A DNA stretch of 64,000 bases from Porticoccaceae bacterium (GTDB lineage: Bacteria > Pseudomonadota > Gammaproteobacteria > Pseudomonadales > Porticoccaceae). The stretch spans positions 1-64,000 of the forward strand of contig JAJFKC010000006.1 in the NCBI GenBank assembly GCA_021773435.1. The letters are read 5' to 3'. Below, piece after piece: positions 1 to 64,000 of this stretch. Every line of letters starts with the position of its first letter. Within the stretch, counting starts at the first letter, position 1. The notes beneath the pieces were generated by a model that saw nothing but the letters and a program-made list of their open reading frames with translations, was not told the DNA's origin and searched no databases. Made by a program: the position numbers and the translations under genes.

Positions 1-64
1 GGTAATCGGGAGCATCGCGTAGTCGAATCAGTCGCGGCAGAATGATGCGTTTGTTGGTGTTCAT
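1..64 (-). CDS. Excisionase/AlpA-like DNA-binding protein, N-terminus only
   Basis: Only the first 21 codons lie in the window; the gene runs off the left edge. It starts with ATG at 64 behind a GCGAGG ribosome site and begins MNTNKRIILPRLIRLRDAPD. The LPRLIRLRDAP stretch matches my recollection of small helix-turn-helix proteins encoded next to tyrosine integrases in gammaproteobacterial islands. If so, an integrase should lie just outside the window. Identity rests on one short motif, so it is tentative. The 120 bases between this start and the array show no gene. Confidence 0.5.
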   Translation of the reverse strand, partial: MNTNKRIILPRLIRLRDAPDY

Positions 65-186
65 CTAAACCTCGCTGCGCCAGGGGCGCTTGTGTATTAA
101 ACACGGACGAGTCTAGGTCAGGTCCAGAGAATCTCTCAGAAGCCAAAAACGCGATCTCAGGTTCGATGTCGGCGACGGAAGTTCTT

Positions 187-1497
187 AATGAGTTTGCCAA
201 GGGCGTGGGGAACACTCCATTACCTATTCAATAGCCGCTAATTTGGTCGGTTCATCCCCACGGGTGTGGGGAACACATATTTACCCTGATTATATTCGCT
301 CAAATCACCGGTTCATCCCCACGGGTGTGGGGAACACGGTTGTCTGCTGGCGACGGTATTGCCCCCGATCGGTTCATCCCCACGGGTGTGGGGAACACTT
401 TGAGCGCGGCCAAAAATAGCCCGGCACCGACGGTTCATCCCCACGGGTGTGGGGAACACGGTGTGATCGTTACAGATAAAATAGCGTGGTGCGGTTCATC
501 CCCACGGGTGTGGGGAACACAGCACCATTACAGTAGTGTTGTTGCGATAAATCGGTTCATCCCCACGGGTGTGGGGAACACCCCTCTTTGCAGCGCGTCG
601 ATAACCTCATCGACGGTTCATCCCCACGGGTGTGGGGAACACGGGCGTGACTAAATTAAGGATTGAGGAGAAAACGGTTCATCCCCACGGGTGTGGGGAA
701 CACACGATATGCCAGGGCCTGCACCACCAAATACGCGGTTCATCCCCACGGGTGTGGGGAACACACTCGCCGCTGATCTCCGAAAGTTCAGCCAGGCGGT
801 TCATCCCCACGGGTGTGGGGAACACTATTCAATTGAAGACGAAGGGGACGACCAGGACGGTTCATCCCCACGGGTGTGGGGAACACAACATCGACGGCGC
901 AATACAGAGTCAGAGCGGCGGTTCATCCCCACGGGTGTGGGGAACACTTTTGCGGCGCCTTTTGCCGCTGCAAAATGCCCGGTTCATCCCCACGGGTGTG
1001 GGGAACACCTGACTGTCACCAAAGGTTTTGATATTAAAAACGGTTCATCCCCACGGGTGTGGGGAACACTCACAAACAAAGCCGTGTGGCACAACGAATA
1101 CCGGTTCATCCCCACGGGTGTGGGGAACACTGTATATCGAGTTTGATAACTCCCTGGCGTCGCGGTTCATCCCCACGGGTGTGGGGAACACTAATATTCC
1201 AAATCGTCCACCAGAGCACGAATCGGTTCATCCCCACGGGTGTGGGGAACACGCCGACCCCGTGACCACCATTACCGTGGGCACCGGTTCATCCCCACGG
1301 GTGTGGGGAACACGTTCAAAAATGGGCGGGCAGAAAGCGCCCGCCCGGTTCATCCCCACGGGTGTGGGGAACACGAAGGTGACATCGATGGCGGGGTCGA
1401 GTTTGTCGGTTCATCCCCACGGGTGTGGGGAACACGCATTTAACATTAAACCCAGCAAGCAGTGGAGCCGGTTCATCCCCACGGGTGTGGGGAACAC
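187..1497 (-). CRISPR. Type I-E CRISPR array, 22 repeats and 21 spacers
   Basis: The 29-base repeat reads, on the plus strand, CGGTTCATCCCC, ACGGGT, GTGGGGAACAC. Intact copies start at 248 and every 61 bases to 1407, with a last one at 1469: 21 in all. A decayed copy at 187-215 keeps only its right half. Spacers are 32 bases except the leader-proximal one (1436-1468), which is 33. The guide-RNA orientation is the minus strand: repeat 5' GTGTTCCCC, an inner stem CCCCAC/GTGGGG, and the 8-base handle ATGAACCG next to each spacer, as in the E. coli I-E repeat. Decay at the left end marks the old, trailer end; new spacers enter at the right, next to cas2. The near-perfect repeats suggest an active or recently active array. 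Confidence 0.98.
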
Positions 1498-1589
1498 ACT
1501 AAGTTTACCTTGTTGATTATTAAAGAACTTTCAATCAATCACAAATCTACCAACTATCTTCGCGTATCAACCGGCTTGGCCCGATATAA
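1498..1589 (-). promoter_or_regulatory. CRISPR leader with candidate array promoter
   Basis: This AT-rich, non-coding stretch joins the end of cas2 to the first repeat, where a I-E leader belongs. On the minus strand I see TTGTGA (1539-1544) and AATAAT (1516-1521) separated by 17 bases, a plausible sigma-70 promoter ending about 20 bases before the first repeat. A sequence resembling an IHF site (AATCAA, 4 bases, GTA) is imperfect, so I do not call one. Confidence 0.7.
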
Positions 1590-1889
<300 letters not shown>

Positions 1890-2810
1890 TTAGCCACTCC
1901 GATGGCCTTCATCGCCGATGCTTTCGGGTTCTGGAATGGCGGGGGGTTGCGCATCTTCAGGCGGTGGTGGCGGCTCTATGCCGCCAGCGGATAACATTTC
2001 CTCAATAGATGGAATAATTTTCTTCAGCAGTTTGCTACTGCGAAAAATATCGCGGCAGGCGATTCGGACTTCACTATCAGGTTTGCTGGGGTGTTTGGCG
2101 GCGACTTTAAAAGCAACGGGCACGACAGTTTCAAACTTAAAAATATCGGCAACATCGTAAACAAAGGATAGTGGTTTTCCACTGTGAATAAACCCAACAG
2201 CGGGCGCGTATCCGGCAGCCAATACTGCCGCTTCAGTAACACCGTACAAGCAGGAGGTTGCGGCACTCAAGCACTGATTGATCACATCGCCCGCCTCCCA
2301 ATCTTTTGGGTCATAACGACGCCCCTGCCATTTAACGCCATATTGTTTGGCCATCAACTCGTAGGTTTTGCGTACCCGCGCGCCTTCGATGCCGCGCAAC
2401 TGATTTACGCTACGGCGCTCTGGCGCGGGCTCACCAAAGCGCATTTCAAACATTTTCCGTACGACTTTTAAACGCAAATCTTCATCCAGCGCAAGCTTGG
2501 CCTGGTACAGTAGTTTGTCCGATCGCGCCCCACCGGGCTGACCCGCCGAGTAGAGCCGCACCCCCGCTTCGCCGACCCAAATCAATAAGGTACCGGTTGT
2601 TGCGGCAAGTTTAACGGCGGCGTGGGATACACGGGTGCCGGGTTCCAACATCAGGCAGGCGACGGAGCCAACCGGGATAAGCATTCGCTCACCGTTGACT
2701 TCATCGACCACAACAAAGGCGCCATCTTTGACATCTATGCGGCCGTACTGGATAAAGATCATTGAGATGCGATCCTTGATGGGAATGGGCTTGAGAGGAA
2801 TGTAAGTCAT
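1890..2810 (-). CDS. cas1: Cas1, type I-E CRISPR integrase
   Basis: 306 residues, the usual Cas1e length. Cas1 is the metal-dependent integrase subunit that joins prespacers to the array. Visible landmarks are the glutamate of the GIEGARVRKTYELMA region, the histidine of GFIHSGKPLSF and the aspartate of VYDVADIFKFE, which correspond to the E. coli catalytic triad. The C-terminal proline-rich tail ending GDEGHRSG is also present in E. coli Cas1, so it is not unusual. The gene lies 29 bases downstream of the toxin gene of the inserted TA pair, with no obvious promoter between, so adaptation genes may be transcribed partly from the TA promoter. Confidence 0.98.
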   Translation of the reverse strand: MTYIPLKPIPIKDRISMIFIQYGRIDVKDGAFVVVDEVNGERMLIPVGSVACLMLEPGTRVSHAAVKLAATTGTLLIWVGEAGVRLYSAGQPGGARSDKLLYQAKLALDEDLRLKVVRKMFEMRFGEPAPERRSVNQLRGIEGARVRKTYELMAKQYGVKWQGRRYDPKDWEAGDVINQCLSAATSCLYGVTEAAVLAAGYAPAVGFIHSGKPLSFVYDVADIFKFETVVPVAFKVAAKHPSKPDSEVRIACRDIFRSSKLLKKIIPSIEEMLSAGGIEPPPPPEDAQPPAIPEPESIGDEGHRSG

Positions 2811-2839
2811 GGTTTCGTCCCTAAAGATGTCCGCAGTGC

Positions 2840-3268
2840 TTAATCCTTCAGCAGTAGATTCTCAAATGGATGATGATTTTTCCAACGGTAGGTTTTAAAA
2901 TCTCGCCGATCAGTCGACAGAATGCGGCCATGGCCCAGCGCTTCGGCAAGAATCACCAGAGAACCGTCGGCCAGGTCCATAGGTAAATCAGCGTATTTGT
3001 CCATCAATTGATGTAAGCGGATCAAGTCGGTCGACTGCAAGGGAAAGACTTCAATGCCAGCATTGCGCAAGGAGTCGACAAATTTCAGCTGTGTTGCGGT
3101 GCCCATTTTTTTAAGTAACAGGTGGCAAGTTTCTGTCACCACCGGCCAGGTGGTAATCAATGGTGAGGTGCAATCGGATAGGAACTCTACTGCTCGGTAG
3201 TGATGACGATCATTCCGATTAATTAAAGCAAACCAATAGCCTGTATCAACCAGGAGGGTGTTTTTCAT
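2840..3268 (-). CDS. PIN-domain toxin (VapC-like) inside the cas operon
   Basis: 142 residues with the four acidic positions of a PIN ribonuclease: the aspartate in LLVDTGYWFAL near the N-terminus, a glutamate in VVTETCHLL, an aspartate in DLADGSLVILAE and the aspartates in STDRRDF. PIN toxins cut RNA, usually tRNA or rRNA. The start overlaps the end of the upstream antitoxin gene by 23 bases, the classic toxin-antitoxin arrangement. It sits between cas6e and cas1. All catalytic acids look intact, so the toxin is probably functional; its RNA target cannot be predicted. Confidence 0.88.
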   Translation of the reverse strand: MKNTLLVDTGYWFALINRNDRHHYRAVEFLSDCTSPLITTWPVVTETCHLLLKKMGTATQLKFVDSLRNAGIEVFPLQSTDLIRLHQLMDKYADLPMDLADGSLVILAEALGHGRILSTDRRDFKTYRWKNHHPFENLLLKD

Positions 3269-3503
3269 TTAAACTACCCGTTAAATATTCCTTGTAATTC
3301 TCAGACAGATCTTCAGGACCACTGCCAATACCCGCCAGATCCTTAAGCAAGCGCTGGCTTGCCTGGCAAGCCTCATCCTCGAGTTCTTTCACATAGAGCT
3401 CTAAAGAGTGCTTAATAATTTCCGTACTCGTTTGCCCCGTATTCTGTTTCAAATACTCAAAAGCTTTCTCGCTCGAATCATCTAGCCGTGCATTGATACG
3501 CAT
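3246..3503 (-). CDS. Ribbon-helix-helix antitoxin of the PIN pair
   Basis: 85 residues starting MRINARLDDSSEKAFEYL, a typical CopG/RHH DNA-binding N-terminus, followed by a charged tail that would wrap the toxin. I chose ATG at 3503 because AGAGG lies 5 bases upstream; an in-frame GTG at 3509 lies inside that ribosome site. RHH antitoxins bind operator palindromes in their own promoter, and a perfect one is present at 3541-3569. Translation is coupled to the toxin by the 23-base overlap. Confidence 0.85.
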   Translation of the reverse strand: MRINARLDDSSEKAFEYLKQNTGQTSTEIIKHSLELYVKELEDEACQASQRLLKDLAGIGSGPEDLSENYKEYLTGSLNEKHPPG

Positions 3504-3540
3504 ACTCACCTCTGCTCATTCATGATAGATGCCATAGCTT

Positions 3541-3569
3541 CGAATTGTATGACAGTGTCATACAATTCG
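3541..3569. promoter_or_regulatory. Operator palindrome and promoter of the PIN/RHH pair
   Basis: A perfect inverted repeat with 14-base arms (CGAATTGTATGACA and its complement) around one central base. On the minus strand a TACAAT -10 box lies inside the right arm, with TTGCCG 18 bases upstream as a weak -35. Binding of the antitoxin-toxin complex here would block transcription of the pair and possibly of cas1-cas2 beyond it. Confidence 0.8.
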
Positions 3570-3594
3570 GCAAGTCATAACTTGCGTATTAACA

Positions 3595-4209
3595 TCAGCC
3601 CGCAGCCAAAGACAAAAGACCGCATCCAAACGCTTTTGCAGGACCAATTCCACGCTCTAAAATAGTACCCAATGCCTTGGTATCAGCCACCACCAATACA
3701 CCATCAAACAGTACTGGCTGAATTTTCCCACTTCGTTTTTCTTTGGTTTTACGAAAATACAGTGGGCGCTCTTGCTGCACGACTAAACTTTCCATCAACG
3801 CGATACCTTCAAATTTTCGAGCTAGCCACATCCGCTGTTCGTCTTCTTTAATCAGCGGCACCCGGACTGTTCTAGAAAATGTTCTACCGTTTTTCTCTAC
3901 CTTTCCTCTGGCGGGGTCTTTAATCGTTTTAATGAGGTTCGCACGAAGTCGAAAGCGCAACCGTTGCCCAACATGAAACGCAGGCTCAAAGGTTTTTTGT
4001 CCAAGAACTCGAATTGCCGAGGTCATCTGCGGAATTTGGGCGGATTGCATCAAAAGTTCACAACCCACACCCTGTTGTTGCCCCTCAACTCTGAACAAAA
4101 AATCACGACTAGCTTCCGCCTGCCCAGGGAAAAGTTCCCACAGCCGCTGATGGATTTGATAAGCATTTTTAGCTTGGTTGCCTTCTATTAACACTTTACT
4201 GAGATACAT
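3595..4209 (-). CDS. cas6e: Cas6e (CasE), crRNA-processing endoribonuclease
   Basis: The reading frame is open further upstream, but the family start MYLSKVLIEG falls at 4209 behind GGAGGTGAGC, giving 204 residues. Cas6e cuts the repeat 3' of its hairpin and stays on the guide as the head of Cascade. Tyr17 and His20 in AYQIHQRLW match the catalytic Tyr23/His26 of E. coli. The KSGKIQ-like and IGPAKAFGCGLLSLA motifs near the C-terminus form the glycine-rich RNA-binding loop. The start overlaps the end of cas5e by 14 bases, indicating translational coupling. Confidence 0.97.
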   Translation of the reverse strand: MYLSKVLIEGNQAKNAYQIHQRLWELFPGQAEASRDFLFRVEGQQQGVGCELLMQSAQIPQMTSAIRVLGQKTFEPAFHVGQRLRFRLRANLIKTIKDPARGKVEKNGRTFSRTVRVPLIKEDEQRMWLARKFEGIALMESLVVQQERPLYFRKTKEKRSGKIQPVLFDGVLVVADTKALGTILERGIGPAKAFGCGLLSLAAG

Positions 4210-4861
4210 GCTCACCTCCGGCGTGAATATACACCGTTCGGGTGCCAAACTGCCGTTTTCGACCGAGCAACACATCCCTTAATTGAAGCTGCCCATCTGC
4301 TCCTTCATCCACGTCACTGTAGTAAACTCCTTCATACGGCTGAACTTTGGCGAAAGCATCTCCAAAGCTGTCGGCATGTAACCGGGTTTCAAATAAAGGC
4401 CGTGTTATCGGGCAAGAGCGCCTGCCAAGAAAGGGGGTGTATGCGGGGCTTTTTAGTTTTTTTTCTATCTGATCATGTGAGTAGCCAGCACTATCAGTCG
4501 TCGTTATTCCTACAGTAAAGCTCGCATCGCAGAGGTATTCTCGACGCGAGACCACCGGGTTTTTATTTTCTTTGCCATCCACTTTGCGCGCTTTTTCAAC
4601 CGTGTGGAAATCCGTTAAGCGAACAACCGGCAGTGTCTGATTCTCTCCTTTCCCGTCGTCCTGCCTAACGGCAACAACCAAACTATTGGATAAGGCCATT
4701 TGGCCCTTCTGGTCTGCCCGGTCGATGCCCATGCAGGCCGCCAACATACCCAGAACCGCACTGCGGGTAGGAAAGCCATTGCTGGGCCGGTAATCTTCGT
4801 AAGTGTGCGACCCCCAGGATTGCAGTGGCCCCTGCAATTTTAATATCAGGTACTCGGTCAT
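4196..4861 (-). CDS. cas5e: Cas5e (CasD), Cascade subunit
   Basis: 221 residues from ATG at 4861 (MTEYLILKLQGPLQSWGSHT), preceded by AGGAG; the longer frame reading back to 4933 overlaps cas7e and is not the family start. Cas5e grips the 5' handle of the crRNA and contacts Cas8e at the tail of Cascade. LQGPLQSWG and the phrase PSNGFPTRSAVLGMLAACMGI are hallmark Cas5e text. It lies 4 bases after the cas7e stop. Confidence 0.97.
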   Translation of the reverse strand: MTEYLILKLQGPLQSWGSHTYEDYRPSNGFPTRSAVLGMLAACMGIDRADQKGQMALSNSLVVAVRQDDGKGENQTLPVVRLTDFHTVEKARKVDGKENKNPVVSRREYLCDASFTVGITTTDSAGYSHDQIEKKLKSPAYTPFLGRRSCPITRPLFETRLHADSFGDAFAKVQPYEGVYYSDVDEGADGQLQLRDVLLGRKRQFGTRTVYIHAGGEHVSQ

Positions 4862-4865
4862 CGGT

Positions 4866-6119
4866 CTACTCCTGTGCCAACACCCACTCACCAAGCTCAA
4901 CCATGCCAGCAACCGTTTCGACTTCTGAATCAAGGTTTAACAGGGTGAAGAGACGACCTTCCTCTTCCAGGCCATAGGCCTGCACAAGTTGCTTATGATG
5001 ATTGAGCAGGGCTTCACTAGACGGCTGTCGAAAGCCCCCGCTGGGGTCAGCTTTGATGGGTGTTTCAAAGGCATTGGCTAGCGAAAGCGGTTGATCTGCA
5101 AAGGAGAGCAGTACCGTGTCCGCCAAATTATGTGCAGCAAAGGTTTGCTGCTTGGCTGAGGGCACAACCGTCGCGAACAGGTGAATAAAATGCCGCGCAA
5201 CCTCTAGCGCTTTTTGTCGTGAACAATCGCCAAGATTTTTCTGCAACTGGCCAATGTTCAGACTGGCGTATCGATAAAACACACCGCTGGAAAACTCCTG
5301 GGTATTCAGGTGACCTGCACCCACTTCACCTTCATCAACGATCAGATCATCGACGGCAGTGAACCAGTCAATATCAGCATCCACACTGTGGGTGGTAATG
5401 GCATGGGCTACCGCGAGCGCACCATCCACATTGGTCATTAGCCCGGAGGTGGCCATGCGGCCTGAAAGGGCAATATCAACTGCACCACCACATGCAGCTC
5501 GCAAATTAGATGCCCGCGCTTCAAGTTGTTTTTTAACCTTTTTAGTTAAAAAGCCTTCCCTTACTTGATCGCCGGTGAGTTTTGGTTTTTTCTTTGTTGG
5601 TTTTCTACTACGTTCTTTATCAATAGCTTTTTTGAGCGATTCATTTTCCTTTTCAGACAACGGACTTTCGAAAACTTCTTGTGCGGTCTCACAGATCAAC
5701 TTGAACTCTGGAATGGACCAAGGGGCAACAGCGATTTTTTTATTGGAATCATCTGTGCTTACCTCTTCGCCCTCATCTGAATCATCTTCTTCTCCATCAT
5801 CACCTATTTTATTCTTGGCGAAAATCTGAACCCCAAGTTCAATCCATTTCCTATCCAAATCAAACAACGGATCTTTGGTCAATTCTTGGTGCATTTTTTC
5901 AGCAAGCAACGTCAATTCCCGGGTTCGAATCGAACTTTTACCAAGATTCTCACAATAGTAATCACTGGTACGAATTGCCCTTTTTAAGCTCTGGCTGGAT
6001 ACTCGCACCCGCCGTTTACCGCCGAATATGGCCGACTTTTGCATATTCATATCATCGCGATTCAGACAGGATGGGCTATGTGATATCAGCACGTGCATGT
6101 TCAAAAAATTCTTACTCAT
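4866..6119 (-). CDS. cas7e: Cas7e (CasC), Cascade backbone subunit
   Basis: 417 residues. Six copies of Cas7 coat the crRNA spacer to form the Cascade backbone. The N-terminus (FLNMHVLISHSPSCLNRDD, then KRRVRVSSQSLKRAIR) and SGRMATSGLMTNVDGALAVAHA are family landmarks. It is longer than the roughly 360-residue E. coli protein because of inserted charged segments: an acidic stretch (GDDGEEDDSDEGEEV) and a lysine-rich stretch (RSRKPTKKKPKLTGDQ) before the conserved domain resumes. The start overlaps cse2 by 4 bases. Confidence 0.97.
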   Translation of the reverse strand: MSKNFLNMHVLISHSPSCLNRDDMNMQKSAIFGGKRRVRVSSQSLKRAIRTSDYYCENLGKSSIRTRELTLLAEKMHQELTKDPLFDLDRKWIELGVQIFAKNKIGDDGEEDDSDEGEEVSTDDSNKKIAVAPWSIPEFKLICETAQEVFESPLSEKENESLKKAIDKERSRKPTKKKPKLTGDQVREGFLTKKVKKQLEARASNLRAACGGAVDIALSGRMATSGLMTNVDGALAVAHAITTHSVDADIDWFTAVDDLIVDEGEVGAGHLNTQEFSSGVFYRYASLNIGQLQKNLGDCSRQKALEVARHFIHLFATVVPSAKQQTFAAHNLADTVLLSFADQPLSLANAFETPIKADPSGGFRQPSSEALLNHHKQLVQAYGLEEEGRLFTLLNLDSEVETVAGMVELGEWVLAQE

Positions 6120-6595
6120 GGGGTCGCTTCCTCTGCTTCTGACTTGGTTGATTCACTTAAAAAGTACTGCTCGACGATCTGGCGTTTGCTACGTTTCCCC
6201 CAGTAATAAATAAGGGGGCCGAATTTCGTCCAATCCACACCAGGCTCTGCCTGCTGGATTAAACGACGCAAGAGCTCGATATCTTTTGGGGATTCGGAGC
6301 GCATCATCTGAAACAGTCGCATTTCACTAATGCGTGCATTTTTAAAAGCCTCACCGATGGGCCTGGCGCCAGAGTGGTGCGGCAACCAGGGCAAAAGAAA
6401 TGCGCTCCGTTCGGCCACACGGCCCGCCGGAATTTGGCCCTGAATTAGCCGGTAATAGGCCGGGTAATCGGCAATGTCATCCAGGCTCCGGCAACGTTTA
6501 AGCTCGGCAAGCCAGCCACGATGATGTTGCTGCCACTCCTTCATCCGGCCACTGAGCGCCAGCCAATCAATGGTTTTTTGTACAGTCTGTTCCAT
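6116..6595 (-). CDS. cse2: Cse2 (Cas11e, CasB), small Cascade subunit
   Basis: 159 residues, the usual size. Two Cse2 subunits line the inner belly of type I-E Cascade and stabilise the displaced DNA strand. The WLAELKRCRSLDD and PAYYRLIQG segments and the downstream LPWLPHHSGARPIGEAF-like text (conserved in E. coli as the region around the RALRR core) fit the family, though its sequence is variable. Placement between cas8e (9-base gap) and cas7e (4-base overlap) settles the identity. Confidence 0.95.
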   Translation of the reverse strand: MEQTVQKTIDWLALSGRMKEWQQHHRGWLAELKRCRSLDDIADYPAYYRLIQGQIPAGRVAERSAFLLPWLPHHSGARPIGEAFKNARISEMRLFQMMRSESPKDIELLRRLIQQAEPGVDWTKFGPLIYYWGKRSKRQIVEQYFLSESTKSEAEEATP

Positions 6596-6604
6596 AGCAA
6601 CTCC

Positions 6605-8086
6605 TCAGATTTCTATTTTTTTTAACCCGATGTTTAGGCTGTGCCGGTCTTTTGCGTACTGAGCTAAACCACCTGGCGAATGCTGGTAGGGTTTGCTCAA
6701 GTCATCAAAAATAGTTCTCGCCAATTTTTTACAGTAGGCAATAAAATCAGTAACGGCTTGCTTGCCTTCCTTTCGGTGAGAAAAGGTCCTTAATAGTTCG
6801 TGTACTTTGTGCTCGGTTTGCTGATAAAAAATACGTTCTGCCTGATCCTGGATTTTTGCTCCGGTTTCTTTGCCAAAATAATAGGCACGCCCCCTGAGAA
6901 CAGTTTTTATTGCCAGTGCAGCATCGATGGCCGTCACCAACCAGCGTTGGTTAACGGCCCAGTTGCTTGGCATGGAAAAAACCTCATGACGACGCTCTAG
7001 AATAGCCGCCTGTTTGTTGGCATAACCGCCGATCAAAACCACCATCTTGTCGTGGGTCTGCTCAAGAAATACCTGCTCAAAATGATCAACTACCGGCGCT
7101 CTTGCATTGCCCGCTCGGGGTTTGTCGGTACTTAAAACAAATTGATTAAGCTGCGTCCATCCCGGCACGAGCTGGTTGAAGGACATATAGCGCTCTTTCT
7201 CCCGTTGCTCATTTTTGATATTCCACACCCGGGGCGAGTGAGGGTGTGGCCACTGGCCATTGACCTCGAATTTAAAGTCCGCCTCACATCGAAACCCGGT
7301 ATAAGCTATGTCAGAACTATAACCACAATGATCACAGGTCATTAATCGCGGACTTGATTCGAGTTTGAGTCGCAATGGCTGCCAAAATAAGCCCCGCGCC
7401 AACCCGATAGTTTGTGCGGCAATTATTTCGCCGGACTTAATCGGGTCTATCCAGCACAGCTCATTCCGTTTTGCGTCAGGTAAAAGCTTCTCTATCGCGG
7501 CTCGGTTCAATACATTGAGCCAAAGCGTTTCCCGTAAATGCTCACCAGCGAGAAAGGTGTTGATCTTCCCACCCCCCCTTAAACCGGCTTTATGTTTTCC
7601 CGAAAAACCCGGTGCGTTACTGGCCTGATTAAATAAAGCAATCGCTGCGCAACCGCCACAAATAGCTTCAATTTCACCAGACTCATTGAAAAAGGCGTGG
7701 TTGTTGCCAGCGGGCAGGCCAGTGAACAGTTTTTGAATCGGGGTGATGTCCGCTGTGTTGGGGTTGGCTACCTGCATAAAGGGTGTTTCGGCGTGCTGCA
7801 AATCGAAACTATCCGCGAAGTTATCCGACCACTGCTGGTATTCATCTCCAGCAAGAGGGGTTTTCACTCGCTGGCGCAAGTCTCGCGCATCTATCGCTGG
7901 CGCAATTACCTGCACCAGGCTAATCAGCAACTGTAGGGCTGCTAATTCCATATCATCCCGTGGTAAGGCTAAATGAAACTGCTGCTCCGATGTAAGAAGG
8001 GTTTGCAGGCTAATTTGCTGCAGGCCACCGGGTGAGCGTACGGGTATCCAGTTCAAAACTAAAAGATTTGTCATTACATCAGCCAT
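6605..8086 (-). CDS. cas8e: Cas8e (Cse1, CasA), PAM-recognition subunit of Cascade
   Basis: 493 residues. Cas8e reads the PAM and recruits Cas3. Visible landmarks are LVLNWIPVR at the start, LALPRDDMELAALQLL, CGGCAAIALFNQ, GLFWQPLRL, a CDHCGYSS zinc-type motif and WPHPHSPR. I kept ATG at 8086 (TGGAAATGG upstream); ATG at 8074 (MTNLLVLNW) matches the E. coli start more closely and is possible. The gene follows a 38-codon membrane ORF by 12 bases and probably shares its promoter at 8245-8273, separate from cas3. Confidence 0.97.
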   Translation of the reverse strand: MADVMTNLLVLNWIPVRSPGGLQQISLQTLLTSEQQFHLALPRDDMELAALQLLISLVQVIAPAIDARDLRQRVKTPLAGDEYQQWSDNFADSFDLQHAETPFMQVANPNTADITPIQKLFTGLPAGNNHAFFNESGEIEAICGGCAAIALFNQASNAPGFSGKHKAGLRGGGKINTFLAGEHLRETLWLNVLNRAAIEKLLPDAKRNELCWIDPIKSGEIIAAQTIGLARGLFWQPLRLKLESSPRLMTCDHCGYSSDIAYTGFRCEADFKFEVNGQWPHPHSPRVWNIKNEQREKERYMSFNQLVPGWTQLNQFVLSTDKPRAGNARAPVVDHFEQVFLEQTHDKMVVLIGGYANKQAAILERRHEVFSMPSNWAVNQRWLVTAIDAALAIKTVLRGRAYYFGKETGAKIQDQAERIFYQQTEHKVHELLRTFSHRKEGKQAVTDFIAYCKKLARTIFDDLSKPYQHSPGGLAQYAKDRHSLNIGLKKIEI

Positions 8087-8098
8087 CCATTTCCAAAA

Positions 8099-8215
8099 TT
8101 AGCCCATTACTGAAATCACCAACACCACCAGTAAAACGAGAACCAAGATGCCCCGATCATCAATCTGATTACAAACGCCGAGAAATTTCGTTAATGCCTC
8201 AATCAGTTCCTTCAC
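8099..8215 (-). CDS. 38-residue single-pass membrane peptide between the promoter and cas8e
   Basis: Starts with GTG at 8215 behind a strong GGAGG placed 6 bases upstream and ends TAA at 8099-8101, 12 bases before cas8e. The predicted peptide begins VKELIEALTKFLGV, continues NQIDDRG, then has an uninterrupted hydrophobic run (ILVLVLLVVLVISVMG) long enough to cross a membrane. It is the first gene downstream of the predicted cas8e promoter, about 22 bases after the likely transcription start. Small size, one hydrophobic helix and the neighbouring crRNA-like gene recall membrane-acting toxins of CreTA-type modules, but I recognise no family. The ribosome site and operon position argue for a real gene; function is inference. 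Confidence 0.6.
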   Translation of the reverse strand: MKELIEALTKFLGVCNQIDDRGILVLVLLVVLVISVMG

Positions 8216-8244
8216 ATAGCACCTCCACGCCAACACCAGGAGGA

Positions 8245-8273
8245 ATCTTATGCTCATAATTTTTATTATTCAA
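8245..8273 (-). promoter_or_regulatory. Promoter of the small membrane ORF and cas8e operon
   Basis: On the minus strand TTGAAT (8268-8273) and TAAGAT (8245-8250) are separated by exactly 17 bases. The predicted start of transcription is near 8238. The -35 box overlaps the AAG motif that flanks the match to the crRNA-like gene at 8328-8402, so Cascade bound there would cover this promoter. Confidence 0.7.
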
Positions 8274-8306
8274 GTATGTATTGGTTAGCATAAAACTCTC
8301 CGCTAC
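8272..8306 (+). promoter_or_regulatory. Predicted Cascade operator: PAM plus seed match to the crRNA-like gene
   Basis: AAG at 8272-8274 is a standard type I-E PAM. It is followed at 8275-8285 by TATGTATTGGT, identical to the first 11 bases of the spacer at 8342-8373. Base 12 differs, which falls on a position that is flipped out in I-E Cascade, base 13 matches, and similarity then fails. Such seed-only pairing should allow binding without cleavage by Cas3. The 32-base footprint runs from the cas8e -35 box into the -10 box of the crRNA-like gene's own promoter. Confidence 0.75.
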
Positions 8307-8309
8307 AAT
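8281..8309 (+). promoter_or_regulatory. Promoter of the crRNA-like gene
   Basis: TTGGTT (8281-8286) and TACAAT (8304-8309) are 17 bases apart on the plus strand. The likely start near 8316 is 18 bases before the intact repeat handle. The promoter lies inside the predicted Cascade operator, so the RNA may repress itself. Confidence 0.65.
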
Positions 8310-8327
8310 ACACCTTCCTCAAATATC

Positions 8328-8402
8328 TTGGGGATGAACCGTATGTATTGGTAAATACGGTAATTAGCATCAATCGTTCCCCACGTCCGTGGGGATGAAA
8401 AG
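8328..8402 (+). ncRNA. Solitary crRNA-like gene (CreR/CreA-type), repeat-spacer-repeat
   Basis: A 3' part-repeat at 8329-8341 (TGGGGATGAACCG) keeps the complete 8-base crRNA handle ATGAACCG. It is followed by a spacer of exactly 32 bases (8342-8373) and a second 29-base repeat (8374-8402) that differs from the array repeat at six positions but retains the CCCCAC/GTGGGG processing hairpin. The orientation is opposite to the main array. Degenerate flanking repeats, a lone spacer, a location beside cas8e and seed-only identity with the adjacent promoter are the known features of Cas-regulating RNAs. The RNA is predicted to be matured by Cas6e and to steer Cascade to 8272-8306. Confidence 0.8.
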
Positions 8403-8425
8403 GCCAGGGATATCCTTGGCCTTTT
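8398..8425. terminator. Bidirectional intrinsic terminator between the crRNA-like gene and cas3
   Basis: A 12-base-pair stem (AAAAGGCCAGGG against CCTTGGCCTTTT, one G-T pair) with an ATAT loop. Read rightward it ends the crRNA-like transcript with a T tract at 8422-8425; read leftward it follows the cas3 stop codon, whose last bases lie in the stem, and would separate cas3 from the cas8e operon. Confidence 0.85.
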
Positions 8426-11036
8426 ACTCATGTTTTTCCATTGAAAGCCCTATTAACTCGTTGTAGTTCAGGTAATTCTTGTTCCCGCGCCAACTCCACT
8501 CATTTGCTACCTCTGTCATCTCTATCCTTACAACACCATCAATATCGGGGTCTGGAAGCCATTTCCTCCAACTTGCTGGTGCACCCACAGTACTTAATAA
8601 CATGGCTTCTTTCTGATCCCATTCATCCAAGTCTTTCAGCGCCGTGCCCGTCAAGGTCGTCAGGCCTTTGGTGCTCTCTTGCAACAGAAGTACGCTTAGA
8701 TTCATATCACCGTCTCGCGTCATGCAGGCGACATTTTCATCGGTGTCAGCGGCGGGGGAATATTCCGTATTGGCGAGTTGACGGGCGCAGTAATAGGTGG
8801 CCTGAGATTTGGTTTCGTAGTCTTCGTGGGATTTTTGAATTGCTTCCGGCTCATCTTGCCAAGACTCATCGTCGTAGACTTTCTCAATCCACTCACGATA
8901 GGCGGCAGGGAACTGAATGGTAGGAGTTTCTTGAAGTAGTTCTTTTGTTCGCCATAAAAACCGACCCGATGCGTAAACCAACTGATGCAGGCCAAAGTCA
9001 TCCTCCTCGACAGGGACTAATACAACAGCACGGGGTACACCGGCAAAATTGGCAGGTCGATTGTTTCGCTCATGCCGATGCAAGCGACCCAAACGCTGAA
9101 ACAGCAAATCAACTGGACATATCTGGCTGACCAACCAGTCAAAATCGAGATCGAGGGATTGCTCGATAACCTGGGTCGCCACCAATATCCGACCCCTGGC
9201 TCTCTTATCACCTTTACCGTAGAAATCGAGTACTTGCTGCTCATGCTGTTGGCGGTGGGCAAAGCAGTAACGGGCATGAAAAAGATCCACTGGTATATCA
9301 AGATTCGACTGACCGCAAAGCTCTACCAGCCTTTGGTAGAGCTGCTGTGCGTCAGCCACCAAGTTGCAAACGATACCCACTAGCGCGCCTTGTTCTGCGG
9401 CCTCTAACAGACGCAGCATCAAATCTTCATCCGGCAAACAATCTTCTGTGGCTACTAACTCCACCTGAACTTCGCGTGGCTCGGGCAGCTGGTCTTTATC
9501 TTCGATTTGAATCCTGCCCACCTGGTTTTGATAAACCTGGGTGACCAAAGGATAGGGCTGAAGTCCGTTACTATTTGTATTAGCCGATGCATCATCTGGG
9601 CGCGCTCCCCACGCGTCAAGCAGCTTGTTTTTATGCTCTGCGGGCAAGGTGGCGGACAACAGAATTGCTGAGCCACCCGCCTGCTGCTGAGCACTTAACA
9701 CGCACGTTAACAGACCATACATGTAGGCATCATAAGCGTGGACTTCATCAACAATAAGCACACTTTTCTGTAAGCCAAAACTACGAACAAAATTGTGGCG
9801 CACTGGCAGCACTGAAATAAGCACCTGGTCTATCGTACAAACGCCAATCTGGCCCAGGAACACTCGCTTTCGGCTCTCACCCAGCCATTGGGCGCACTGC
9901 ACTTGTGCCGCTTCAACTCCCTGAGCATTTGGCATCTCTGCAGCGGATTTAATTCGTTGAAAATCCTGACTAAACCTTGCTCGCCCGTGGGCTAGAACAA
10001 TATTTGTGTTTCCTTCATATAGCTTTCCTGCGACGACTTCGAGGCGCTCCAGCATTGCATTCGCAGTGGCCTGGGTGGGTAGCGCGAAGATAATACTGTC
10101 TGCCCTATTAGTTGCTAACAACTGACTTGCAAGTGCTAGCGCCGTTTCTGTTTTTCCAGAGCCGGTAGGAGCTTCAATCAGAGTGAGTCCGCTTTCGAGA
10201 TTGAATTGACTCAGAGTTGCTTGGAATTGCCTCGGCTCTAAGTCAGGAAAAAGTTCGCTCATTCCGGCAACACCTGAAAGTTCTTTATGCAGCCCCATTT
10301 CCTGCACAAGGGGTGCCGCTACTTTCAATGCAGACTTCCAGTAATCCCCCATCCCTAAAGAATCATCAGAACAGTATTTGAAAAACTCGGGATTTGAACC
10401 TACCCAATCGCATACAGAGCAAAATCCAGCCAATAAGGGTGAGCAGTTCGGTAGAGGTTGTTGCCAGTCGATTCCCACAGGCTTGAGGTATAAATCGATG
10501 AGGGCGTCAACCCATTCTGCCCGCGCCTTCTCGTCCCGTGCGATAACCCAATCCTCAGCATCGGGGGCTTGCCAGCTGCCTGACATTTGCAAAACCCCGT
10601 GGTGACCACATACCGCCGCTAACCAACTCTGCCAACTATCAAAATCAACGCCGATTTTTTTTGATATCTGCCGACGAAAGGCGAGAAAGCCCTGCGGCCC
10701 GTGGTAATACTTACGCTCGCCGGCTGCATCATCGGGAGAGATGTCCGGCCGCAAACCTTGAAGAGACGCAGGGGACTTTAATTGGAAACGGATATCGATC
10801 TTGCCCAAGTCGTGCAATGCAACAAAAAACAGTACCCACGCTTTAGCCTGCTTTTCAGATATTCCAATATTCGAGACGAATGCTCTCCGAATCGCCGCAG
10901 ATTGATCCCACCATTGTGAAGCCACCGCCGCCACATCCAGGCTATGATAGGGCAACAGATGATATCGGACATCTTGATCATCCGTGGCGGGTTTGGCTTT
11001 GCCCCAATACCCAAAATATGATTTGTATGAACCCAT
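8424..11036 (-). CDS. cas3: Cas3, HD nuclease-helicase of type I-E
   Basis: 870 residues. Cas3 is recruited to Cascade R-loops and unwinds and degrades target DNA. The HD domain (residues about 20-230) shows HLLPYHSLD and LHDLGK with the HD pair at 75-76, and CGHHG. The helicase follows: Walker A APTGSGKT near 287-296, a DEVH box (VDEVHAYD), SATLP, and motif VI QRLGRLHRH. All key residues are intact, so interference should be possible. It has its own candidate promoter and is divided from cas8e by a terminator, like the split cas3 of E. coli. Confidence 0.98.
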   Translation of the reverse strand: MGSYKSYFGYWGKAKPATDDQDVRYHLLPYHSLDVAAVASQWWDQSAAIRRAFVSNIGISEKQAKAWVLFFVALHDLGKIDIRFQLKSPASLQGLRPDISPDDAAGERKYYHGPQGFLAFRRQISKKIGVDFDSWQSWLAAVCGHHGVLQMSGSWQAPDAEDWVIARDEKARAEWVDALIDLYLKPVGIDWQQPLPNCSPLLAGFCSVCDWVGSNPEFFKYCSDDSLGMGDYWKSALKVAAPLVQEMGLHKELSGVAGMSELFPDLEPRQFQATLSQFNLESGLTLIEAPTGSGKTETALALASQLLATNRADSIIFALPTQATANAMLERLEVVAGKLYEGNTNIVLAHGRARFSQDFQRIKSAAEMPNAQGVEAAQVQCAQWLGESRKRVFLGQIGVCTIDQVLISVLPVRHNFVRSFGLQKSVLIVDEVHAYDAYMYGLLTCVLSAQQQAGGSAILLSATLPAEHKNKLLDAWGARPDDASANTNSNGLQPYPLVTQVYQNQVGRIQIEDKDQLPEPREVQVELVATEDCLPDEDLMLRLLEAAEQGALVGIVCNLVADAQQLYQRLVELCGQSNLDIPVDLFHARYCFAHRQQHEQQVLDFYGKGDKRARGRILVATQVIEQSLDLDFDWLVSQICPVDLLFQRLGRLHRHERNNRPANFAGVPRAVVLVPVEEDDFGLHQLVYASGRFLWRTKELLQETPTIQFPAAYREWIEKVYDDESWQDEPEAIQKSHEDYETKSQATYYCARQLANTEYSPAADTDENVACMTRDGDMNLSVLLLQESTKGLTTLTGTALKDLDEWDQKEAMLLSTVGAPASWRKWLPDPDIDGVVRIEMTEVANEWSWRGNKNYLNYNELIGLSMEKHE

Positions 11037-11118
11037 CCGTGCGCCCTAAACCATTTACTCCGTCATCTAGCTCATCTTCTCTTTCAGCGCCACCCAAATC
11101 GGCTCAATGACGGATTTG

Positions 11119-11148
11119 ATATTAACTTGACCTTTTTCGTTTAGTCAT
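11119..11148 (-). promoter_or_regulatory. Candidate cas3 promoter
   Basis: On the minus strand TAATAT (11119-11124) is a good -10 box, with ATGACT (11143-11148) 18 bases upstream as a moderate -35. This would leave a leader of about 75 bases before the cas3 start. Confidence 0.45.
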
Positions 11149-11552
11149 TGCCTGTTTGTTAATTCAGGATGGGCAGGAGATATCCTACAGAAGTGATCAT
11201 TTAATAGGAAGGTAAGCAGCGCAGTAGTTTATAGGCTTGTGCTCAACCACACGGAATGGGCTGGATAGTGACCATGCGGCTAGTAATGCCGCCATTCACA
11301 CTTCGACGAAATACAAAAATTTAGCCCTCAACTTATAAGGCATCAAAGCGGTGCAAGGAGGACCTCCCAATCGTCTATAACTGGCGCTATTTCCGGCTGC
11401 AAAAGGCTCTATCAGCTTAAAACTCTATGGGATATTCAAAGCACGTGAAATCTGCGTAATTCACGATGGGTAGTAGAGCTAAGTTGTGTATGGTTGCTGT
11501 GGGTGTTCAATTTAAGTTTAATAATATTAATTGGTTACGTTTTACATGATTG
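11149..11552. other. Island-edge gap without a supported gene
   Basis: About 400 bases with no credible gene. A minus-strand open stretch near 11299-11420 reads like protein (LIEPFAAGNSA, GGPPCTALMPYKLRAKF) but has no start or ribosome site and I recognise no family; it could be a decayed gene or transposon end. Confidence 0.5.
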
Positions 11553-11597
11553 ATTCCTAATGCTGGGGTCGGAGGTTCAAATCCTCTTTCGGCACCA
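11553..11597 (+). pseudogene. 3' part of a tRNA gene, probable attachment-site remnant
   Basis: From TTCCTAA (possible anticodon loop) the sequence continues TGCTG, a GGGGTC variable region, a T arm of GGAGG-TTCAAAT-CCTCT, and the 3' end TTCGGCACCA. No 5' half precedes it. One base appears to be missing between T arm and acceptor relative to a full tRNA. Integrative elements that insert into tRNA genes leave exactly such a 3' half at one end. The tRNA identity is uncertain (CCT anticodon if the loop is read as above). Confidence 0.7.
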
Positions 11598-11669
11598 ATA
11601 TAATTTAAAAGGTACGATTCATAGCCGCTACACTTAGCCTGGTCAAGATAACTATAAGGAACAGGAACG

Positions 11670-12848
11670 ATGGAGCCACTTAAAGATATCCGCATTGTCG
11701 AACTAACCACCAACGTTGCCGCACCCATGGGTACCGGTCTGCTAGCCGATCAAGGCGCTGACGTCATTCGCATAGAGTCAGTCGGCGAGGGTGATCCGGC
11801 AAGAGCCGTGGGTGCCACCCGTGGCGGTGTGACCAGTTACGACCTGAGCCTCAACCGCAACAAACGATCAATTGCGGTAGATCTTAAAGATCCAAAAACC
11901 CGCCCTATGATGGAAGATCTGATCCGTAGTGCCGATGTCTTTGTACAAAACGCCAGGCCCGGCGTGATGGCACGTATTAGTTATGACTACGACACATTGC
12001 ATGCCCTTAATCCCGATTTGATCTATCTATCGATGTCCGGGTTTGGACCGGATGGCCCCGCTGCCGAACGCCGCGTTTACGACCTGGTGATTCAAGCTGT
12101 CTCGGGGATGGTGCGGGTGCAAACCGGCGAGCATGGCCCCGAGTTTGTCAAGACAATCGTCTGCGACAAGGTCGCGGCGATAATCGCAGCACAGGCAGTT
12201 TCGTCTGCCCTGTTTGCCCGTGAACGGGGCCATGTCGCTGGACATTTGATTGAGCTGACGATGTTAGAAGCCAACCTTGGCTTTTTATGGCCAGACGTGT
12301 TCTGGAATCACAGCTTCGTAGGTGATGATTTCGAAGCAAAACCACTGATCTCCGAATTCATTAGCACAATACCCACCGCAGACGGTCACGCTGCGATGTT
12401 TACTGTCGGTGATGACGAGTTCGCCGGAGCCTGCGACGTGCTTAATTACCCTGAAGCACACGATGACCCACGCTTTTCAACAGTTGGTGACCGATTTGCC
12501 AACGGCATTGAATTAATGGACGAATTTAAAAAACGCACGGTGAATTTTGCCACTGATGATCTGGTGGCACAGATGGAACAAGCCCAGGTGCCTTGCGCTA
12601 AAGTGAATGATTATGACGAGGTGATAAGCGATCCCCGTGTCACTCACCGAGGTTCAATCATTGAATACGATCATCCACGGGGCGGTCGTGTTCGTCAGCC
12701 ACGTCCAGCAGCTATTTTCGACGGCGAACCCTGCGGCATACGCTTGCCTGCACCTGCCCTCGGCGAAAATACCGATGAGATTTTTTCGGCGCTGGGCTAT
12801 GGTCTTGATGAGTTAGCGGCGCTACGTAAGGCTGGGGCGCTGGGCTAG
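11670..12848 (+). CDS. CaiB/BaiF family CoA-transferase
   Basis: 392 residues of the class III CoA-transferase family, which moves CoA between carboxylic acids through an aspartyl-CoA intermediate. The N-terminus (MEPLKDIRIVELTTNVAAPMGT) and SMSGFGPDGP are typical. The usual catalytic aspartate probably is that in VCDKVAAIIAAQAV. It is preceded by AAGGAACAGGAACG and is the first gene beyond the tRNA remnant. It is convergent with another family member. The substrate cannot be predicted. Confidence 0.92.
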   Translation: MEPLKDIRIVELTTNVAAPMGTGLLADQGADVIRIESVGEGDPARAVGATRGGVTSYDLSLNRNKRSIAVDLKDPKTRPMMEDLIRSADVFVQNARPGVMARISYDYDTLHALNPDLIYLSMSGFGPDGPAAERRVYDLVIQAVSGMVRVQTGEHGPEFVKTIVCDKVAAIIAAQAVSSALFARERGHVAGHLIELTMLEANLGFLWPDVFWNHSFVGDDFEAKPLISEFISTIPTADGHAAMFTVGDDEFAGACDVLNYPEAHDDPRFSTVGDRFANGIELMDEFKKRTVNFATDDLVAQMEQAQVPCAKVNDYDEVISDPRVTHRGSIIEYDHPRGGRVRQPRPAAIFDGEPCGIRLPAPALGENTDEIFSALGYGLDELAALRKAGALG

Positions 12849-12910
12849 TTCAGGCACTACGTCCGTCCAACATCCGGCCAATTCAGCTCCGTAAGTCGGC
12901 TCCGCAAAAA

Positions 12911-14140
12911 CTATTCAGGCAAAACTGCGTGCAGCACACCTTCAGAGATTAGCGAATCGACCGCATCGGAACCCATCGACAATAACTCGCCTAGCACCTC
13001 GCCGTTGTGCTCGCCCAGAAAAGGTGCTTCCAGGGTCAATTCGTCAGGATAGCCAGAAAAGCGTAGCGGCATGCCGGGGATGTCTATCTCACCAAAACTG
13101 CGATCTTTTACCGTGCGGATAATTCGGCGCTCGACAAAATGTGGGTGTTTCATCACCTCCGGCACTGTCAAAACCGGGCCAATAGCGAAGTGGCCATCCT
13201 CAAATTTTTGAAGGATCACTTCGCGGCTCGGCTGTGCGCACAACCAGTCTTCGATGAGTTTGACCACAGCGTCATGATTTTCCATTCGTGCATCATTGGT
13301 GGCATAACGTGGGTCTTCAGCATATTCCGGCCAGCCCATAAATTCGCAAAACTTCGGCCAATCCTTCGGTAAAATAATGATGCCGTAATATTCATCGTCA
13401 CCCTTACCCTTGAAAATGCCTAATGGGCTCAATATAAAGTGGTGATGTCCCGAGCGCTTGGGCACAAACGCGCCGTCGGTGGCGCTGTGTAACTGCACGG
13501 CTACATCGTGGGTATGGAAGTAGGAATCGATCAGAGAAATATCAATGTATTGACCCTCACCGCCGCGCTCACGATGCAGCAATGCGGCGTTAATAGCCGC
13601 CAGAGCATGAACGCCAGCATTAGCATCACCAATGGCCAGCTGTGGAAAGACAGGGTAGCCATCAGGATAACCAATATTGTCAAGCACACCTGCAAACGAG
13701 GCGGAAATAAAATCGTAACCCGGCTTGTTGGAGAGTGGCCCCGCCTGGCCAAAACCGGATATTGAGCACATGACAATTTTTGGATTCAAGGCTTTCACGC
13801 GCTCGTAACCAAAGCCCATGCGGTCTATAGCACCAGCAGAATAATTTTCGACAAGCACATCGCACTTGGCAATAAGCTTCTCGATGATGTCCCGACCTTT
13901 GTCGGTTTTAGGGTTAATACAAATACTTTTCTTGCCACGATTTTGTTGCAAAAAACAGGAGCTGACGCCGAGGCCATGTTTATCCAGCGGCAAGGATCGA
14001 GTGATATCACCTGTTGGGCTGAGCTCTATTTTGATAACTTCCGCACCCATCTCGGCCATCAGCCGCGTCGTGGTCGGCCCAGCAATCACTTGAGTAAAAT
14101 CGAGGACACGGAAGCCCTCCATAACGTGTTTATTGTTCAT
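12911..14140 (-). CDS. CaiB/BaiF family CoA-transferase
   Basis: 409 residues. The N-terminus reads FRVLDFTQVIAGPTTTRLMAEMGAEVIKIE, then SISGFGQAGPLSNKPGYDF, and the catalytic aspartate lies in AIGDANAGVHAL. A GGGGAGCGAG ribosome site supports ATG at 14140. It resembles the third family member at 41093 (shared GPSTTRLMAEMGA-type start) more than its neighbour at 11670. Likely role is CoA activation of a carboxylic acid for beta-oxidation-type breakdown; substrate unknown. Confidence 0.92.
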   Translation of the reverse strand: MNNKHVMEGFRVLDFTQVIAGPTTTRLMAEMGAEVIKIELSPTGDITRSLPLDKHGLGVSSCFLQQNRGKKSICINPKTDKGRDIIEKLIAKCDVLVENYSAGAIDRMGFGYERVKALNPKIVMCSISGFGQAGPLSNKPGYDFISASFAGVLDNIGYPDGYPVFPQLAIGDANAGVHALAAINAALLHRERGGEGQYIDISLIDSYFHTHDVAVQLHSATDGAFVPKRSGHHHFILSPLGIFKGKGDDEYYGIIILPKDWPKFCEFMGWPEYAEDPRYATNDARMENHDAVVKLIEDWLCAQPSREVILQKFEDGHFAIGPVLTVPEVMKHPHFVERRIIRTVKDRSFGEIDIPGMPLRFSGYPDELTLEAPFLGEHNGEVLGELLSMGSDAVDSLISEGVLHAVLPE

Positions 14141-14399
14141 TATTCTCGCTCCCCTGTACTTATATCGTTCATAATAAAAACAGGCTTACCCATTAATTAC
14201 AATAATTGGATTGCAAAAACTTTCGTCCCTTCCGCGCACCTTAAAATCAGAAAAAACTACTCGCGGTCAATATCAGTCTGTCAAAACCTGCTCGTCATGG
14301 CGACCCACGCTGCAACAAGCCAAGTTTAAGGTAAAGGATTGATTTGAGGCTGGCATTGTTGTTCCATAGACCGCCAACCTAATGAATAAGGAGCGCGTT

Positions 14400-14858
14400 A
14401 TGACCGACCCCGTCGTTAAGGCCAGCACCTCAGGCTGGATAGCCGAACACCGCGAAAAATACCTGGCCAATGGTGAAGACGGCCACATGTGGGACTCGTC
14501 ACCATTGGGTGGGCCTGGGTTACTACCTACTTTGCTGTTAACCACAACAGGACGAAAAAGTGGAGAGGCGCGAATTATGCCGCTTATTTATGGTGAGGTT
14601 GGCACAGGTGCCTATGTGGTGATCGCCTCAAAGGGCGGTGCGCCGAAACACCCGGCCTGGTACCTGAATTTAACGGCGCAACCGACAGTAGAAGTACAGG
14701 TTATCGAAGATAAATTTCAGGCAAAAGCTCGCATTGCGACAGGCGATGAACGAGCGAGCCTGTGGGCCCAGCAGGAAAAATTGTATCCACCCTACACAGA
14801 TTACCAGGAAAGAGCGGGTGATCGAGAAATCCCAGTGATCGTTCTAGATCGTCTGTAA
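14400..14858 (+). CDS. Nitroreductase/deazaflavin-dependent oxidoreductase family (DUF385)
   Basis: 152 residues from ATG at 14400, which has AAGGAG 6 bases upstream; an ATG at 14382 lies ahead of that ribosome site. The LLTTTGRKSGEARIMPLIYGE and KGGAPKHPAWYLNL segments are the family signature of the Ddn-like split-barrel fold, which binds F420 or flavin/haem. In proteobacteria the cofactor is unclear. It is divergent from the CoA-transferase at 12911-14140. Confidence 0.85.
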   Translation: MTDPVVKASTSGWIAEHREKYLANGEDGHMWDSSPLGGPGLLPTLLLTTTGRKSGEARIMPLIYGEVGTGAYVVIASKGGAPKHPAWYLNLTAQPTVEVQVIEDKFQAKARIATGDERASLWAQQEKLYPPYTDYQERAGDREIPVIVLDRL

Positions 14859-15037
14859 GTTCTAGCACCACAAAAATGATCTCAGTAGCCTGTGTGTATC
14901 CACTGATTAACGATCCGCCCACCGATGCCTGATCAATGTGCAATTTGTTTGCGACTTACATTAGGTGACTTATTGGGCCCCTTGCTGTGGGCCTAGCACC
15001 GCAGGCATAGTGCTGTGGAGAAAAAACACCCCGCGCA

Positions 15038-15133
15038 TCACTGCGCCATATAGCCACCGTCTACCCGTATACAGTGTCCGGTAACGAACGTAGCTTTGTC
15101 TGAACACAACCAGGCCACTGTGGCCAAACTCGC
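15038..15133 (-). pseudogene. C-terminal fragment of a short-chain dehydrogenase
   Basis: An open stretch of 31 codons with no start (a TAA precedes it) reads ASLATVAWLCSDKATFVTGH, then CIRVDGGYMAQ and stop. This is the conserved C-terminal end of the SDR family (LCSDKAxFVTG...VDGGY). Nothing upstream continues the gene. It sits in an otherwise empty 330-base gap and marks deletion of an SDR gene. Confidence 0.8.
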
Positions 15134-15191
15134 TTATTCAGTGTTTATTCGACCAACCAAAAACAAGTGGTCAAGCACATAAAACGTACGG

Positions 15192-15536
15192 TTAAGTAAT
15201 CCTCTCAAATTGATGCACCCATACCTGGTGACCCTCATCCCAGGGCATACCAGGGTGCATTTTAATGATTATATCTTTGTATGGTTGTAGACCGGGGTAG
15301 CCTTCGGCCTGAGCATCAGCATCTGTCATTCCGCCTAAATATTGTTGAAACAGGTCAGTAACACGAAACATTACGCCCTCTAGCTCAAAGGTTTCGTCTG
15401 GATATCCATAAACCCCGTCTCGTCGCTGTTGGGTTTTTCGCCCCTCCAGCGCTGAGGCAACTAGCTTTGGTTGTCTAACAAGGCGATCGATATCGCAGGT
15501 TTTTTCAGGGTACTTGGTCACAGGGTGCTTTGTCAT
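15192..15536 (-). CDS. ASCH/PUA-like domain protein
   Basis: 114 residues. The RKTQQRRDGVYGYPDETFEL and DAQAEGYPGLQPYKDIIIK segments resemble small ASCH-fold proteins, which are thought to bind RNA or modified nucleotides. No catalytic residues can be assigned. It is divergent from serC with 248 bases between, in which I see no other gene. Confidence 0.6.
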   Translation of the reverse strand: MTKHPVTKYPEKTCDIDRLVRQPKLVASALEGRKTQQRRDGVYGYPDETFELEGVMFRVTDLFQQYLGGMTDADAQAEGYPGLQPYKDIIIKMHPGMPWDEGHQVWVHQFERIT

Positions 15537-15784
15537 AGGCTAAATATCTGAATGGGTATTGATACGACGCCCTTTGCTGGGCATTGGGAGCCGCGATTAT
15601 ACGTAAAGCATTGACGAATACCACGGGCATTGGATTTGGCTTGAAAAAAGACTGTGGACTGAGCAATCAAAGGATAAATATATTGTGATAAGCGCTTTGC
15701 TTTCACCTTGTTGATCAGTAGAATTGCCCGCCTTTCAAAGTCCGGGGCAAAGCAGAATATCTGTCTCACATTCAGAAATACACC

Positions 15785-16906
15785 ATGAATAAGACCATAA
15801 AACCAACCATCAAGCCGCACAATCCAAATTTTTCTTCTGGCCCCTGTAGCAAGCGGCCCGGTTACGATTTGAGCGCACTGGATATCTCAACGCTTGGACG
15901 ATCCCATCGCTCAACTCCCGGCAAAGCCGCGTTGGCTTTAGTTTGTTCTGAAACCGCCACTGTATTAGGGCTACCGGAGGGCTACCGGGTAGGTGTCGTA
16001 CCGGGATCAGACACCGGTGCTATGGAGATGGCAATGTGGTCTTTACTCGGCGAGCGGCCGGTAGACGTGTGTGCCTGGGAATCCTTTGGCGATGGCTGGT
16101 TGAGTGATATCAGCAAGCAATTAAAGCTGGAAAATATAACCCCTCTGACTGCCGATTACGGCAACTTACCCGACCTGACTCAAACCAATCCTGACCATGA
16201 TATTCTTTTCACCTGGAACGGCACTACCTCTGGGGTCAAAGTGACCAATGGGGACTGGATCGATGAGCAACGCAAAGGTCTTACCATCTGTGATGCCACC
16301 TCAGCCGTTTTTGCGATGGCCTTGCCCTGGGAAAAGCTCGACGTGGTGACCTTTAGCTGGCAAAAAGTGCTTGGAGGCGAAGGCGCCCACGGGATGTTGA
16401 TCCTCAGCCCACGTGCGGTAGAGCGTCTAGAATCCTATACACCATCCTGGCCGCTACCCAAAATTTTTCGCCTGACCAAAAACGGCGCGCTGATTGAAGG
16501 CATATTTTCCGGCGCGACTATCAATACGCCTTCTATGCTTTGTGTGGCCGATTATCTCGATGCGCTTGCCTGGGTTAAGACATCAGGTGGCGTCGAAGCA
16601 CTTATCGCTAAATCGCTCGCTAATCTGGCCGTGATCGAGACCTTTGTCGACCGGCACGACTGGATAGATTTTCTCGCTGAGGATGCCGCCACTCGCTCAA
16701 ACACCAGCGTCTGTTTGACTCTTGATCTAAAAGCTGAGCAAATCAAAGCGATGACCACCTTACTCGAGCAGGAAGGTGTCGCCTACGATATCGGTGCCTA
16801 CCGGGATGCCCCGGCAGGATTGCGAATCTGGTGTGGTGCGACTGTTGAAGAGCAAGATTTGCAGGCGCTATTGCCCTGGCTTGAATGGGCTTATCAATCC
16901 GTCTAA
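15785..16906 (+). CDS. serC: Phosphoserine aminotransferase, alphaproteobacterial/archaeal type
   Basis: 373 residues. It converts 3-phosphohydroxypyruvate and glutamate to phosphoserine and 2-oxoglutarate with PLP. The start [19 protein letters not shown] and LGRSHRS are hallmarks of the subfamily found in alphaproteobacteria, unlike the E. coli type. The PLP lysine lies in [13 protein letters not shown]. It is followed after 71 bases by serA, making a two-gene serine-biosynthesis unit. Confidence 0.92.
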
Positions 16907-16977
16907 GCCGCTAATTAATTCCAACCGTGTAGAGATAAAAGCATCTGTTGGCGATGGCCCGAGTAAAAGGAAAAACC

Positions 16978-18147
16978 ATGTATAAAATACGTACCTATAA
17001 TCAGATCTCTAGCAAAGGTCTTGATCGGTTCCCCAGTGATCAATATGAAATCAGCAGTGAGGCAGCCGACCCCCAGGCGTTTTTGCTACGCAGTCAGAAA
17101 TTGCATGGCCTGGAAATGCCCGACAGCGTAGTCGCCGTCGCCCGTGCCGGGGCAGGCGTCAACAATATTCCTGTTGAAAGCTTCACTGAAAAAGCCATTG
17201 TTGTGTTCAACACACCGGGCGCCAACGCCAATGCCGTAAAAGAGTTGGTCACGGCTGGGTTACTGCTTGCGTCCAGAGATATTTTCGACGGCATGAATTA
17301 CGTGCAGTCGCTGACCGATATTACCGACGCAGGCGAAATGTCAGCGTTGCTTGAAAAAGAAAAGAAACGATTTGCCGGTTGCGAGCTGTATGGCAAAACC
17401 CTGGGCGTGGTAGGGCTGGGCTCTATCGGTGCCATAGTCGCTAACATGGCGCTGGACCTGGGCATGGATGTGGTGGGTTATGACCCCGCCATTTCTGTAG
17501 AGGCAGCGTGGCAGCTTTCTAGTCAAGTCGAAAAAATGGACAGCCTGCAACACCTGCTGGCACGGGCCGATTACATTACCCTACATGTGCCCGCCATTGA
17601 GGCGACTCATCATTTGATAAATGCTGAAGCCCTGGCCAGCTTTAAACCAGGGGCCAAACTACTGAACTTTGCCCGACAGGAAATCGTTGATACCCAGGCC
17701 CTGGTGGCCGCTCTGGACAAGCACCAACTGAGTGCTTATATCGCTGACTTCCCAACACCAGAATTACTGGGCCGCAATGACGTTTTACTAATGCCTCATA
17801 TCGGCGCAAGCACCACTGAGGCTGAAGAAAACTGCGCCATTATGGCGGCCAACCAATTGATGGCCTACCTTGAAAACGGCAGCATTCGCAACTCGGTGAA
17901 TTTCCCGCCCACCCATATGGCCAGAAACGGCGGCCATCGAATCACCTTTAGTAACAATAATGTGCCCAAAGTGCTGGGCAACGTGCTGGCCATACTCGCT
18001 GACAGCAATAATAATGTTATCGACCTGGTCAACAAAAGCCGAGGTGACATCGCCTACAATATTATTGATGTTGAAGACGAACCCAGCGCCGATATTATTG
18101 CCGACATCCTGGCCGTTGAGGGTGTGGTATCTGTCAGATTGCTATGA
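16978..18147 (+). CDS. serA: D-3-phosphoglycerate dehydrogenase
   Basis: 389 residues from ATG at 16978 (MYKIRTYNQIS), preceded by AAAAGGAAAAACC; the frame opens earlier at 16948 without a ribosome site. It oxidises 3-phosphoglycerate to 3-phosphohydroxypyruvate with NAD, the first step of serine synthesis, feeding SerC upstream. The Rossmann motif is GVVGLGSIGAIVAN, with active-site-like HIGASTTEAEEN. A short ACT-like C-terminal domain (NVIDLVNKSRGDIAYNIIDVE) suggests serine feedback control. Confidence 0.93.
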   Translation: MYKIRTYNQISSKGLDRFPSDQYEISSEAADPQAFLLRSQKLHGLEMPDSVVAVARAGAGVNNIPVESFTEKAIVVFNTPGANANAVKELVTAGLLLASRDIFDGMNYVQSLTDITDAGEMSALLEKEKKRFAGCELYGKTLGVVGLGSIGAIVANMALDLGMDVVGYDPAISVEAAWQLSSQVEKMDSLQHLLARADYITLHVPAIEATHHLINAEALASFKPGAKLLNFARQEIVDTQALVAALDKHQLSAYIADFPTPELLGRNDVLLMPHIGASTTEAEENCAIMAANQLMAYLENGSIRNSVNFPPTHMARNGGHRITFSNNNVPKVLGNVLAILADSNNNVIDLVNKSRGDIAYNIIDVEDEPSADIIADILAVEGVVSVRLL

Positions 18148-18431
18148 GACCGGCAGCCTGACCAAAGCACATTTCCATTTGTCGAACTCAGTCTCAGACC
18201 AATTAATCAAAATCTTTGCACCGGTAAATCGCTTAGCTAAAGCCCTTCTATTAAACCCCTTAAAGTTCGCCAAACTTCTCCTGCTCTAGAAATCCGGCGG
18301 TGTAAGGCAGGTCTCCACCCCATCTTCAACTGGCAAACCCTATCGCCCTCCTGATATTGCCGCAAATCAAAATTCATTTTATTAATACCCCACGCTAAGC
18401 TATTCTGCGCGACCTGCATTCAGGATGTCCC

Positions 18432-19133
18432 ATGAGCGAAATCTACTTTGTCCGACATGGCCAGGCCTCGCTTGGCGCCAAAAACTATGACAAATTATCC
18501 GAGCTGGGCTGGCAGCAAGCCCGCTGGCTGGGTGAGCATTTCTGTGAGCGCGAGCTTAGTTTCGACAGAGTAATTGTTGGGGATATGCGTCGTCATCGTG
18601 AGACCATGGAAGCCATCGGCACAGGCATGAAGGCTGACTTCAAAGCCCAAACCGACCCCCGCTTTAACGAGTTCACCTTTCGTCCGGTGATGCGTATCTA
18701 CCAGCAGAGCGTTAACCCCGACGCACCCGAGCCAAAAACCGCGCGGGAGTTTTTTGGCATGTTGCGAGTCGTGATGGAAGCCTGGATCGGCGGCGAGCTG
18801 GATGCTGCCCTCAATGAGTTTGACCAGGCAAACAGCACTCAAACCGAATCATGGCAGATGTTTAACCAGCGGGTAGTCGCTGCCTTGAGCGATGCCGGTG
18901 GTGGCGACCGTAACGAAAAAGTACTGGTGGTCTCGTCAGGTGGGCCAAAATCTTTAGCTATGAAGCACGCCATGGGCCTGTCCGATGACGCCACCATCGA
19001 GCTAATGATGCAAATTCGTAACACCTCGACCACCCGGTTTTTATCGGCCGAAGAGCGCATGTCACTCCGAGCTTTTAATGTACTCTCGCATATGGAACGT
19101 CCGGATCGTCGTCATGCCATCACCATGGTCTAG
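18432..19133 (+). CDS. Histidine phosphatase family protein
   Basis: 233 residues starting MSEIYFVRHGQASLGAKNYD; RHG carries the phospho-accepting histidine. The protein is of the phosphoglycerate-mutase-like phosphatase branch. A second histidine expected late in the fold would be in the SSGGPKSLAMKHAM region, where the usual SHG is SGG, so activity may differ. It lies upstream of the acyl-CoA dehydrogenase by 66 bases and may share its operon. Substrate unknown. Confidence 0.85.
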   Translation: MSEIYFVRHGQASLGAKNYDKLSELGWQQARWLGEHFCERELSFDRVIVGDMRRHRETMEAIGTGMKADFKAQTDPRFNEFTFRPVMRIYQQSVNPDAPEPKTAREFFGMLRVVMEAWIGGELDAALNEFDQANSTQTESWQMFNQRVVAALSDAGGGDRNEKVLVVSSGGPKSLAMKHAMGLSDDATIELMMQIRNTSTTRFLSAEERMSLRAFNVLSHMERPDRRHAITMV

Positions 19134-19199
19134 ATAGACCCGAGTTAGAATTAACCAAATCATTTATCCAGAACTACCAAGCTACGAGGAACAATCTGC

Positions 19200-20408
19200 A
19201 TGAATTTTGAACACTCCGCCAAAGCCGTCGCTCTCCAGGATCACCTACAAAAATTTATGGATGAAGAGGTGTATCCGGTCGAGAAAGAATATGACGAATA
19301 TATGAAAACTGTGGCCAACCCCTGGGCGACGCCGCCGCTGATGCAAGCCTTGAAAACGAAAGCCAAAAAGCAGGGCCTGTGGAATCTGTTTTTGCCCGCC
19401 CATGACCGCGAGGACGGCTTAAGTAACGTTGATTACGCTCCGCTGGCAGAGATCATGGGTCGGGTGCTCTGGGCTCCGCAGGTGTTTAACTGCAATGCGC
19501 CGGATACCGGCAATATGGAAGTGTTTATTAAGTACGGCACCGAAGCCCAGAAAGAAAAATGGTTAACGCCCATGTTAGAGGGTGAGATCCGCTCCTCCTT
19601 CGCCATGACCGAGCCAGATGTGGCCAGCTCTGACGCCACCAACGTGCAGTGTTCCATCGTCAAAGATGGCGACGAATACGTGATCAACGGCCGCAAGTGG
19701 TTTATCACCGGCATCATGCACGAGGCCTGCAAGATCATTATTGTCATGGGTAAAACTGATCCCGATAACCCCAATCGACACATTCAGCAATCGCAAATTC
19801 TGGTGCCCAAAGATACCCCGGGGGTAGAAATCATTCGGCCACTGACCACCCTCGGTTATGTCGGCGCGCCGCTGGGTGAAGCGGAGATGGTTTTTAACAA
19901 TGTTCGTGTGCCCACTGAAAACCTCCTGCTCGGCGAGGGCCGGGGCTTTGAAATTGCCCAGGGACGCCTTGGCCCGGGCCGTATCCATCACTGCATGCGT
20001 TTAATTGGCTGCGCCCAACGGGCCCTGGAGCTGATGTGCAAGCGCGTCGAGACCCGCAGCACCTTTGGTTTCAAACTCAGCGAAAACCAATCAGTACGAG
20101 AAGATATTGCGCAATCATTCTGCGATGTGGAGCAAGCTCGTCTGTTGACTATGATGGCGGCGGATAAAATTGATCGGGACGGCGCTAAAGAGGCCAGAGA
20201 CTTGATTGCCGCCATTAAGGTTGTGACTCCGATGATGGCGGCGCGGGTGATCGACCGGGCCATACAAATCCACGGTGCCGGTGGTTTGACCGAAGACTAC
20301 TTCCTGGCTGAAGCCTACAATTATGCACGTCAGATTCGCTTTGCCGATGGTCCCGATCAGGTGCATATGATGCAACTGGGTCGCTCTCTTATTAAGCAAC
20401 ACAACTGA
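19200..20408 (+). CDS. Acyl-CoA dehydrogenase, ACAD10/11-like
   Basis: 402 residues of a FAD-dependent acyl-CoA dehydrogenase. FAMTEPDVASSDATN and RKWFITGIMHEACK mark the FAD/substrate site, and IQIHGAGGLTEDYFLAEAYN the C-terminal domain. GAGGAACAATCTGC precedes the ATG. The next gene is an APH-type kinase. In mammals the two activities are fused in ACAD10/11, which breaks down 4-hydroxy acids through a phosphorylated CoA ester, and related bacteria have separate genes. The pairing supports the same role here. Confidence 0.93.
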   Translation: MNFEHSAKAVALQDHLQKFMDEEVYPVEKEYDEYMKTVANPWATPPLMQALKTKAKKQGLWNLFLPAHDREDGLSNVDYAPLAEIMGRVLWAPQVFNCNAPDTGNMEVFIKYGTEAQKEKWLTPMLEGEIRSSFAMTEPDVASSDATNVQCSIVKDGDEYVINGRKWFITGIMHEACKIIIVMGKTDPDNPNRHIQQSQILVPKDTPGVEIIRPLTTLGYVGAPLGEAEMVFNNVRVPTENLLLGEGRGFEIAQGRLGPGRIHHCMRLIGCAQRALELMCKRVETRSTFGFKLSENQSVREDIAQSFCDVEQARLLTMMAADKIDRDGAKEARDLIAAIKVVTPMMAARVIDRAIQIHGAGGLTEDYFLAEAYNYARQIRFADGPDQVHMMQLGRSLIKQHN

Positions 20409-20485
20409 TTTATTCCGACAACTTTAATTCGAAATCCATAATTCCGGCGACCATTATTCCGGTAACAAAAACCCCAAGGTAAGCC

Positions 20486-21535
20486 ATGACTACACAACTG
20501 GATACGCTGCCCATCGATAAGATCAACGTCTACCTGGCCGATCATATCGACGGTTTCGGCAAGTTATTGAACGCCGAAAAGTTTGAGGGCGGGCAGTCAA
20601 ACCCCACCTATAAACTGACTACGGATGGCGCCAGCTATGTGCTGCGGCGCAAGCCACCGGGGCCACTATTACCTTCGGCCCACGCGGTGGACCGGGAATA
20701 CAAGGTCATGTCGGCTTTGGCAGCGACGCCGGTGCCGGTGCCGACCATGCACGTGCTCTGCGAAGACGATGATGTCATTGGCAGCATGTTTTACGTGATG
20801 GACTTTATCGATGGCGATATCCACTGGGATGCCCAGCTGACCGAAATCGCGGATCAATCACTTCGGGGCGCCATGTATGACCAGATGAATGAGGTATTGG
20901 CGGCGTTGCACAGTGTCGATATTTCAGCAGTCGGGCTGGATGATTTCGGACGCCCTGGCAGTTATTTTGAACGCCAGTTTAATCGCTGGAGCAAGCAGTA
21001 CCGGGCTTCAGAAACCGAAAGCATCCCGGCTATGGAACAGTTGATGGACTGGCTGCCAAAGCATATGCCGGAGGAAGATGGTCGGGTCAGTTTAATCCAC
21101 GGCGATTACCGGCTCGACAATATGATTTTTCAACCGGGCGAACCAAAAGTCCTCGCCGTGCTGGACTGGGAACTTTCGACCCTCGGGCACCCCTTTTCCG
21201 ACATTGCCTATCAATGTATGCAACTGCGCATGCCCGCTGATCCTTCGCTGGGAAATTTGAGCGGCCTGGCGGATATCGACCGGCACAGCCTGGGTATTCC
21301 CAGCGAAGAAGAATATGTCGCCGCCTACTGCCAACGTATGAGCCTGACGGAAATCCCCGACTGGTCGTTTTATCTGACCTTCAGTTTCTTCCGCTTTGCC
21401 GCGATTTTGCAGGGCATTATGAAGCGCTATCAGGATGGTACGGCGTCCAGCACCGAAGCGCTGACCTACGGCAAGATGGCCCGGCCCATGGCCGAGAAAG
21501 CCATTGAATACCTGCAAAGCCAGGGTCGTATTTAG
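20486..21535 (+). CDS. APH-family phosphotransferase, ACAD10/11 kinase-like
   Basis: 349 residues. The kinase signature is LIHGDYRLDNMIF followed by VLDWELSTLGHPFSDIAYQ, giving the catalytic HGD and the DWE metal motif. The N-terminal FEGGQSNPTYKL is the nucleotide loop of this subfamily. It follows the acyl-CoA dehydrogenase by 77 bases. The likely substrate is a 4-hydroxyacyl-CoA rather than an aminoglycoside; this is inference from the neighbour. Confidence 0.9.
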   Translation: MTTQLDTLPIDKINVYLADHIDGFGKLLNAEKFEGGQSNPTYKLTTDGASYVLRRKPPGPLLPSAHAVDREYKVMSALAATPVPVPTMHVLCEDDDVIGSMFYVMDFIDGDIHWDAQLTEIADQSLRGAMYDQMNEVLAALHSVDISAVGLDDFGRPGSYFERQFNRWSKQYRASETESIPAMEQLMDWLPKHMPEEDGRVSLIHGDYRLDNMIFQPGEPKVLAVLDWELSTLGHPFSDIAYQCMQLRMPADPSLGNLSGLADIDRHSLGIPSEEEYVAAYCQRMSLTEIPDWSFYLTFSFFRFAAILQGIMKRYQDGTASSTEALTYGKMARPMAEKAIEYLQSQGRI

Positions 21536-21582
21536 CACCTCCATCCGGAGCACAAACAAAACTTAAATACTGGGAAAAATTT

Positions 21583-22560
21583 ATGAAAGCACTGGTATGT
21601 GAAGCCTACGGCAGCGTCGATGATCTGGTTTACCGGGATATGCCCGATCCGGTGGCGGGCAAAGGGCAGGTGGTGGTCAATATTAAAGGCATCGGTGTTA
21701 ATTTCCCCGATGGTTTGCTGGTCGAAGGCAAATACCAGTTTAAGCCGGAATGCCCGTTTATGCCCGGTGGTGAATTTGCTGGTGAAATTGCCGAGCTGGG
21801 TGATGGCGTCAGCGAATTTGCAGTGGGTGATCGCGTGCTCGGATACTTCCCCACTTTTGGGGCCTACGCCGAAAAAATTAAGGGCCCCATAGAATCGGCC
21901 TTTAAAATTCCCGACAGCATGTCTTTCGAAACTGCCGCAGCATTGATGTGCGCCACCGGTACTGCCCATCATGCGTTAAAACAACGGGCACAATTGCAGC
22001 CCGGTGAAAACCTGGTGGTGCTGGGTGCGGCAGGTGGTACCGGCATTGCTGCGGTGCAAATCGGCAAAGCTATGGGCGCGCGGGTGATTGCAGTCTGTTC
22101 CACCGCCGAAAAGCTTGCCTTTGCCAAAGCTCAGGGAGCTAACGAAGGCATTAACTACACCGAGCAGGATCTCAAGCAAGCTATTAAGGATCTCACCAAT
22201 GGTCAGGGTGCCGATGTGGTCTACGATGCCGTCGGTGGTGATGCCTTCGATGTTTGTTCCCGCTCTATGGCCTGGAATGGCCGCCTGTTAATTGTTGGTT
22301 TTGCCTCTGGGCGTATTCCCGAGTTACTGGTTAACCTGACTCTGGTTAAGGGCTATTCCGTGGTCGGCATTTTTTGGGGCACCTTCACCCAGAAGCAGCC
22401 GGAGGATCATGCCGAAAACATGCGCGAGCTATTCCAGTGGTTTGAAGAAGGCAAGGTCGTGCCAGTAGTCGACACGGTGTTCAAGCTCAAAGACGGAATT
22501 CAGGCCATCAAAAAAATCACCGGCCGCGATGTCATTGGCAAGCTAGTCATTACACCCTGA
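21583..22560 (+). CDS. NADPH:quinone oxidoreductase-like MDR protein, copy 1
   Basis: 325 residues of the zinc-independent medium-chain reductase family. The dinucleotide site is VVLGAAGGTGIAAVQIGKAMGA. It is the last gene of a run with the dehydrogenase and kinase. Its neighbour at 22595 is of identical length and very similar throughout (both begin MKALVCE-YGSVDDLVYRDM), so this is a tandem duplication. The substrate is unknown; enoyl or quinone reduction is usual for the family. Confidence 0.9.
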   Translation: MKALVCEAYGSVDDLVYRDMPDPVAGKGQVVVNIKGIGVNFPDGLLVEGKYQFKPECPFMPGGEFAGEIAELGDGVSEFAVGDRVLGYFPTFGAYAEKIKGPIESAFKIPDSMSFETAAALMCATGTAHHALKQRAQLQPGENLVVLGAAGGTGIAAVQIGKAMGARVIAVCSTAEKLAFAKAQGANEGINYTEQDLKQAIKDLTNGQGADVVYDAVGGDAFDVCSRSMAWNGRLLIVGFASGRIPELLVNLTLVKGYSVVGIFWGTFTQKQPEDHAENMRELFQWFEEGKVVPVVDTVFKLKDGIQAIKKITGRDVIGKLVITP

Positions 22561-22594
22561 GCACACTGGCTATAGACACAAACAAGGATTAACT

Positions 22595-23572
22595 ATGAAA
22601 GCATTAGTGTGTGAAACTTATGGCTCGGTGGATGATCTGGTTTATCGCGATATGCCCGATCCCGAGCCCGGCCCCGAAGAAGTGCTGGTGGCCGTCAAGG
22701 CCATCGGTGTTAACTTCCCCGACGGCCTCTTGGTGGAGGGTAAATATCAGGCCCGCCCGGAATGTCCTTTTGTACCGGGTTCAGAAATCAGCGGTGAGGT
22801 CATTTCTCTTGGCCTTGGTGTCGATCAATTTGCGATGGGCGACAGAATCTTAAGCCTGACTACCAGCTTTGGTGCTTATGCCGAGAAAATCGTTCTGCCC
22901 GTTGGAGTTATCCACAAAATCCCTAAATCCATGTCCTACGAAACCGGCGCAGCATTGCTGGCTGCCACAGGCACCGCTCATCACGGTCTTCGCCAACGGG
23001 GTCAATTAAAAGCCAGCGAGACCTTGTTGGTGCTGGGCGCTGCGGGCGGCACCGGGCTTGCCGCCGTACAAATCGGCAAAGCCATTGGCGCAAAAGTGAT
23101 TGCCGCTTGTTCTACTGAAGAAAAGCTGGCCTTTGCTAAAAGCCAGGGCGCGGATGAAGGTATTAACTATGTAAAACAGGATCTCAAACAGGCCATTAAA
23201 GAGCTAACCAATGGCCTGGGTGTCGACGTGGTTTACGACCCGGTGGGTGGTGATGCATTTGACGTTTGTTCCCGCTCAATGGCCTGGAATGGTCGGCTGC
23301 TGGTGGTAGGATTTGCCTCGGGGCGAATTCCCGAGTTACCCATTAATCTGACCCTGGTCAAAGGCTATTCCGTACTCGGCGTCTTCTGGGGCACTTTTAC
23401 TGTGAAACAGCCTGACGAACATGCCGCGAATATGCGCGAGCTATTTCAGTGGTTTGAAGAGGGCAAAGTCGTGCCAGTGGTTGACGCAGAGTTTGCTCTG
23501 GCTGATGGCATTCAGGCCATTAAATACGTCACCGGTAGAAACGTGATGGGCAAAGTGATCATCAAGCCTTGA
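22595..23572 (+). CDS. NADPH:quinone oxidoreductase-like MDR protein, copy 2
   Basis: 325 residues, tandem paralogue of the gene ending 34 bases upstream. The cofactor motif LVLGAAGGTGLAAVQIGKA and the C-terminal FQWFEEGKVVPVVDAEF are shared. Differences cluster in the substrate half (for example ILSLTTSFGAYAEKIVLPVG), suggesting the copies act on different acyl or quinone substrates. An AAGGA ribosome site precedes the start. Confidence 0.9.
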   Translation: MKALVCETYGSVDDLVYRDMPDPEPGPEEVLVAVKAIGVNFPDGLLVEGKYQARPECPFVPGSEISGEVISLGLGVDQFAMGDRILSLTTSFGAYAEKIVLPVGVIHKIPKSMSYETGAALLAATGTAHHGLRQRGQLKASETLLVLGAAGGTGLAAVQIGKAIGAKVIAACSTEEKLAFAKSQGADEGINYVKQDLKQAIKELTNGLGVDVVYDPVGGDAFDVCSRSMAWNGRLLVVGFASGRIPELPINLTLVKGYSVLGVFWGTFTVKQPDEHAANMRELFQWFEEGKVVPVVDAEFALADGIQAIKYVTGRNVMGKVIIKP

Positions 23573-23606
23573 TCAAGGTATGTCTATACTGGCACGGTGT
23601 TGAAAG

Positions 23607-24032
23607 ATGGAAGGCGCTTGCTCCTGTGGAAATATCACATTCGACTGGCAACCAGTCTTGCCGTTGGCGACACCGAGAGCTTGCCAATGCGATTACTGTC
23701 AGCGACAACAGGCCGCCTATGTCAGTGAAACTCAGACAGGTTTCTCGGTTTATATTCGGCGCCGCGATAGCCACAGGATTGTCACCCACGGCACCGGAAG
23801 CGCCCAGTTCCACGAATGCACAAGCTGCGATATGCTGGTTTTTGTGTCATCGTTGATAGATGGCAAGTGCTACGGGGTCATTAATACTCGCTGCCTGAAG
23901 GCCGATGGTATTGGAGTAGATTATTTTGACACAGCAGTTGCCGTCTCCTTTGCTGGTGAGCAGCTGTCAATCCGCCTGGCTCGCCGAAAAAAGAATTGGT
24001 GCAAACCCGTAACTGTGATTCATAGTGAGTAA
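23607..24032 (+). CDS. GFA/CENP-V family zinc protein
   Basis: 141 residues with the cysteine pattern of the glutathione-dependent formaldehyde-activating (GFA) fold: CSCGN near the start, CQCDYCQRQ near residue 27, and CTSCD near residue 71. These bind structural and catalytic zinc. GFA proteins often act on glutathione adducts, but most members have no known substrate. It starts 34 bases after the second MDR gene and may belong to that operon. Confidence 0.85.
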   Translation: MEGACSCGNITFDWQPVLPLATPRACQCDYCQRQQAAYVSETQTGFSVYIRRRDSHRIVTHGTGSAQFHECTSCDMLVFVSSLIDGKCYGVINTRCLKADGIGVDYFDTAVAVSFAGEQLSIRLARRKKNWCKPVTVIHSE

Positions 24033-24055
24033 ACAATCACCGTCCAGGCACATAA

Positions 24056-24853
24056 ATGAGGCATCTGGTGGATAACGAAAATTTAGAAACAACAAATTTT
24101 AATCTGGCTGGGAAAGTTGCGCTGGTCACCGGTGCCTCCAGTGGTTTCGGTGAACATTTCGCCCGTGTGCTGGCTGCTGCCGGTGCCAGAGTTGTGGTGG
24201 GGGCGAGACGGGAAGATCGTCTGCAAAGCCTGGTTTCGAGCATCATCTCTGACGGAGGCGAGGCGCTAGCCGTGGCCATGGATGTTACCAATGCCGCTAG
24301 TGTGGCTGCAGCTTTTGATCAGGCCGAAGCAGCCTTTGGTACGGTGAACGTGCTGGTTAATAATGCTGGGGTCGCCGCGCCAAAAACTGTGCATAAAACC
24401 ACGGAAGCAGATTGGGATTTCGTGGTCAATACCAACCTCAAAGGCGCCTGGCTGGTCGCTGCTGAGGCAGCGCGGCGCATGGTCAGCGCTAATTCCGGGG
24501 GTGTTATTGTTAATATCGCCTCAGTACTTGGCCTCGCTACCAGTACCGGGCACGGCATTTATTCTGCATCCAAGGCCGGAGTTATTCAGTTAACCAAGCA
24601 TATGGCTCTGGAGCTGGCCAACAAAAATATTCGCAGCAATGCTATTTGCCCAGGCTATTTCAAAACCGAGATGAATGGCGAATATTTCGATAGCGATGCG
24701 GGTAAGGCCTATATTGAATCAACGCCGAGCGGGCGGTTGGGACAGATGCAAGAAATGGATGGCCCACTATTGCTGCTGGCGAGCGATGCCGGATCGTTCA
24801 TGAACGGCGCTATTGTTCCTGTGGATGGCGGGCATCTGGTGATGTCCATATAA
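24056..24853 (+). CDS. Short-chain dehydrogenase/reductase
   Basis: 265 residues with the classical SDR motifs: TGASSGFGEHFARVL for NAD(P), NNAGVA, and the catalytic YSASKAG. The C-terminus MNGAIVPVDGGHLV is typical. ATG at 24056 is used here; GTG at 24068 with GAGG 6 bases upstream is an equal alternative. It is the last gene of the lipid-metabolism run that starts at 19200. Substrate unknown. Confidence 0.9.
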   Translation: MRHLVDNENLETTNFNLAGKVALVTGASSGFGEHFARVLAAAGARVVVGARREDRLQSLVSSIISDGGEALAVAMDVTNAASVAAAFDQAEAAFGTVNVLVNNAGVAAPKTVHKTTEADWDFVVNTNLKGAWLVAAEAARRMVSANSGGVIVNIASVLGLATSTGHGIYSASKAGVIQLTKHMALELANKNIRSNAICPGYFKTEMNGEYFDSDAGKAYIESTPSGRLGQMQEMDGPLLLLASDAGSFMNGAIVPVDGGHLVMSI

Positions 24854-24872
24854 ACGTTATATTGTCGGCCGA

Positions 24873-24968
24873 CTGTTGCTAATTGAGTATTGCCGACCGA
24901 CTGTAGTTGACCAGGTACTGTAATTGACAAAGCACTGTCGTTGACAAAGTACTGTAGTTGAAGAGGTA
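24873..24968. repeat. Five 17-base direct repeats upstream of pdxH
   Basis: Units CTGTAGTTGACCAGGTA, CTGTAATTGACAAAGCA, CTGTCGTTGACAAAGTA and CTGTAGTTGAAGAGGTA lie end to end from 24901 to 24968; a fifth, weaker unit (24873-24889) is set off by 11 bases. Each holds a TTGA core like a -35 box. They fill most of the space between the SDR gene and pdxH, ending 11 bases before its start. Confidence 0.85.
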
Positions 24969-24979
24969 TTGAGACAAAT

Positions 24980-25633
24980 ATGGCCATTCAAGACACGCGG
25001 AGAGAATATGATTACGGGCAGTTAAGCGAAGCCTCATTAAAGGCCTCCCCCTTCGAGCAATTTCAGTTGTGGCTTGATCAAGCTTGCGAGTCATCCATCA
25101 AAGACCCTACAGCCATGACTGTTTCGACCATCAATGCCAGTGGCAAGCCCTGGCATCGCGCCGTGTTGCTCAAAGGTTTTGATGAGAGGGGCTTTGTTTT
25201 TTTTACCAATCTGGGCAGCCATAAAGCTGAGGATATAAATACAAACCCTCAGGCAAGCCTGCACTTCCCCTGGTTTTTTCTTGATCGACAGGTCTCCGTG
25301 AGCGGCTCGGTCACACAGGTCACTCGGCCGGAGGTCGAAACCTACTTTGCCTCACGACCACGAGACAGCCAGATCGCCGCCTGGGCCTCTGATCAAAGTA
25401 AGCCCATCGCTTCTCGAACGGAGCTGGAAGTTGTGTTTGCTGAATATAAAGCGAAATTTGGCGACCAGGGCGTTGATCAAGAGATACCCGCGCCAGATTT
25501 CTGGGGCGGCTTTCGAGTCAAGCCACTGGAGTTTCAATTCTGGCAGGGCGGGGCCAGTCGGCTTCATGATCGCTTTCAGTATCTTCCGGGAGCGGATGAA
25601 AACTCCTGGCTAGTGACCCGTCTGGCGCCCTGA
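24980..25633 (+). CDS. pdxH: Pyridoxamine 5'-phosphate oxidase
   Basis: 217 residues, close to the 218 of E. coli. It makes the cofactor pyridoxal phosphate from pyridoxine or pyridoxamine phosphate with FMN. Landmarks are RREYDYGQL, AMTVSTINASGKPWHRAVLLKG, GSHKAEDI, SRPRDSQIAAWAS and the C-terminal RLHDRFQY-type motif. Directly upstream lies an array of 17-base repeats, so its promoter region is unusual. The ribosome site is weak. Confidence 0.95.
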   Translation: MAIQDTRREYDYGQLSEASLKASPFEQFQLWLDQACESSIKDPTAMTVSTINASGKPWHRAVLLKGFDERGFVFFTNLGSHKAEDINTNPQASLHFPWFFLDRQVSVSGSVTQVTRPEVETYFASRPRDSQIAAWASDQSKPIASRTELEVVFAEYKAKFGDQGVDQEIPAPDFWGGFRVKPLEFQFWQGGASRLHDRFQYLPGADENSWLVTRLAP

Positions 25634-25736
25634 CAGCTAATGCTTTCACACCTGACGCCCTCACAGCCAGCGCCGGAAAAGTCAGTCCAACCCAAGCACG
25701 CCCCGCCGTGCCCAGACTTCCTTAGCAGCCAAAACT

Positions 25737-26351
25737 ATGACTAAACTACATTTGATTCGCCACGGCGAGACCGACTGGAATGCCGAAGGCCGCATTCAGG
25801 GACAAATGGAATCAGTACTCTCTGAGCTGGGCCAGGATCAGGCCAGAGCGTTACAGAAAAATTTGCTCGGCATTAATTTCGATCAGGTATTTTGCAGTTC
25901 CAGCACGCGGGCCAGGCAAACTGCCGATCTCGCCCTGGCCCATCTCGACCGGTCATTCACCTACCTTGATTCACTACGTGAAATTTATCTGGCTCGTTGG
26001 GAAGGGTTTTTATATGAAGAAATAGAAGCCCAGGATCCAGTCGCACTTAACGCTTTTCGTCATGCGCCCGATAGCTTCGATGTCGATGGCGCCGAGACTT
26101 TTAGAGATCTGCAGAGCCGGGCCTTAGATGCGGTAGACAAAATTATTACTGAGCACCGGGGCCAGGAGGTCGTAATAATCAGCCACGGTGCCTGGATAAA
26201 ATCTGTGCTCTGCCACTACGGGGGTAGATCCCTGAGCCAGTTCTGGGAGCCGCCACGGATGCATAATTGTTGTCACAGTATTATCGAAATACCCGCCAAC
26301 GGCAAGCCTGCTCAGATTGTTCGTTACGCTGATCTCGAAGAAGACTTTTAG
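25737..26351 (+). CDS. Histidine phosphatase family protein
   Basis: 204 residues with LIRHGETDWNAEGRIQG at the start (catalytic RHG) and ISHGAWIKSVL late (second catalytic histidine), so both active-site halves are intact. It belongs to the broad phosphoglycerate-mutase-like group that includes GpmB and CobC; no cobalamin genes are nearby, so a general phosphatase is more likely. It is 104 bases from pdxH. Confidence 0.88.
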   Translation: MTKLHLIRHGETDWNAEGRIQGQMESVLSELGQDQARALQKNLLGINFDQVFCSSSTRARQTADLALAHLDRSFTYLDSLREIYLARWEGFLYEEIEAQDPVALNAFRHAPDSFDVDGAETFRDLQSRALDAVDKIITEHRGQEVVIISHGAWIKSVLCHYGGRSLSQFWEPPRMHNCCHSIIEIPANGKPAQIVRYADLEEDF

Positions 26352-26428
26352 GCAACCACCCATTTGTTAGTCGCTCATTGGTAATACACAGTTTTTAAAC
26401 AATAGCTTTTACATAATGAGGAAGCACC

Positions 26429-27358
26429 ATGAATTCCACTTTGCCCCAACGCATGCAGATTTATCAAAACCACCACCTCGACAGCACACGCTGGGATAAC
26501 TTTAAAGTCCGCGATAACGACATCCTTGTCTGCACCTCCTTAAAAAGCGGCACGACCTGGATGCAGCATATTGTCGCCCTGCTAATTTTCCAGGACCATC
26601 AGCCCGAGCAGTCTTTTCACGATATTTCAAAATGGCTGGATATGCGCGTCGAGCCGATCGATAAAGCCATGGCAACTATTGAAGCCCAGCAGCACCGACG
26701 CTTCCTGAAAACCCACCTCTCTCTTGATGGGTTACCGTATTTTCCTGAGATGAAATACATTGTCATTGGTCGCGACTTGCGCGATGTTTTTATGTCACTT
26801 TGGAACCATCTGCAGAATATGGGCGACAATATGATAAATGTCCTCAACACGACGCCGGGGCTTGTCGGTGATCCGCTAACCTCGGATTACGAAGATATCC
26901 ATGCATTTTGGCAAACCTGGATAAACAAGGGCAGCTTTGACTGGGAAGCGGACGGCTACCCCTTTTGGTCACACCTACATTTTGTGCACACCTGGTGGGA
27001 ATATCGTCACCTGTCCAATATCTACCTGGTGCATTTCAATGACTTACTTGAAGACCTCGAAGGCGAAATGCGCAAGATCGCTGCCTACCTCGATATCGAG
27101 GTAGAAGAATCCTTGTGGCCGGGCCTGGTCGAACGAGCCACCTTCGAGTCAATGAAAACCAATGCATCCGAATTATTACCGGGCGTCGATGCTATGTTCG
27201 CCGGTGGTGCGAAATCCTTTATCAACAAAGGTACAAACGGTCGCTGGCGGGACGTGCTTAGCTCGGATGAATTAAAACAATGTGACGCGGCTATCGCCCG
27301 GGAATTATCTTCGGATTGCGCGCTTTGGCTGGAGCAGGGCGGCGCTGAAAACCTCTAA
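26429..27358 (+). CDS. Sulfotransferase, cytosolic-type domain
   Basis: 309 residues. The PAPS-binding loop is SLKSGTTWMQHIV (5'-phosphosulfate site) and GRDLRDVFMSLWNH supplies the 3'-phosphate site. FINKGTNGRWRDVLS near the C-terminus is the third typical motif. It transfers sulfate from PAPS to an alcohol or phenol. GAGGAAGCACC precedes the start. Such genes are common in lipid-degrading marine bacteria; acceptor unknown. Confidence 0.9.
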   Translation: MNSTLPQRMQIYQNHHLDSTRWDNFKVRDNDILVCTSLKSGTTWMQHIVALLIFQDHQPEQSFHDISKWLDMRVEPIDKAMATIEAQQHRRFLKTHLSLDGLPYFPEMKYIVIGRDLRDVFMSLWNHLQNMGDNMINVLNTTPGLVGDPLTSDYEDIHAFWQTWINKGSFDWEADGYPFWSHLHFVHTWWEYRHLSNIYLVHFNDLLEDLEGEMRKIAAYLDIEVEESLWPGLVERATFESMKTNASELLPGVDAMFAGGAKSFINKGTNGRWRDVLSSDELKQCDAAIARELSSDCALWLEQGGAENL

Positions 27359-27405
27359 GTTGTCGATCGTTGTTGAATGCTAACCTACGGCAAGTCGCAT
27401 ACGGC

Positions 27406-27436
27406 AATATATAACCAATATATAACCAATATATAA
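27406..27436. repeat. 11-base AT-rich tandem repeat upstream of the acyl-CoA ligase
   Basis: AATATATAACC occurs twice in a row (27406-27427), followed by a partial third unit AATATATAA. The repeats offer several overlapping TATATAA -10-like boxes about 35-60 bases before the ligase start. Confidence 0.8.
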
Positions 27437-27470
27437 AAAGTCATGTTCGGTCGTTGTCAGGAGAATCACC

Positions 27471-29054
27471 ATGGGCACAGCTCTCGAAATTAACCTCATC
27501 CGTCGTATTGCCATGGGCGATACATTGCGCCGCCGGGCCAACGATTGTCCCGGTAATACTGCCCTGGTCGAATTTATTGACGGCCAGCGCGTCACGCTCA
27601 ATTACGCCGAATTAAATCAGCGGGTCAATCGGGCCACCCAGGGCCTGCGCGCCAGAGGCATTAAACAGGGCGACCGCGTGGCCATTCTCGGCACTAATAC
27701 CAGCCAGTTTATTATTGCTCTTATGGCCTGCTTCAAAGGCGGTTTTGTCGCCGTGCCGATCAATTATGTGCAGAACCCTAGCGATGTGGAATACAACATC
27801 GAGCATTCCGGCGCAGTGGCTATCTTCGCCGATGAGGCTCTACAACCTCTGGTAGCGCAGGTGATCGCCAGCATCGATCGAGATTTCGTGTTAGTCGGCC
27901 TGCTCGGCGCAGGTTCAGAATCGTTCGCTGCGTTCAACGATTTACTCGCCGGTCAGCCCGATGCCGAGATCGACGACATCATCATTGAAGACGATGATAT
28001 GGCCCAGATTATGTACACCAGCGGCACCACGGCTCGGCCCAAGGGGGTGATGTTGTCCCACAAGAACCTCTACCTGGCGACGCTTAATACAGTGATTAGC
28101 ATCGGTGCGCGCAAAGACGCTATTACCAATGCCGCCGTGCTGCCGGCTTTCCACATTACCGCCGAATTATTCGCCCTGGTGACCCTGCACTGCGGAGCCA
28201 AAGTGGTGCTGCAAAATGGCTTTAAGCCCCAATCCATGCTCGCCTTGATTGAGTCCGAACAAATTCAGTTTGCAATTTTATTGCCGCTGATGTGGAAGGC
28301 CATGCTCGCCTGCCCCGACCTCGATAAACACAACTATTCCAGCCTAAAACTCGGCATGTATGGCATGGCGCCCATGGATGCACCGACGCTTGAAAAGCTC
28401 AAAGAAGTCTTTGGCTGCGTTTTTATTACCGGCTCTGGCCAGACCGAAATAACCGGTGTAGCAACGATTATGGATGAAGCCTGGGTGTCGGTAAAAGAAG
28501 GCAATATCTGGGGCGATGGCTCGATCGCTAGCGACCAGGCGGTGATGGATGACAACGGCAATTTTCTGCCCACCGGAGAAGTCGGCGAAGTGGTCTGGCG
28601 CACCCCCCAGGCCATGCTCGGATATTATCGAAACGAAGAGGCCACCGCGGAGGCCCAGGCCTTTGGCTGGCATCATTCGGGCGATCTCGGTTATCTCGAT
28701 GAAGACAACCAGTTCTGTTTTGTCGATCGCAAAAAGGACATCGTCAAGTCCGGTGGCGAGAATGTGTCTTCGGTAAAAGTAGAGCGCAGTGTGCTGGCCT
28801 GTCCCGGTGTTGCCAATGTTGGCGTCATTGGTTTACCCCATGAGCACTGGGGCGAAGCGGTGACCGCCGTGGTGACCCACGAGCCAGGCGTCGATCTGGA
28901 TGAGCAAACGATTATCGATCATTGCAAAACCGAGCTGGGTGGTTTCGAAACACCGAAAAAGGTCATCATTCTTGATGAGCTACCTATGACTGCGACGGGC
29001 AAAGTAAAAAAACATGTGCTGCGCGCGGAGTATGTCGATATGTTTGCAAGCTGA
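27471..29054 (+). CDS. AMP-dependent acyl-CoA synthetase/ligase
   Basis: 527 residues of the adenylate-forming family. Motifs in order: MYTSGTTARPKGVMLSH (ATP loop), ITGSGQTEITG, WHHSGDLGYLDED, DRKKDIVKSGGENVSS and PMTATGKVKKH with the catalytic lysine. It activates a carboxylic acid to its CoA ester, likely feeding the dehydrogenase genes upstream. AGGAGAATCACC precedes the ATG; upstream is an AT-rich tandem repeat. Chain-length preference cannot be read from sequence. Confidence 0.93.
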   Translation: MGTALEINLIRRIAMGDTLRRRANDCPGNTALVEFIDGQRVTLNYAELNQRVNRATQGLRARGIKQGDRVAILGTNTSQFIIALMACFKGGFVAVPINYVQNPSDVEYNIEHSGAVAIFADEALQPLVAQVIASIDRDFVLVGLLGAGSESFAAFNDLLAGQPDAEIDDIIIEDDDMAQIMYTSGTTARPKGVMLSHKNLYLATLNTVISIGARKDAITNAAVLPAFHITAELFALVTLHCGAKVVLQNGFKPQSMLALIESEQIQFAILLPLMWKAMLACPDLDKHNYSSLKLGMYGMAPMDAPTLEKLKEVFGCVFITGSGQTEITGVATIMDEAWVSVKEGNIWGDGSIASDQAVMDDNGNFLPTGEVGEVVWRTPQAMLGYYRNEEATAEAQAFGWHHSGDLGYLDEDNQFCFVDRKKDIVKSGGENVSSVKVERSVLACPGVANVGVIGLPHEHWGEAVTAVVTHEPGVDLDEQTIIDHCKTELGGFETPKKVIILDELPMTATGKVKKHVLRAEYVDMFAS

Positions 29055-29111
29055 TAGCCCGGATCCGATAAATTAGCGACAGACATATGCTTACTTTTTG
29101 CGCTGCCGTAG

Positions 29112-29141
29112 CTAACGTCTCCAGAACTAACGTCTCCAGAA
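29112..29141. repeat. 15-base tandem duplication over the trkH stop codon
   Basis: CTAACGTCTCCAGAA occurs twice in a row (29112-29126 and 29127-29141). On the minus strand each copy encodes FWRR and TAG, so trkH ends with a second in-frame copy of its own last codons beyond the true stop. Confidence 0.9.
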
Positions 29142-30575
29142 CATAGGCGTAAACAAGACCACCAACGTGAATATTTCCAACCGGCCCAGCAACATGCCGC
29201 CCGCTAATATCCACTTGGCGAAATCGTTGATATTACTATAGTTCACCGACACCTCACCCAAACCCGGACCCAGATTATTTAAGGAGGCCGCTGTCGCCGA
29301 CCAGGCCGTGACGTAATCAAGTCCCGAGGCCAGCAGCAATAGCACCATCCCGTAGAAAACGGCCATATAGACGCCAAAAAACGCCCAGATGGCGTCGGTT
29401 ACGCGGCTATCCACAACGCGATGCCCCACTTTGAGCGGAATCACAGCATTGGGGTGGATTAATTTTTGAATGGCCCTGATGGCTTGTTTGCCCAAAATCA
29501 TCATTCGGCCCATTTTGATGCCACCGCCGGTAGAACCGGCACAGGCACCAAAAAAGGATAAAAAAATCATCGTAAAAGGCAAAAAACTCGGCCAGGCACT
29601 ATAGTCAGCGGTAGCGAAACCGGTCGTGGTCAAAATTGAAACCAGCTGAAAAACACCGTGATAAATGCTGCCAGACAGATCGTAGACATTGTTCAAATAA
29701 AGATACAGGCAGACAATTAAAATCCCGCCCAGCAGCATCGCCAAATACAGTCTTGTTTCGGGATCGGCCAGATAAGCCATGGGGGTTTTCCGGTTCCAGG
29801 CCATAAAATGCAGCCCGAAATTCATGCCGGCAATGATCATAAAGAAAATGCAGATGGTGGCGATAAGCGGGCTGTCAAAATAACCTATGCTGGCATCGTG
29901 GGTGGAAAATCCGCCGATCGCCACCGTCGAAAAGCTGTGGCCGATAGCATCAAAGGCCGACATACCTGCCAACCAATAGCTCAGCCCACAAGCGACCGTC
30001 AGGGCCAGATAGATAGTGAAAAGCGCCTTGGCCGTTTCGGTTATGCGGGGTGTTAATTTGCTGTCTTTAACATGACCAGCAGCTTCTGTTCGGTACAGCT
30101 GTACGCCACCGAGACCCAGCATGGGCATAATCGCCACCGCAATCACCACGATGCCAATGCCACCCAGCCACTGTAGCTGCTGGCGATAGTAGAGGATGGA
30201 TCGGGGTAAGTCGTCCAGCCCGGTGATCACTGTCGCTCCAGTTGTGGTGAGACCACTAATGGATTCAAATACCGCTTCAGTTAGCGACAGGTTGAGGGGA
30301 TCAACCAGGCTTAATGGCAGTGCGCCACCCAGGCCCAGGGTCAGCCAAAACAGTACCGTGACTAGAAATCCATCGCGGGTGCGGAGTTCCGCCTGACTAC
30401 GACTATTAGGCAACCAGACCAGCATGCCAATAGAAAAGGTGATCGCAAAGGCGAGAAAGAATGCCTGCTGAGTTTGTTCTTCGTAAATTGTCGCCACTAC
30501 AATGGGCGGCAAAAGACTGACGCTGAACAGCATCAACAACAAACCAAGGATGCGGGCAATGACGGAAAAATGCAT
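29127..30575 (-). CDS. trkH: Trk potassium uptake membrane protein
   Basis: 482 residues, the usual TrkH length, forming the potassium-conducting subunit in the inner membrane. Repeated pore loops are visible: SGLTTTGATVITGLDDLP, FSTVAIGGFSTHDASI, TTTGFATADYSAWP and ATAASLNNLGPGLGEV, each with a short glycine-containing filter. It lies 131 bases downstream of trkA, its gating partner, and is convergent with the acyl-CoA ligase. The stop codon region is duplicated. Confidence 0.95.
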   Translation of the reverse strand: MHFSVIARILGLLLMLFSVSLLPPIVVATIYEEQTQQAFFLAFAITFSIGMLVWLPNSRSQAELRTRDGFLVTVLFWLTLGLGGALPLSLVDPLNLSLTEAVFESISGLTTTGATVITGLDDLPRSILYYRQQLQWLGGIGIVVIAVAIMPMLGLGGVQLYRTEAAGHVKDSKLTPRITETAKALFTIYLALTVACGLSYWLAGMSAFDAIGHSFSTVAIGGFSTHDASIGYFDSPLIATICIFFMIIAGMNFGLHFMAWNRKTPMAYLADPETRLYLAMLLGGILIVCLYLYLNNVYDLSGSIYHGVFQLVSILTTTGFATADYSAWPSFLPFTMIFLSFFGACAGSTGGGIKMGRMMILGKQAIRAIQKLIHPNAVIPLKVGHRVVDSRVTDAIWAFFGVYMAVFYGMVLLLLASGLDYVTAWSATAASLNNLGPGLGEVSVNYSNINDFAKWILAGGMLLGRLEIFTLVVLFTPMFWRR

Positions 30576-30706
30576 CAGGCTTCCCTTAGGTACATCAAGC
30601 TGGCCTTACATGCATCGATATTTCCCTAAATGCATCAATCTCCATTCAAAATATCTGTATTTCCCACGAACCATTAGTCTTTACCCTAAAACCATTAGTC
30701 TTATCC

Positions 30707-32089
30707 TTAAAAAAAGGTAAACCCGACCTGAAACAGTTTTTCTACTGCTCGGGTATGGCTTTTGTCGATCATAAAGACGATGGCGTGGTCATCCTGCTCA
30801 ATGACGGTGTCGTGGTGGGTAATAACCACCTCACAATCACGCACCAACGCAGCGATAGTGGTGCCTGGCGGAAGTTTGATATCTTCTATGGCACGACCCA
30901 CCACTTTTGAGCCTTTAGCATCACCGTGGGCAACAATTTCAAGAGCTTCAGCCGCACCACGTCTCAGCGAATGCACTTTAAGAGTATCCCCTCGCCGCAC
31001 ATGGGACAGCAGTGAACTGGTAGTGGCTTGCTGGGGTGAAATGGCAATATCGATTTCGCTACCCTGCATCAACTCGGCATAAACCGGGTCAGCGATCAGG
31101 GTCATTACCTTTCTGGCGCCCAGACGTTTGGCCAACAGCGATGCCATGATATTGACTTCATCATCGTTTGTTACCGCCAGAAACACATCGGTTTTATCAA
31201 TATTTTCTTCGAGCAATAATTCTCGATCCGCCGCCTCACCCTGAAGGACAACGGTTTTATCAAGATGCTCAGCGAGATACTCACCTCTCTCAGGAGAAAA
31301 CTCGATAATTTTGACATTGTGTTTTTCTTCGAGGGTTTTGGCCAGCCGGTAGCCGATATTTCCGCCGCCTGCAATCATGATTCGCTGATAGGGCTTATGA
31401 TCAGGATAAAGCGCTTTCATGACCCTGCGTGTATCGGCCCTGGCGGCGACGAAAAACACCTCATCACCCTCCAGAATAACCGTTTCGGCTTCGGGAACAA
31501 TGGGCCTATCCTGACGCCAAATAGCTGCTGTCCTCGCCTCGACACCAGATAATTGCTGGCGTATCGCCACCAAATTCCGACCGACCATGGGTCCATCTTT
31601 AATCTCTCGCACCGCAACTAGTTGCACGGCGCCATCGGCAAAATCTAGCACTTGCAGGGTGCCCGGGTATTCAACCAATTGAGAGATATAGTCAGTGACT
31701 ACTTGCTCGGGGGTAATGAGCACATCGACAGGAACATTTTTGTCATTAAACAATTTCTCCCGACAACTGCTATGTGTATAGCTGCCGGAGCGAACCCGAG
31801 CAATCTTGGTCGGTGTCCTAAACAGGGAATGCGCCACCTGACAGGCCATCATATTCAGCTCGTCACTGTTGGTCACTGCCACCAACATATCTGCATCTTC
31901 AATACCTGCGGCGATCAGCACATCCGGGTGTGACCCAAAACCGTGAACCGTGCGAATATCCAGGCGATCCTGTAATTCCCGCAAACGTTCGATCTGGGGG
32001 TCAATTACGGTGATGTCGTTGGCTTCGCTAGCCAGGTTTTCAGCCAGGGTGCCGCCGACCTGACCACCACCGACGATGACAATTTTCAT
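30707..32089 (-). CDS. trkA: Trk system potassium regulatory protein
   Basis: 460 residues, built as two tandem RCK units each with a Rossmann NAD-binding half and a TrkA-C half. IVGGGQVGGTLAENLA begins the first and IAGGGNIGYRLAKTLE the second. TrkA is peripheral on the inner membrane and gates TrkH in response to nucleotides. Operon order def-fmt-rsmB-trkA-trkH is the same as in many gammaproteobacteria. The gap before trkH holds imperfect repeats of CATTAGTCTT but no clear promoter. Confidence 0.97.
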   Translation of the reverse strand: MKIVIVGGGQVGGTLAENLASEANDITVIDPQIERLRELQDRLDIRTVHGFGSHPDVLIAAGIEDADMLVAVTNSDELNMMACQVAHSLFRTPTKIARVRSGSYTHSSCREKLFNDKNVPVDVLITPEQVVTDYISQLVEYPGTLQVLDFADGAVQLVAVREIKDGPMVGRNLVAIRQQLSGVEARTAAIWRQDRPIVPEAETVILEGDEVFFVAARADTRRVMKALYPDHKPYQRIMIAGGGNIGYRLAKTLEEKHNVKIIEFSPERGEYLAEHLDKTVVLQGEAADRELLLEENIDKTDVFLAVTNDDEVNIMASLLAKRLGARKVMTLIADPVYAELMQGSEIDIAISPQQATTSSLLSHVRRGDTLKVHSLRRGAAEALEIVAHGDAKGSKVVGRAIEDIKLPPGTTIAALVRDCEVVITHHDTVIEQDDHAIVFMIDKSHTRAVEKLFQVGFTFF

Positions 32090-32122
32090 GCCCCCAACCT
32101 CATTGCTTTAGGCGTCATTGCT

Positions 32123-33415
32123 TTAAGTTTTTTCCAGCATTGCGTAATAAAAGCCATCGTGACCTTCAGGCATTGGTAGTAACTGGCGACCAAAATCTGT
32201 CGCGAAGCCTGCTTCCGTTTCAATCACACCTAAACGCGCGCTACGTTCGCCGTGTATGAATTTCTTTACCACATCATCGTTTTCCTGGGGCAGCACTGAA
32301 CAAGTCGCATATAACAGCTTTCCGCCGACGCTGAGCACAGCCCAGAGTTTGGTCAAAATGCTCAGCTGTAGCTCCGCAAGCTTAGCAATATCTTCGGGTT
32401 TACGCAGTAACTTGATATCGGGATGACGACGAATCACCCCAGTCGCTGAACAAGGCGCATCGAGCAAAACACGGTCAAAGGAAACGCCGTCCCACCAACT
32501 ATTACTATCTGCCACATCAGCCTCTACGAGGGTAGCGGAAAGCTTGAGACGAGCGAGATTTTCCCTGACTTTTTCAAGACGTTGGGCATCGATATCTATG
32601 GCGACCAGTTCTGCCAGTCGGGGTGCCAACTCCAGAATATGACAGGTTTTTCCGCCTGGCGCACAGCAGGCATCCAGCACTCGCTGACCTGCCTGCACAT
32701 CGAGTAAAGGCGCGGCGAGTTGTGCCGCTTCGTCCTGGACGCTAATAACGCCCTGCTCAAAACCGGGCACATCGGATACCGCCTTGGGCTGGATTAACTG
32801 AATGCCGGCTGCGCTAAATCCGCAGGCCGAAGCTGATCCAACCGTAAAGTTATCAGACAAATATTGGTCACGGTTCGTTTGCCGGGCGTTCACCCTTAAG
32901 GTCATAGGAGCTCTTTGATTATTGACCTGCAATATGACCTCAGTCTGGTTTGGCCAGGCCCCACGTATGAGGTCAATAAGCCACTGAGGATGGGCCGACT
33001 TATATTCAGGGTCATCGGCTAGCGCGTTCTCTATTACCTCTCGCTCGCGAATAAAACGCCTTAACAAGGCGTTGACCAGGCCTTTCGCCCAGAGTCGTTT
33101 CAAGGCCTTGCAAGTAGCAACAGATTCATTGACCACTGCATGACTGGGAATTCGCATCTGGCTGAGTTGATACAGAGCACAGGCCAGCAGAGAGACAATA
33201 TCCTGGTCTTTATTTTTTAGCGGCTTATCGAGCAACTGGGTCAATATTTTGCCGAACGTTGGGTAATGGCGCAACGTTCCGTAACATAGCTCGCTCAACA
33301 ACGCCTGATCCTGATCTGGCACTTTTTGGCTAAATTCGGGCAGGCAGGCATTGAGTGAAATGCCGTCGGCAATAACGCGGGAAATAACTTTTGCCGCAGC
33401 CACTCTAACCAGCAT
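32123..33415 (-). CDS. rsmB: 16S rRNA m5C967 methyltransferase
   Basis: 430 residues. It methylates C967 of 16S rRNA with SAM. The N-terminal NusB-like domain (residues about 1-140) precedes the methyltransferase: DACCAPGGKTCHILE for SAM, LLDAPCSATGVIRRHPDIK with the catalytic cysteine, and YATCS with the second. It starts 5 bases after fmt and is followed by trkA after 33 bases. Confidence 0.97.
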   Translation of the reverse strand: MLVRVAAAKVISRVIADGISLNACLPEFSQKVPDQDQALLSELCYGTLRHYPTFGKILTQLLDKPLKNKDQDIVSLLACALYQLSQMRIPSHAVVNESVATCKALKRLWAKGLVNALLRRFIREREVIENALADDPEYKSAHPQWLIDLIRGAWPNQTEVILQVNNQRAPMTLRVNARQTNRDQYLSDNFTVGSASACGFSAAGIQLIQPKAVSDVPGFEQGVISVQDEAAQLAAPLLDVQAGQRVLDACCAPGGKTCHILELAPRLAELVAIDIDAQRLEKVRENLARLKLSATLVEADVADSNSWWDGVSFDRVLLDAPCSATGVIRRHPDIKLLRKPEDIAKLAELQLSILTKLWAVLSVGGKLLYATCSVLPQENDDVVKKFIHGERSARLGVIETEAGFATDFGRQLLPMPEGHDGFYYAMLEKT

Positions 33416-33420
33416 TGCGA

Positions 33421-34392
33421 CTAATCACCAAAGCATTTTCCCTGCTCAAACAAAGCACCGCGGCCCTGTAAAACATCGCTGACCGCCATACGCCGTTTGC
33501 CCGACAACTGAATTTCAGTGAGCAGTAGCGCATTAGCTTTGCAGGCCACCAAAATGCCTTCTCGATTGCTGGATAATATGGTTCCGGGCCGGGCTTCATG
33601 ATGTTGATCAACGACTCGTGCCTGCCAGACACGTACGGTTTCAGTGCCAAGCGTTGCATGTGCGACCGGTACGGGATGGAAAGCACGAATTTTGAGATCG
33701 AGTGTCGAGGCCGAAAGACTCCAGTCCAGACGGGCTTCCTGCTTGGTAAGCTTAGGGGCGTAGGTCGCCAATGTGTCATCCTGGTGCTCAGCAACCAAGG
33801 GCTTGCCATCTCCGAGGTCATCGACATCGCCAAAAGCATCCAGCGTCGTCAGCAGGGCCTCGGCACCTATCACCGCCAATTTATCCTGCAACGTGCCAGC
33901 GGTATCAGTGTCGGTGATTGTTTCGCTGACGCAGCTAAGCATGGGCCCGGTATCAAGACCCTCATCCATCTGCATGATGGTAATGCCTGTTTCACTGTCA
34001 CCCGCTTCTATCGCACGCTGTATAGGCGCGGCACCACGCCACCGAGGCAATAACGAGCCATGCACGTTAATACAACCGAAGCGCGGCATGGCTAAAACCA
34101 CCTGAGGCAAGATAAGCCCGTAGGCAACCACCACCATAATATCCGCATTTAGCCCCGCCATCTGCCGTTGAGCAGCTGGTTCTTTCAAAGAGCCAGGCTG
34201 AAATGTCGGAATATTGCTTGCTACAGCCAGGTCTTTAACGGCGCTGGCAGCCCGCTTCTTGCCCCGGCCTGAGGGTCGGTCTGGCTGTGTGTACACCGCG
34301 ACTATCTGGTGGTGGGAACGCTCCAGCAAAAACCGCAGGTGCTGAGCAGCAAACTCAGGCGTACCTGCAAAGATTACGTTTAGTCTTTGCAT
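33421..34392 (-). CDS. fmt: Methionyl-tRNA formyltransferase
   Basis: 323 residues. It formylates initiator Met-tRNA using 10-formyl-tetrahydrofolate. The start LNVIFAGTPEFAAQHL, the catalytic-site text NVHGSLLPRWRGAAPIQ and MDEGLDTGPML are diagnostic. The C-terminal tRNA-binding domain is complete. It lies between def and rsmB, the standard arrangement, so the three enzymes of initiator processing and rRNA modification are cotranscribed. Confidence 0.98.
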   Translation of the reverse strand: MQRLNVIFAGTPEFAAQHLRFLLERSHHQIVAVYTQPDRPSGRGKKRAASAVKDLAVASNIPTFQPGSLKEPAAQRQMAGLNADIMVVVAYGLILPQVVLAMPRFGCINVHGSLLPRWRGAAPIQRAIEAGDSETGITIMQMDEGLDTGPMLSCVSETITDTDTAGTLQDKLAVIGAEALLTTLDAFGDVDDLGDGKPLVAEHQDDTLATYAPKLTKQEARLDWSLSASTLDLKIRAFHPVPVAHATLGTETVRVWQARVVDQHHEARPGTILSSNREGILVACKANALLLTEIQLSGKRRMAVSDVLQGRGALFEQGKCFGD

Positions 34393-34429
34393 GATTGCCG
34401 AATTTCCTCGACGTAGTGGTTGGGCGGAT

Positions 34430-34936
34430 TCAGGCAGGTTGTTGACTTAACTTTTCTAACTTTTTGCGAATTCTCTGTCTTTTTAAGGGAGAAAGATAAT
34501 CGACAAATAGTTTGCCATTGAGATGATCAATCTCATGCTGGATGCAAACCGCGAGCATACCCTCGGATTCAAGTTCAAAAGGCTGGCCATCCCGATCTAG
34601 AGCCTGAACGCGGACATGATCAGGTCTAGACACCGGCTCACGAAAACCCGGTACAGACAGGCAGCCTTCTTCATAATCGCTATAGGTATCAGTGAGAATC
34701 TCTACTTCGGGATTTATAAATACTCTGGGCTTATTACGCGTCTCCGAAAGGTCCATCACCACAATACGCTGATGAATATTCACCTGGGTCGCAGCGAGAC
34801 CAACGCCATCTGCTGCGTACATAGTTTCAAACATATCATCGATTAGCTGGTTCACACCTGCATCCATTTCCACCACTCGGCGAGCCCTGGTGCGCAAGCG
34901 AGGGTCAGGAAACTCAAGAATTGTTAATGTCGTCAT
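34430..34936 (-). CDS. def: Peptide deformylase
   Basis: 168 residues. It removes the formyl group from new proteins with an active-site metal. The three motifs are intact: [17 protein letters not shown] with the metal cysteine, and QHEIDHLNG with the two metal histidines and the catalytic glutamate. First gene of the def-fmt-rsmB-trkA-trkH run; divergent from the LysM gene across about 130 bases that must hold both promoters. Confidence 0.98.
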
Positions 34937-35068
34937 AATCTTTGTGATGGAATTCTAGCTAAATGATATAAACCACTGTTACTATTACAGGTTGAAGGGA
35001 TATATTGCTGACAATCACCCGGGTGAATACCAGTATACACCATAGAATTTCTGCACAGGATGGACCAA

Positions 35069-36085
35069 ATGAAGAAAGTAATATTGGCTTTGCTAGGCAT
35101 CTGGATCATGGTTGCGGCAATTGCAGCCGAGGCGCCATTTAACAACGATATCCCCGATAAATATACTGTGAAAAAAGACGACACGCTGTGGGACATCTCA
35201 GCGTACTTCCTCAGCCAGCCCTGGTTATGGCCAGAAATATGGCACGTCAACCCACAAATTAGCAATCCGCACCTGATTTACCCCGGCGACGTTATCAGCC
35301 TGATATACCTCGATGGCAGGCCACGTCTAACGGTAAATCGTGGTAGAGGCGTAAAACTAAGTCCGCAAATTAAAGAAATAGACAATCGAGAACCCATTCC
35401 AGCTTTACCGCTGGACGCATTAAACAGCTTCCTAACGAAAAACAGAGTTGTTGAACCTGGTGTTCTAGAAGCCGCCCCCTACGTAGTTGCAGGGCAGGAA
35501 AAACATTTAATAGCAGGTATGGGCGATGATTTTTACGCCCGTGGTGATTTTAGTAACCAGATTGGTTTTTACGGTATCTATCGTAACGGCGGGCCATATG
35601 TTGACCCAAAAACGAAGGAACTCCTGGGGATCCGCGCCGAGGATATTGGTTCAGCAAAGCTAAAATTGATCGATAGCGATATCGGCACATTTGGTACAAC
35701 TAGAAGCACACAGGAAATCCGCGTCAATGACCGCTTATTACCTAACGAAGAGCGCAAAATTGATACCACCTTCCACCCCAGCCAACCTCCTGAGAAAACC
35801 GAAGGCCTGATTATTTCCGTGGAAGGCAGCGTTAATAATGCAGGCTTCCTCGACGTAGTTGCATTGAATCTTGGCGACAGAGACAACGTTAAAATAGGCA
35901 ACCTCCTGGCTACCTATAAAACCGGGGAAGTGGTTAAAGACCGTATAGTAGGCGGATTCATAACCCTCCCTGCCGAGCGAAGCGGCTTATTGATGATTTT
36001 CCGAACCTTTGAAAAAATGAGCTACGGATTGATTCTTAAATCTAACCGCCCAATAGAAGTGAATGATTCCGTCAAAAGCCCTTAA
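35069..36085 (+). CDS. LysM domain exported protein
   Basis: 338 residues from ATG at 35069 (MKKVILALLG), with AGGA 8 bases upstream; an ATG at 35060 overlaps that site. A signal peptide (LALLGIWIMVAAIAAEA) precedes the LysM domain YTVKKDDTLWDISAYFL to IYPGDVISL, which binds peptidoglycan. The remaining 270 residues have no motif I can name. It is conserved beside def and dprA in gammaproteobacteria; a cell-envelope role is likely. Confidence 0.92.
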   Translation: MKKVILALLGIWIMVAAIAAEAPFNNDIPDKYTVKKDDTLWDISAYFLSQPWLWPEIWHVNPQISNPHLIYPGDVISLIYLDGRPRLTVNRGRGVKLSPQIKEIDNREPIPALPLDALNSFLTKNRVVEPGVLEAAPYVVAGQEKHLIAGMGDDFYARGDFSNQIGFYGIYRNGGPYVDPKTKELLGIRAEDIGSAKLKLIDSDIGTFGTTRSTQEIRVNDRLLPNEERKIDTTFHPSQPPEKTEGLIISVEGSVNNAGFLDVVALNLGDRDNVKIGNLLATYKTGEVVKDRIVGGFITLPAERSGLLMIFRTFEKMSYGLILKSNRPIEVNDSVKSP

Positions 36086-36174
36086 GTTTCTGTCGCTGCC
36101 ACGCGATAATTAGTGACCATTTAAAAAACTCATATCGCATTAATAATATATGCAAACACCCCAGGGAAGGGGTT

Positions 36175-37278
36175 ATGTCTACTGAAACAGAATCAGCCGT
36201 TATTCTTCAGGCACTACCTGGCATAGGAGCAACCGGTCTTAGCAAGTTGTTGGAGCGATTTGGCTCCTTTGGCGAGGTACTCAAGACCGCTTCCACTGGA
36301 CTGCCGAAGGCCTACCAAAAGGCGCTAAAGCAATACCGCGCCCAGCCCCGTCAACATCAGGCTATCGCTCAGCAAACCATCGCCGATTGCGAAGCCGGTG
36401 GCATTACTATTCTGACCATTCAGAACAAAGCTTACCCCAGCTTATTGAAAGAGATCGACTACCCCCCAGCAATCCTCTACGTTAAGGGCGATATAAACCT
36501 GCTGGCTTTACCTCAAATCGCCATCGTCGGTAGCCGACAGCATACGGTTAGCGGCGAAAATAATGCCCTGGCATTTGCGCAACATTTAAGTGCTAACGGT
36601 TTCACCATTACCAGCGGCATGGCGCTGGGCATCGACGCAGCAGCCCACCGTGGTGCCATGCAACAGGGTAAAACTATCGCCGTGCTCGGCACCGGAATCG
36701 ATGTCATCTATCCTCGTTGCCATGCTGGCCTCTACGAAGACATCATTAACCATAATGGTGCCGTGGTGTCTGAATTCGCCCCCGGCACGCCGGCAAGACC
36801 CGGCAACTTTCCGCAGCGTAATCGCATTATCAGCGGCCTTAGCCTTGGTGTCTTAATCGTTGAGGCCGCGATTCAGAGCGGCTCACTTATTACCGCCCGG
36901 CTAGCGATGGAGCAGGGTCGAGAGGTGTTTGCCATTCCTGGTTCTATCCATAATCCCGTATCGAAAGGCTGTCACCGCTTGATCCGCGAAGGCGCAACCC
37001 TGGTCGAAACTGCAGAGGATATCGTTATGGAACTGGGCGGCATGTTGTCCTTCGTCTTAGAAGACGCGGGCAACATATCATCGCAATCCAACCTGCTCGA
37101 TAGCCTTGAACCTCGGGAAGTAAAACTGCTTGTTGATATGGGCTACGATTCTGTTGACCTCGACTCGCTGCTCAGCCGATGCGGACTATCGGTAAGCGAG
37201 TTGACCGCAAGCCTCACCCAACTTGAACTCCATGGTCTAATCAGCCACAGCGGCGGAATGTATAGCCGCCTGGCCTAA
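36175..37278 (+). CDS. dprA: DNA-processing protein DprA (Smf)
   Basis: 367 residues. DprA protects incoming single-stranded DNA and loads RecA during natural transformation. An N-terminal helix-hairpin-like segment (LPGIGATGLSKLLERFGSF) leads into the Rossmann core: VGSRQHTVSGENNAL, TSGMALGIDAAAHRGA, VLGTGIDVIYP and FPQRNRIISGLS. A winged-helix tail (VKLLVDMGYDSVDLDSLLSRCGLS) follows. Intact throughout; no other competence genes lie in the window. Confidence 0.97.
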   Translation: MSTETESAVILQALPGIGATGLSKLLERFGSFGEVLKTASTGLPKAYQKALKQYRAQPRQHQAIAQQTIADCEAGGITILTIQNKAYPSLLKEIDYPPAILYVKGDINLLALPQIAIVGSRQHTVSGENNALAFAQHLSANGFTITSGMALGIDAAAHRGAMQQGKTIAVLGTGIDVIYPRCHAGLYEDIINHNGAVVSEFAPGTPARPGNFPQRNRIISGLSLGVLIVEAAIQSGSLITARLAMEQGREVFAIPGSIHNPVSKGCHRLIREGATLVETAEDIVMELGGMLSFVLEDAGNISSQSNLLDSLEPREVKLLVDMGYDSVDLDSLLSRCGLSVSELTASLTQLELHGLISHSGGMYSRLA

Positions 37279-37416
37279 CTACCTGCCTCTCACCACTCTT
37301 TCAGCCAGCGTCTCCAATTACCATGCATGTTGCTAACAACGCATTCTTGCGTTAGCCTGCGCGACCTTCCCGGAACTACATTCGGGGCGTCGTAAACAAC
37401 CTACAATTGAAATGCC

Positions 37417-37920
37417 ATGAATAAACCTTTCGTTGCCATCCTTATGGGTTCCGATTCTGATCTTCCAGTGATGCAGGCCTGCATCGACGTACTGGATGAA
37501 CTTGAAATTCCCTGCGAAGTTAAAATCACCTCCGCCCACCGTACGCCTGAAGTCACCCAGAAATATGTGAAATCAGCCGATGAACGCGCCTGCGTAGCAT
37601 TTATTTGCGCCGCTGGCATGGCTGCCCACCTGGCTGGCGCCGTCGCCGCGCAAACCTTAAAACCAGTTATCGGCGTCCCGATTAACGCCTCTCTGGAAGG
37701 TCTAGACGCGTTGTTAGCGACCGTCCAAATGCCCGCTGGCATTCCCGTCGCGACAGTTGCTATTGGTAAAGCTGGGGCAAAAAACGCCGCTTATCTGGCT
37801 GCCCAAATAGCCGCAACAGCAGATGCTGAGTTACACCAACGACTCATCAACAACAGAGCCACCAGCGCACAAGCCGTGATCGACAAAGACGCTGCGCTGC
37901 AAGCCAAATTGTCAGGTTGA
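37417..37920 (+). CDS. purE: N5-carboxyaminoimidazole ribonucleotide mutase
   Basis: 167 residues. It interconverts N5-CAIR and CAIR in purine synthesis. IAILMGSDSDLPVMQ-type N-terminus, KITSAHRTPEVTQ and FICAAGMAAHLAGAVAA are the class I PurE motifs. Usually purK follows, but here the next gene is tsaC, whose start overlaps the purE stop by 4 bases, so purK must be elsewhere. Confidence 0.96.
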   Translation: MNKPFVAILMGSDSDLPVMQACIDVLDELEIPCEVKITSAHRTPEVTQKYVKSADERACVAFICAAGMAAHLAGAVAAQTLKPVIGVPINASLEGLDALLATVQMPAGIPVATVAIGKAGAKNAAYLAAQIAATADAELHQRLINNRATSAQAVIDKDAALQAKLSG

Positions 37921-38486
37921 TCAATTACACGCGCCACTTCCGCACCCGTCATGCCGCACGCTGCCTGCTTAATGGCGGCGTTGTCGCTTATCCAACCGAA
38001 GCCGTCTGGGGTTTAGGTTGTGACCCTGAAAACCATTACGCGGTGGCGAAAATCCTTGCGCTTAAGGGTCGGGATGTTGATAAAGGCCTGATTCTAATAG
38101 GTTCTGACATCGCCATGTTTGAGCCATACCTTACTTCGACAAGCCTCGAGCAACAGCAACGCATGTCCAGCACCTGGCCTGGCCCGGTGACCTGGTTAGT
38201 GCCCAATAATGGCCTTGCCCCGGACTGGATTACCGGCGGTCAACCCAGTGTGGCTATACGTGTGACCGCACATCCAGTGGCTGCCGCGCTCAGCCATCTC
38301 GCAGGCCGGCCTATTGTTTCCACCTCGGCTAACCCCCAGGGCTTGCCAGCGGCGCTTAGCTTGACCAAAATCAAAGCGTATTTCGGCAATAACCTTGATG
38401 CTATCGCTTCTGGACTAACAGGTGGAACCAACAAGCCCAGTGAAATCCGCGATCTTTTATCAGGTGAAATAAAAAGGGCTGGTTGA
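37917..38486 (+). CDS. tsaC: Threonylcarbamoyl-AMP synthase (YrdC/Sua5 family)
   Basis: 189 residues starting with TTG overlapping the purE stop. It makes the threonylcarbamoyl adenylate used to modify A37 of ANN-reading tRNAs. VVAYPTEAVWGLGCDPEN and KGLILIGSD are signature motifs, as is IVSTSANPQGLPAA. Order tsaC-hemF-aroE is a conserved gammaproteobacterial cluster. Confidence 0.95.
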   Translation: MINYTRHFRTRHAARCLLNGGVVAYPTEAVWGLGCDPENHYAVAKILALKGRDVDKGLILIGSDIAMFEPYLTSTSLEQQQRMSSTWPGPVTWLVPNNGLAPDWITGGQPSVAIRVTAHPVAAALSHLAGRPIVSTSANPQGLPAALSLTKIKAYFGNNLDAIASGLTGGTNKPSEIRDLLSGEIKRAG

Positions 38487-39431
<945 letters not shown>

Positions 39432-39471
39432 CGAAAAAAACATATATACCTGATGGCGATGTCTATTTAAT

Positions 39472-40305
39472 ATGTCTGATAAGTATGCCGTATTCGGCAA
39501 CCCCGTAGCCCACAGCCGCTCCCCGGAAATTCATGCCGCCTTTGCCGAGCAAACCGGTGAAGACATCGAATATGGCCGGGTACTAGTCCCCAAAGAACGA
39601 TTTCGGGAAACTGTGCTCAAATTCATCAAGGATGGCGGTCAGGGTCTAAATATTACCGTCCCCTGCAAAAAAGACGCCTATCAGGTTGCCGACCAATTAA
39701 CGCCACGGGCCAGGCGAGCCGGCGCGGTAAACACCTACGTTATCCAGCCCGGCAAAAAAATTCTGGGCGATAATACCGACGGGAAAGGCCTGGCCACCGA
39801 CCTTATCGACAACCTCAAGTGGATAGTTCGTAACAAACGCATCTTGATGCTCGGCGCGGGCGGCGCTGTACGCGGCGTGCTGGAACCTCTCCTCGCCCTT
39901 AAACCCCAGTCCGTGGTATTAGGCAATCGCACTCCCGCCACTGCCCGAATCGTCGCCACCGATTTTGCCGAACTCGGTGAAATCACCGGCGGTAGCTACG
40001 AGAGCCTGCATACCAAATCTGCATTTGACCTGATTATCAACGGCACCAGTGCCAGCCTCGATGGTGAATTACCGCCCTTATCTGCTGAGCTTATTGGTGA
40101 AGATTGCTGCTGCTACGACATGATGTACGGTTCGAAACCGACGGTATTTATGGAGTGGGCCAGAGCAAATGGTGTTGAGAACATCTCCGATGGCCTGGGC
40201 ATGCTGGTCGAGCAAGCCGCTGAATCGTTCACTCTCTGGCGAGGTAAAACGCCCGACACAAAACCAGTAATCAAAGCACTTCGGAAAAATATTCAAGGTA
40301 CCTAA
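39472..40305 (+). CDS. aroE: Shikimate 5-dehydrogenase
   Basis: 277 residues. It reduces 3-dehydroshikimate with NADPH. FGNPVAHSRSPEIHAAF and NITVPCKKDAYQ (catalytic lysine) lie in the substrate domain, GAGGAVRGVLEPLL in the NADPH domain. Its window partner in the same pathway is aroQ at 58740. It closes the tsaC-hemF-aroE run. Confidence 0.96.
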   Translation: MSDKYAVFGNPVAHSRSPEIHAAFAEQTGEDIEYGRVLVPKERFRETVLKFIKDGGQGLNITVPCKKDAYQVADQLTPRARRAGAVNTYVIQPGKKILGDNTDGKGLATDLIDNLKWIVRNKRILMLGAGGAVRGVLEPLLALKPQSVVLGNRTPATARIVATDFAELGEITGGSYESLHTKSAFDLIINGTSASLDGELPPLSAELIGEDCCCYDMMYGSKPTVFMEWARANGVENISDGLGMLVEQAAESFTLWRGKTPDTKPVIKALRKNIQGT

Positions 40306-40405
40306 ATCTTATTACCTGAATTCAGACCGGACTCAAAACTATTTGTTTGTCAGCTTACATCGCTTTAGCATGGCCCTTTGCTATCAATAATTAAGGGCCA
40401 AAAAG

Positions 40406-41011
40406 ATGGAAGCGATGAAAGCACAACAAGTGTTCCGGGCCTACCCCCATAATATCGAAGAGGCCAACGACGCCGTAAAAACTCACTTTTGCGCGCGCTG
40501 CGGCACTCCCTGCGAACACGACCAAAGCGAAGGCGGCATACGCTCAATCTGTACAGCGTGCAATTTTATTCATTATAAAAACCCTCAGCCTGCCATTGCT
40601 GTACTTATAGAGCGGGACAATCATTTCGTCCTGGGTAAACGTATCTCCAAAAGCCTGGGTCATGGCCAGTGGTGCATGCCCTGTGGTTACGTGGAATACC
40701 ACGAGGACTACCTCTCTGCCGCCGTGCGCGAAGTAAAAGAAGAGACCACGGTGGATGTGCGCATCAAATCCATTATCAGTGTGGTGACCAATTATCTGAA
40801 ACCAAACATTCACTCCCTTGTAACCGTGCTGAGCGCCGAAATATTGTCTGGCGAAATAGAGGCAGCCGATGGCATGGAGGAGGTCGCGTGGTTTCCCTAC
40901 ACAGGCGAGTTTCCGGAAATGGCCTTTGAAGCAGATACGCATATTATCAGCCGCTATTTTGAGACTGATCTTGTTGGCGCACCGGTTGATCTTAACTTTG
41001 CCGAGTCTTAA
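40406..41011 (+). CDS. NUDIX hydrolase with N-terminal zinc ribbon
   Basis: 201 residues. A CARCGTPCEH...CTACNF zinc ribbon precedes the NUDIX box GYVEYHEDYLSAAVREVKEE, whose glutamates bind metal. The family hydrolyses nucleotide diphosphate-X compounds; related zinc-ribbon members act on NADH or FAD-like substrates. Its last 130 bases recur in decayed form at 42343-42467, beyond the next gene. Confidence 0.9.
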   Translation: MEAMKAQQVFRAYPHNIEEANDAVKTHFCARCGTPCEHDQSEGGIRSICTACNFIHYKNPQPAIAVLIERDNHFVLGKRISKSLGHGQWCMPCGYVEYHEDYLSAAVREVKEETTVDVRIKSIISVVTNYLKPNIHSLVTVLSAEILSGEIEAADGMEEVAWFPYTGEFPEMAFEADTHIISRYFETDLVGAPVDLNFAES

Positions 41012-41092
41012 CTACACTGAATAACCTGGATCAAACATTCTTAACCAAACAATCCAGACTAAATAAATATAACTGAAACGGGGGAAAGAAAA

Positions 41093-42301
41093 ATGAGAAA
41101 GAATATTCTCGACGGCTATAGCGTTCTTGATCTCTCCCAGCACCTCGCGGGGCCAAGCACAACTCGGCTTATGGCCGAGATGGGCGCTCATGTCATCAAA
41201 GTCGAGCTAGCGCCAGATGGCGACCCGACACGCAGAATAGGCTATTTCGAAGATGGCAGAAGCGCCTACTTCGTCCAGCAAAATCGGGGTAAAGATAGCC
41301 TCTGTATCGATGTCAAACATGAACAAGGCCTAGCAGTATTAAAAGACCTGGTGAAAAAGGTCGACGTGGTGCTGGAGAATTTCGCGCCCGGCGTCATGAA
41401 GAACATCGGCATCGACTGGCCGGTGGTGCACCAGGTCAATCCGCAGGTCATTATGTGCTCCATCTCCGCGCTGGGTCAGACCGGCCCGCTGGCCCACCTG
41501 CCGGGCATCGACTACATCGCCCAGGCCTATGCCGGGGTTACCGACCTGATCGGTGAACCCGACGGGCCACCCAGTTTGCCCATGCTCGCCATGGGCGACG
41601 TCATGACTGGCGTACATGCGCTCGCAGCGATTAATGGCGCTCTGCTGGATCGTGCGAAAACCAACGAGGGACAGTATCTGGATATAAGCCTGGTCGATAG
41701 CTATTACCACTGCCACGAACTCAGCGTGCAAATGAATAGCTGCACGAAGGGCAAGGTGCAGGCCAAACGATGCGGCGCCCATCACTCCGCCGTGGCACCG
41801 ATGGGCGTATTCAAAGGTAACGACGGTTATATCGTGCTGGCGCCCCTGCGCCACTGGCGAGCGTTTTGCAAAATCATCGGTCGGCAAGACCTGATTACCA
41901 ATGACAAATTTGCCACCGCGACGGCGCGGGTTAAAAATCGCTTCGAACTGGCGGAGATTATTGAACACTGGATTCAGTCCTGTGACAGCGACGCCGACGC
42001 CATCACCCAGCTGGAAGCCCAGCGTATCACCGTGGCGCCGGTATTGACCGTGGCACAAACCATGGAACATCCGCATTTTATCGAGCGCGGCACCGTGCGT
42101 ACCATTCACGACCGCATTCTCGGTGACTTTCAGATTCCGGGTATGCCCCTGCACTTTTCCAAATACCCGGATCTTCCGCCGCTGGAAGCGCCGTTTTTAG
42201 GGGAGCATAACGCGCAGGTACTAGAAGGATTTCTGGGCTATTCTGCTGATCAAACTGCCGCTATCGAACAAGCGGGTATTCTGGTGAGTAAGGATCGATA
42301 A
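41093..42301 (+). CDS. CaiB/BaiF family CoA-transferase
   Basis: 402 residues, third class III CoA-transferase of the window. YSVLDLSQHLAGPSTTRLMAE and SISALGQTGPLAHLPGIDYI are typical; the catalytic aspartate is in LAMGDVMTGVHAL. It is closest to the gene at 12911-14140. It is bracketed by the real NUDIX 3' end and a decayed second copy of it, suggesting it arrived as cargo. A purine-rich GGGGGAAAG precedes the start. Confidence 0.92.
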   Translation: MRKNILDGYSVLDLSQHLAGPSTTRLMAEMGAHVIKVELAPDGDPTRRIGYFEDGRSAYFVQQNRGKDSLCIDVKHEQGLAVLKDLVKKVDVVLENFAPGVMKNIGIDWPVVHQVNPQVIMCSISALGQTGPLAHLPGIDYIAQAYAGVTDLIGEPDGPPSLPMLAMGDVMTGVHALAAINGALLDRAKTNEGQYLDISLVDSYYHCHELSVQMNSCTKGKVQAKRCGAHHSAVAPMGVFKGNDGYIVLAPLRHWRAFCKIIGRQDLITNDKFATATARVKNRFELAEIIEHWIQSCDSDADAITQLEAQRITVAPVLTVAQTMEHPHFIERGTVRTIHDRILGDFQIPGMPLHFSKYPDLPPLEAPFLGEHNAQVLEGFLGYSADQTAAIEQAGILVSKDR

Positions 42302-42342
42302 GTGCAGGAAAAGGCTTGGGATCGGTCTGACCCCTGCTAGCA

Positions 42343-42467
42343 TATGGCTTGGATAAGGTTCGCGGGTTTCCCGGTACCGGAGGATTTCTGGAAATGACCT
42401 ATGAGGCAGCGATTTATATTATCGGCTGATATTTCAAAACTGTCCTCATCCGTCCGATGGTTGATTC
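42343..42467 (+). pseudogene. Decayed copy of the NUDIX gene 3' end
   Basis: This stretch aligns with 40868-40998: shared landmarks are the TCGCG-GGTTTCCC junction, GGAAATG-CCT-TGA-GCAG, TATATTATC-GC-GATATTT and GGTTGAT. It carries stops and indels. It is a second copy of the last part of the NUDIX gene on the far side of the CoA-transferase. Confidence 0.8.
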
Positions 42468-42513
42468 CAGATAAGCGCGACTATAAAACCTGGCTAATTG
42501 ACGCTTAGTTACA

Positions 42514-43376
42514 TTACATATCAAAGTTCGCCTGGGGATCACGGCAATCTAAGACATGATAGGCGATCACATCAGAATGTAGCTTTTGCTTGTCGATTAT
42601 TGGACGAACAGTAAACTCGATGCCTTGTGTATCAGCCATACTGTGCATCTTCGATCTAATTCCATCATCCCATGTCACGGGAAAGCGTTCTCCTTCCGAA
42701 ATTATTATTCCCCGGTGACTAGAGAAAGCAACCATATCGAGCCTGCCTAGGATGTTTAGCGTTGCAGTCAACTCCTCACGGTTTTGACCCAGGATACTTC
42801 GATCTCTTGTAGTAATCTTGATCTCCTCTTTCTCTGGGCCAAGCTCAATGTACTCGATGCTCTCACCATCAACGCCGCCAATCAGTCTATCCATTGGGTA
42901 TTTTGTTATTTGGGCTGCCCAAAGTATCTTAGGGTCATTAATCGTAATTCGACCATCACCGGAATTAGCAATAGACAAGCCTGAACCAATATTTAGTTCA
43001 GTGTTATGTTGATGGTAATGGGTAACCCCTTTTTAATAGAGTCGCTCACCTCCTTCCGCAAGTCGATAGCGGAGCGCAACAACCTCGTGATGACTCCAGA
43101 TAGCTGCTACCCGCCATCAGAAGCTAGAGCCCCCAAGAGTTCTTTATTCGTAAATACGAAATCTATCAGGAATTCTATAGAACCAGGGTTTACCTGAACG
43201 TTATAGTCAATTTGTTTCTTTATCGCCGGCGTGAGTTGCCTGCGACCTAGCTGAACTGCGATAAGCTTATCTGTAATAGAGCGGTAACCTGAAACCAGTA
43301 GTTCCATTTTCCGAAGGTCGAAATGGTTTCCAGAAAAAGCTGTTCCTTTTGCGTAGTACCGTAAATCATATTCCAT
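42514..43376 (-). pseudogene. Unknown gene broken by a stop and a frameshift
   Basis: An 89-codon start (MEYDLRYYAKGTAFSGNHF) ends at TAG, 43107-43109. The same frame then reads on for 38 codons (QLSGVITRLLRSAIDL...ITINITLN) and a shift of frame near 42985 leads into 154 further codons (IGSGLSIANSGDGRITIND to CRDPQANFDM). The three pieces are contiguous, on one strand and of like composition, so they look like one protein of about 285 residues. I recognise no family. It abuts a toxin-antitoxin pair. The alternative is two small separate genes. Confidence 0.6.
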
Positions 43377-43422
43377 CATTTTGCTCCCAGTATGCTTGTG
43401 GTGATTTCGCTAGGCAGCTTCG

Positions 43423-43686
43423 TTAAGTCGCTTTATAAACCCCTCCACGATGACCAACTTTGACGACATGTACTACCAGCACATCATCCCTGATTTCGTA
43501 CACGATTCGGTACAAACCCTGCCTGACACGGTAACGCTCCTGAACAGAAAGTTTTATACAGCCTTCTCCCCGTGGCTCCTCGGCCAGAGTTTCAATTCGT
43601 TTGAGAATTCGACTGAGGTCTTTTTTAGGAATAGACCGCAGGTCTTTGGTAACAGATTTCTTAAAAGTGAGTTTATATTTTGCCAT
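43423..43686 (-). CDS. RelE/ParE family toxin
   Basis: 87 residues beginning YKLTFKKSVTKDLRSIPKKD, with the family C-terminal core YRVRQGLYRIVYEIRDDVLVVHVVKV and GHRGGVY. RelE members cut mRNA on the ribosome, ParE members poison gyrase; the RHGxxY-like end (GHRGGVY) favours RelE type. It overlaps the antitoxin gene by 14 bases. Confidence 0.9.
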   Translation of the reverse strand: MAKYKLTFKKSVTKDLRSIPKKDLSRILKRIETLAEEPRGEGCIKLSVQERYRVRQGLYRIVYEIRDDVLVVHVVKVGHRGGVYKAT

Positions 43687-43906
43687 GCTTCTTCAGGTCG
43701 TTTAGCAAGGTTTCGTAGCTAATCTCTTTTTCATCCGCCCGCTCTGAAAATGCGGCCAAATCTTCCTGATCTTCATTCATCAGCAGACGAACGGCCTCAT
43801 CTACTAGCTCAGAAACAGAGAGCTGAGATGAAGCCGATTTGAGCTTAAGCGCTTGATGTATGCTCGGTTCGAAGTAGATCGTTGATCGTTTAGACAAGTT
43901 GCTCAT
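43673..43906 (-). CDS. Ribbon-helix-helix antitoxin of the RelE pair
   Basis: 77 residues from ATG at 43906 (MSNLSKRSTIYFEPSIHQAL), which has GGAGG 5 bases upstream. The N-terminal STIYFEPSIHQALKLKSA is the RHH DNA-binding motif; the acidic remainder should hold the toxin. A perfect 28-base palindrome lies 29 bases upstream, the expected operator. Confidence 0.88.
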   Translation of the reverse strand: MSNLSKRSTIYFEPSIHQALKLKSASSQLSVSELVDEAVRLLMNEDQEDLAAFSERADEKEISYETLLNDLKKHGKI

Positions 43907-43934
43907 AATAGCCTCCAAATTTGCATCGCAGCAT

Positions 43935-43962
43935 TTTGACGTTAAAACGTTTTAACGTCAAA
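43935..43962. promoter_or_regulatory. Operator palindrome and promoter of the RelE/RHH pair
   Basis: A perfect 28-base palindrome with half-site TTTGACGTTAAAAC. On the minus strand its TTGACG serves as a -35 box with CAAAAT 17 bases downstream as the -10, so the bound complex would occlude RNA polymerase. Confidence 0.85.
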
Positions 43963-44026
43963 CGAATCGTGACATGCGAGTTACTATAAGGTCTGAAAAG
44001 TACCTCCCCATCCGTCAGCATAAATA

Positions 44027-44412
<386 letters not shown>

Positions 44413-44501
44413 CATCGCCACAGTGATATTAATGTGATGAAAAAAATAACGGGGACACCAGTGAATTTGACCCTCTTGGATTCCTAGTGGGTCTCAGGTT
44501 T

Positions 44502-46043
44502 CTAGTTCTCGGGCTTGGGGCCTAACCTGGCAGGAATAAATAATGCTAGAAACAACACGGGTATGGCCACGACAATAAAAACTATAAAGGTATCATTCAG
44601 ACCCAGCGTAGAAGCCTGAACAGTGGCCATTTGATCTGTAATAGCCCACAGTACGTCGCCATCACCGCCACTGAGTTGCTCCATTACCTGGAATGCTGCT
44701 TCCTTTTCTGCATACGCAGGATTTAACTCCTCTATCAGATGCTGGCGATGAAATACGGTTCGCGCCTGCCAGATGCTAATACCTATAGCAATACCGACAC
44801 TGGAAGCTACTGTTCGAAAGAAATTAAAAAAGCTGGCTGCAGAAACCGTTCGCTCTTGAGATACCGAACCTAGCGTAATTGCCATCAGGGGCGGAAACAA
44901 TAGGGTAAAACCTATGCCCACCGCGACTCGGGCAACGAGTAGCTGTGTGAAAGTAGACTCAGTTGTGGATGATGCCTGAAGATAAATGGCATACATTGTT
45001 ATAAGTGCTCCAGAAACAATGAGATACCGGAGATTCAGGCGCGCGATATTTTTACCAACTAGTGTCATGCCGACAATTGGCAGGACACTAGTACCCGCCA
45101 TGACTAATCCTGATAAGGTCGCGGTGTACCCTAATGCGGTCTGCATCCATATTGGATAAAGCACCGAGCAAGAAAAATACGTCAAATTGAAAATCACTCC
45201 CATTATGGAGGAAACCACAAACACAGGGATTTTAAAGAGGCTGTAATCAATAAGGGGATGGGGTTCCTTGCGCTCCCAGATAACGTAAGCAATCAGCGCT
45301 ATAACCGCAATATTAATCATCAGTCGAATATCCGCCGAACCGAGCCAGTCCAGCTCGTGCCCCCGGTCAAGAATCAGTTGAAATAACAGCACTGTCACCG
45401 CCAGCAGAAACATACCGACAGCATCGACCGGTATTTTTTTTGTTTCAGTTTCTATCTTGTGCATGCTGGTCCACACTATCCATGCCGCCCCAAAGCCAAT
45501 CGGAATATTTATATAAAAAATCCACGGCCAGCTCAGATTATCAGTGATAACACCCCCAAGGATGGGACCGAGCACCGGTGCAGTGACCGAGACGATACTC
45601 CACAGAGCGATGGCCGTACCGTGTCGTTCAGGCGGAAAAATTCTCAGCAGCATAGTCTGAGACAGGGGTATTATCAGACCACTGGACAGGCCCTGCAGCG
45701 CGCGGAAAAAGATCAGCAATTCCATATTGGAACTAACGCCACAAGCCCAGGAGGTGAGCGCGAACATTAATATTGACCCAGTAAAGGTGTGGACTTCACC
45801 AAAACGTTTGCACATCCATGGACTCAGTGGCAGCACTATCGCCAGGCAAACCGTGTAAGTGGTCAATACCCAGGCACCCTGAGACGGAGATGCGCCAAGT
45901 GTTCCGGAGATTGACGGCAGCGCCACCACCGCAATGGTCATATCGAGCGCATTCATGAAGTTTGCGGCAGTGATAGCCAATGCCGTTATGATTAAAGGCA
46001 GGCGCGTGGCAGGCGTGGTTGGAACCGCGGTATCTACTGTCAT
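44502..46043 (-). CDS. MFS drug-type exporter, DHA2 (EmrB/QacA) family
   Basis: 513 residues with about 14 hydrophobic segments, the size of 14-helix drug:proton antiporters. Motifs: FMNALDMTIAVVALPSI (motif D1 acid in helix 1), GAWVLTTYTVCLAIVLPLS and ALQGLSSGLIIPLSQ, and GPILGGVITDNLSWPWIFYINIP, the motif C region. No membrane-fusion partner gene is adjacent, and no regulator. It is framed by the decayed and the intact copies of hemB, so it was probably acquired. Substrate unknown. Confidence 0.92.
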   Translation of the reverse strand: MTVDTAVPTTPATRLPLIITALAITAANFMNALDMTIAVVALPSISGTLGASPSQGAWVLTTYTVCLAIVLPLSPWMCKRFGEVHTFTGSILMFALTSWACGVSSNMELLIFFRALQGLSSGLIIPLSQTMLLRIFPPERHGTAIALWSIVSVTAPVLGPILGGVITDNLSWPWIFYINIPIGFGAAWIVWTSMHKIETETKKIPVDAVGMFLLAVTVLLFQLILDRGHELDWLGSADIRLMINIAVIALIAYVIWERKEPHPLIDYSLFKIPVFVVSSIMGVIFNLTYFSCSVLYPIWMQTALGYTATLSGLVMAGTSVLPIVGMTLVGKNIARLNLRYLIVSGALITMYAIYLQASSTTESTFTQLLVARVAVGIGFTLLFPPLMAITLGSVSQERTVSAASFFNFFRTVASSVGIAIGISIWQARTVFHRQHLIEELNPAYAEKEAAFQVMEQLSGGDGDVLWAITDQMATVQASTLGLNDTFIVFIVVAIPVLFLALFIPARLGPKPEN

Positions 46044-46497
46044 GGTATGGGTTTGATCGCTAACAACTGGATTAGCAAACTACGAATAAAACCTGAGAGC
46101 CAATCAAATGAAAGAGGTACTTATTGAACAGGAAGCGAAACTACCGGTATTTAGTTGATCTGTCTACGTTAATCAAAAACTGAGCCAAGCTGTGAGTCAA
46201 GATCTGTACAGTCAAATCTGTTTTGAAAGAGTAACGTAACCACGCTCCAGGGGCAGCACCGGTAATTTTAATTAAGACCCTAAAAAGGTGTACGGGAAGC
46301 ACCATTTTTTTTGAGGCCGACTGTTGAGCGCTTCAACTCAAAATCAACAACTTGTAAACGAGTTGAATTCAAAGACCTCCTTAGTCCGATAACCCAGGTT
46401 CCTTCCAGGTGTTATCCCGCCCAAACCACTTTGGCAGCCAGCGAATTCAAAGTAGACTGGCGATCAGAGTTTCCACGTCACGGAGTTGAATATCTAA
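46044..46497. other. Gap between the divergent MFS gene and hemB
   Basis: No gene is supported. Bases from about 46390 onward match the region before the hemB duplicate at 44027-44137, so this part is the original hemB upstream region. A short GGTG/CACC hairpin followed by eight Ts near 46285-46312 could terminate plus-strand transcription, but no plus-strand gene precedes it. Confidence 0.6.
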
Positions 46498-47520
<1,023 letters not shown>

Positions 47521-47529
47521 CCATCTACC

Positions 47530-48621
47530 ATGAACCCGGCTTTTGCCTTTTTGCTACCCTATCTGCAGAGCGATGCCCATCAGAGTAATCCGGCACGTTG
47601 TTTATTGGTGGCCGATGAAAACCTTATCGACGTCGATTTTTCCGGCATTCATCACACCACCGATGTTATTAGCAACCGATTTGATATTGCCCAGTCGGCG
47701 AGCACAGCGAGTTTAGCCACTCAGTTTAACGATTTTGATTTCAGCGCGTATCCTCCCGCTCATTTCGCGCGAATCTGTTATCGCGTTTCCAAGGAAAAGG
47801 CAGTGGTCGAACATATTATTGACCAGGCTTTCAAGCGGTTAATCGATGGCGGAGAGCTGATTTTATGTGGCGCTAAAAACGAAGGTCTTAAACGCTATGG
47901 GGCAGTCGCAGCCAAACGTTTTACTAGCTCGGCTGATATCCGCAAGCACGGTGCTATGTATATCGCAAAGATCATCAAACCGGCGCAGGGAATTGGGTCT
48001 ACGCCGTTAACGGAAACTTCGAACAGCAATTCAGCCTACCATGAACTCATTCCTGTAAATATTGACGACGAAGCCTCCACCAACAAAACTATCCTATACA
48101 CCAAAGCTGGAGTTTTTGGTTCAGCAAAGATAGATCAGGGCAGCCGGATGCTTGTAGCGTATCTGGAGACGTTTATTGAACGTTTCCAAACACCACCTCA
48201 AAGCCTGCTCGACCTGGGTTGTGGCTATGGCTATTTAACGGCCTGTGCGGCGAAGTTCGATATCGCGCGCCTTGTGGCAACGGACAATTGTGCGGCGGCC
48301 ATCGATACCTGCGTCGCGAATATGACTCGATTAAATATCCCGGCGGAGGTCATTGCCGATGATTGCGCTCGGGGAATTAGTGAAAAATTTGACGCTATAG
48401 TCTGCAATCCACCTTTTCATCAAGGCTTTAAAACAGATGCGGCATTGAGCGAAAAATTCGTTAGTTCTGCAGCCCAGCATCTTAAGCCGAGCGGTACGGC
48501 TTTATTTGTCGTCAACCAATTTGTGCCGCTGGAAAAATTAGCCTGCCGAAGATTTCGTGATATAAGTGTGATTGAACGGGATCAAAGCTATAAGCTCATC
48601 ATTATGGGTAGCCCTTTATGA
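47530..48621 (+). CDS. RsmC/RlmG-like rRNA guanine-N2 methyltransferase
   Basis: 363 residues. The C-terminal half has the SAM site LLDLGCGYGYLTACAA and the catalytic NPPFHQG of N2-guanine methyltransferases; the N-terminal half is the degenerate methyltransferase domain found in RsmC (m2G1207 of 16S rRNA) and RlmG. It starts 9 bases after hemB and is probably cotranscribed. RsmC is the more likely assignment by overall form, but RlmG cannot be excluded. Confidence 0.87.
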   Translation: MNPAFAFLLPYLQSDAHQSNPARCLLVADENLIDVDFSGIHHTTDVISNRFDIAQSASTASLATQFNDFDFSAYPPAHFARICYRVSKEKAVVEHIIDQAFKRLIDGGELILCGAKNEGLKRYGAVAAKRFTSSADIRKHGAMYIAKIIKPAQGIGSTPLTETSNSNSAYHELIPVNIDDEASTNKTILYTKAGVFGSAKIDQGSRMLVAYLETFIERFQTPPQSLLDLGCGYGYLTACAAKFDIARLVATDNCAAAIDTCVANMTRLNIPAEVIADDCARGISEKFDAIVCNPPFHQGFKTDAALSEKFVSSAAQHLKPSGTALFVVNQFVPLEKLACRRFRDISVIERDQSYKLIIMGSPL

Positions 48622-48663
48622 GCAGCCCTTCAGCCGTCACTTAGCCCACTTTATTCATCCAGC

Positions 48664-49179
48664 TCACAGAGCCGTCACTTGCCCAAGCAACTGCTGTAAG
48701 CGGCTTCGAAGCGACGAACCAACAGCGCTATAACTGATGCCACGGCGAGCAAATTGCTCGGCCAACTGCTGTTTGCCCTGAACAAAATAACTGCTGGCTA
48801 GTATCAGATAGACTTCCGCCGACCGGGGGTCGAGCCGTTGTGCTCGTTCAGCCACGGCGATGGCTTTATCGGGATCATCATCCTGATAATGACCCCAGGC
48901 TTCATCAATCAGGCTTTGCACAGCTTTTTGGGCGGGTTTTACTGCAATGCCCGACGGTGCTATTGAATATATCGACTCGGTTGTCTGCTCGGTTGATTCT
49001 GAGGGCACTTCCGATTGGCCCTGAGGTTTTTGTTCAGGCCTGGCGGGCGCGGTAGGCGAAGAGGTATAAACCGGCACTGAGCCAGTTTGTCGAATCGGCG
49101 CACAAGCAGCGAGTAATTCCAGCATGCCAAGCAGTACAAAAATCCGGACCAGGCATTTAACACTGATAAAAATATCCAC
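48664..49179 (-). CDS. TPR lipoprotein, LpoP-like activator of PBP1b
   Basis: 171 residues. A signal peptide ends in the lipobox LLAAC, so the protein should be lipid-anchored in the outer membrane. A proline- and serine-rich linker (about 30-75) is followed by tetratricopeptide helices (AWGHYQDDDPDKAIAVAERA, AEVYLILASSYFVQGKQQLA). It lies 45 bases downstream of mrcB. In Pseudomonas a TPR lipoprotein encoded with PBP1b, LpoP, activates the synthase; position and architecture match, so that role is inferred. Confidence 0.8.
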   Translation of the reverse strand: MDIFISVKCLVRIFVLLGMLELLAACAPIRQTGSVPVYTSSPTAPARPEQKPQGQSEVPSESTEQTTESIYSIAPSGIAVKPAQKAVQSLIDEAWGHYQDDDPDKAIAVAERAQRLDPRSAEVYLILASSYFVQGKQQLAEQFARRGISYSAVGSSLRSRLQQLLGQVTAL

Positions 49180-49224
49180 AAATAATCCTTGGCTAGATAA
49201 GACTTAGTACGGTTATAGCAGGGT

Positions 49225-51552
49225 TTACCAGCGGAATAAATCCCGCAACCAGTCAACGACTTTACCATCTTTAGGCTGACCACAAGTCGCATAGGCCGTC
49301 GGCGCACTGCCTTTTATAAAGGGTAAATATCGGGAGTTTTCACAACGTTCATCGGTGAGCAAACCACTATAAGGATCGATCCACCGATACACTACATTGT
49401 CAGGCTGAGCGAAATTAAAAGAAGTAACGCCAATATTTGCCATAATTTTTGTCCATAGCTTGAGTGCCCCAGATGAACCAGTTACGGGCATCTTGCCATT
49501 GTCATCGCGACCCACCCAGACCACCACCAGATAGTTGCCGCCAAAACCGCTAAACCAACTATCGCGTTGGCCATTTGAAGTGCCGGTTTTACCAGCCAGT
49601 ACGGTGCTGTTGGCGAACACATGGTAGGCGCTCCGTCCAGTGCCTTCGCGCATCACTACTTGCAGGGCGTAATGAAGCAGGTGCATGGCGTCAGGCTGAA
49701 TGCGCGCTGAAGTTTGAGTTGGGTATCTTTTTAGCGGCTCATTTTCTGCTGTGTAGACCGACTCGATACTACCCAGAGGGCTATAAAATCCATCACTGGC
49801 AATTGTATGGTACAGGCCCGCCACCTCAAAGGGCGACATGGTGATCGCACCCAGGCTCAAGGCAGGGACTTCCTGAATTGATCGATTAAACCCCAGTTGG
49901 CGGATGGTATCGGCCACATTATCGATGCCCAGATCCACTCCTAGACGGGCAGTGGCCTGATTATAGGAGCGCCCCAGAGATTCATATAACGGCACATCAC
50001 CATGATCTATACGATCAAAATTGCGGGGCCGCCAGACTGTGCCATCGTCCAGATCAATTTTTAGTGGCCCATCATCCAGCAGGGTCGCCAGGGTATACCT
50101 GCGAGACCGTTGCAAAGCTGTTAAATACACCGCCGGTTTGATCGTCGAGCCAACCGGACGACGAGCATCTAACGCGCGGTTAAAACCCGCAAATCCCGCC
50201 TGTCGTGAACCTGCAACGGCAACCACCTCACCGGTACCAACGCGGACTACTACGGCAGCGGCCTGCAAGGAATCTTTTTTGATGCCTTTGTTTTTTTCAA
50301 GCCTGCGCAATTCTGCAGCGAGGGTGTCCTGCAAGGTGTTTTGCACTTGCGGGTCAAAGCGAGTAAAGATGCGCAAACCCTCGGAGCCGAGGTCGTCATC
50401 TCGATAATCTTTACGCAATTGACGCCTGGCTAATTCGAGGTAAGCGGGAAACAGATTGGTGTTGGTGCCTGGTCTTGCCGAGACATCGAGGACTTTATTT
50501 TTAGCGCGCTGCGCACTGCTAGTGTCGATCAGTTGCTGGTCGCGCAGCAGATCAATGACCAAGTTTCGACGTTGTAAAGCTCGCTCAGGATGGCGGCGTG
50601 GATCATAGTACGACGCGCCCTTGGCGATGGCTGTCAGTAGGGCAACCTGGTGAAGATTCAACTCTCCCAGAGGTTGCCGAAAATAATGGCGGCTGGCCAT
50701 ACCAAAACCGTGGATAGCTCTTTTACCGGACTGGCCGAGATAAATTTCGTTGATATACGCTTCGAGAATGTCGCCCTTGCTGTAATGCAATTCCAGCAAT
50801 ATAGCCATGATGGCTTCGATACCCTTGCGCAATAAAGTCCGGTCGGCGCTGAGATAAAAATTCTTCACCAATTGCTGGGTGATGGTGCTGCCTCCCTGAC
50901 TCATTTTGCCAGCGCGAAGATTACCGAACATCGCGCGTGCAATACCGCGAAATGAAATGCCGTGATGCTGATAAAAATTCCTGTCTTCGACGGCTATCAA
51001 GCTTTCAATCAGGTAGGGCGGCAAACTTTCGAGACTTACCGGCTCCCGGTCTTCCAGATGATCGGGATAGATGCCACCAATCATTAATGGCTCTAATCGC
51101 ACCACCGGCAGCGCTTTACCCCGAGCATTACTGAGTTTGCTGATCCTGGCCTGGTTGAATTTGAGCTGGATATTTTGCAACGGCTGCTCACCATCCCAAA
51201 ACAGGAAAGCGCGGGAACGAATATCAACTTGCTGGCCATGTAAGCGGTATTGCCCCGGGCCATTGATTGATGGCACCTGCCGATAGCCCAGTCTTTTCAA
51301 CTCCCAGATTAGCTCATCGCGCTCCAGCGGTAAGCCCTCATATAATTCCAGCGCCCGGCTGTATACGTGGGATGGCAACGACCATTTCGCTCCAGAGAAC
51401 TTGTCGCGGACTATCAGATCAAGCGCGCCGATCAATATCACTGTGACAACCAACCCGGCGAGGAAAGCGGTCATTAAAAGGCGGCGTATCAAGCCATGCT
51501 TACGGCGTGCTGACTTCTTTTTTTTGCGCTTGCGTGATTTTTTTTTTGCCAA
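49225..51552 (-). CDS. mrcB: Penicillin-binding protein 1b, bifunctional peptidoglycan synthase
   Basis: 775 residues. A lysine/arginine-rich cytoplasmic tail and one membrane helix (LLMTAFLAGLVVTVILIGAL) lead to a UB2H-like region, then the glycosyltransferase with EDRNFYQHHGISFRG and GGSTITQQLVKNFYL, then the transpeptidase with the nucleophile in GSTIKPAVYL, SYN in the SYNQATARLG motif, and GKTGTSNGQRDSWF. All active-site motifs are intact. The next gene is its probable lipoprotein activator. Confidence 0.96.
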   Translation of the reverse strand: MAKKKSRKRKKKKSARRKHGLIRRLLMTAFLAGLVVTVILIGALDLIVRDKFSGAKWSLPSHVYSRALELYEGLPLERDELIWELKRLGYRQVPSINGPGQYRLHGQQVDIRSRAFLFWDGEQPLQNIQLKFNQARISKLSNARGKALPVVRLEPLMIGGIYPDHLEDREPVSLESLPPYLIESLIAVEDRNFYQHHGISFRGIARAMFGNLRAGKMSQGGSTITQQLVKNFYLSADRTLLRKGIEAIMAILLELHYSKGDILEAYINEIYLGQSGKRAIHGFGMASRHYFRQPLGELNLHQVALLTAIAKGASYYDPRRHPERALQRRNLVIDLLRDQQLIDTSSAQRAKNKVLDVSARPGTNTNLFPAYLELARRQLRKDYRDDDLGSEGLRIFTRFDPQVQNTLQDTLAAELRRLEKNKGIKKDSLQAAAVVVRVGTGEVVAVAGSRQAGFAGFNRALDARRPVGSTIKPAVYLTALQRSRRYTLATLLDDGPLKIDLDDGTVWRPRNFDRIDHGDVPLYESLGRSYNQATARLGVDLGIDNVADTIRQLGFNRSIQEVPALSLGAITMSPFEVAGLYHTIASDGFYSPLGSIESVYTAENEPLKRYPTQTSARIQPDAMHLLHYALQVVMREGTGRSAYHVFANSTVLAGKTGTSNGQRDSWFSGFGGNYLVVVWVGRDDNGKMPVTGSSGALKLWTKIMANIGVTSFNFAQPDNVVYRWIDPYSGLLTDERCENSRYLPFIKGSAPTAYATCGQPKDGKVVDWLRDLFRW

Positions 51553-51693
51553 ACTCTACACCTTGTGGCCTTTTTTCAATTTACAAAATCGCGGGGGACA
51601 GGAGCCTAAAACAAAATAGGCCTCCGCACTATTTACTCAGCCCGGATCATAGCGATAATAGCGGCCTTTGACAGAAAGGATTGACTGAAAACT

Positions 51694-52707
51694 ATGACAT
51701 CGAAGAAGAAGTATCACGCTTACGGCATTGGCGCGGCCCTGGTCGACACAGAAATCGAAGTGGAAGACCATGAGCTGGTAAATTTTGGTATTGAAAAAGG
51801 CCTAATGACCCTGGTCGATGAGACCCGTCAACAATCGCTGATGGAGCAGCTTGCCGACCACCTAACAGTTGCCCAGCGTACCAGTGGCGGATCAGGCGCT
51901 AATAGTATTATTGCACTGAGTGGTTTTGGTGGCACCAGCTTTTATTCCTGTAAAGTGGCTGACGATGAAAATGGCCGTTTTTATCTGGCCGATCTTGACG
52001 CGGCAGGGGTTCATCATCCTGGAGATAACTCGCTACCCAAGGGCACCACGGGGAAATGCCTGGTGCTCATCACCCCCGATGCGGAACGCACCATGAATAC
52101 GTATTTGGGTATTAGCGAAACCGTTAGTACTGCTAACCTCGATATGGAAGCCATTGCGGATTCACAATTTATATACATCGAAGGCTATCTGGTGACCTCA
52201 CCATCAGGCCGCGAGGCAGCCATTAAGGCCCGCCAACACGCTGAACAAAACGGTACCAAAACCGCCCTGAGTTTGTCTGACCCCGGCATGGTCGACCACT
52301 TCCGGGAAGGCCTCGATGCCATGATTGGTGATGGTGTCGATTTGCTATTTTGTAATCGCGACGAGGCGATGAGCTGGACTGGCGAAAATGACATAGCCGC
52401 CGTTGTTGAGGGAATGAAGTCAACAGCGGCTACTTTTGCCATTACCCTGGGTGCTGAGGGTGCTCTCATTTTCGATGGCGAAAACCTCCACAATATTGAG
52501 CCAATCGCTGTCACAGCGGTGGATACCAACGGGGCGGGAGATATGTTTGCCGGTGCCTTTTTATATGGTATTACTCAGGGTATGACCTTTAACCAGGCGG
52601 GCCGGCTGGCCAGCACAGCCGCTGCTGCGATAGTCGCGCAATTCGGACCACGGCTGCACCTTGATCAACACAAAGGAATCCTTGAGACAGTGCTAAACAA
52701 TCAATAA
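51694..52707 (+). CDS. PfkB-family sugar/nucleoside kinase, adenosine kinase-like
   Basis: 337 residues. SGGSGANSIIALSGFGG is the first PfkB signature and DTNGAGDMFAGAFLYGI the second, with the catalytic aspartate. The N-terminus (YGIGAALVDTEIEVEDHEL) resembles bacterial adenosine kinase-like proteins that phosphorylate adenosine or a related nucleoside with ATP. Substrate is not certain within the family. It is divergent from mrcB. Confidence 0.87.
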   Translation: MTSKKKYHAYGIGAALVDTEIEVEDHELVNFGIEKGLMTLVDETRQQSLMEQLADHLTVAQRTSGGSGANSIIALSGFGGTSFYSCKVADDENGRFYLADLDAAGVHHPGDNSLPKGTTGKCLVLITPDAERTMNTYLGISETVSTANLDMEAIADSQFIYIEGYLVTSPSGREAAIKARQHAEQNGTKTALSLSDPGMVDHFREGLDAMIGDGVDLLFCNRDEAMSWTGENDIAAVVEGMKSTAATFAITLGAEGALIFDGENLHNIEPIAVTAVDTNGAGDMFAGAFLYGITQGMTFNQAGRLASTAAAAIVAQFGPRLHLDQHKGILETVLNNQ

Positions 52708-52764
52708 GCAGGAGGCTATACGGCAGAGGTCTTGAGTGGCGGAGCGCAGAAAATACGCTATGAC

Positions 52765-52785
52765 CGATAGGCGATAGGCGATAGG
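52765..52785. repeat. Three 7-base tandem repeats after the PfkB kinase
   Basis: CGATAGG occurs three times in a row, 52765-52785, in the short convergent gap between the kinase and the PAS-GGDEF-EAL gene. Confidence 0.85.
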
Positions 52786-52794
52786 CGACATCGA

Positions 52795-55329
52795 TTATAG
52801 AAATAGTTTTCCTATTTCCTGAGGGGGCGCGATGAAAAATCCCTGAGCGTAATCGACACCTAATTTTTCAAGTATGTTTAATTGAGCCTGATTTTCTACA
52901 TTTTCTGCAATGGTGGCAATCCCCATAATATGAGCAAGGTGGTTGATGGTGCCCACCATTGAGCGATCAATGTCGTTTGCTTGTATGTTACGCACAAAGC
53001 TACCATCTATTTTCAGGAAATCTACCGGCAACTCTCTGAGGGACCCAAAAGAAGATAAACCGCTGCCGAAATCATCAAGGGAGAAGTAACAGCCTTTGTC
53101 TTTAAGCGCATGAATCAAATCAAGCGCCTGATCAAACTGCTTGACGGCAGCCGTTTCAGTAATTTCAAATTGTAATTGGTGGGGGTTAATCTTTGATACA
53201 TCAATTAACTCAAGCAAATAGTCCTTGAAGTGTTCATCGCCAATCGTCGCACCGGAAAGATTTATCGAAATCCTTAAATTTTGATGCTTGCTTAACTTAT
53301 TAGACGTTAGCTCTGTTATCACCCGCCGGACGACCCAGCGATCAATATCATCGATCAATCCATAAAGTTCCGCTGGCGGGATAAACTTACTCGGCGCCAC
53401 TAACTGACCCGATTTGTCCTCCATCCTCACAAGTGCTTCGAAATGAGTATGCTCCATGACATCGCCCGCTACCGGAGTAATAGGCTGGTAATACAAACAA
53501 AATCGATCCTGCTCAAGGGCTTCGTTAATTTTAGGTATCCATTGGCTGCTATTCCTATTTACCAAGTTTTGGTTATGATGTTGATTAATAATTACTCGAT
53601 TCCGCCCGATCTCCTTTGCAGCAACACAAGACGAAGCCGCTGCCACTAACACGTCAACCTCCGAACTGGTTTGATGATCAATTAATTCGACACCGATATT
53701 AACGCCAATTTTGAGCTGTTTTTCTTGCCAGGGAAAAGAAAATGACTTGACCTCCTCCAAAATTGCGTCCGTCACCCTACGTGCTTCTTCTGAAGAGCAG
53801 TTGTGTAACAGAACGGCAAATTCATCATTGCCGATACGCGCCACCATGTGCTCCCCACCAACAACTTTTTGCAATAACTTGCCACATTCAAGCAGCAAAG
53901 TATCGCCCGCCGACCGTCCACCCGTTTCGTTAACCAACGAAAAGTTGTGCACGTCGATGTACAGTAACGCTTGCTCGAGCTGATCACTTCGCGCTGTATC
54001 AACCGCATTAACTAACAGGTTTTCCAGAGCGCGGCGGTTAGGTAACTTAGTCACGGGATCATAGTTAGCTTGCAATAATAGACGGCTAGATACCCGTCGG
54101 GATTCCTCAATACTCCGAAAGACCAATGCACAACCCATTAGTTGATTATGCCGATCTCTCAGAGGTGTGGCCGCGCCACTAATACTAGTTTGCTCACGCC
54201 CTTCTACAAGCAGTAAAGTATTATCAGGCATTGAACATTCTGAACCGCAGCTAAGTGCGTCTCGACAGGGACTAACACTTCGCCCCTCGTCATCAACCAT
54301 ATTAATAACTGATTCAACAGCGGCGCCCTGCACTTGATCAAGGCGCATACCAAGCATCGCGAGACCGGCAGGATTAATTTGCTCAATGATCCCTTTACGA
54401 TCAAGAAAAGCCACGCCGTCAGCAACCTGGTCTAATACAGTCGCCAACATTTCCCGCTGGCGCCGAACAGCATCCTGGATACCCAACTGCCACGAATACT
54501 CCTGACACAGCAGGACAAATACCTCTTTTTCGCTTATCGAAGGATAGACCGAAACTTTAAAGTTTCGAGGTTCTCCATTAGCTGCGGCAGCTTCTATCAC
54601 TTCATCAGAGTTTTGCCTGATCCGAGTATCGAGAAGCTCTCGATAATCTTCGATTTCTCCGTTTTCATTCAGCGATGGAAACAACAGACGCATCGGCGCG
54701 TCAACTAATTGATGCCGCGAATAGCCCGTTTGTGTAAGTAGTTGATCATTAACATCCAGGATAATACCTTCAGCATTGACGCTGAGCACCCCAGAATCAG
54801 GGGATTCAAGACAAACCGGGAAACGTTGGCTTTCAATTTCTTGCGTGGCTGGTCGAACCGAGGGCGGTTCATTGGTATTTACATTACATAATTGGACGGG
54901 GCTAAACGGGGCTTCGATAAATTCCAGCAAACAACCTTGTCGATCATAAACAGGAAGCGACTTGATACTGATTCGCGACAAGGGTAATAATCGATCACCT
55001 CTTGTCATGGCTGCTTCGATCATATCCAGCCGTTGTGGATCCACATCCGAAGACCAGGCAGTCGATTTACCAGTCTCTATGGCACTTTTTACCGCACGAG
55101 CATATTCATCGCCAATAATAGCCGGAACAAGTGCTTCCAAACATTGACCAACAGACTGGACATTTGTTATGCCGGTCCAGGCGCTCATCCAGCTGTTCCA
55201 GATAACAATATTACCTTGATGATCCAGCACTGCAATTCCCTGCGCCTGATTATCAATGACCGCGAACGCTAGCTCGTCGGCGTCGTGGGCTGGTGCATGG
55301 GCTAGTTTATCTGCTGACTCTAATTTCAA
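52795..55329 (-). CDS. PAS-GGDEF-EAL cyclic-di-GMP signalling protein
   Basis: 844 residues starting with TTG. Three PAS-like sensor domains (about 20-130, 180-285, 290-410; for example ILDVNDQLLTQTGYSRHQL) are followed by a GGDEF domain (about 425-590) and an EAL domain (about 605-840). The GGDEF signature reads ARIGNDEF, so the first glycine is lost and cyclase activity is doubtful. The EAL motif (HFEALVRM) and LKIDGSFV, ENVENQAQ and DYAQGF segments are intact, so phosphodiesterase activity is likely. No membrane helix is seen; it should be cytoplasmic. Confidence 0.93.
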   Translation of the reverse strand: MKLESADKLAHAPAHDADELAFAVIDNQAQGIAVLDHQGNIVIWNSWMSAWTGITNVQSVGQCLEALVPAIIGDEYARAVKSAIETGKSTAWSSDVDPQRLDMIEAAMTRGDRLLPLSRISIKSLPVYDRQGCLLEFIEAPFSPVQLCNVNTNEPPSVRPATQEIESQRFPVCLESPDSGVLSVNAEGIILDVNDQLLTQTGYSRHQLVDAPMRLLFPSLNENGEIEDYRELLDTRIRQNSDEVIEAAAANGEPRNFKVSVYPSISEKEVFVLLCQEYSWQLGIQDAVRRQREMLATVLDQVADGVAFLDRKGIIEQINPAGLAMLGMRLDQVQGAAVESVINMVDDEGRSVSPCRDALSCGSECSMPDNTLLLVEGREQTSISGAATPLRDRHNQLMGCALVFRSIEESRRVSSRLLLQANYDPVTKLPNRRALENLLVNAVDTARSDQLEQALLYIDVHNFSLVNETGGRSAGDTLLLECGKLLQKVVGGEHMVARIGNDEFAVLLHNCSSEEARRVTDAILEEVKSFSFPWQEKQLKIGVNIGVELIDHQTSSEVDVLVAAASSCVAAKEIGRNRVIINQHHNQNLVNRNSSQWIPKINEALEQDRFCLYYQPITPVAGDVMEHTHFEALVRMEDKSGQLVAPSKFIPPAELYGLIDDIDRWVVRRVITELTSNKLSKHQNLRISINLSGATIGDEHFKDYLLELIDVSKINPHQLQFEITETAAVKQFDQALDLIHALKDKGCYFSLDDFGSGLSSFGSLRELPVDFLKIDGSFVRNIQANDIDRSMVGTINHLAHIMGIATIAENVENQAQLNILEKLGVDYAQGFFIAPPQEIGKLFL

Positions 55330-55365
55330 TGTTCCCTACCTGACTGAGGATTCCCGTCCTGCATT

Positions 55366-56409
55366 TCAACCCTGTGACAATAGCTCCCGTAAATCTATAA
55401 TTGCCGCATTGGCTCGACTGATATACGAAACCATGGTCAATGAATGATTGGCCAACAAGCCGTAACCGCTGCCATTTAAGATAACAGGGCTTCTCAGCGG
55501 CGCTTGGGTGGCCTCTAATTCTCGAATTATTTGTTGCACGCTGATGCGGGCATTTTTCTTTTCCAGCACATCGGCGAAATCCACTTCGACAGCTTTTAAA
55601 AAACGGACAAGCGCCCAGGTGGTGCCCCTGGCTTCATAAAAAACGTCATCGAGTTGCAGCCATCCAGTTTTTAGATAAGTATCTGAAGGCGCGGGAGTTG
55701 CCTGCCCGGCTGCACTATCGCCCGCCAGATCAATATTCAGACGCCGCTGTCCAACACTGGCACCCAAACGTTGCGAAAGACTACCCAGGCGAGCCTCAAC
55801 GGTACTGAGCCAATAGCGAAGATTGTCAGCTCGTGTATAAAACTGGGCGTTGTACTGATCGTCATCGACCAGCCGCTGCAGATATCCCTCAAGGTAGTTA
55901 CGACCCTCTCGGTACTCCCCCTCTGTTGCCGGTAATATCCAGCTTTGATGATCGAAATTGAACCTTGGCTCAGCAAGCGCGAGATCTTCATCCTCGGTAG
56001 ATTGGGACTGAGATCGAGCAAACGATTCTCGCAGCGCTTTGGCTAAATCTCGCACCTGAATAATCACGCCGTATTCCCAGTTGGGAATATTGTCCAGGAC
56101 CACTCCGGGCGGCATGATGTCATTGCTTAGATAGCCGCCGGGTTTATCCAGCAATGTATCGACGACTCTAATAAGCGCCACGACCGTCGTTTCGCCAAGC
56201 ACAACATCTTCGCCACGAGTCAACGCTTGCAGACCGGGTTCTCGACTCCAATACCAACCCAATACGACACAAACCAGGGTAATGACCACGATCACCCGTT
56301 TTAACCAGCGCCCGACGTTGCTCGCCTCACTGGTAGCAGTCGAACTATAAGAGTCCGATGCGTACTGATTATCTCCGCTAATGCGATTTTTCCAATCTTG
56401 TATAGCCAT
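55366..56409 (-). CDS. DUF2333 family membrane-anchored protein
   Basis: 347 residues. One hydrophobic helix near residues 35-55 (VIVVITLVCVVLGWYW) anchors it; the rest is helical and probably periplasmic. LLDKPGGYLSNDIMPPG and NWEYGVIIQVRDL are conserved text of the DUF2333 family, found across gammaproteobacteria with no known function. A small ORF ends 26 bases upstream and the cyclic-di-GMP gene starts 36 bases downstream, so the three may form an operon. Confidence 0.88.
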   Translation of the reverse strand: MAIQDWKNRISGDNQYASDSYSSTATSEASNVGRWLKRVIVVITLVCVVLGWYWSREPGLQALTRGEDVVLGETTVVALIRVVDTLLDKPGGYLSNDIMPPGVVLDNIPNWEYGVIIQVRDLAKALRESFARSQSQSTEDEDLALAEPRFNFDHQSWILPATEGEYREGRNYLEGYLQRLVDDDQYNAQFYTRADNLRYWLSTVEARLGSLSQRLGASVGQRRLNIDLAGDSAAGQATPAPSDTYLKTGWLQLDDVFYEARGTTWALVRFLKAVEVDFADVLEKKNARISVQQIIRELEATQAPLRSPVILNGSGYGLLANHSLTMVSYISRANAAIIDLRELLSQG

Positions 56410-56435
56410 CTATCTCTCTATTACCTGTTCGCCAT

Positions 56436-56597
56436 TTAATTACAAGCCCTTGGTATCAACCCTGCGGTATCAATTGCAATCGCTACGCCTAAATTATTCA
56501 TATTGGCAATAAGATTTGTTGTGGCAACGCCAATCCAATAGCCAATCATCAACCCGTAAATAGCCTTGACTCGCGGTATCGAGAATCGCCGTGCCAT
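56436..56597 (-). CDS. Candidate 53-residue membrane protein upstream of the DUF2333 gene
   Basis: ATG at 56597 with GAGG 4 bases upstream opens 53 codons: MARRFSIPRVKAIYGLMIGY, then WIGVATTNLIANMN and a C-terminal part ending IPRACN. The basic start and one hydrophobic segment suggest a small inner-membrane protein. It lies 26 bases before the DUF2333 start on the same strand. I recognise no family, and an ORF this short may be chance. Confidence 0.45.
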   Translation of the reverse strand: MARRFSIPRVKAIYGLMIGYWIGVATTNLIANMNNLGVAIAIDTAGLIPRACN

Positions 56598-56741
56598 TAA
56601 TCCTCAAATTCGCGCGAATCCCCGTGCCGACTGCCCTCGCGAAATAAGCCTTACCTACTTTCGCATAAGGGCATCATAATAGCCGAAAACTTATCGATAA
56701 TCTGTGGGTCAAAGCCCCAGATTGAGAGAGAACCGTATTAA

Positions 56742-58595
56742 ATGCTTGATAAATATCACTTAATAAACCTAAACCGGCGAATATTGCTGGGTTTTCTCGT
56801 GATTGTAGCCCTGTCTTTATCGACGCTGGCCGAAGCCGCTGAAAAGCCACCGTTTAAACCTGACAGTTCGAGGCTATCCAGCACAACGGGGTTTCTACTC
56901 GGTGATGTGCCTCAATTCCTACCCGTCGAACAGGCCTACGTGCTGCATCCGAGTATTGATGGCGAACAACTGATTATCGACTGGGACATCGCCCCCGGCT
57001 ATTACCTGTATAAACACCGTTTCGATCTTGTGCCAGTTATAGACAACGATTCTGGGTCGGCTCTCGGTTCGCCAATGGTGTTGAGTTTCCAGTCGGGGAC
57101 TTTTATTTACGACGATTACTACAGTAAAGATCTGGAGGTTTTTTATAAGACCACGCAGGTTACTGCCTCACTCGCCGATAAAAACCTGCCTAGTGGCGCG
57201 CGCGCCGAACGCATACTCACCATCACGTCACAAGGTTGTGCAGACGCCGGGCTGTGTTATCCACCGCGCAGGCAAACCATCCGCGTAAATACCGCGGATG
57301 GAGTTGCCGAGGTAATCGATACACTGCCTACAGTCGTAACTGGCCCAGATTCAATTAACAAGGGCATTGCAGCCGATTTATCAGCCAACAATTTAACGAC
57401 CACCACATCACCAACAAACGATGCCAACCTCGCACTGATGTTACTGTTCGCAATCGCTGGCGGAATCATCCTCAACCTGATGCCCTGCGTTTTCCCGGTG
57501 CTGTCTATAAAGGTTATGGCCACTACCTCAGCACATCTGGGTGTGCACAATAAACATTTGCACAGCCTGGCCTACAGCGCTGGCATCATTCTCTCCTTTT
57601 TGACCATTGCGGTGGTGATGTTAGCCTTGAAAAGTAGCGGCCAGGCTGTTGGCTGGGGCTTTCAGTTGCAATCGCCGGTCTTCGTTGCCCTGTTGGCCTA
57701 CCTGTTATTTGTCATTGCCCAGAGCTTTTCTGGCCAACTAACACTTGGCGGTAAATGGATGAATTTGGGCCAGCGCTTCACCGAAAGCAGCACCGTGACC
57801 GGGTCTTTTATGACAGGTGTACTTGCCACTGTGGTGGCCAGCCCCTGTACCGCCCCGTTTATGGGTACTGCATTGGGCGTTGCGCTGACCCAACCTCCTG
57901 CCATTAGTTTATCGATTTTTGCGGCGCTGGGTCTCGGCATGGCCTTGCCTTTTCTAGCCCTGTCGTGGATTCCTGGGCTCATGGAGAAACTCCCCGCTCC
58001 GGGGCCATGGATGAGTACCTTCAGTCAGCTTTTGGCATTTCCGCTTTACGCCAGCGTCATCTGGTTACTCTGGGTGCTGGGCCGACAAACCACAATTGAT
58101 CACGCCATCATGGTGAGTCTCGGTATTCTGCTGCTGGCTTTCGCCATCTGGTTGCATCAACACACCAGCAATATCCCTGCAAAAGCGTTTGTTATTTTAG
58201 TTTTGGCTGGAGCCGTAGGACTGGCTACCACATCAGCATCCACTGATCAGGAAAAGCTTTGGGAGCCGTATAGCCCCGAACGTCTCAGCCAGTTGCGTGC
58301 CAACAACGAGGCAGTATTTATTAACCTCACCGCCGACTGGTGCATCACTTGTCTGGCCAACGAAAAGATCGCCCTGAACTCTGATGCTTTTCGCTCGGCA
58401 TTAAAAACCCATCAAATCACCTATCTCAAAGGTGACTGGACCAACAATAACCCCGAGATCACTCACTTGCTCAACCAGCACCATCGCAACGGTGTGCCGC
58501 TGTATCTTTATTTCGATGCGGAGGGCAACCCGGTCAAAATATTGCCGCAACTGCTCAACAAAAACCTGGTTCTGAGAACCTTCGGAGTCATTTGA
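56742..58595 (+). CDS. dsbD: Thiol:disulfide interchange protein DsbD
   Basis: 617 residues. It passes electrons from cytoplasmic thioredoxin to periplasmic partners. A signal peptide (ILLGFLVIVALSLSTLAEA) leads to the periplasmic alpha domain with CADAGLCYPPRR, then eight membrane helices with the cysteines of LMPCVFPVLSIKVM and ASPCTAPFMG, then the C-terminal thioredoxin domain with ADWCITC. All six working cysteines are present. About 145 bases with no gene precede it after the small ORF. Confidence 0.96.
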   Translation: MLDKYHLINLNRRILLGFLVIVALSLSTLAEAAEKPPFKPDSSRLSSTTGFLLGDVPQFLPVEQAYVLHPSIDGEQLIIDWDIAPGYYLYKHRFDLVPVIDNDSGSALGSPMVLSFQSGTFIYDDYYSKDLEVFYKTTQVTASLADKNLPSGARAERILTITSQGCADAGLCYPPRRQTIRVNTADGVAEVIDTLPTVVTGPDSINKGIAADLSANNLTTTTSPTNDANLALMLLFAIAGGIILNLMPCVFPVLSIKVMATTSAHLGVHNKHLHSLAYSAGIILSFLTIAVVMLALKSSGQAVGWGFQLQSPVFVALLAYLLFVIAQSFSGQLTLGGKWMNLGQRFTESSTVTGSFMTGVLATVVASPCTAPFMGTALGVALTQPPAISLSIFAALGLGMALPFLALSWIPGLMEKLPAPGPWMSTFSQLLAFPLYASVIWLLWVLGRQTTIDHAIMVSLGILLLAFAIWLHQHTSNIPAKAFVILVLAGAVGLATTSASTDQEKLWEPYSPERLSQLRANNEAVFINLTADWCITCLANEKIALNSDAFRSALKTHQITYLKGDWTNNNPEITHLLNQHHRNGVPLYLYFDAEGNPVKILPQLLNKNLVLRTFGVI

Positions 58596-58739
58596 TAAAC
58601 ACTCGTAGATGCTGCTAACATCAGCCAACTAACATGAAAATCAACTAAAAATCCGGTAAATCACTAAAAACTAGACAAAACTCAACACCTCGTGCAAACT
58701 GCCGTGCATAGCAAAAGGCAATTGCAAAGCAGAAAAATA

Positions 58740-59189
58740 ATGGCCACCATTCTCGTGCTACACGGACCCAATCTGAACTTACTCGGCACCCGAGAGCCTG
58801 AAATTTACGGCACCGTCAGCCTCGACGATATTAATCAACGACTCACTGAATTAAGCATATCGGCTGGCCATCACCTCCTCGCCCTGCAAAGCAATGCAGA
58901 ATACGAACTGGTCGAGCGCATTCACGATGCCCGCAATGAGGGCATCAACTTTATTCTGTTCAATCCTGCTGCGTTCACGCACACCAGTGTCGCCTTGCGT
59001 GATGCCTTGCTAGCGGTCGCCATCCCTTTTATTGAAGTACATTTGTCCAATATACATGACCGCGAAGCCTTTCGAGAGCAATCTTATTTTGCCGATATCG
59101 CGGTCGGCACTATCAGCGGCTTCGGCGCTACCAGCTACGAGTTAGCCCTCAATGCAGCACTTAGCCAGCTCAACCAGAACAGCCAATAA
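58740..59189 (+). CDS. aroQ: 3-dehydroquinate dehydratase, type II
   Basis: 149 residues from ATG at 58740 ([20 protein letters not shown]); the frame is open from 58692 but that extension is not part of the family. It removes water from 3-dehydroquinate in the shikimate pathway. [16 protein letters not shown] and [14 protein letters not shown] are diagnostic, with the catalytic tyrosine in EIYG and histidine in HLSN. The order aroQ-accB-accC is a well-known bacterial cluster. Confidence 0.97.
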
Positions 59190-59218
59190 ACTACAATTTT
59201 CCTGTCAGGACGCCTTTT

Positions 59219-59677
59219 ATGGATATACGCAAAGTAAAAAAACTCATCGAATTGCTGGAAGAGTCAGATATCGCCGAACTCGAGATTAAGGAGGGCGAAG
59301 AGTCGGTGCGCATTACCCGTAATAAAGCGGCTGTGCAGGTGGCCCAACCCGTTAGCCCTGCTCCGTCTGTCGCTGCGTCCATCGCGGCAACCGCCTCGGC
59401 AACAGCGCCTTCAAATGACAGCGATCAAACGCCACAACTCGATGGTCACGTGGTCAGCTCACCGATGGTTGGCACCTTCTATCGATCGCCAGCGCCCGGC
59501 TCCCCCGCCTTCGTCGAGCCAGGACAATCGGTACAGGCCGGTGATGTGTTGTGCATTGTCGAGGCGATGAAAATGATGAATCAGATTGAAGCAGACAAAT
59601 CCGGCACAATCGGTGTAATCCTCGTTGAAGACGGTGATCCCATCGAGTTCGATCAACCCTTGGTCACCATTCTTTAA
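59219..59677 (+). CDS. accB: Biotin carboxyl carrier protein of acetyl-CoA carboxylase
   Basis: 152 residues. It carries the biotin on which AccC fixes carbon dioxide. The N-terminal [20 protein letters not shown] is followed by an alanine/proline-rich linker (about 38-75) and the biotinyl domain with [15 protein letters not shown] and [11 protein letters not shown], whose central lysine is biotinylated. It is the usual partner of the next gene. Confidence 0.97.
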
Positions 59678-59786
59678 CGCCCTGCTGCATAAAGTTTTAG
59701 TCATGCAGACAAGTGCCGTGCAAACAATAACTATGAACAGGGCCCAAGCAAACCAGGCCCCACCCACCGTAAGGAAGACTTAGGCC

Positions 59787-61127
59787 ATGCTGGATAAAGT
59801 ACTAATCGCTAACCGTGGCGAAATAGGGCTGAGGATATTACGTGCCTGCAAGGAGCTTGGCATCAAAACGGTTGCAGTACATTCAAAGGTGGATGTGGAT
59901 CTCAAGCATGTGCGTCTGGCCGACGAAACTGTTTGTATCGGCCCAAATTCACCCACCGACAGTTATCTGAATATCCCGGCGATTATCAGCGCCATGGAGG
60001 TTACCGGCGCAGTCGCCGTTCATCCTGGCTATGGTTTTCTGGCTGAAAACGCCGATTTTGCCGAACAGGTCGAGCGCAGCGGCTTTACGTTTATAGGCCC
60101 TAGTGCCGAAGTGATCCGCACCATGGGCGACAAAGTCGCGGCCATTGACACTATGCGTAAAGCTGGCGTGCCGACCGTGCCTGGCTCAAATGGCGCACTT
60201 GATGACGACCACGAAAGAAGTCTGCAAATAGCGAGAGATATTGGCTACCCGGTGATCATAAAAGCCGCATCCGGCGGCGGTGGTCGCGGCATGCGGGTCG
60301 TGCAAATCGAGGCACACTTGATCAACGCCATTGGTGTTACCAAAATGGAGGCCCAAAATGCCTTTGGTGATGGCACTGTCTATATGGAGAAATTTCTCGA
60401 GACGCCTCGCCATGTAGAAGTACAGGTGTTGGCAGATAACCTTGGCAATGTTATTCATCTTGGTGATCGCGATTGCTCCCTGCAACGCCGCCATCAAAAA
60501 GTTCTGGAAGAAGCACCCGCGCCAGCCGTTGATGCGCTGGCTCGGGAGGAAGTTCTGGCCTCCTGTGTGCAAGCCTGTAAAGACATTGGCTACAGTGGCG
60601 CAGGCACCTTCGAGTTTCTTTACGAAGAAGGCCACTATTATTTTATTGAGATGAACACCCGGGTGCAGGTAGAGCATCCGGTAACAGAAATGATCACCGG
60701 CGTTGATATCGTTAAAGAGCAACTGCTGGTTGCCGGTGGCGAGCCATTGAGTTTTCAGCAGGACGACATTATCTTTCGCGGCCACGCATTTGAGTGTCGC
60801 ATCAATGCCGAAGACGCTAAAACCTTTATGCCCAGCCCCGGCACGGTGAAAACTTTCCATACGCCGGGTGGCAACGGCGTTCGCGTCGACTCTCACCTCT
60901 ACTGCGGTTACACCATACCGCCCAATTACGACTCCCTGATTGCCAAGGTAATCACCTATGGCAAAGACCGTGACGCGGCGCTGGCCAGAATGCGTAATGC
61001 GCTGGATGAATTATTTATCCTCGGCATTAAAACCAACACCGATTTGCAAAGGGACCTGGTGGCAGATTCCGAATTTCAGCGCGGTGGCGTCAATATTCAT
61101 TACCTCGAAAAGAAACTCGGTCTGTAA
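59787..61127 (+). CDS. accC: Biotin carboxylase of acetyl-CoA carboxylase
   Basis: 446 residues, normal length. It carboxylates biotin with ATP and bicarbonate. [20 protein letters not shown] opens the ATP-grasp enzyme; [14 protein letters not shown] is the glycine-rich lid, and [26 protein letters not shown] holds the catalytic residues. It follows accB by 109 bases with AGGAAG before the start. Confidence 0.98.
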
Positions 61128-61215
61128 GCCAGACTAACGTCGTCAACCACTTTTATATCGCTCCGTACGAAATAGCTGAGTACGGCTAAACCGCCCTCTC
61201 GATGAATACCTGCTG

Positions 61216-62112
61216 ATGAGCTGGTTGCAACTACACCTCGAAATTAACGACGCAAAAAGTGGGCCGCTAGAGGCTGCGTTGCTTAATAGCGGCGCTGTCT
61301 CAGTCACTCTGGCAGACTCAGTCACCCCTGCAGACAATGCCAGCCGGCCCATCCTTGAACCCGGTGTCGGCGAGACGCCTTTGTGGCAAAAAGTCAGACT
61401 GACCGCTTTATACCCAGCCGATATCGACACCGATGTGGTGTTATTACAAATCGGCGTCGAACTGCAAACTGCACTACCACCCTGGCGCTGGGAAACCCTT
61501 GAAGATCAGGTTTGGGAACGGGCCTGGATGGAGCATTATCAACCCATTCAGTGTGGTCAACGATTGTGGATTTGCCCCAGCTGGTGCAGCCCGCCCGATC
61601 CCAGCGCGATAAATTTGATGCTTGATCCAGGCCTGGCATTTGGTACCGGCAGCCACCCCACTACCATGCTCTGCCTGCAATGGCTCGACGGTCTCGACAT
61701 CGAGGGGAAAACGGTGATTGATTACGGCTGTGGTTCCGGTATTTTGGCCATCGCTGCTACCCTGTTAGGCGCCGCGCAGGTGATCGCGGTGGACAACGAT
61801 CCCCAGGCACTACTTGCCACCACCGACAATGCTCAACGCAACGGCATCGACAAAGATCAGTTGATAGTCTACTTGCCGGATGATCAACCCCGGCTGGCCT
61901 GCGATTATCTGGTCGCTAATATTCTCGCGGCACCGCTGATCGAGTTGTCTGAACATTTCCTGAAATCCACCCGTACCGGCGGGCAGATATGTTTATCGGG
62001 CATTGTTGATACACAACTTACCTTAGTTACCCAGGCCTATACCCAGAATGTTGAATTTGCACCGGCTGTGAATCAAGATGAGTGGCTACGCCTGGTCGCC
62101 ACAAAAAAGTGA
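61216..62112 (+). CDS. prmA: Ribosomal protein L11 methyltransferase
   Basis: 298 residues. It trimethylates ribosomal protein L11 with SAM. MSWLQLHLEIN at the start, LEDQVWERAWMEHYQPIQCG, DPGLAFGTGSHPTTMLCLQWL and the SAM site DYGCGSGILAIAA are all family hallmarks. The order accC-prmA-zinc ribbon protein-dusB is standard in gammaproteobacteria. Confidence 0.97.
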   Translation: MSWLQLHLEINDAKSGPLEAALLNSGAVSVTLADSVTPADNASRPILEPGVGETPLWQKVRLTALYPADIDTDVVLLQIGVELQTALPPWRWETLEDQVWERAWMEHYQPIQCGQRLWICPSWCSPPDPSAINLMLDPGLAFGTGSHPTTMLCLQWLDGLDIEGKTVIDYGCGSGILAIAATLLGAAQVIAVDNDPQALLATTDNAQRNGIDKDQLIVYLPDDQPRLACDYLVANILAAPLIELSEHFLKSTRTGGQICLSGIVDTQLTLVTQAYTQNVEFAPAVNQDEWLRLVATKK

Positions 62113-62179
62113 TCTAGCCAGGCCATCACGATCATGACAGTTAAAACCTGCGCGACTAGCGACTAAAAAAGGATATATA

Positions 62180-63223
62180 TTGCCGGAAGCCATTGACACC
62201 AGTACACAGCAAACCCGCTGCCCCCATTGCAACGTGGCTTTCTTTGTCACCAATTCCCAACTCAACGCTGCGGCAGGCACGGTGCGTTGTGGCATTTGCC
62301 TGGGTCTATTCGATGCCCATGAGAACAACTGCGAATCTAAGGTCGATACCGGTGCGCTGATAGATGACCAATCACCAGACCCACAAATTCCGGACGACCA
62401 AAGCCTGAGCTTAGAGGAAACACCACAAAGCACAATTTCGACCGATCACCTATCGGCCCAGAACCCTGAACAGGAACAGGAACAGGAACAGGAACAGGAA
62501 CAGGAACAGGAACAGGAACAGGAAAATTCTAAAGCAGACAAAATAGAATCCACTCCCATTCCAGACACAGAAAACATCCATGCCGATTTAATTTCGAGCT
62601 TAGAAATTGATTCAGACAAAGACCGTGAGCATCCGTCAGATGCGAGCGACACTTCACCGTCATACCATCAGCAGGAACTGGACCGGCTATCCGAGGCCTT
62701 AGGTGCGGAATCTCCGCAGACACCGGAATCAGAAAAAGTTAACACGTCCCCAGGCAAACGCCGGGGCACGGTGGTTGCCATTTTTCTCGGCAGCGTATTA
62801 CTTCTGATTCAATTACTTTATTTTAACGCCGATACCCTGAATCGAGATCAGCGCTTCCGACCTGGGATAAAACTCATCTGTACGTGGTTGGCTTGCCCAA
62901 TTAATCCGCCGAAGGATATTACATTAATTCAGCCAGAAGCCCTTCTGGTGCAAACCCATCCCACCACAAAAGACGCCTTGCTAGTAGACGTCGTGCTAAC
63001 CAATCGCGCAGGTTTTGACCAGGCATTTCCGGGGCTACAACTGCAATTTGAAAACCTGCAGGGTAAGCCCGTTGCTCGGCGCACTTTTCAACCCGAAGAA
63101 TACCTCCGGGGCGCACTAAAAAATGTTGTCGCGATGGCACCAAAAGTAGCCTACCGAATAAAATTTGAAATCGTCGCCCCCGGCGACAGCGCAGTTTCTT
63201 ACTCTCTGATTGTGACTAATTAG
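62180..63223 (+). CDS. Zinc-ribbon and DUF3426 membrane protein
   Basis: 347 residues starting TTG, with AAGGA 6 bases upstream. An N-terminal MJ0042-type zinc ribbon (CPHCNVAFFVTNSQL...CGICLGLF) is followed by a long acidic linker containing an EQ dipeptide tract, one membrane helix (VVAIFLGSVLLLIQLLYF, about 195-213) and a C-terminal DUF3426 domain with LTNRAGFDQAFPGLQLQF and PEEYLRG. Function unknown; conserved between prmA and dusB. Confidence 0.9.
   Translation: MPEAIDTSTQQTRCPHCNVAFFVTNSQLNAAAGTVRCGICLGLFDAHENNCESKVDTGALIDDQSPDPQIPDDQSLSLEETPQSTISTDHLSAQNPEQEQEQEQEQEQEQEQEQENSKADKIESTPIPDTENIHADLISSLEIDSDKDREHPSDASDTSPSYHQQELDRLSEALGAESPQTPESEKVNTSPGKRRGTVVAIFLGSVLLLIQLLYFNADTLNRDQRFRPGIKLICTWLACPINPPKDITLIQPEALLVQTHPTTKDALLVDVVLTNRAGFDQAFPGLQLQFENLQGKPVARRTFQPEEYLRGALKNVVAMAPKVAYRIKFEIVAPGDSAVSYSLIVTN
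62468..62521 (+). repeat. Nine GAACAG repeats encoding a Glu-Gln tract
   Basis: The hexamer GAACAG occurs nine times without error, coding for nine Glu-Gln dipeptides in the linker of the DUF3426 protein. The unit is a multiple of three, so gain or loss of copies would change linker length but not the frame. Confidence 0.95.
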
Positions 63224-63324
63224 CAGAATAGTTCACTCCTGCATCTTCCGTGACCGGAGGTCTGCGGTTATGATGGCCGACCCATCGGGCGGTCATGCCC
63301 AGGTTGAATTCTGAGAGGCCCATT

Positions 63325-64000
63325 TTGATCCAGATTGGCGACCATTCGCTAAACAGTCCTTTTGTCCTCGCACCTATGGCGGGTATCACCGACACACCTT
63401 TTAGAAAGCTTTGCCTCGCCTATGGGGCAGGGGCATCCACGGCAGAAATGCTCACCGCCGACTGGGGTCTGTGGCAATCGCAAAAATCCAGCTCGCGTCT
63501 GCCAAATACTAATTGGCCAGAACCCAGAATCGTACAAATCGCCGGTTCTGAGCCTCGCCAAATGGCCGAAGCCGCCCAACGTTGCGCCGACGCGGGAGCA
63601 CAAATTATAGACATTAATATGGGCTGCCCAGCAAAAAAAGTTTGCAAAAAGGCGGCGGGCTCAGCACTGCTTCAGGACGAAACCCTGGTCGCTGATATTT
63701 TAACTGCCGTCGTTAAAGCCAGCCCGGTACCTGTTACCTTAAAAATTCGCACCGGCTGGAATCCAGAACACCGCAATGCAAGGTCGATAGCCATCATCGC
63801 TCAGGACATTGGTATTCAGGCCCTTGCGATTCATGGTCGCACGCGGGCCTGCCTATTTCGCGGCACCGCCGAATACGACACCATCGCAGCGGTGGTCGAT
63901 AAAGTCGCGATTCCTGTGTTCGCCAATGGCGATATTGAATCAGCCGAGCAAGCCAAAACGGTGCTGGACTACACTGGTGCTGCCGGGCTGATGATTGGTC
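63325..64000 (+). CDS. dusB: tRNA-dihydrouridine synthase B, 5' part
   Basis: About 225 codons before the window ends; the C-terminal third is missing. The start is TTG at 63325 with GAGAGG 6 bases upstream (IQIGDHSLNSPFVLAPMAGI follows). DusB reduces uridines in the tRNA D loop with FMN and NADPH. APMAGITDTPFR, DINMGCPAKKV with the catalytic cysteine, KIRTGW and IHGRTRACLFRG are all conserved. The next gene outside is expected to be fis. Confidence 0.96.
   Translation, partial: MIQIGDHSLNSPFVLAPMAGITDTPFRKLCLAYGAGASTAEMLTADWGLWQSQKSSSRLPNTNWPEPRIVQIAGSEPRQMAEAAQRCADAGAQIIDINMGCPAKKVCKKAAGSALLQDETLVADILTAVVKASPVPVTLKIRTGWNPEHRNARSIAIIAQDIGIQALAIHGRTRACLFRGTAEYDTIAAVVDKVAIPVFANGDIESAEQAKTVLDYTGAAGLMIG

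What the first reader, a model, noticed from the sequence alone, without database searches (positions are those of the whole stretch)
8272..8306. Seed-only self-match with correct PAM across two divergent promoters
AAG then TATGTATTGGT at 8272-8285 repeats the 5' end of the spacer at 8342. A chance 11-base match at a PAM exactly at the -35 box of the adjacent promoter is improbable. The footprint also covers the crRNA-like gene's own -35 and -10 boxes, predicting double negative feedback. Similarity stops after base 13, which should prevent Cas3 cleavage.
Basis: partly seen in the sequence, partly recalled or inferred. Interest (0 to 1): 0.85.

Follow-up and report, generated by a model that had tools for sequence, protein, structure and literature searches.

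The report
CRISPR guide that represses its operon
A tiny one-spacer CRISPR-like gene beside the cas genes carries a short, PAM-flanked match to the shared promoter region of itself and the cas operon, so the CRISPR complex very probably sits there and turns its own genes down, together with an overlooked small membrane protein.

Summary
AAG (8272-8274) plus TATGTATTGGT (8275-8285) repeats bases 1-11 of the spacer of a degenerate one-spacer CRISPR (8313-8402) in the cas3-cas8e gap of a type I-E locus. It is the only such site in the 3.4-Mb genome assembly and occurred in 0 of 20,000 resampled gaps.

Of 35 cas8e loci with a gap of at least 100 nt, 20 have AAG plus at least 9/10 matches at guide positions 1-5 and 7-11. 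Positions 6 and 12, which type I crRNAs do not pair, match in 5 and 4 of 20; position 13 in 19. In the nearest loci target and guide differ together. The first repeat keeps a Cas6e-type hairpin in changed sequence. Promoter-like signals are enriched on both strands at the target.

It works like, and probably is, a Cas-regulating RNA (CreR; published for I-B, I-E, V-A), with the layout of the I-F CreTA module. What I found no report of is a conserved small membrane ORF (8099-8215, minus) between target and cas8e, under purifying selection: toxin or cas accessory. The same element lies in E. coli K-12. Nothing was tested at the bench.

The parts
8272..8274 (+). PAM AAG; its complement CTT supplies the TT of the minus-strand -35
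   Evidence: -35-like box at this place scores best in 12 of 17 same-layout loci examined
8275..8306 (+). Protospacer-like target; identical to guide at 1-11 and 13
   Evidence: unique in genome
8245..8273 (-). Predicted promoter of the smORF-cas8e operon: TTGAAT - 17 - TAAGAT
   Evidence: TTGAAT-17-TAGAAT in G002; below the threshold of the stricter scan
8281..8309 (+). Predicted promoter of the guide gene: TTGGTT - 17 - TACAAT, -35 inside the seed target
   Evidence: below the threshold of the stricter scan
8313..8341 (+). Degenerate first repeat (psi-R1): 6-bp hairpin kept with changed sequence, then 5' handle ATGAACCG
8342..8373 (+). Guide (pseudo-spacer), 32 nt
8374..8402 (+). Degenerate second repeat (psi-R2), stem intact, handle decayed
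8398..8425 (+). Intrinsic terminator-like hairpin of the guide gene
   Evidence: 12 pairs; 0.3 expected in shuffles; fold z = -5.3 for 8316-8430
8099..8215 (-). Small ORF, 38 aa, GTG start, SD GGAGGT at 8226-8221: amphipathic helix + one hydrophobic (predicted transmembrane) helix
   Evidence: homologues at same place in G002 and G991; pN 0.24-0.33 against pS 0.76-1.01; two helices predicted, mean pLDDT 77
6605..8086 (-). cas8e (cse1/casA), first large gene of the Cascade operon
   Evidence: TIGR02547 E 2.5e-76
8424..11036 (-). cas3
   Evidence: NF007248, 1041.8 bits
3595..6595 (-). cse2, cas7e, cas5e, cas6e
248..1497 (-). CRISPR array, 21 perfect 29-nt repeats, source of competing crRNAs

Best explanation
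8313-8425 is a crRNA-like guide gene (CreR/CreA type). Its transcript is cut by Cas6e at the two degenerate repeats and loaded into Cascade. Cascade finds AAG at 8272-8274 and pairs with guide bases 1-5 and 7-11 (plus 13) at 8275-8287. The match is too short to call in Cas3, so Cascade stays as a roadblock. It covers the -35 region of the minus-strand promoter, which drives the 38-aa membrane ORF and then cas8e-cse2-cas7e-cas5e-cas6e. It also covers the -35 of the guide gene's own promoter. Cascade thus represses the operon that makes it, and its guide. Repression lifts when array crRNAs outcompete the guide or when Cascade is blocked or lost. Shown by sequence: the anatomy, the seed match beyond chance, its recurrence and paired differences, and coding selection on the small ORF. 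Inferred: transcription, processing, binding, repression, and no cleavage.
For: Seed match with PAM, unique in genome, 0 of 20,000 by chance. 20 of 35 loci with a gap of at least 100 nt have AAG + at least 9/10 seed matches, 15 of them 10/10. The other 63 triplets give 19 locus-counts in all at 9/10, one each; sliding the guide frame (8 offsets) gives 0-1; Markov null 0-2 of 35 in 20 rounds. Matches per position over the 20: 6 in 5, 12 in 4, 13 in 19, 14 in 17, down to 5 at 18. The same positions, 6 and 12, were free when CreA of Haloarcula hubeiense was mutated (PMC8501985 section 15; genus name recalled). Nearest loci: window TATGTATTGGT, G002 TAGGT(R)TTGAG, G991 TAGGTATTGGA, each with its own matching target. 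psi-R1 hairpin of at least 5 bp next to the handle in 15 of 19 loci against 1.3 expected. Promoter-like scores raised on both strands at the target in 17 same-layout loci: 8.5 against 7.4 and 9.4 against 7.8, 0 of 5000 resamples each.
Against: No expression or binding data. Both window promoters are weak; the stricter scan found none where 1.4 are expected in shuffles. 15 of 35 gap loci lack the pattern as scored and 61 of 96 loci have a gap under 100 nt, so the element is optional; the fairly close Cas8e relatives L013-L015 have cas3 and cas8e overlapping. Some of the 20 are close relatives (two from G459; G287 and G151 of one genus). In 2 of 20 (G400, G1137) the layout differs. G002, G547, G1014 have only 4-bp psi-R1 stems and G400 none by my rule.
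Confidence: 0.87

Rival explanations
1. CRISPR-guarding addiction module: the small membrane ORF is a toxin (protein version of CreT/CreP). Cascade plus guide keep it off, and loss or inhibition of Cascade releases it. This shares the guide mechanism and differs in what the repression is for.
For: ORF of 36-41 aa with one hydrophobic helix between target and cas8e in 7 of 20 guide loci, SD-like motif in 5 of the 7; pN well below pS in all three pairs of the window set; sequence relatives were found only next to such guides or, in G486, a decayed one. The published I-F CreTA has the same layout: creA divergent from an SD-led mini-ORF in the cas3-csy1 gap, target between (PMC10097628 section 6).
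Against: In 13 of 20 guide loci no such ORF was detected (12 by ORF scan and model, G556 by model only), so the guide has other work there. The toxin would share a transcript with Cascade, so crRNA-driven induction would also induce it. No toxin family hit. In G486 the ORF persists although guide and target are decayed. Characterised CreT toxins act as RNAs; the window ORF has no AGA/AUA codons.
Confidence: 0.35
2. The small ORF is a harmless leader or an accessory membrane peptide of the cas operon, and the guide is a pure CreR autorepressor.
For: First gene of the operon, 12-24 nt before cas8e in the window; most guide loci lack it; CreR published for I-E.
Against: Protein-level conservation (K, N, DRG, VLVLL) between genomes with 45-58% identity argues that the peptide itself does something.
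Confidence: 0.5
3. A decaying self-targeting mini-array: a spacer once taken from the host's own promoter, now drifting, without function.
For: Degenerate repeats; match limited to the seed. Decay does occur: G486.
Against: Drift would not keep positions 1-5, 7-11 and 13 while freeing 6 and 12, nor keep hairpins in changed sequence.
Confidence: 0.04
4. Chance repeat in AT-rich intergenic DNA.
For: The target region is AT-rich.
Against: 0 of 20,000 resamples; recurrence in 20 of 35 loci.
Confidence: 0.005

Closest known systems
CreR, Cas-regulating RNA (types I-B, I-E, V-A)
   Same: crRNA-like RNA from a mini-CRISPR with partial complementarity to the cas promoter; autorepression (PMC13131331 passage; PMC12948488 passage; PMC12737573 section 9)
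   Different: Here the repressed promoter first reads a conserved 38-aa membrane ORF before cas8e, and the same site holds the guide's own predicted promoter. The primary CreR paper is not held, so details could not be compared.
CreTA (type I-B haloarchaea; type I-F Acinetobacter)
   Same: psi-R1/psi-S/psi-R2 gene; seed 1-5 and 7-11 in haloarchaea (PMC8501985 section 15); I-F version in the cas3-csy1 gap, divergent, with SD-led mini-ORF downstream of the target (PMC10097628 section 6)
   Different: [quoted passage not shown] here the ORF is longer and conserved as protein. I-F CreA does not follow the seed rule; this one does.
CrePA (protein toxin CreP + guide RNA)
   Same: Guide RNA represses a protein-coding gene through the Cas effector (PMC12737573 section 10)
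   Different: CreP is described as typically a KilA-N protein; here a 38-aa one-helix peptide without family hits. The primary paper is not held.
Canonical type I-E mini-array
   Same: 29-nt repeat length, 32-nt spacer, handle ATGAACCG
   Different: Repeats degenerate, own predicted promoter and terminator, target is the host's own promoter region.

Membership tests
CreR (Cas-regulating RNA) | Mini-CRISPR with degenerate repeats able to yield a crRNA | tested here: met
   Handle 8/8, spacer 32 nt, both hairpins; processing itself untested
CreR (Cas-regulating RNA) | PAM-flanked partial complementarity to a cas promoter | tested here: met
   AAG + 1-11, 13; site overlaps the predicted -35 of the cas8e operon; promoter is predicted only
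CreR (Cas-regulating RNA) | Represses cas transcription through Cascade | not testable with these tools
   Needs reporter or ChIP
CreTA | Guide of psi-R1/psi-S/psi-R2 type with a toxin gene downstream of its target | tested here: inconclusive
   ORF in the right place; toxicity unknown
CreTA | Toxin acts as RNA, peptide dispensable | tested here: inconclusive
   pN 0.24-0.33 against pS 0.76-1.01 points to the peptide; no AGA/AUA codons
CrePA | Toxin is a KilA-N protein | tested here: not met
   No Pfam or NCBIfam hit up to E = 1
Canonical CRISPR array | Near-identical repeats | tested here: not met
   psi-R1 and psi-R2 differ from the array repeat and from each other

The most novel reading that the evidence does not exclude
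A protein-toxin guard built into Cascade's own operon: the CRISPR complex, led by a crRNA-like RNA, holds down one promoter whose first product is a conserved single-helix membrane peptide and whose next products are Cascade itself. Disabling Cascade releases a membrane-acting peptide and new Cascade at once. This would be a new class of CRISPR-controlled toxin (membrane peptide) and a hybrid of CreR and CreTA/CrePA.
Probability: 0.33. Interest if true: 0.8.

Novelty: new variant of a known kind. Interest (0 to 1): 0.58.

Why it matters
Comparison alone shows that 20 of 35 sampled I-E loci with a cas3-cas8e gap, all 20 in the window's class, carry what looks like an RNA-guided self-repression site, and that positions 6 and 12 are free in nature as in mutational tests. 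It adds a conserved membrane peptide under that control, of which I found no report. The same element in E. coli K-12 makes direct tests possible in the best-studied I-E system, whose cas silence is ascribed to H-NS (PMC8616872 passage).

Tried and rejected
Rejected: chance; functionless decay; rare-codon RNA toxin, since there are no AGA/AUA codons in the window ORF; a known small-toxin family (Pfam, NCBIfam for four of the peptides, PADLOC for two). Rfam at gathering threshold gave no family in the window.

Led nowhere: the window's Cas8e in genome contigs found no relative; small-ORF searches in viral contigs (window set) and plasmids (one peptide) found nothing; small-ORF search in 194 genomes of the order gave only the own locus below E = 0.01 (next 0.015); Cas8e of G991 in 61 genomes of its family gave itself and one weak match. 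The DNA alignment one search used a wrong stretch of L150 and the align_proteins wrong coordinates; both were discarded (correct).

Own error, mended: searches set the cas8e start wrongly in nine loci whose flank is cut or was fetched apart (L069, L070, L081, L094, L118, L120, L121, L122, L148). They gave 39 gap loci of 93 and 19 positives. One search repeats all counts and controls with correct starts and adds L152-L154: 35 of 96 and 20 positives (the same 19 plus G556). Promoter and hairpin statistics used the 19, without G556. In three of the 35 (L081, L091, L105) no large upstream ORF lies in the DNA held. Of the 61 loci with a smaller gap, one (G1089) has a hit in the last 500 nt, as chance would give.

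Left out of the 96 for want of a fetched upstream locus: G353 (contig ends), G362, the second G833 place, G694, G653, G872, the second G1137 place. E. coli and Salmonella are counted apart.

The first two hand-ins of this report were returned (one for a check against the calls, one for its format); no finding was dropped between them.

Full report
What is there. The window opens with a type I-E CRISPR-Cas locus on the minus strand: array, cas2, cas1, a PIN/VapC-like pair, cas6e, cas5e, cas7e, cse2, cas8e, then cas3. Between cas3 and cas8e lie 337 nt. On the plus strand this gap has a one-spacer CRISPR-like gene. It starts with a degenerate repeat whose stem survives in altered sequence and ends in handle ATGAACCG, followed by a 32-nt guide, a second degenerate repeat and a terminator-like hairpin. 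The predicted transcript folds well below shuffles (z -5.3).

The observation. AAG at 8272-8274 is followed by TATGTATTGGT, the first 11 guide bases; base 12 differs, 13 agrees. The pattern with base 6 free occurs once in the 3.4-Mb assembly. None of 20,000 Markov resamples of the gap gave AAG plus the seed. None of the 21 array spacers reaches 9/10 in the gap.

Comparison. I collected cas8e loci from relatives, class, phylum and order samples (extra stretches): 96 loci with upstream DNA, 35 with at least 100 nt between the preceding large ORF and cas8e (which mends start positions set wrongly in nine loci). The scan asked for a handle-like octamer (at least 6 of 8), AAG before the target, and at least 9 matches at positions 1-5 and 7-11, within 200 nt. 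20 of 35 pass, 15 with all ten. Controls: of the other 63 PAM triplets 19 score one locus each at 9/10 (11 at 10/10); moving the guide frame by 1-5 or -1 to -3 gives 0-1 loci; resampled gaps give 0-2 per 35 in 20 rounds. Matches by position among the 20: 1-5 and 7-11 nearly always (selected for), 6 in 5, 12 in 4, 13 in 19, 14 in 17, 15 and 16 in 13 each, 17 in 8, 18-20 in 5, 5, 3. Positions 12 onward were not selected for, so the drop at 12 and recovery at 13 is a fingerprint of type I Cascade pairing. The same free positions were found by mutation for CreA of H. hubeiense (PMC8501985, section 15). Some loci are close relatives, so independent cases are about 18. 18 of 20 share the layout (guide divergent from cas8e, target on the guide strand); G400 and G1137 do not.

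Paired differences and processing. The nearest loci, G002 (same genus, Cas8e 66% identical) and G991, have different seeds, each mirrored in its own target. psi-R1 carries a stem of at least 5 bp at the handle in 15 of 19 loci examined against 1.3 expected; exceptions are G002, G547, G1014 (4 bp) and G400 (none).

Promoters. Of 17 same-layout loci examined, 12 have their best cas8e-direction -35-like box starting at the TT of the PAM complement CTT. Mean promoter scores are above CTT-matched resampled controls on both strands (8.5 against 7.4; 9.4 against 7.8; 0 of 5000 each). In the window and G002 the guide gene's own -35 lies at target positions 7-12. Against this, a stricter consensus scan of the window gap found no promoter, so both window promoters are weak.

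The small ORF. Between target and cas8e, on the minus strand at 8215-8099, a GTG-started 38-aa ORF follows a GGAGGT Shine-Dalgarno sequence. Homologues of equal length sit at the same place in G002 and G991 (45 and 58% identity to the window's). Synonymous change is near saturation (pS 0.76-1.01) while pN is 0.24-0.33. A second set (G063 and G075, 56% identical; G547, alike by eye) and one further ORF of like shape (G1001, not linked by the sequence model) occupy the same place. Kinship of the two sets is suggested by shape but not proven (about 20% identity). In all, 7 of 20 guide loci have such an ORF; G556 was checked with the model only. Of the 15 gap loci without the guide pattern one has it, G486, where a decayed repeat remnant remains and no target was found. 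AlphaFold gives two helices, 2-17 and 21-37, mean pLDDT 77 from three sequences. No family hit. In the genome contigs of 84,980 species, patterns from the second set gave 128 stretches of which only the same two CRISPR loci were confirmed.

Mechanism. The guide loads into Cascade, which binds AAG + seed and blocks the operon promoter and the guide's own promoter without Cas3. The result is autorepression relieved by crRNA competition or Cascade inhibition. This is the published CreR logic; a review states CreR for I-B, I-E and V-A (PMC13131331 passage); two others describe its logic (PMC12948488 passage; PMC12737573 sections 9 and 10 and passages). The primary papers on CreR and CrePA are not held. 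The gap layout with an SD-led ORF downstream of the target is that of the I-F CreTA of Acinetobacter (PMC10097628: section 6 and passages). There the peptide is dispensable; here it is conserved. Degenerate psi-R1/psi-R2 pairs are the rule in CreTA (PMC8501985 sections 14, 19; PMC9458426 section 13). Whether the peptide is a toxin is open: I give about one in three.

E. coli K-12. As a control I scanned the MG1655 cas3-casA gap (414 nt) and found the same element. Handle is ATAAACCG 8/8 behind a CCCTAC-TTAA-GTAGGG stem; the guide is at 2884510-2884541; a psi-R2-like hairpin overlaps the 3' end of cas3; a further hairpin follows. The target is AAG + 2884356-2884387 with 14 of the first 16 matching, mismatches at 6 and 9; none of 20,000 resamples reaches 14/16. 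From recall, the mapped E. coli I-E seed is 1-5, 7, 8. In five further E. coli variants fetched, the only changes in the first 17 positions are guide base 12 and target base 17, in all five. At least 80% of the gap is found in 1106 of 5426 E. coli genomes. [quoted passage not shown] coli I-E cas locus (PMC8616872 passage); that it is this gap is recall. A Salmonella Senftenberg record has a 15-base match. The listings of my full-text searches named no paper on it for E. coli, but the primary CreR paper was not readable, so I make no priority claim.

Literature on such a membrane peptide: searches listed none; only listings were seen.

Noticed in passing
L007:4357-4600 (E. coli K-12 MG1655 NC_000913.3, about 2884356-2884600): Same crRNA-like guide gene and AAG-flanked seed target (14 of 16) in the cas3-casA gap of E. 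coli K-12; at least 80% of the gap present in 1106 of 5426 E. coli genomes. May supply a product for a divergent promoter there.
   Followed up: partly
L168:2063-2500 (Salmonella Senftenberg NZ_LN868944): Guide after ATAAACCG with 15 contiguous matches to an AAG-flanked site in the divergent cas3/casA gap.
   Followed up: partly
L132 / L159 (G486): Small membrane ORF kept next to cas8e although guide repeats are decayed and no target was found; cas3-cas8e gap about 1 kb.
   Followed up: partly
window 2840-3509, minus: PIN-domain (VapC-like) gene with a weakly ribbon-helix-helix-like partner between cas6e and cas1: a second toxin-antitoxin-like pair inside the cas operon.
   Followed up: partly
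window 187-215: Last array repeat is half degenerate (GTGTTCCCCACGCCCTTGGCAAACTCATT).
   Followed up: no
L060 (G218) and L072 (G334): Repeat-like elements in the gap with seed matches that fail my AAG rule; possibly other PAMs or decaying guides.
   Followed up: partly
L066 (G400), L147 (G1137): Guide loci with a different layout: target on the opposite strand (G400), guide on the cas8e strand (G1137).
   Followed up: no
L167 (E. coli 1506): An IS1 transposase gene stands between casB and cas3 where casA and the gap would be.
   Followed up: no
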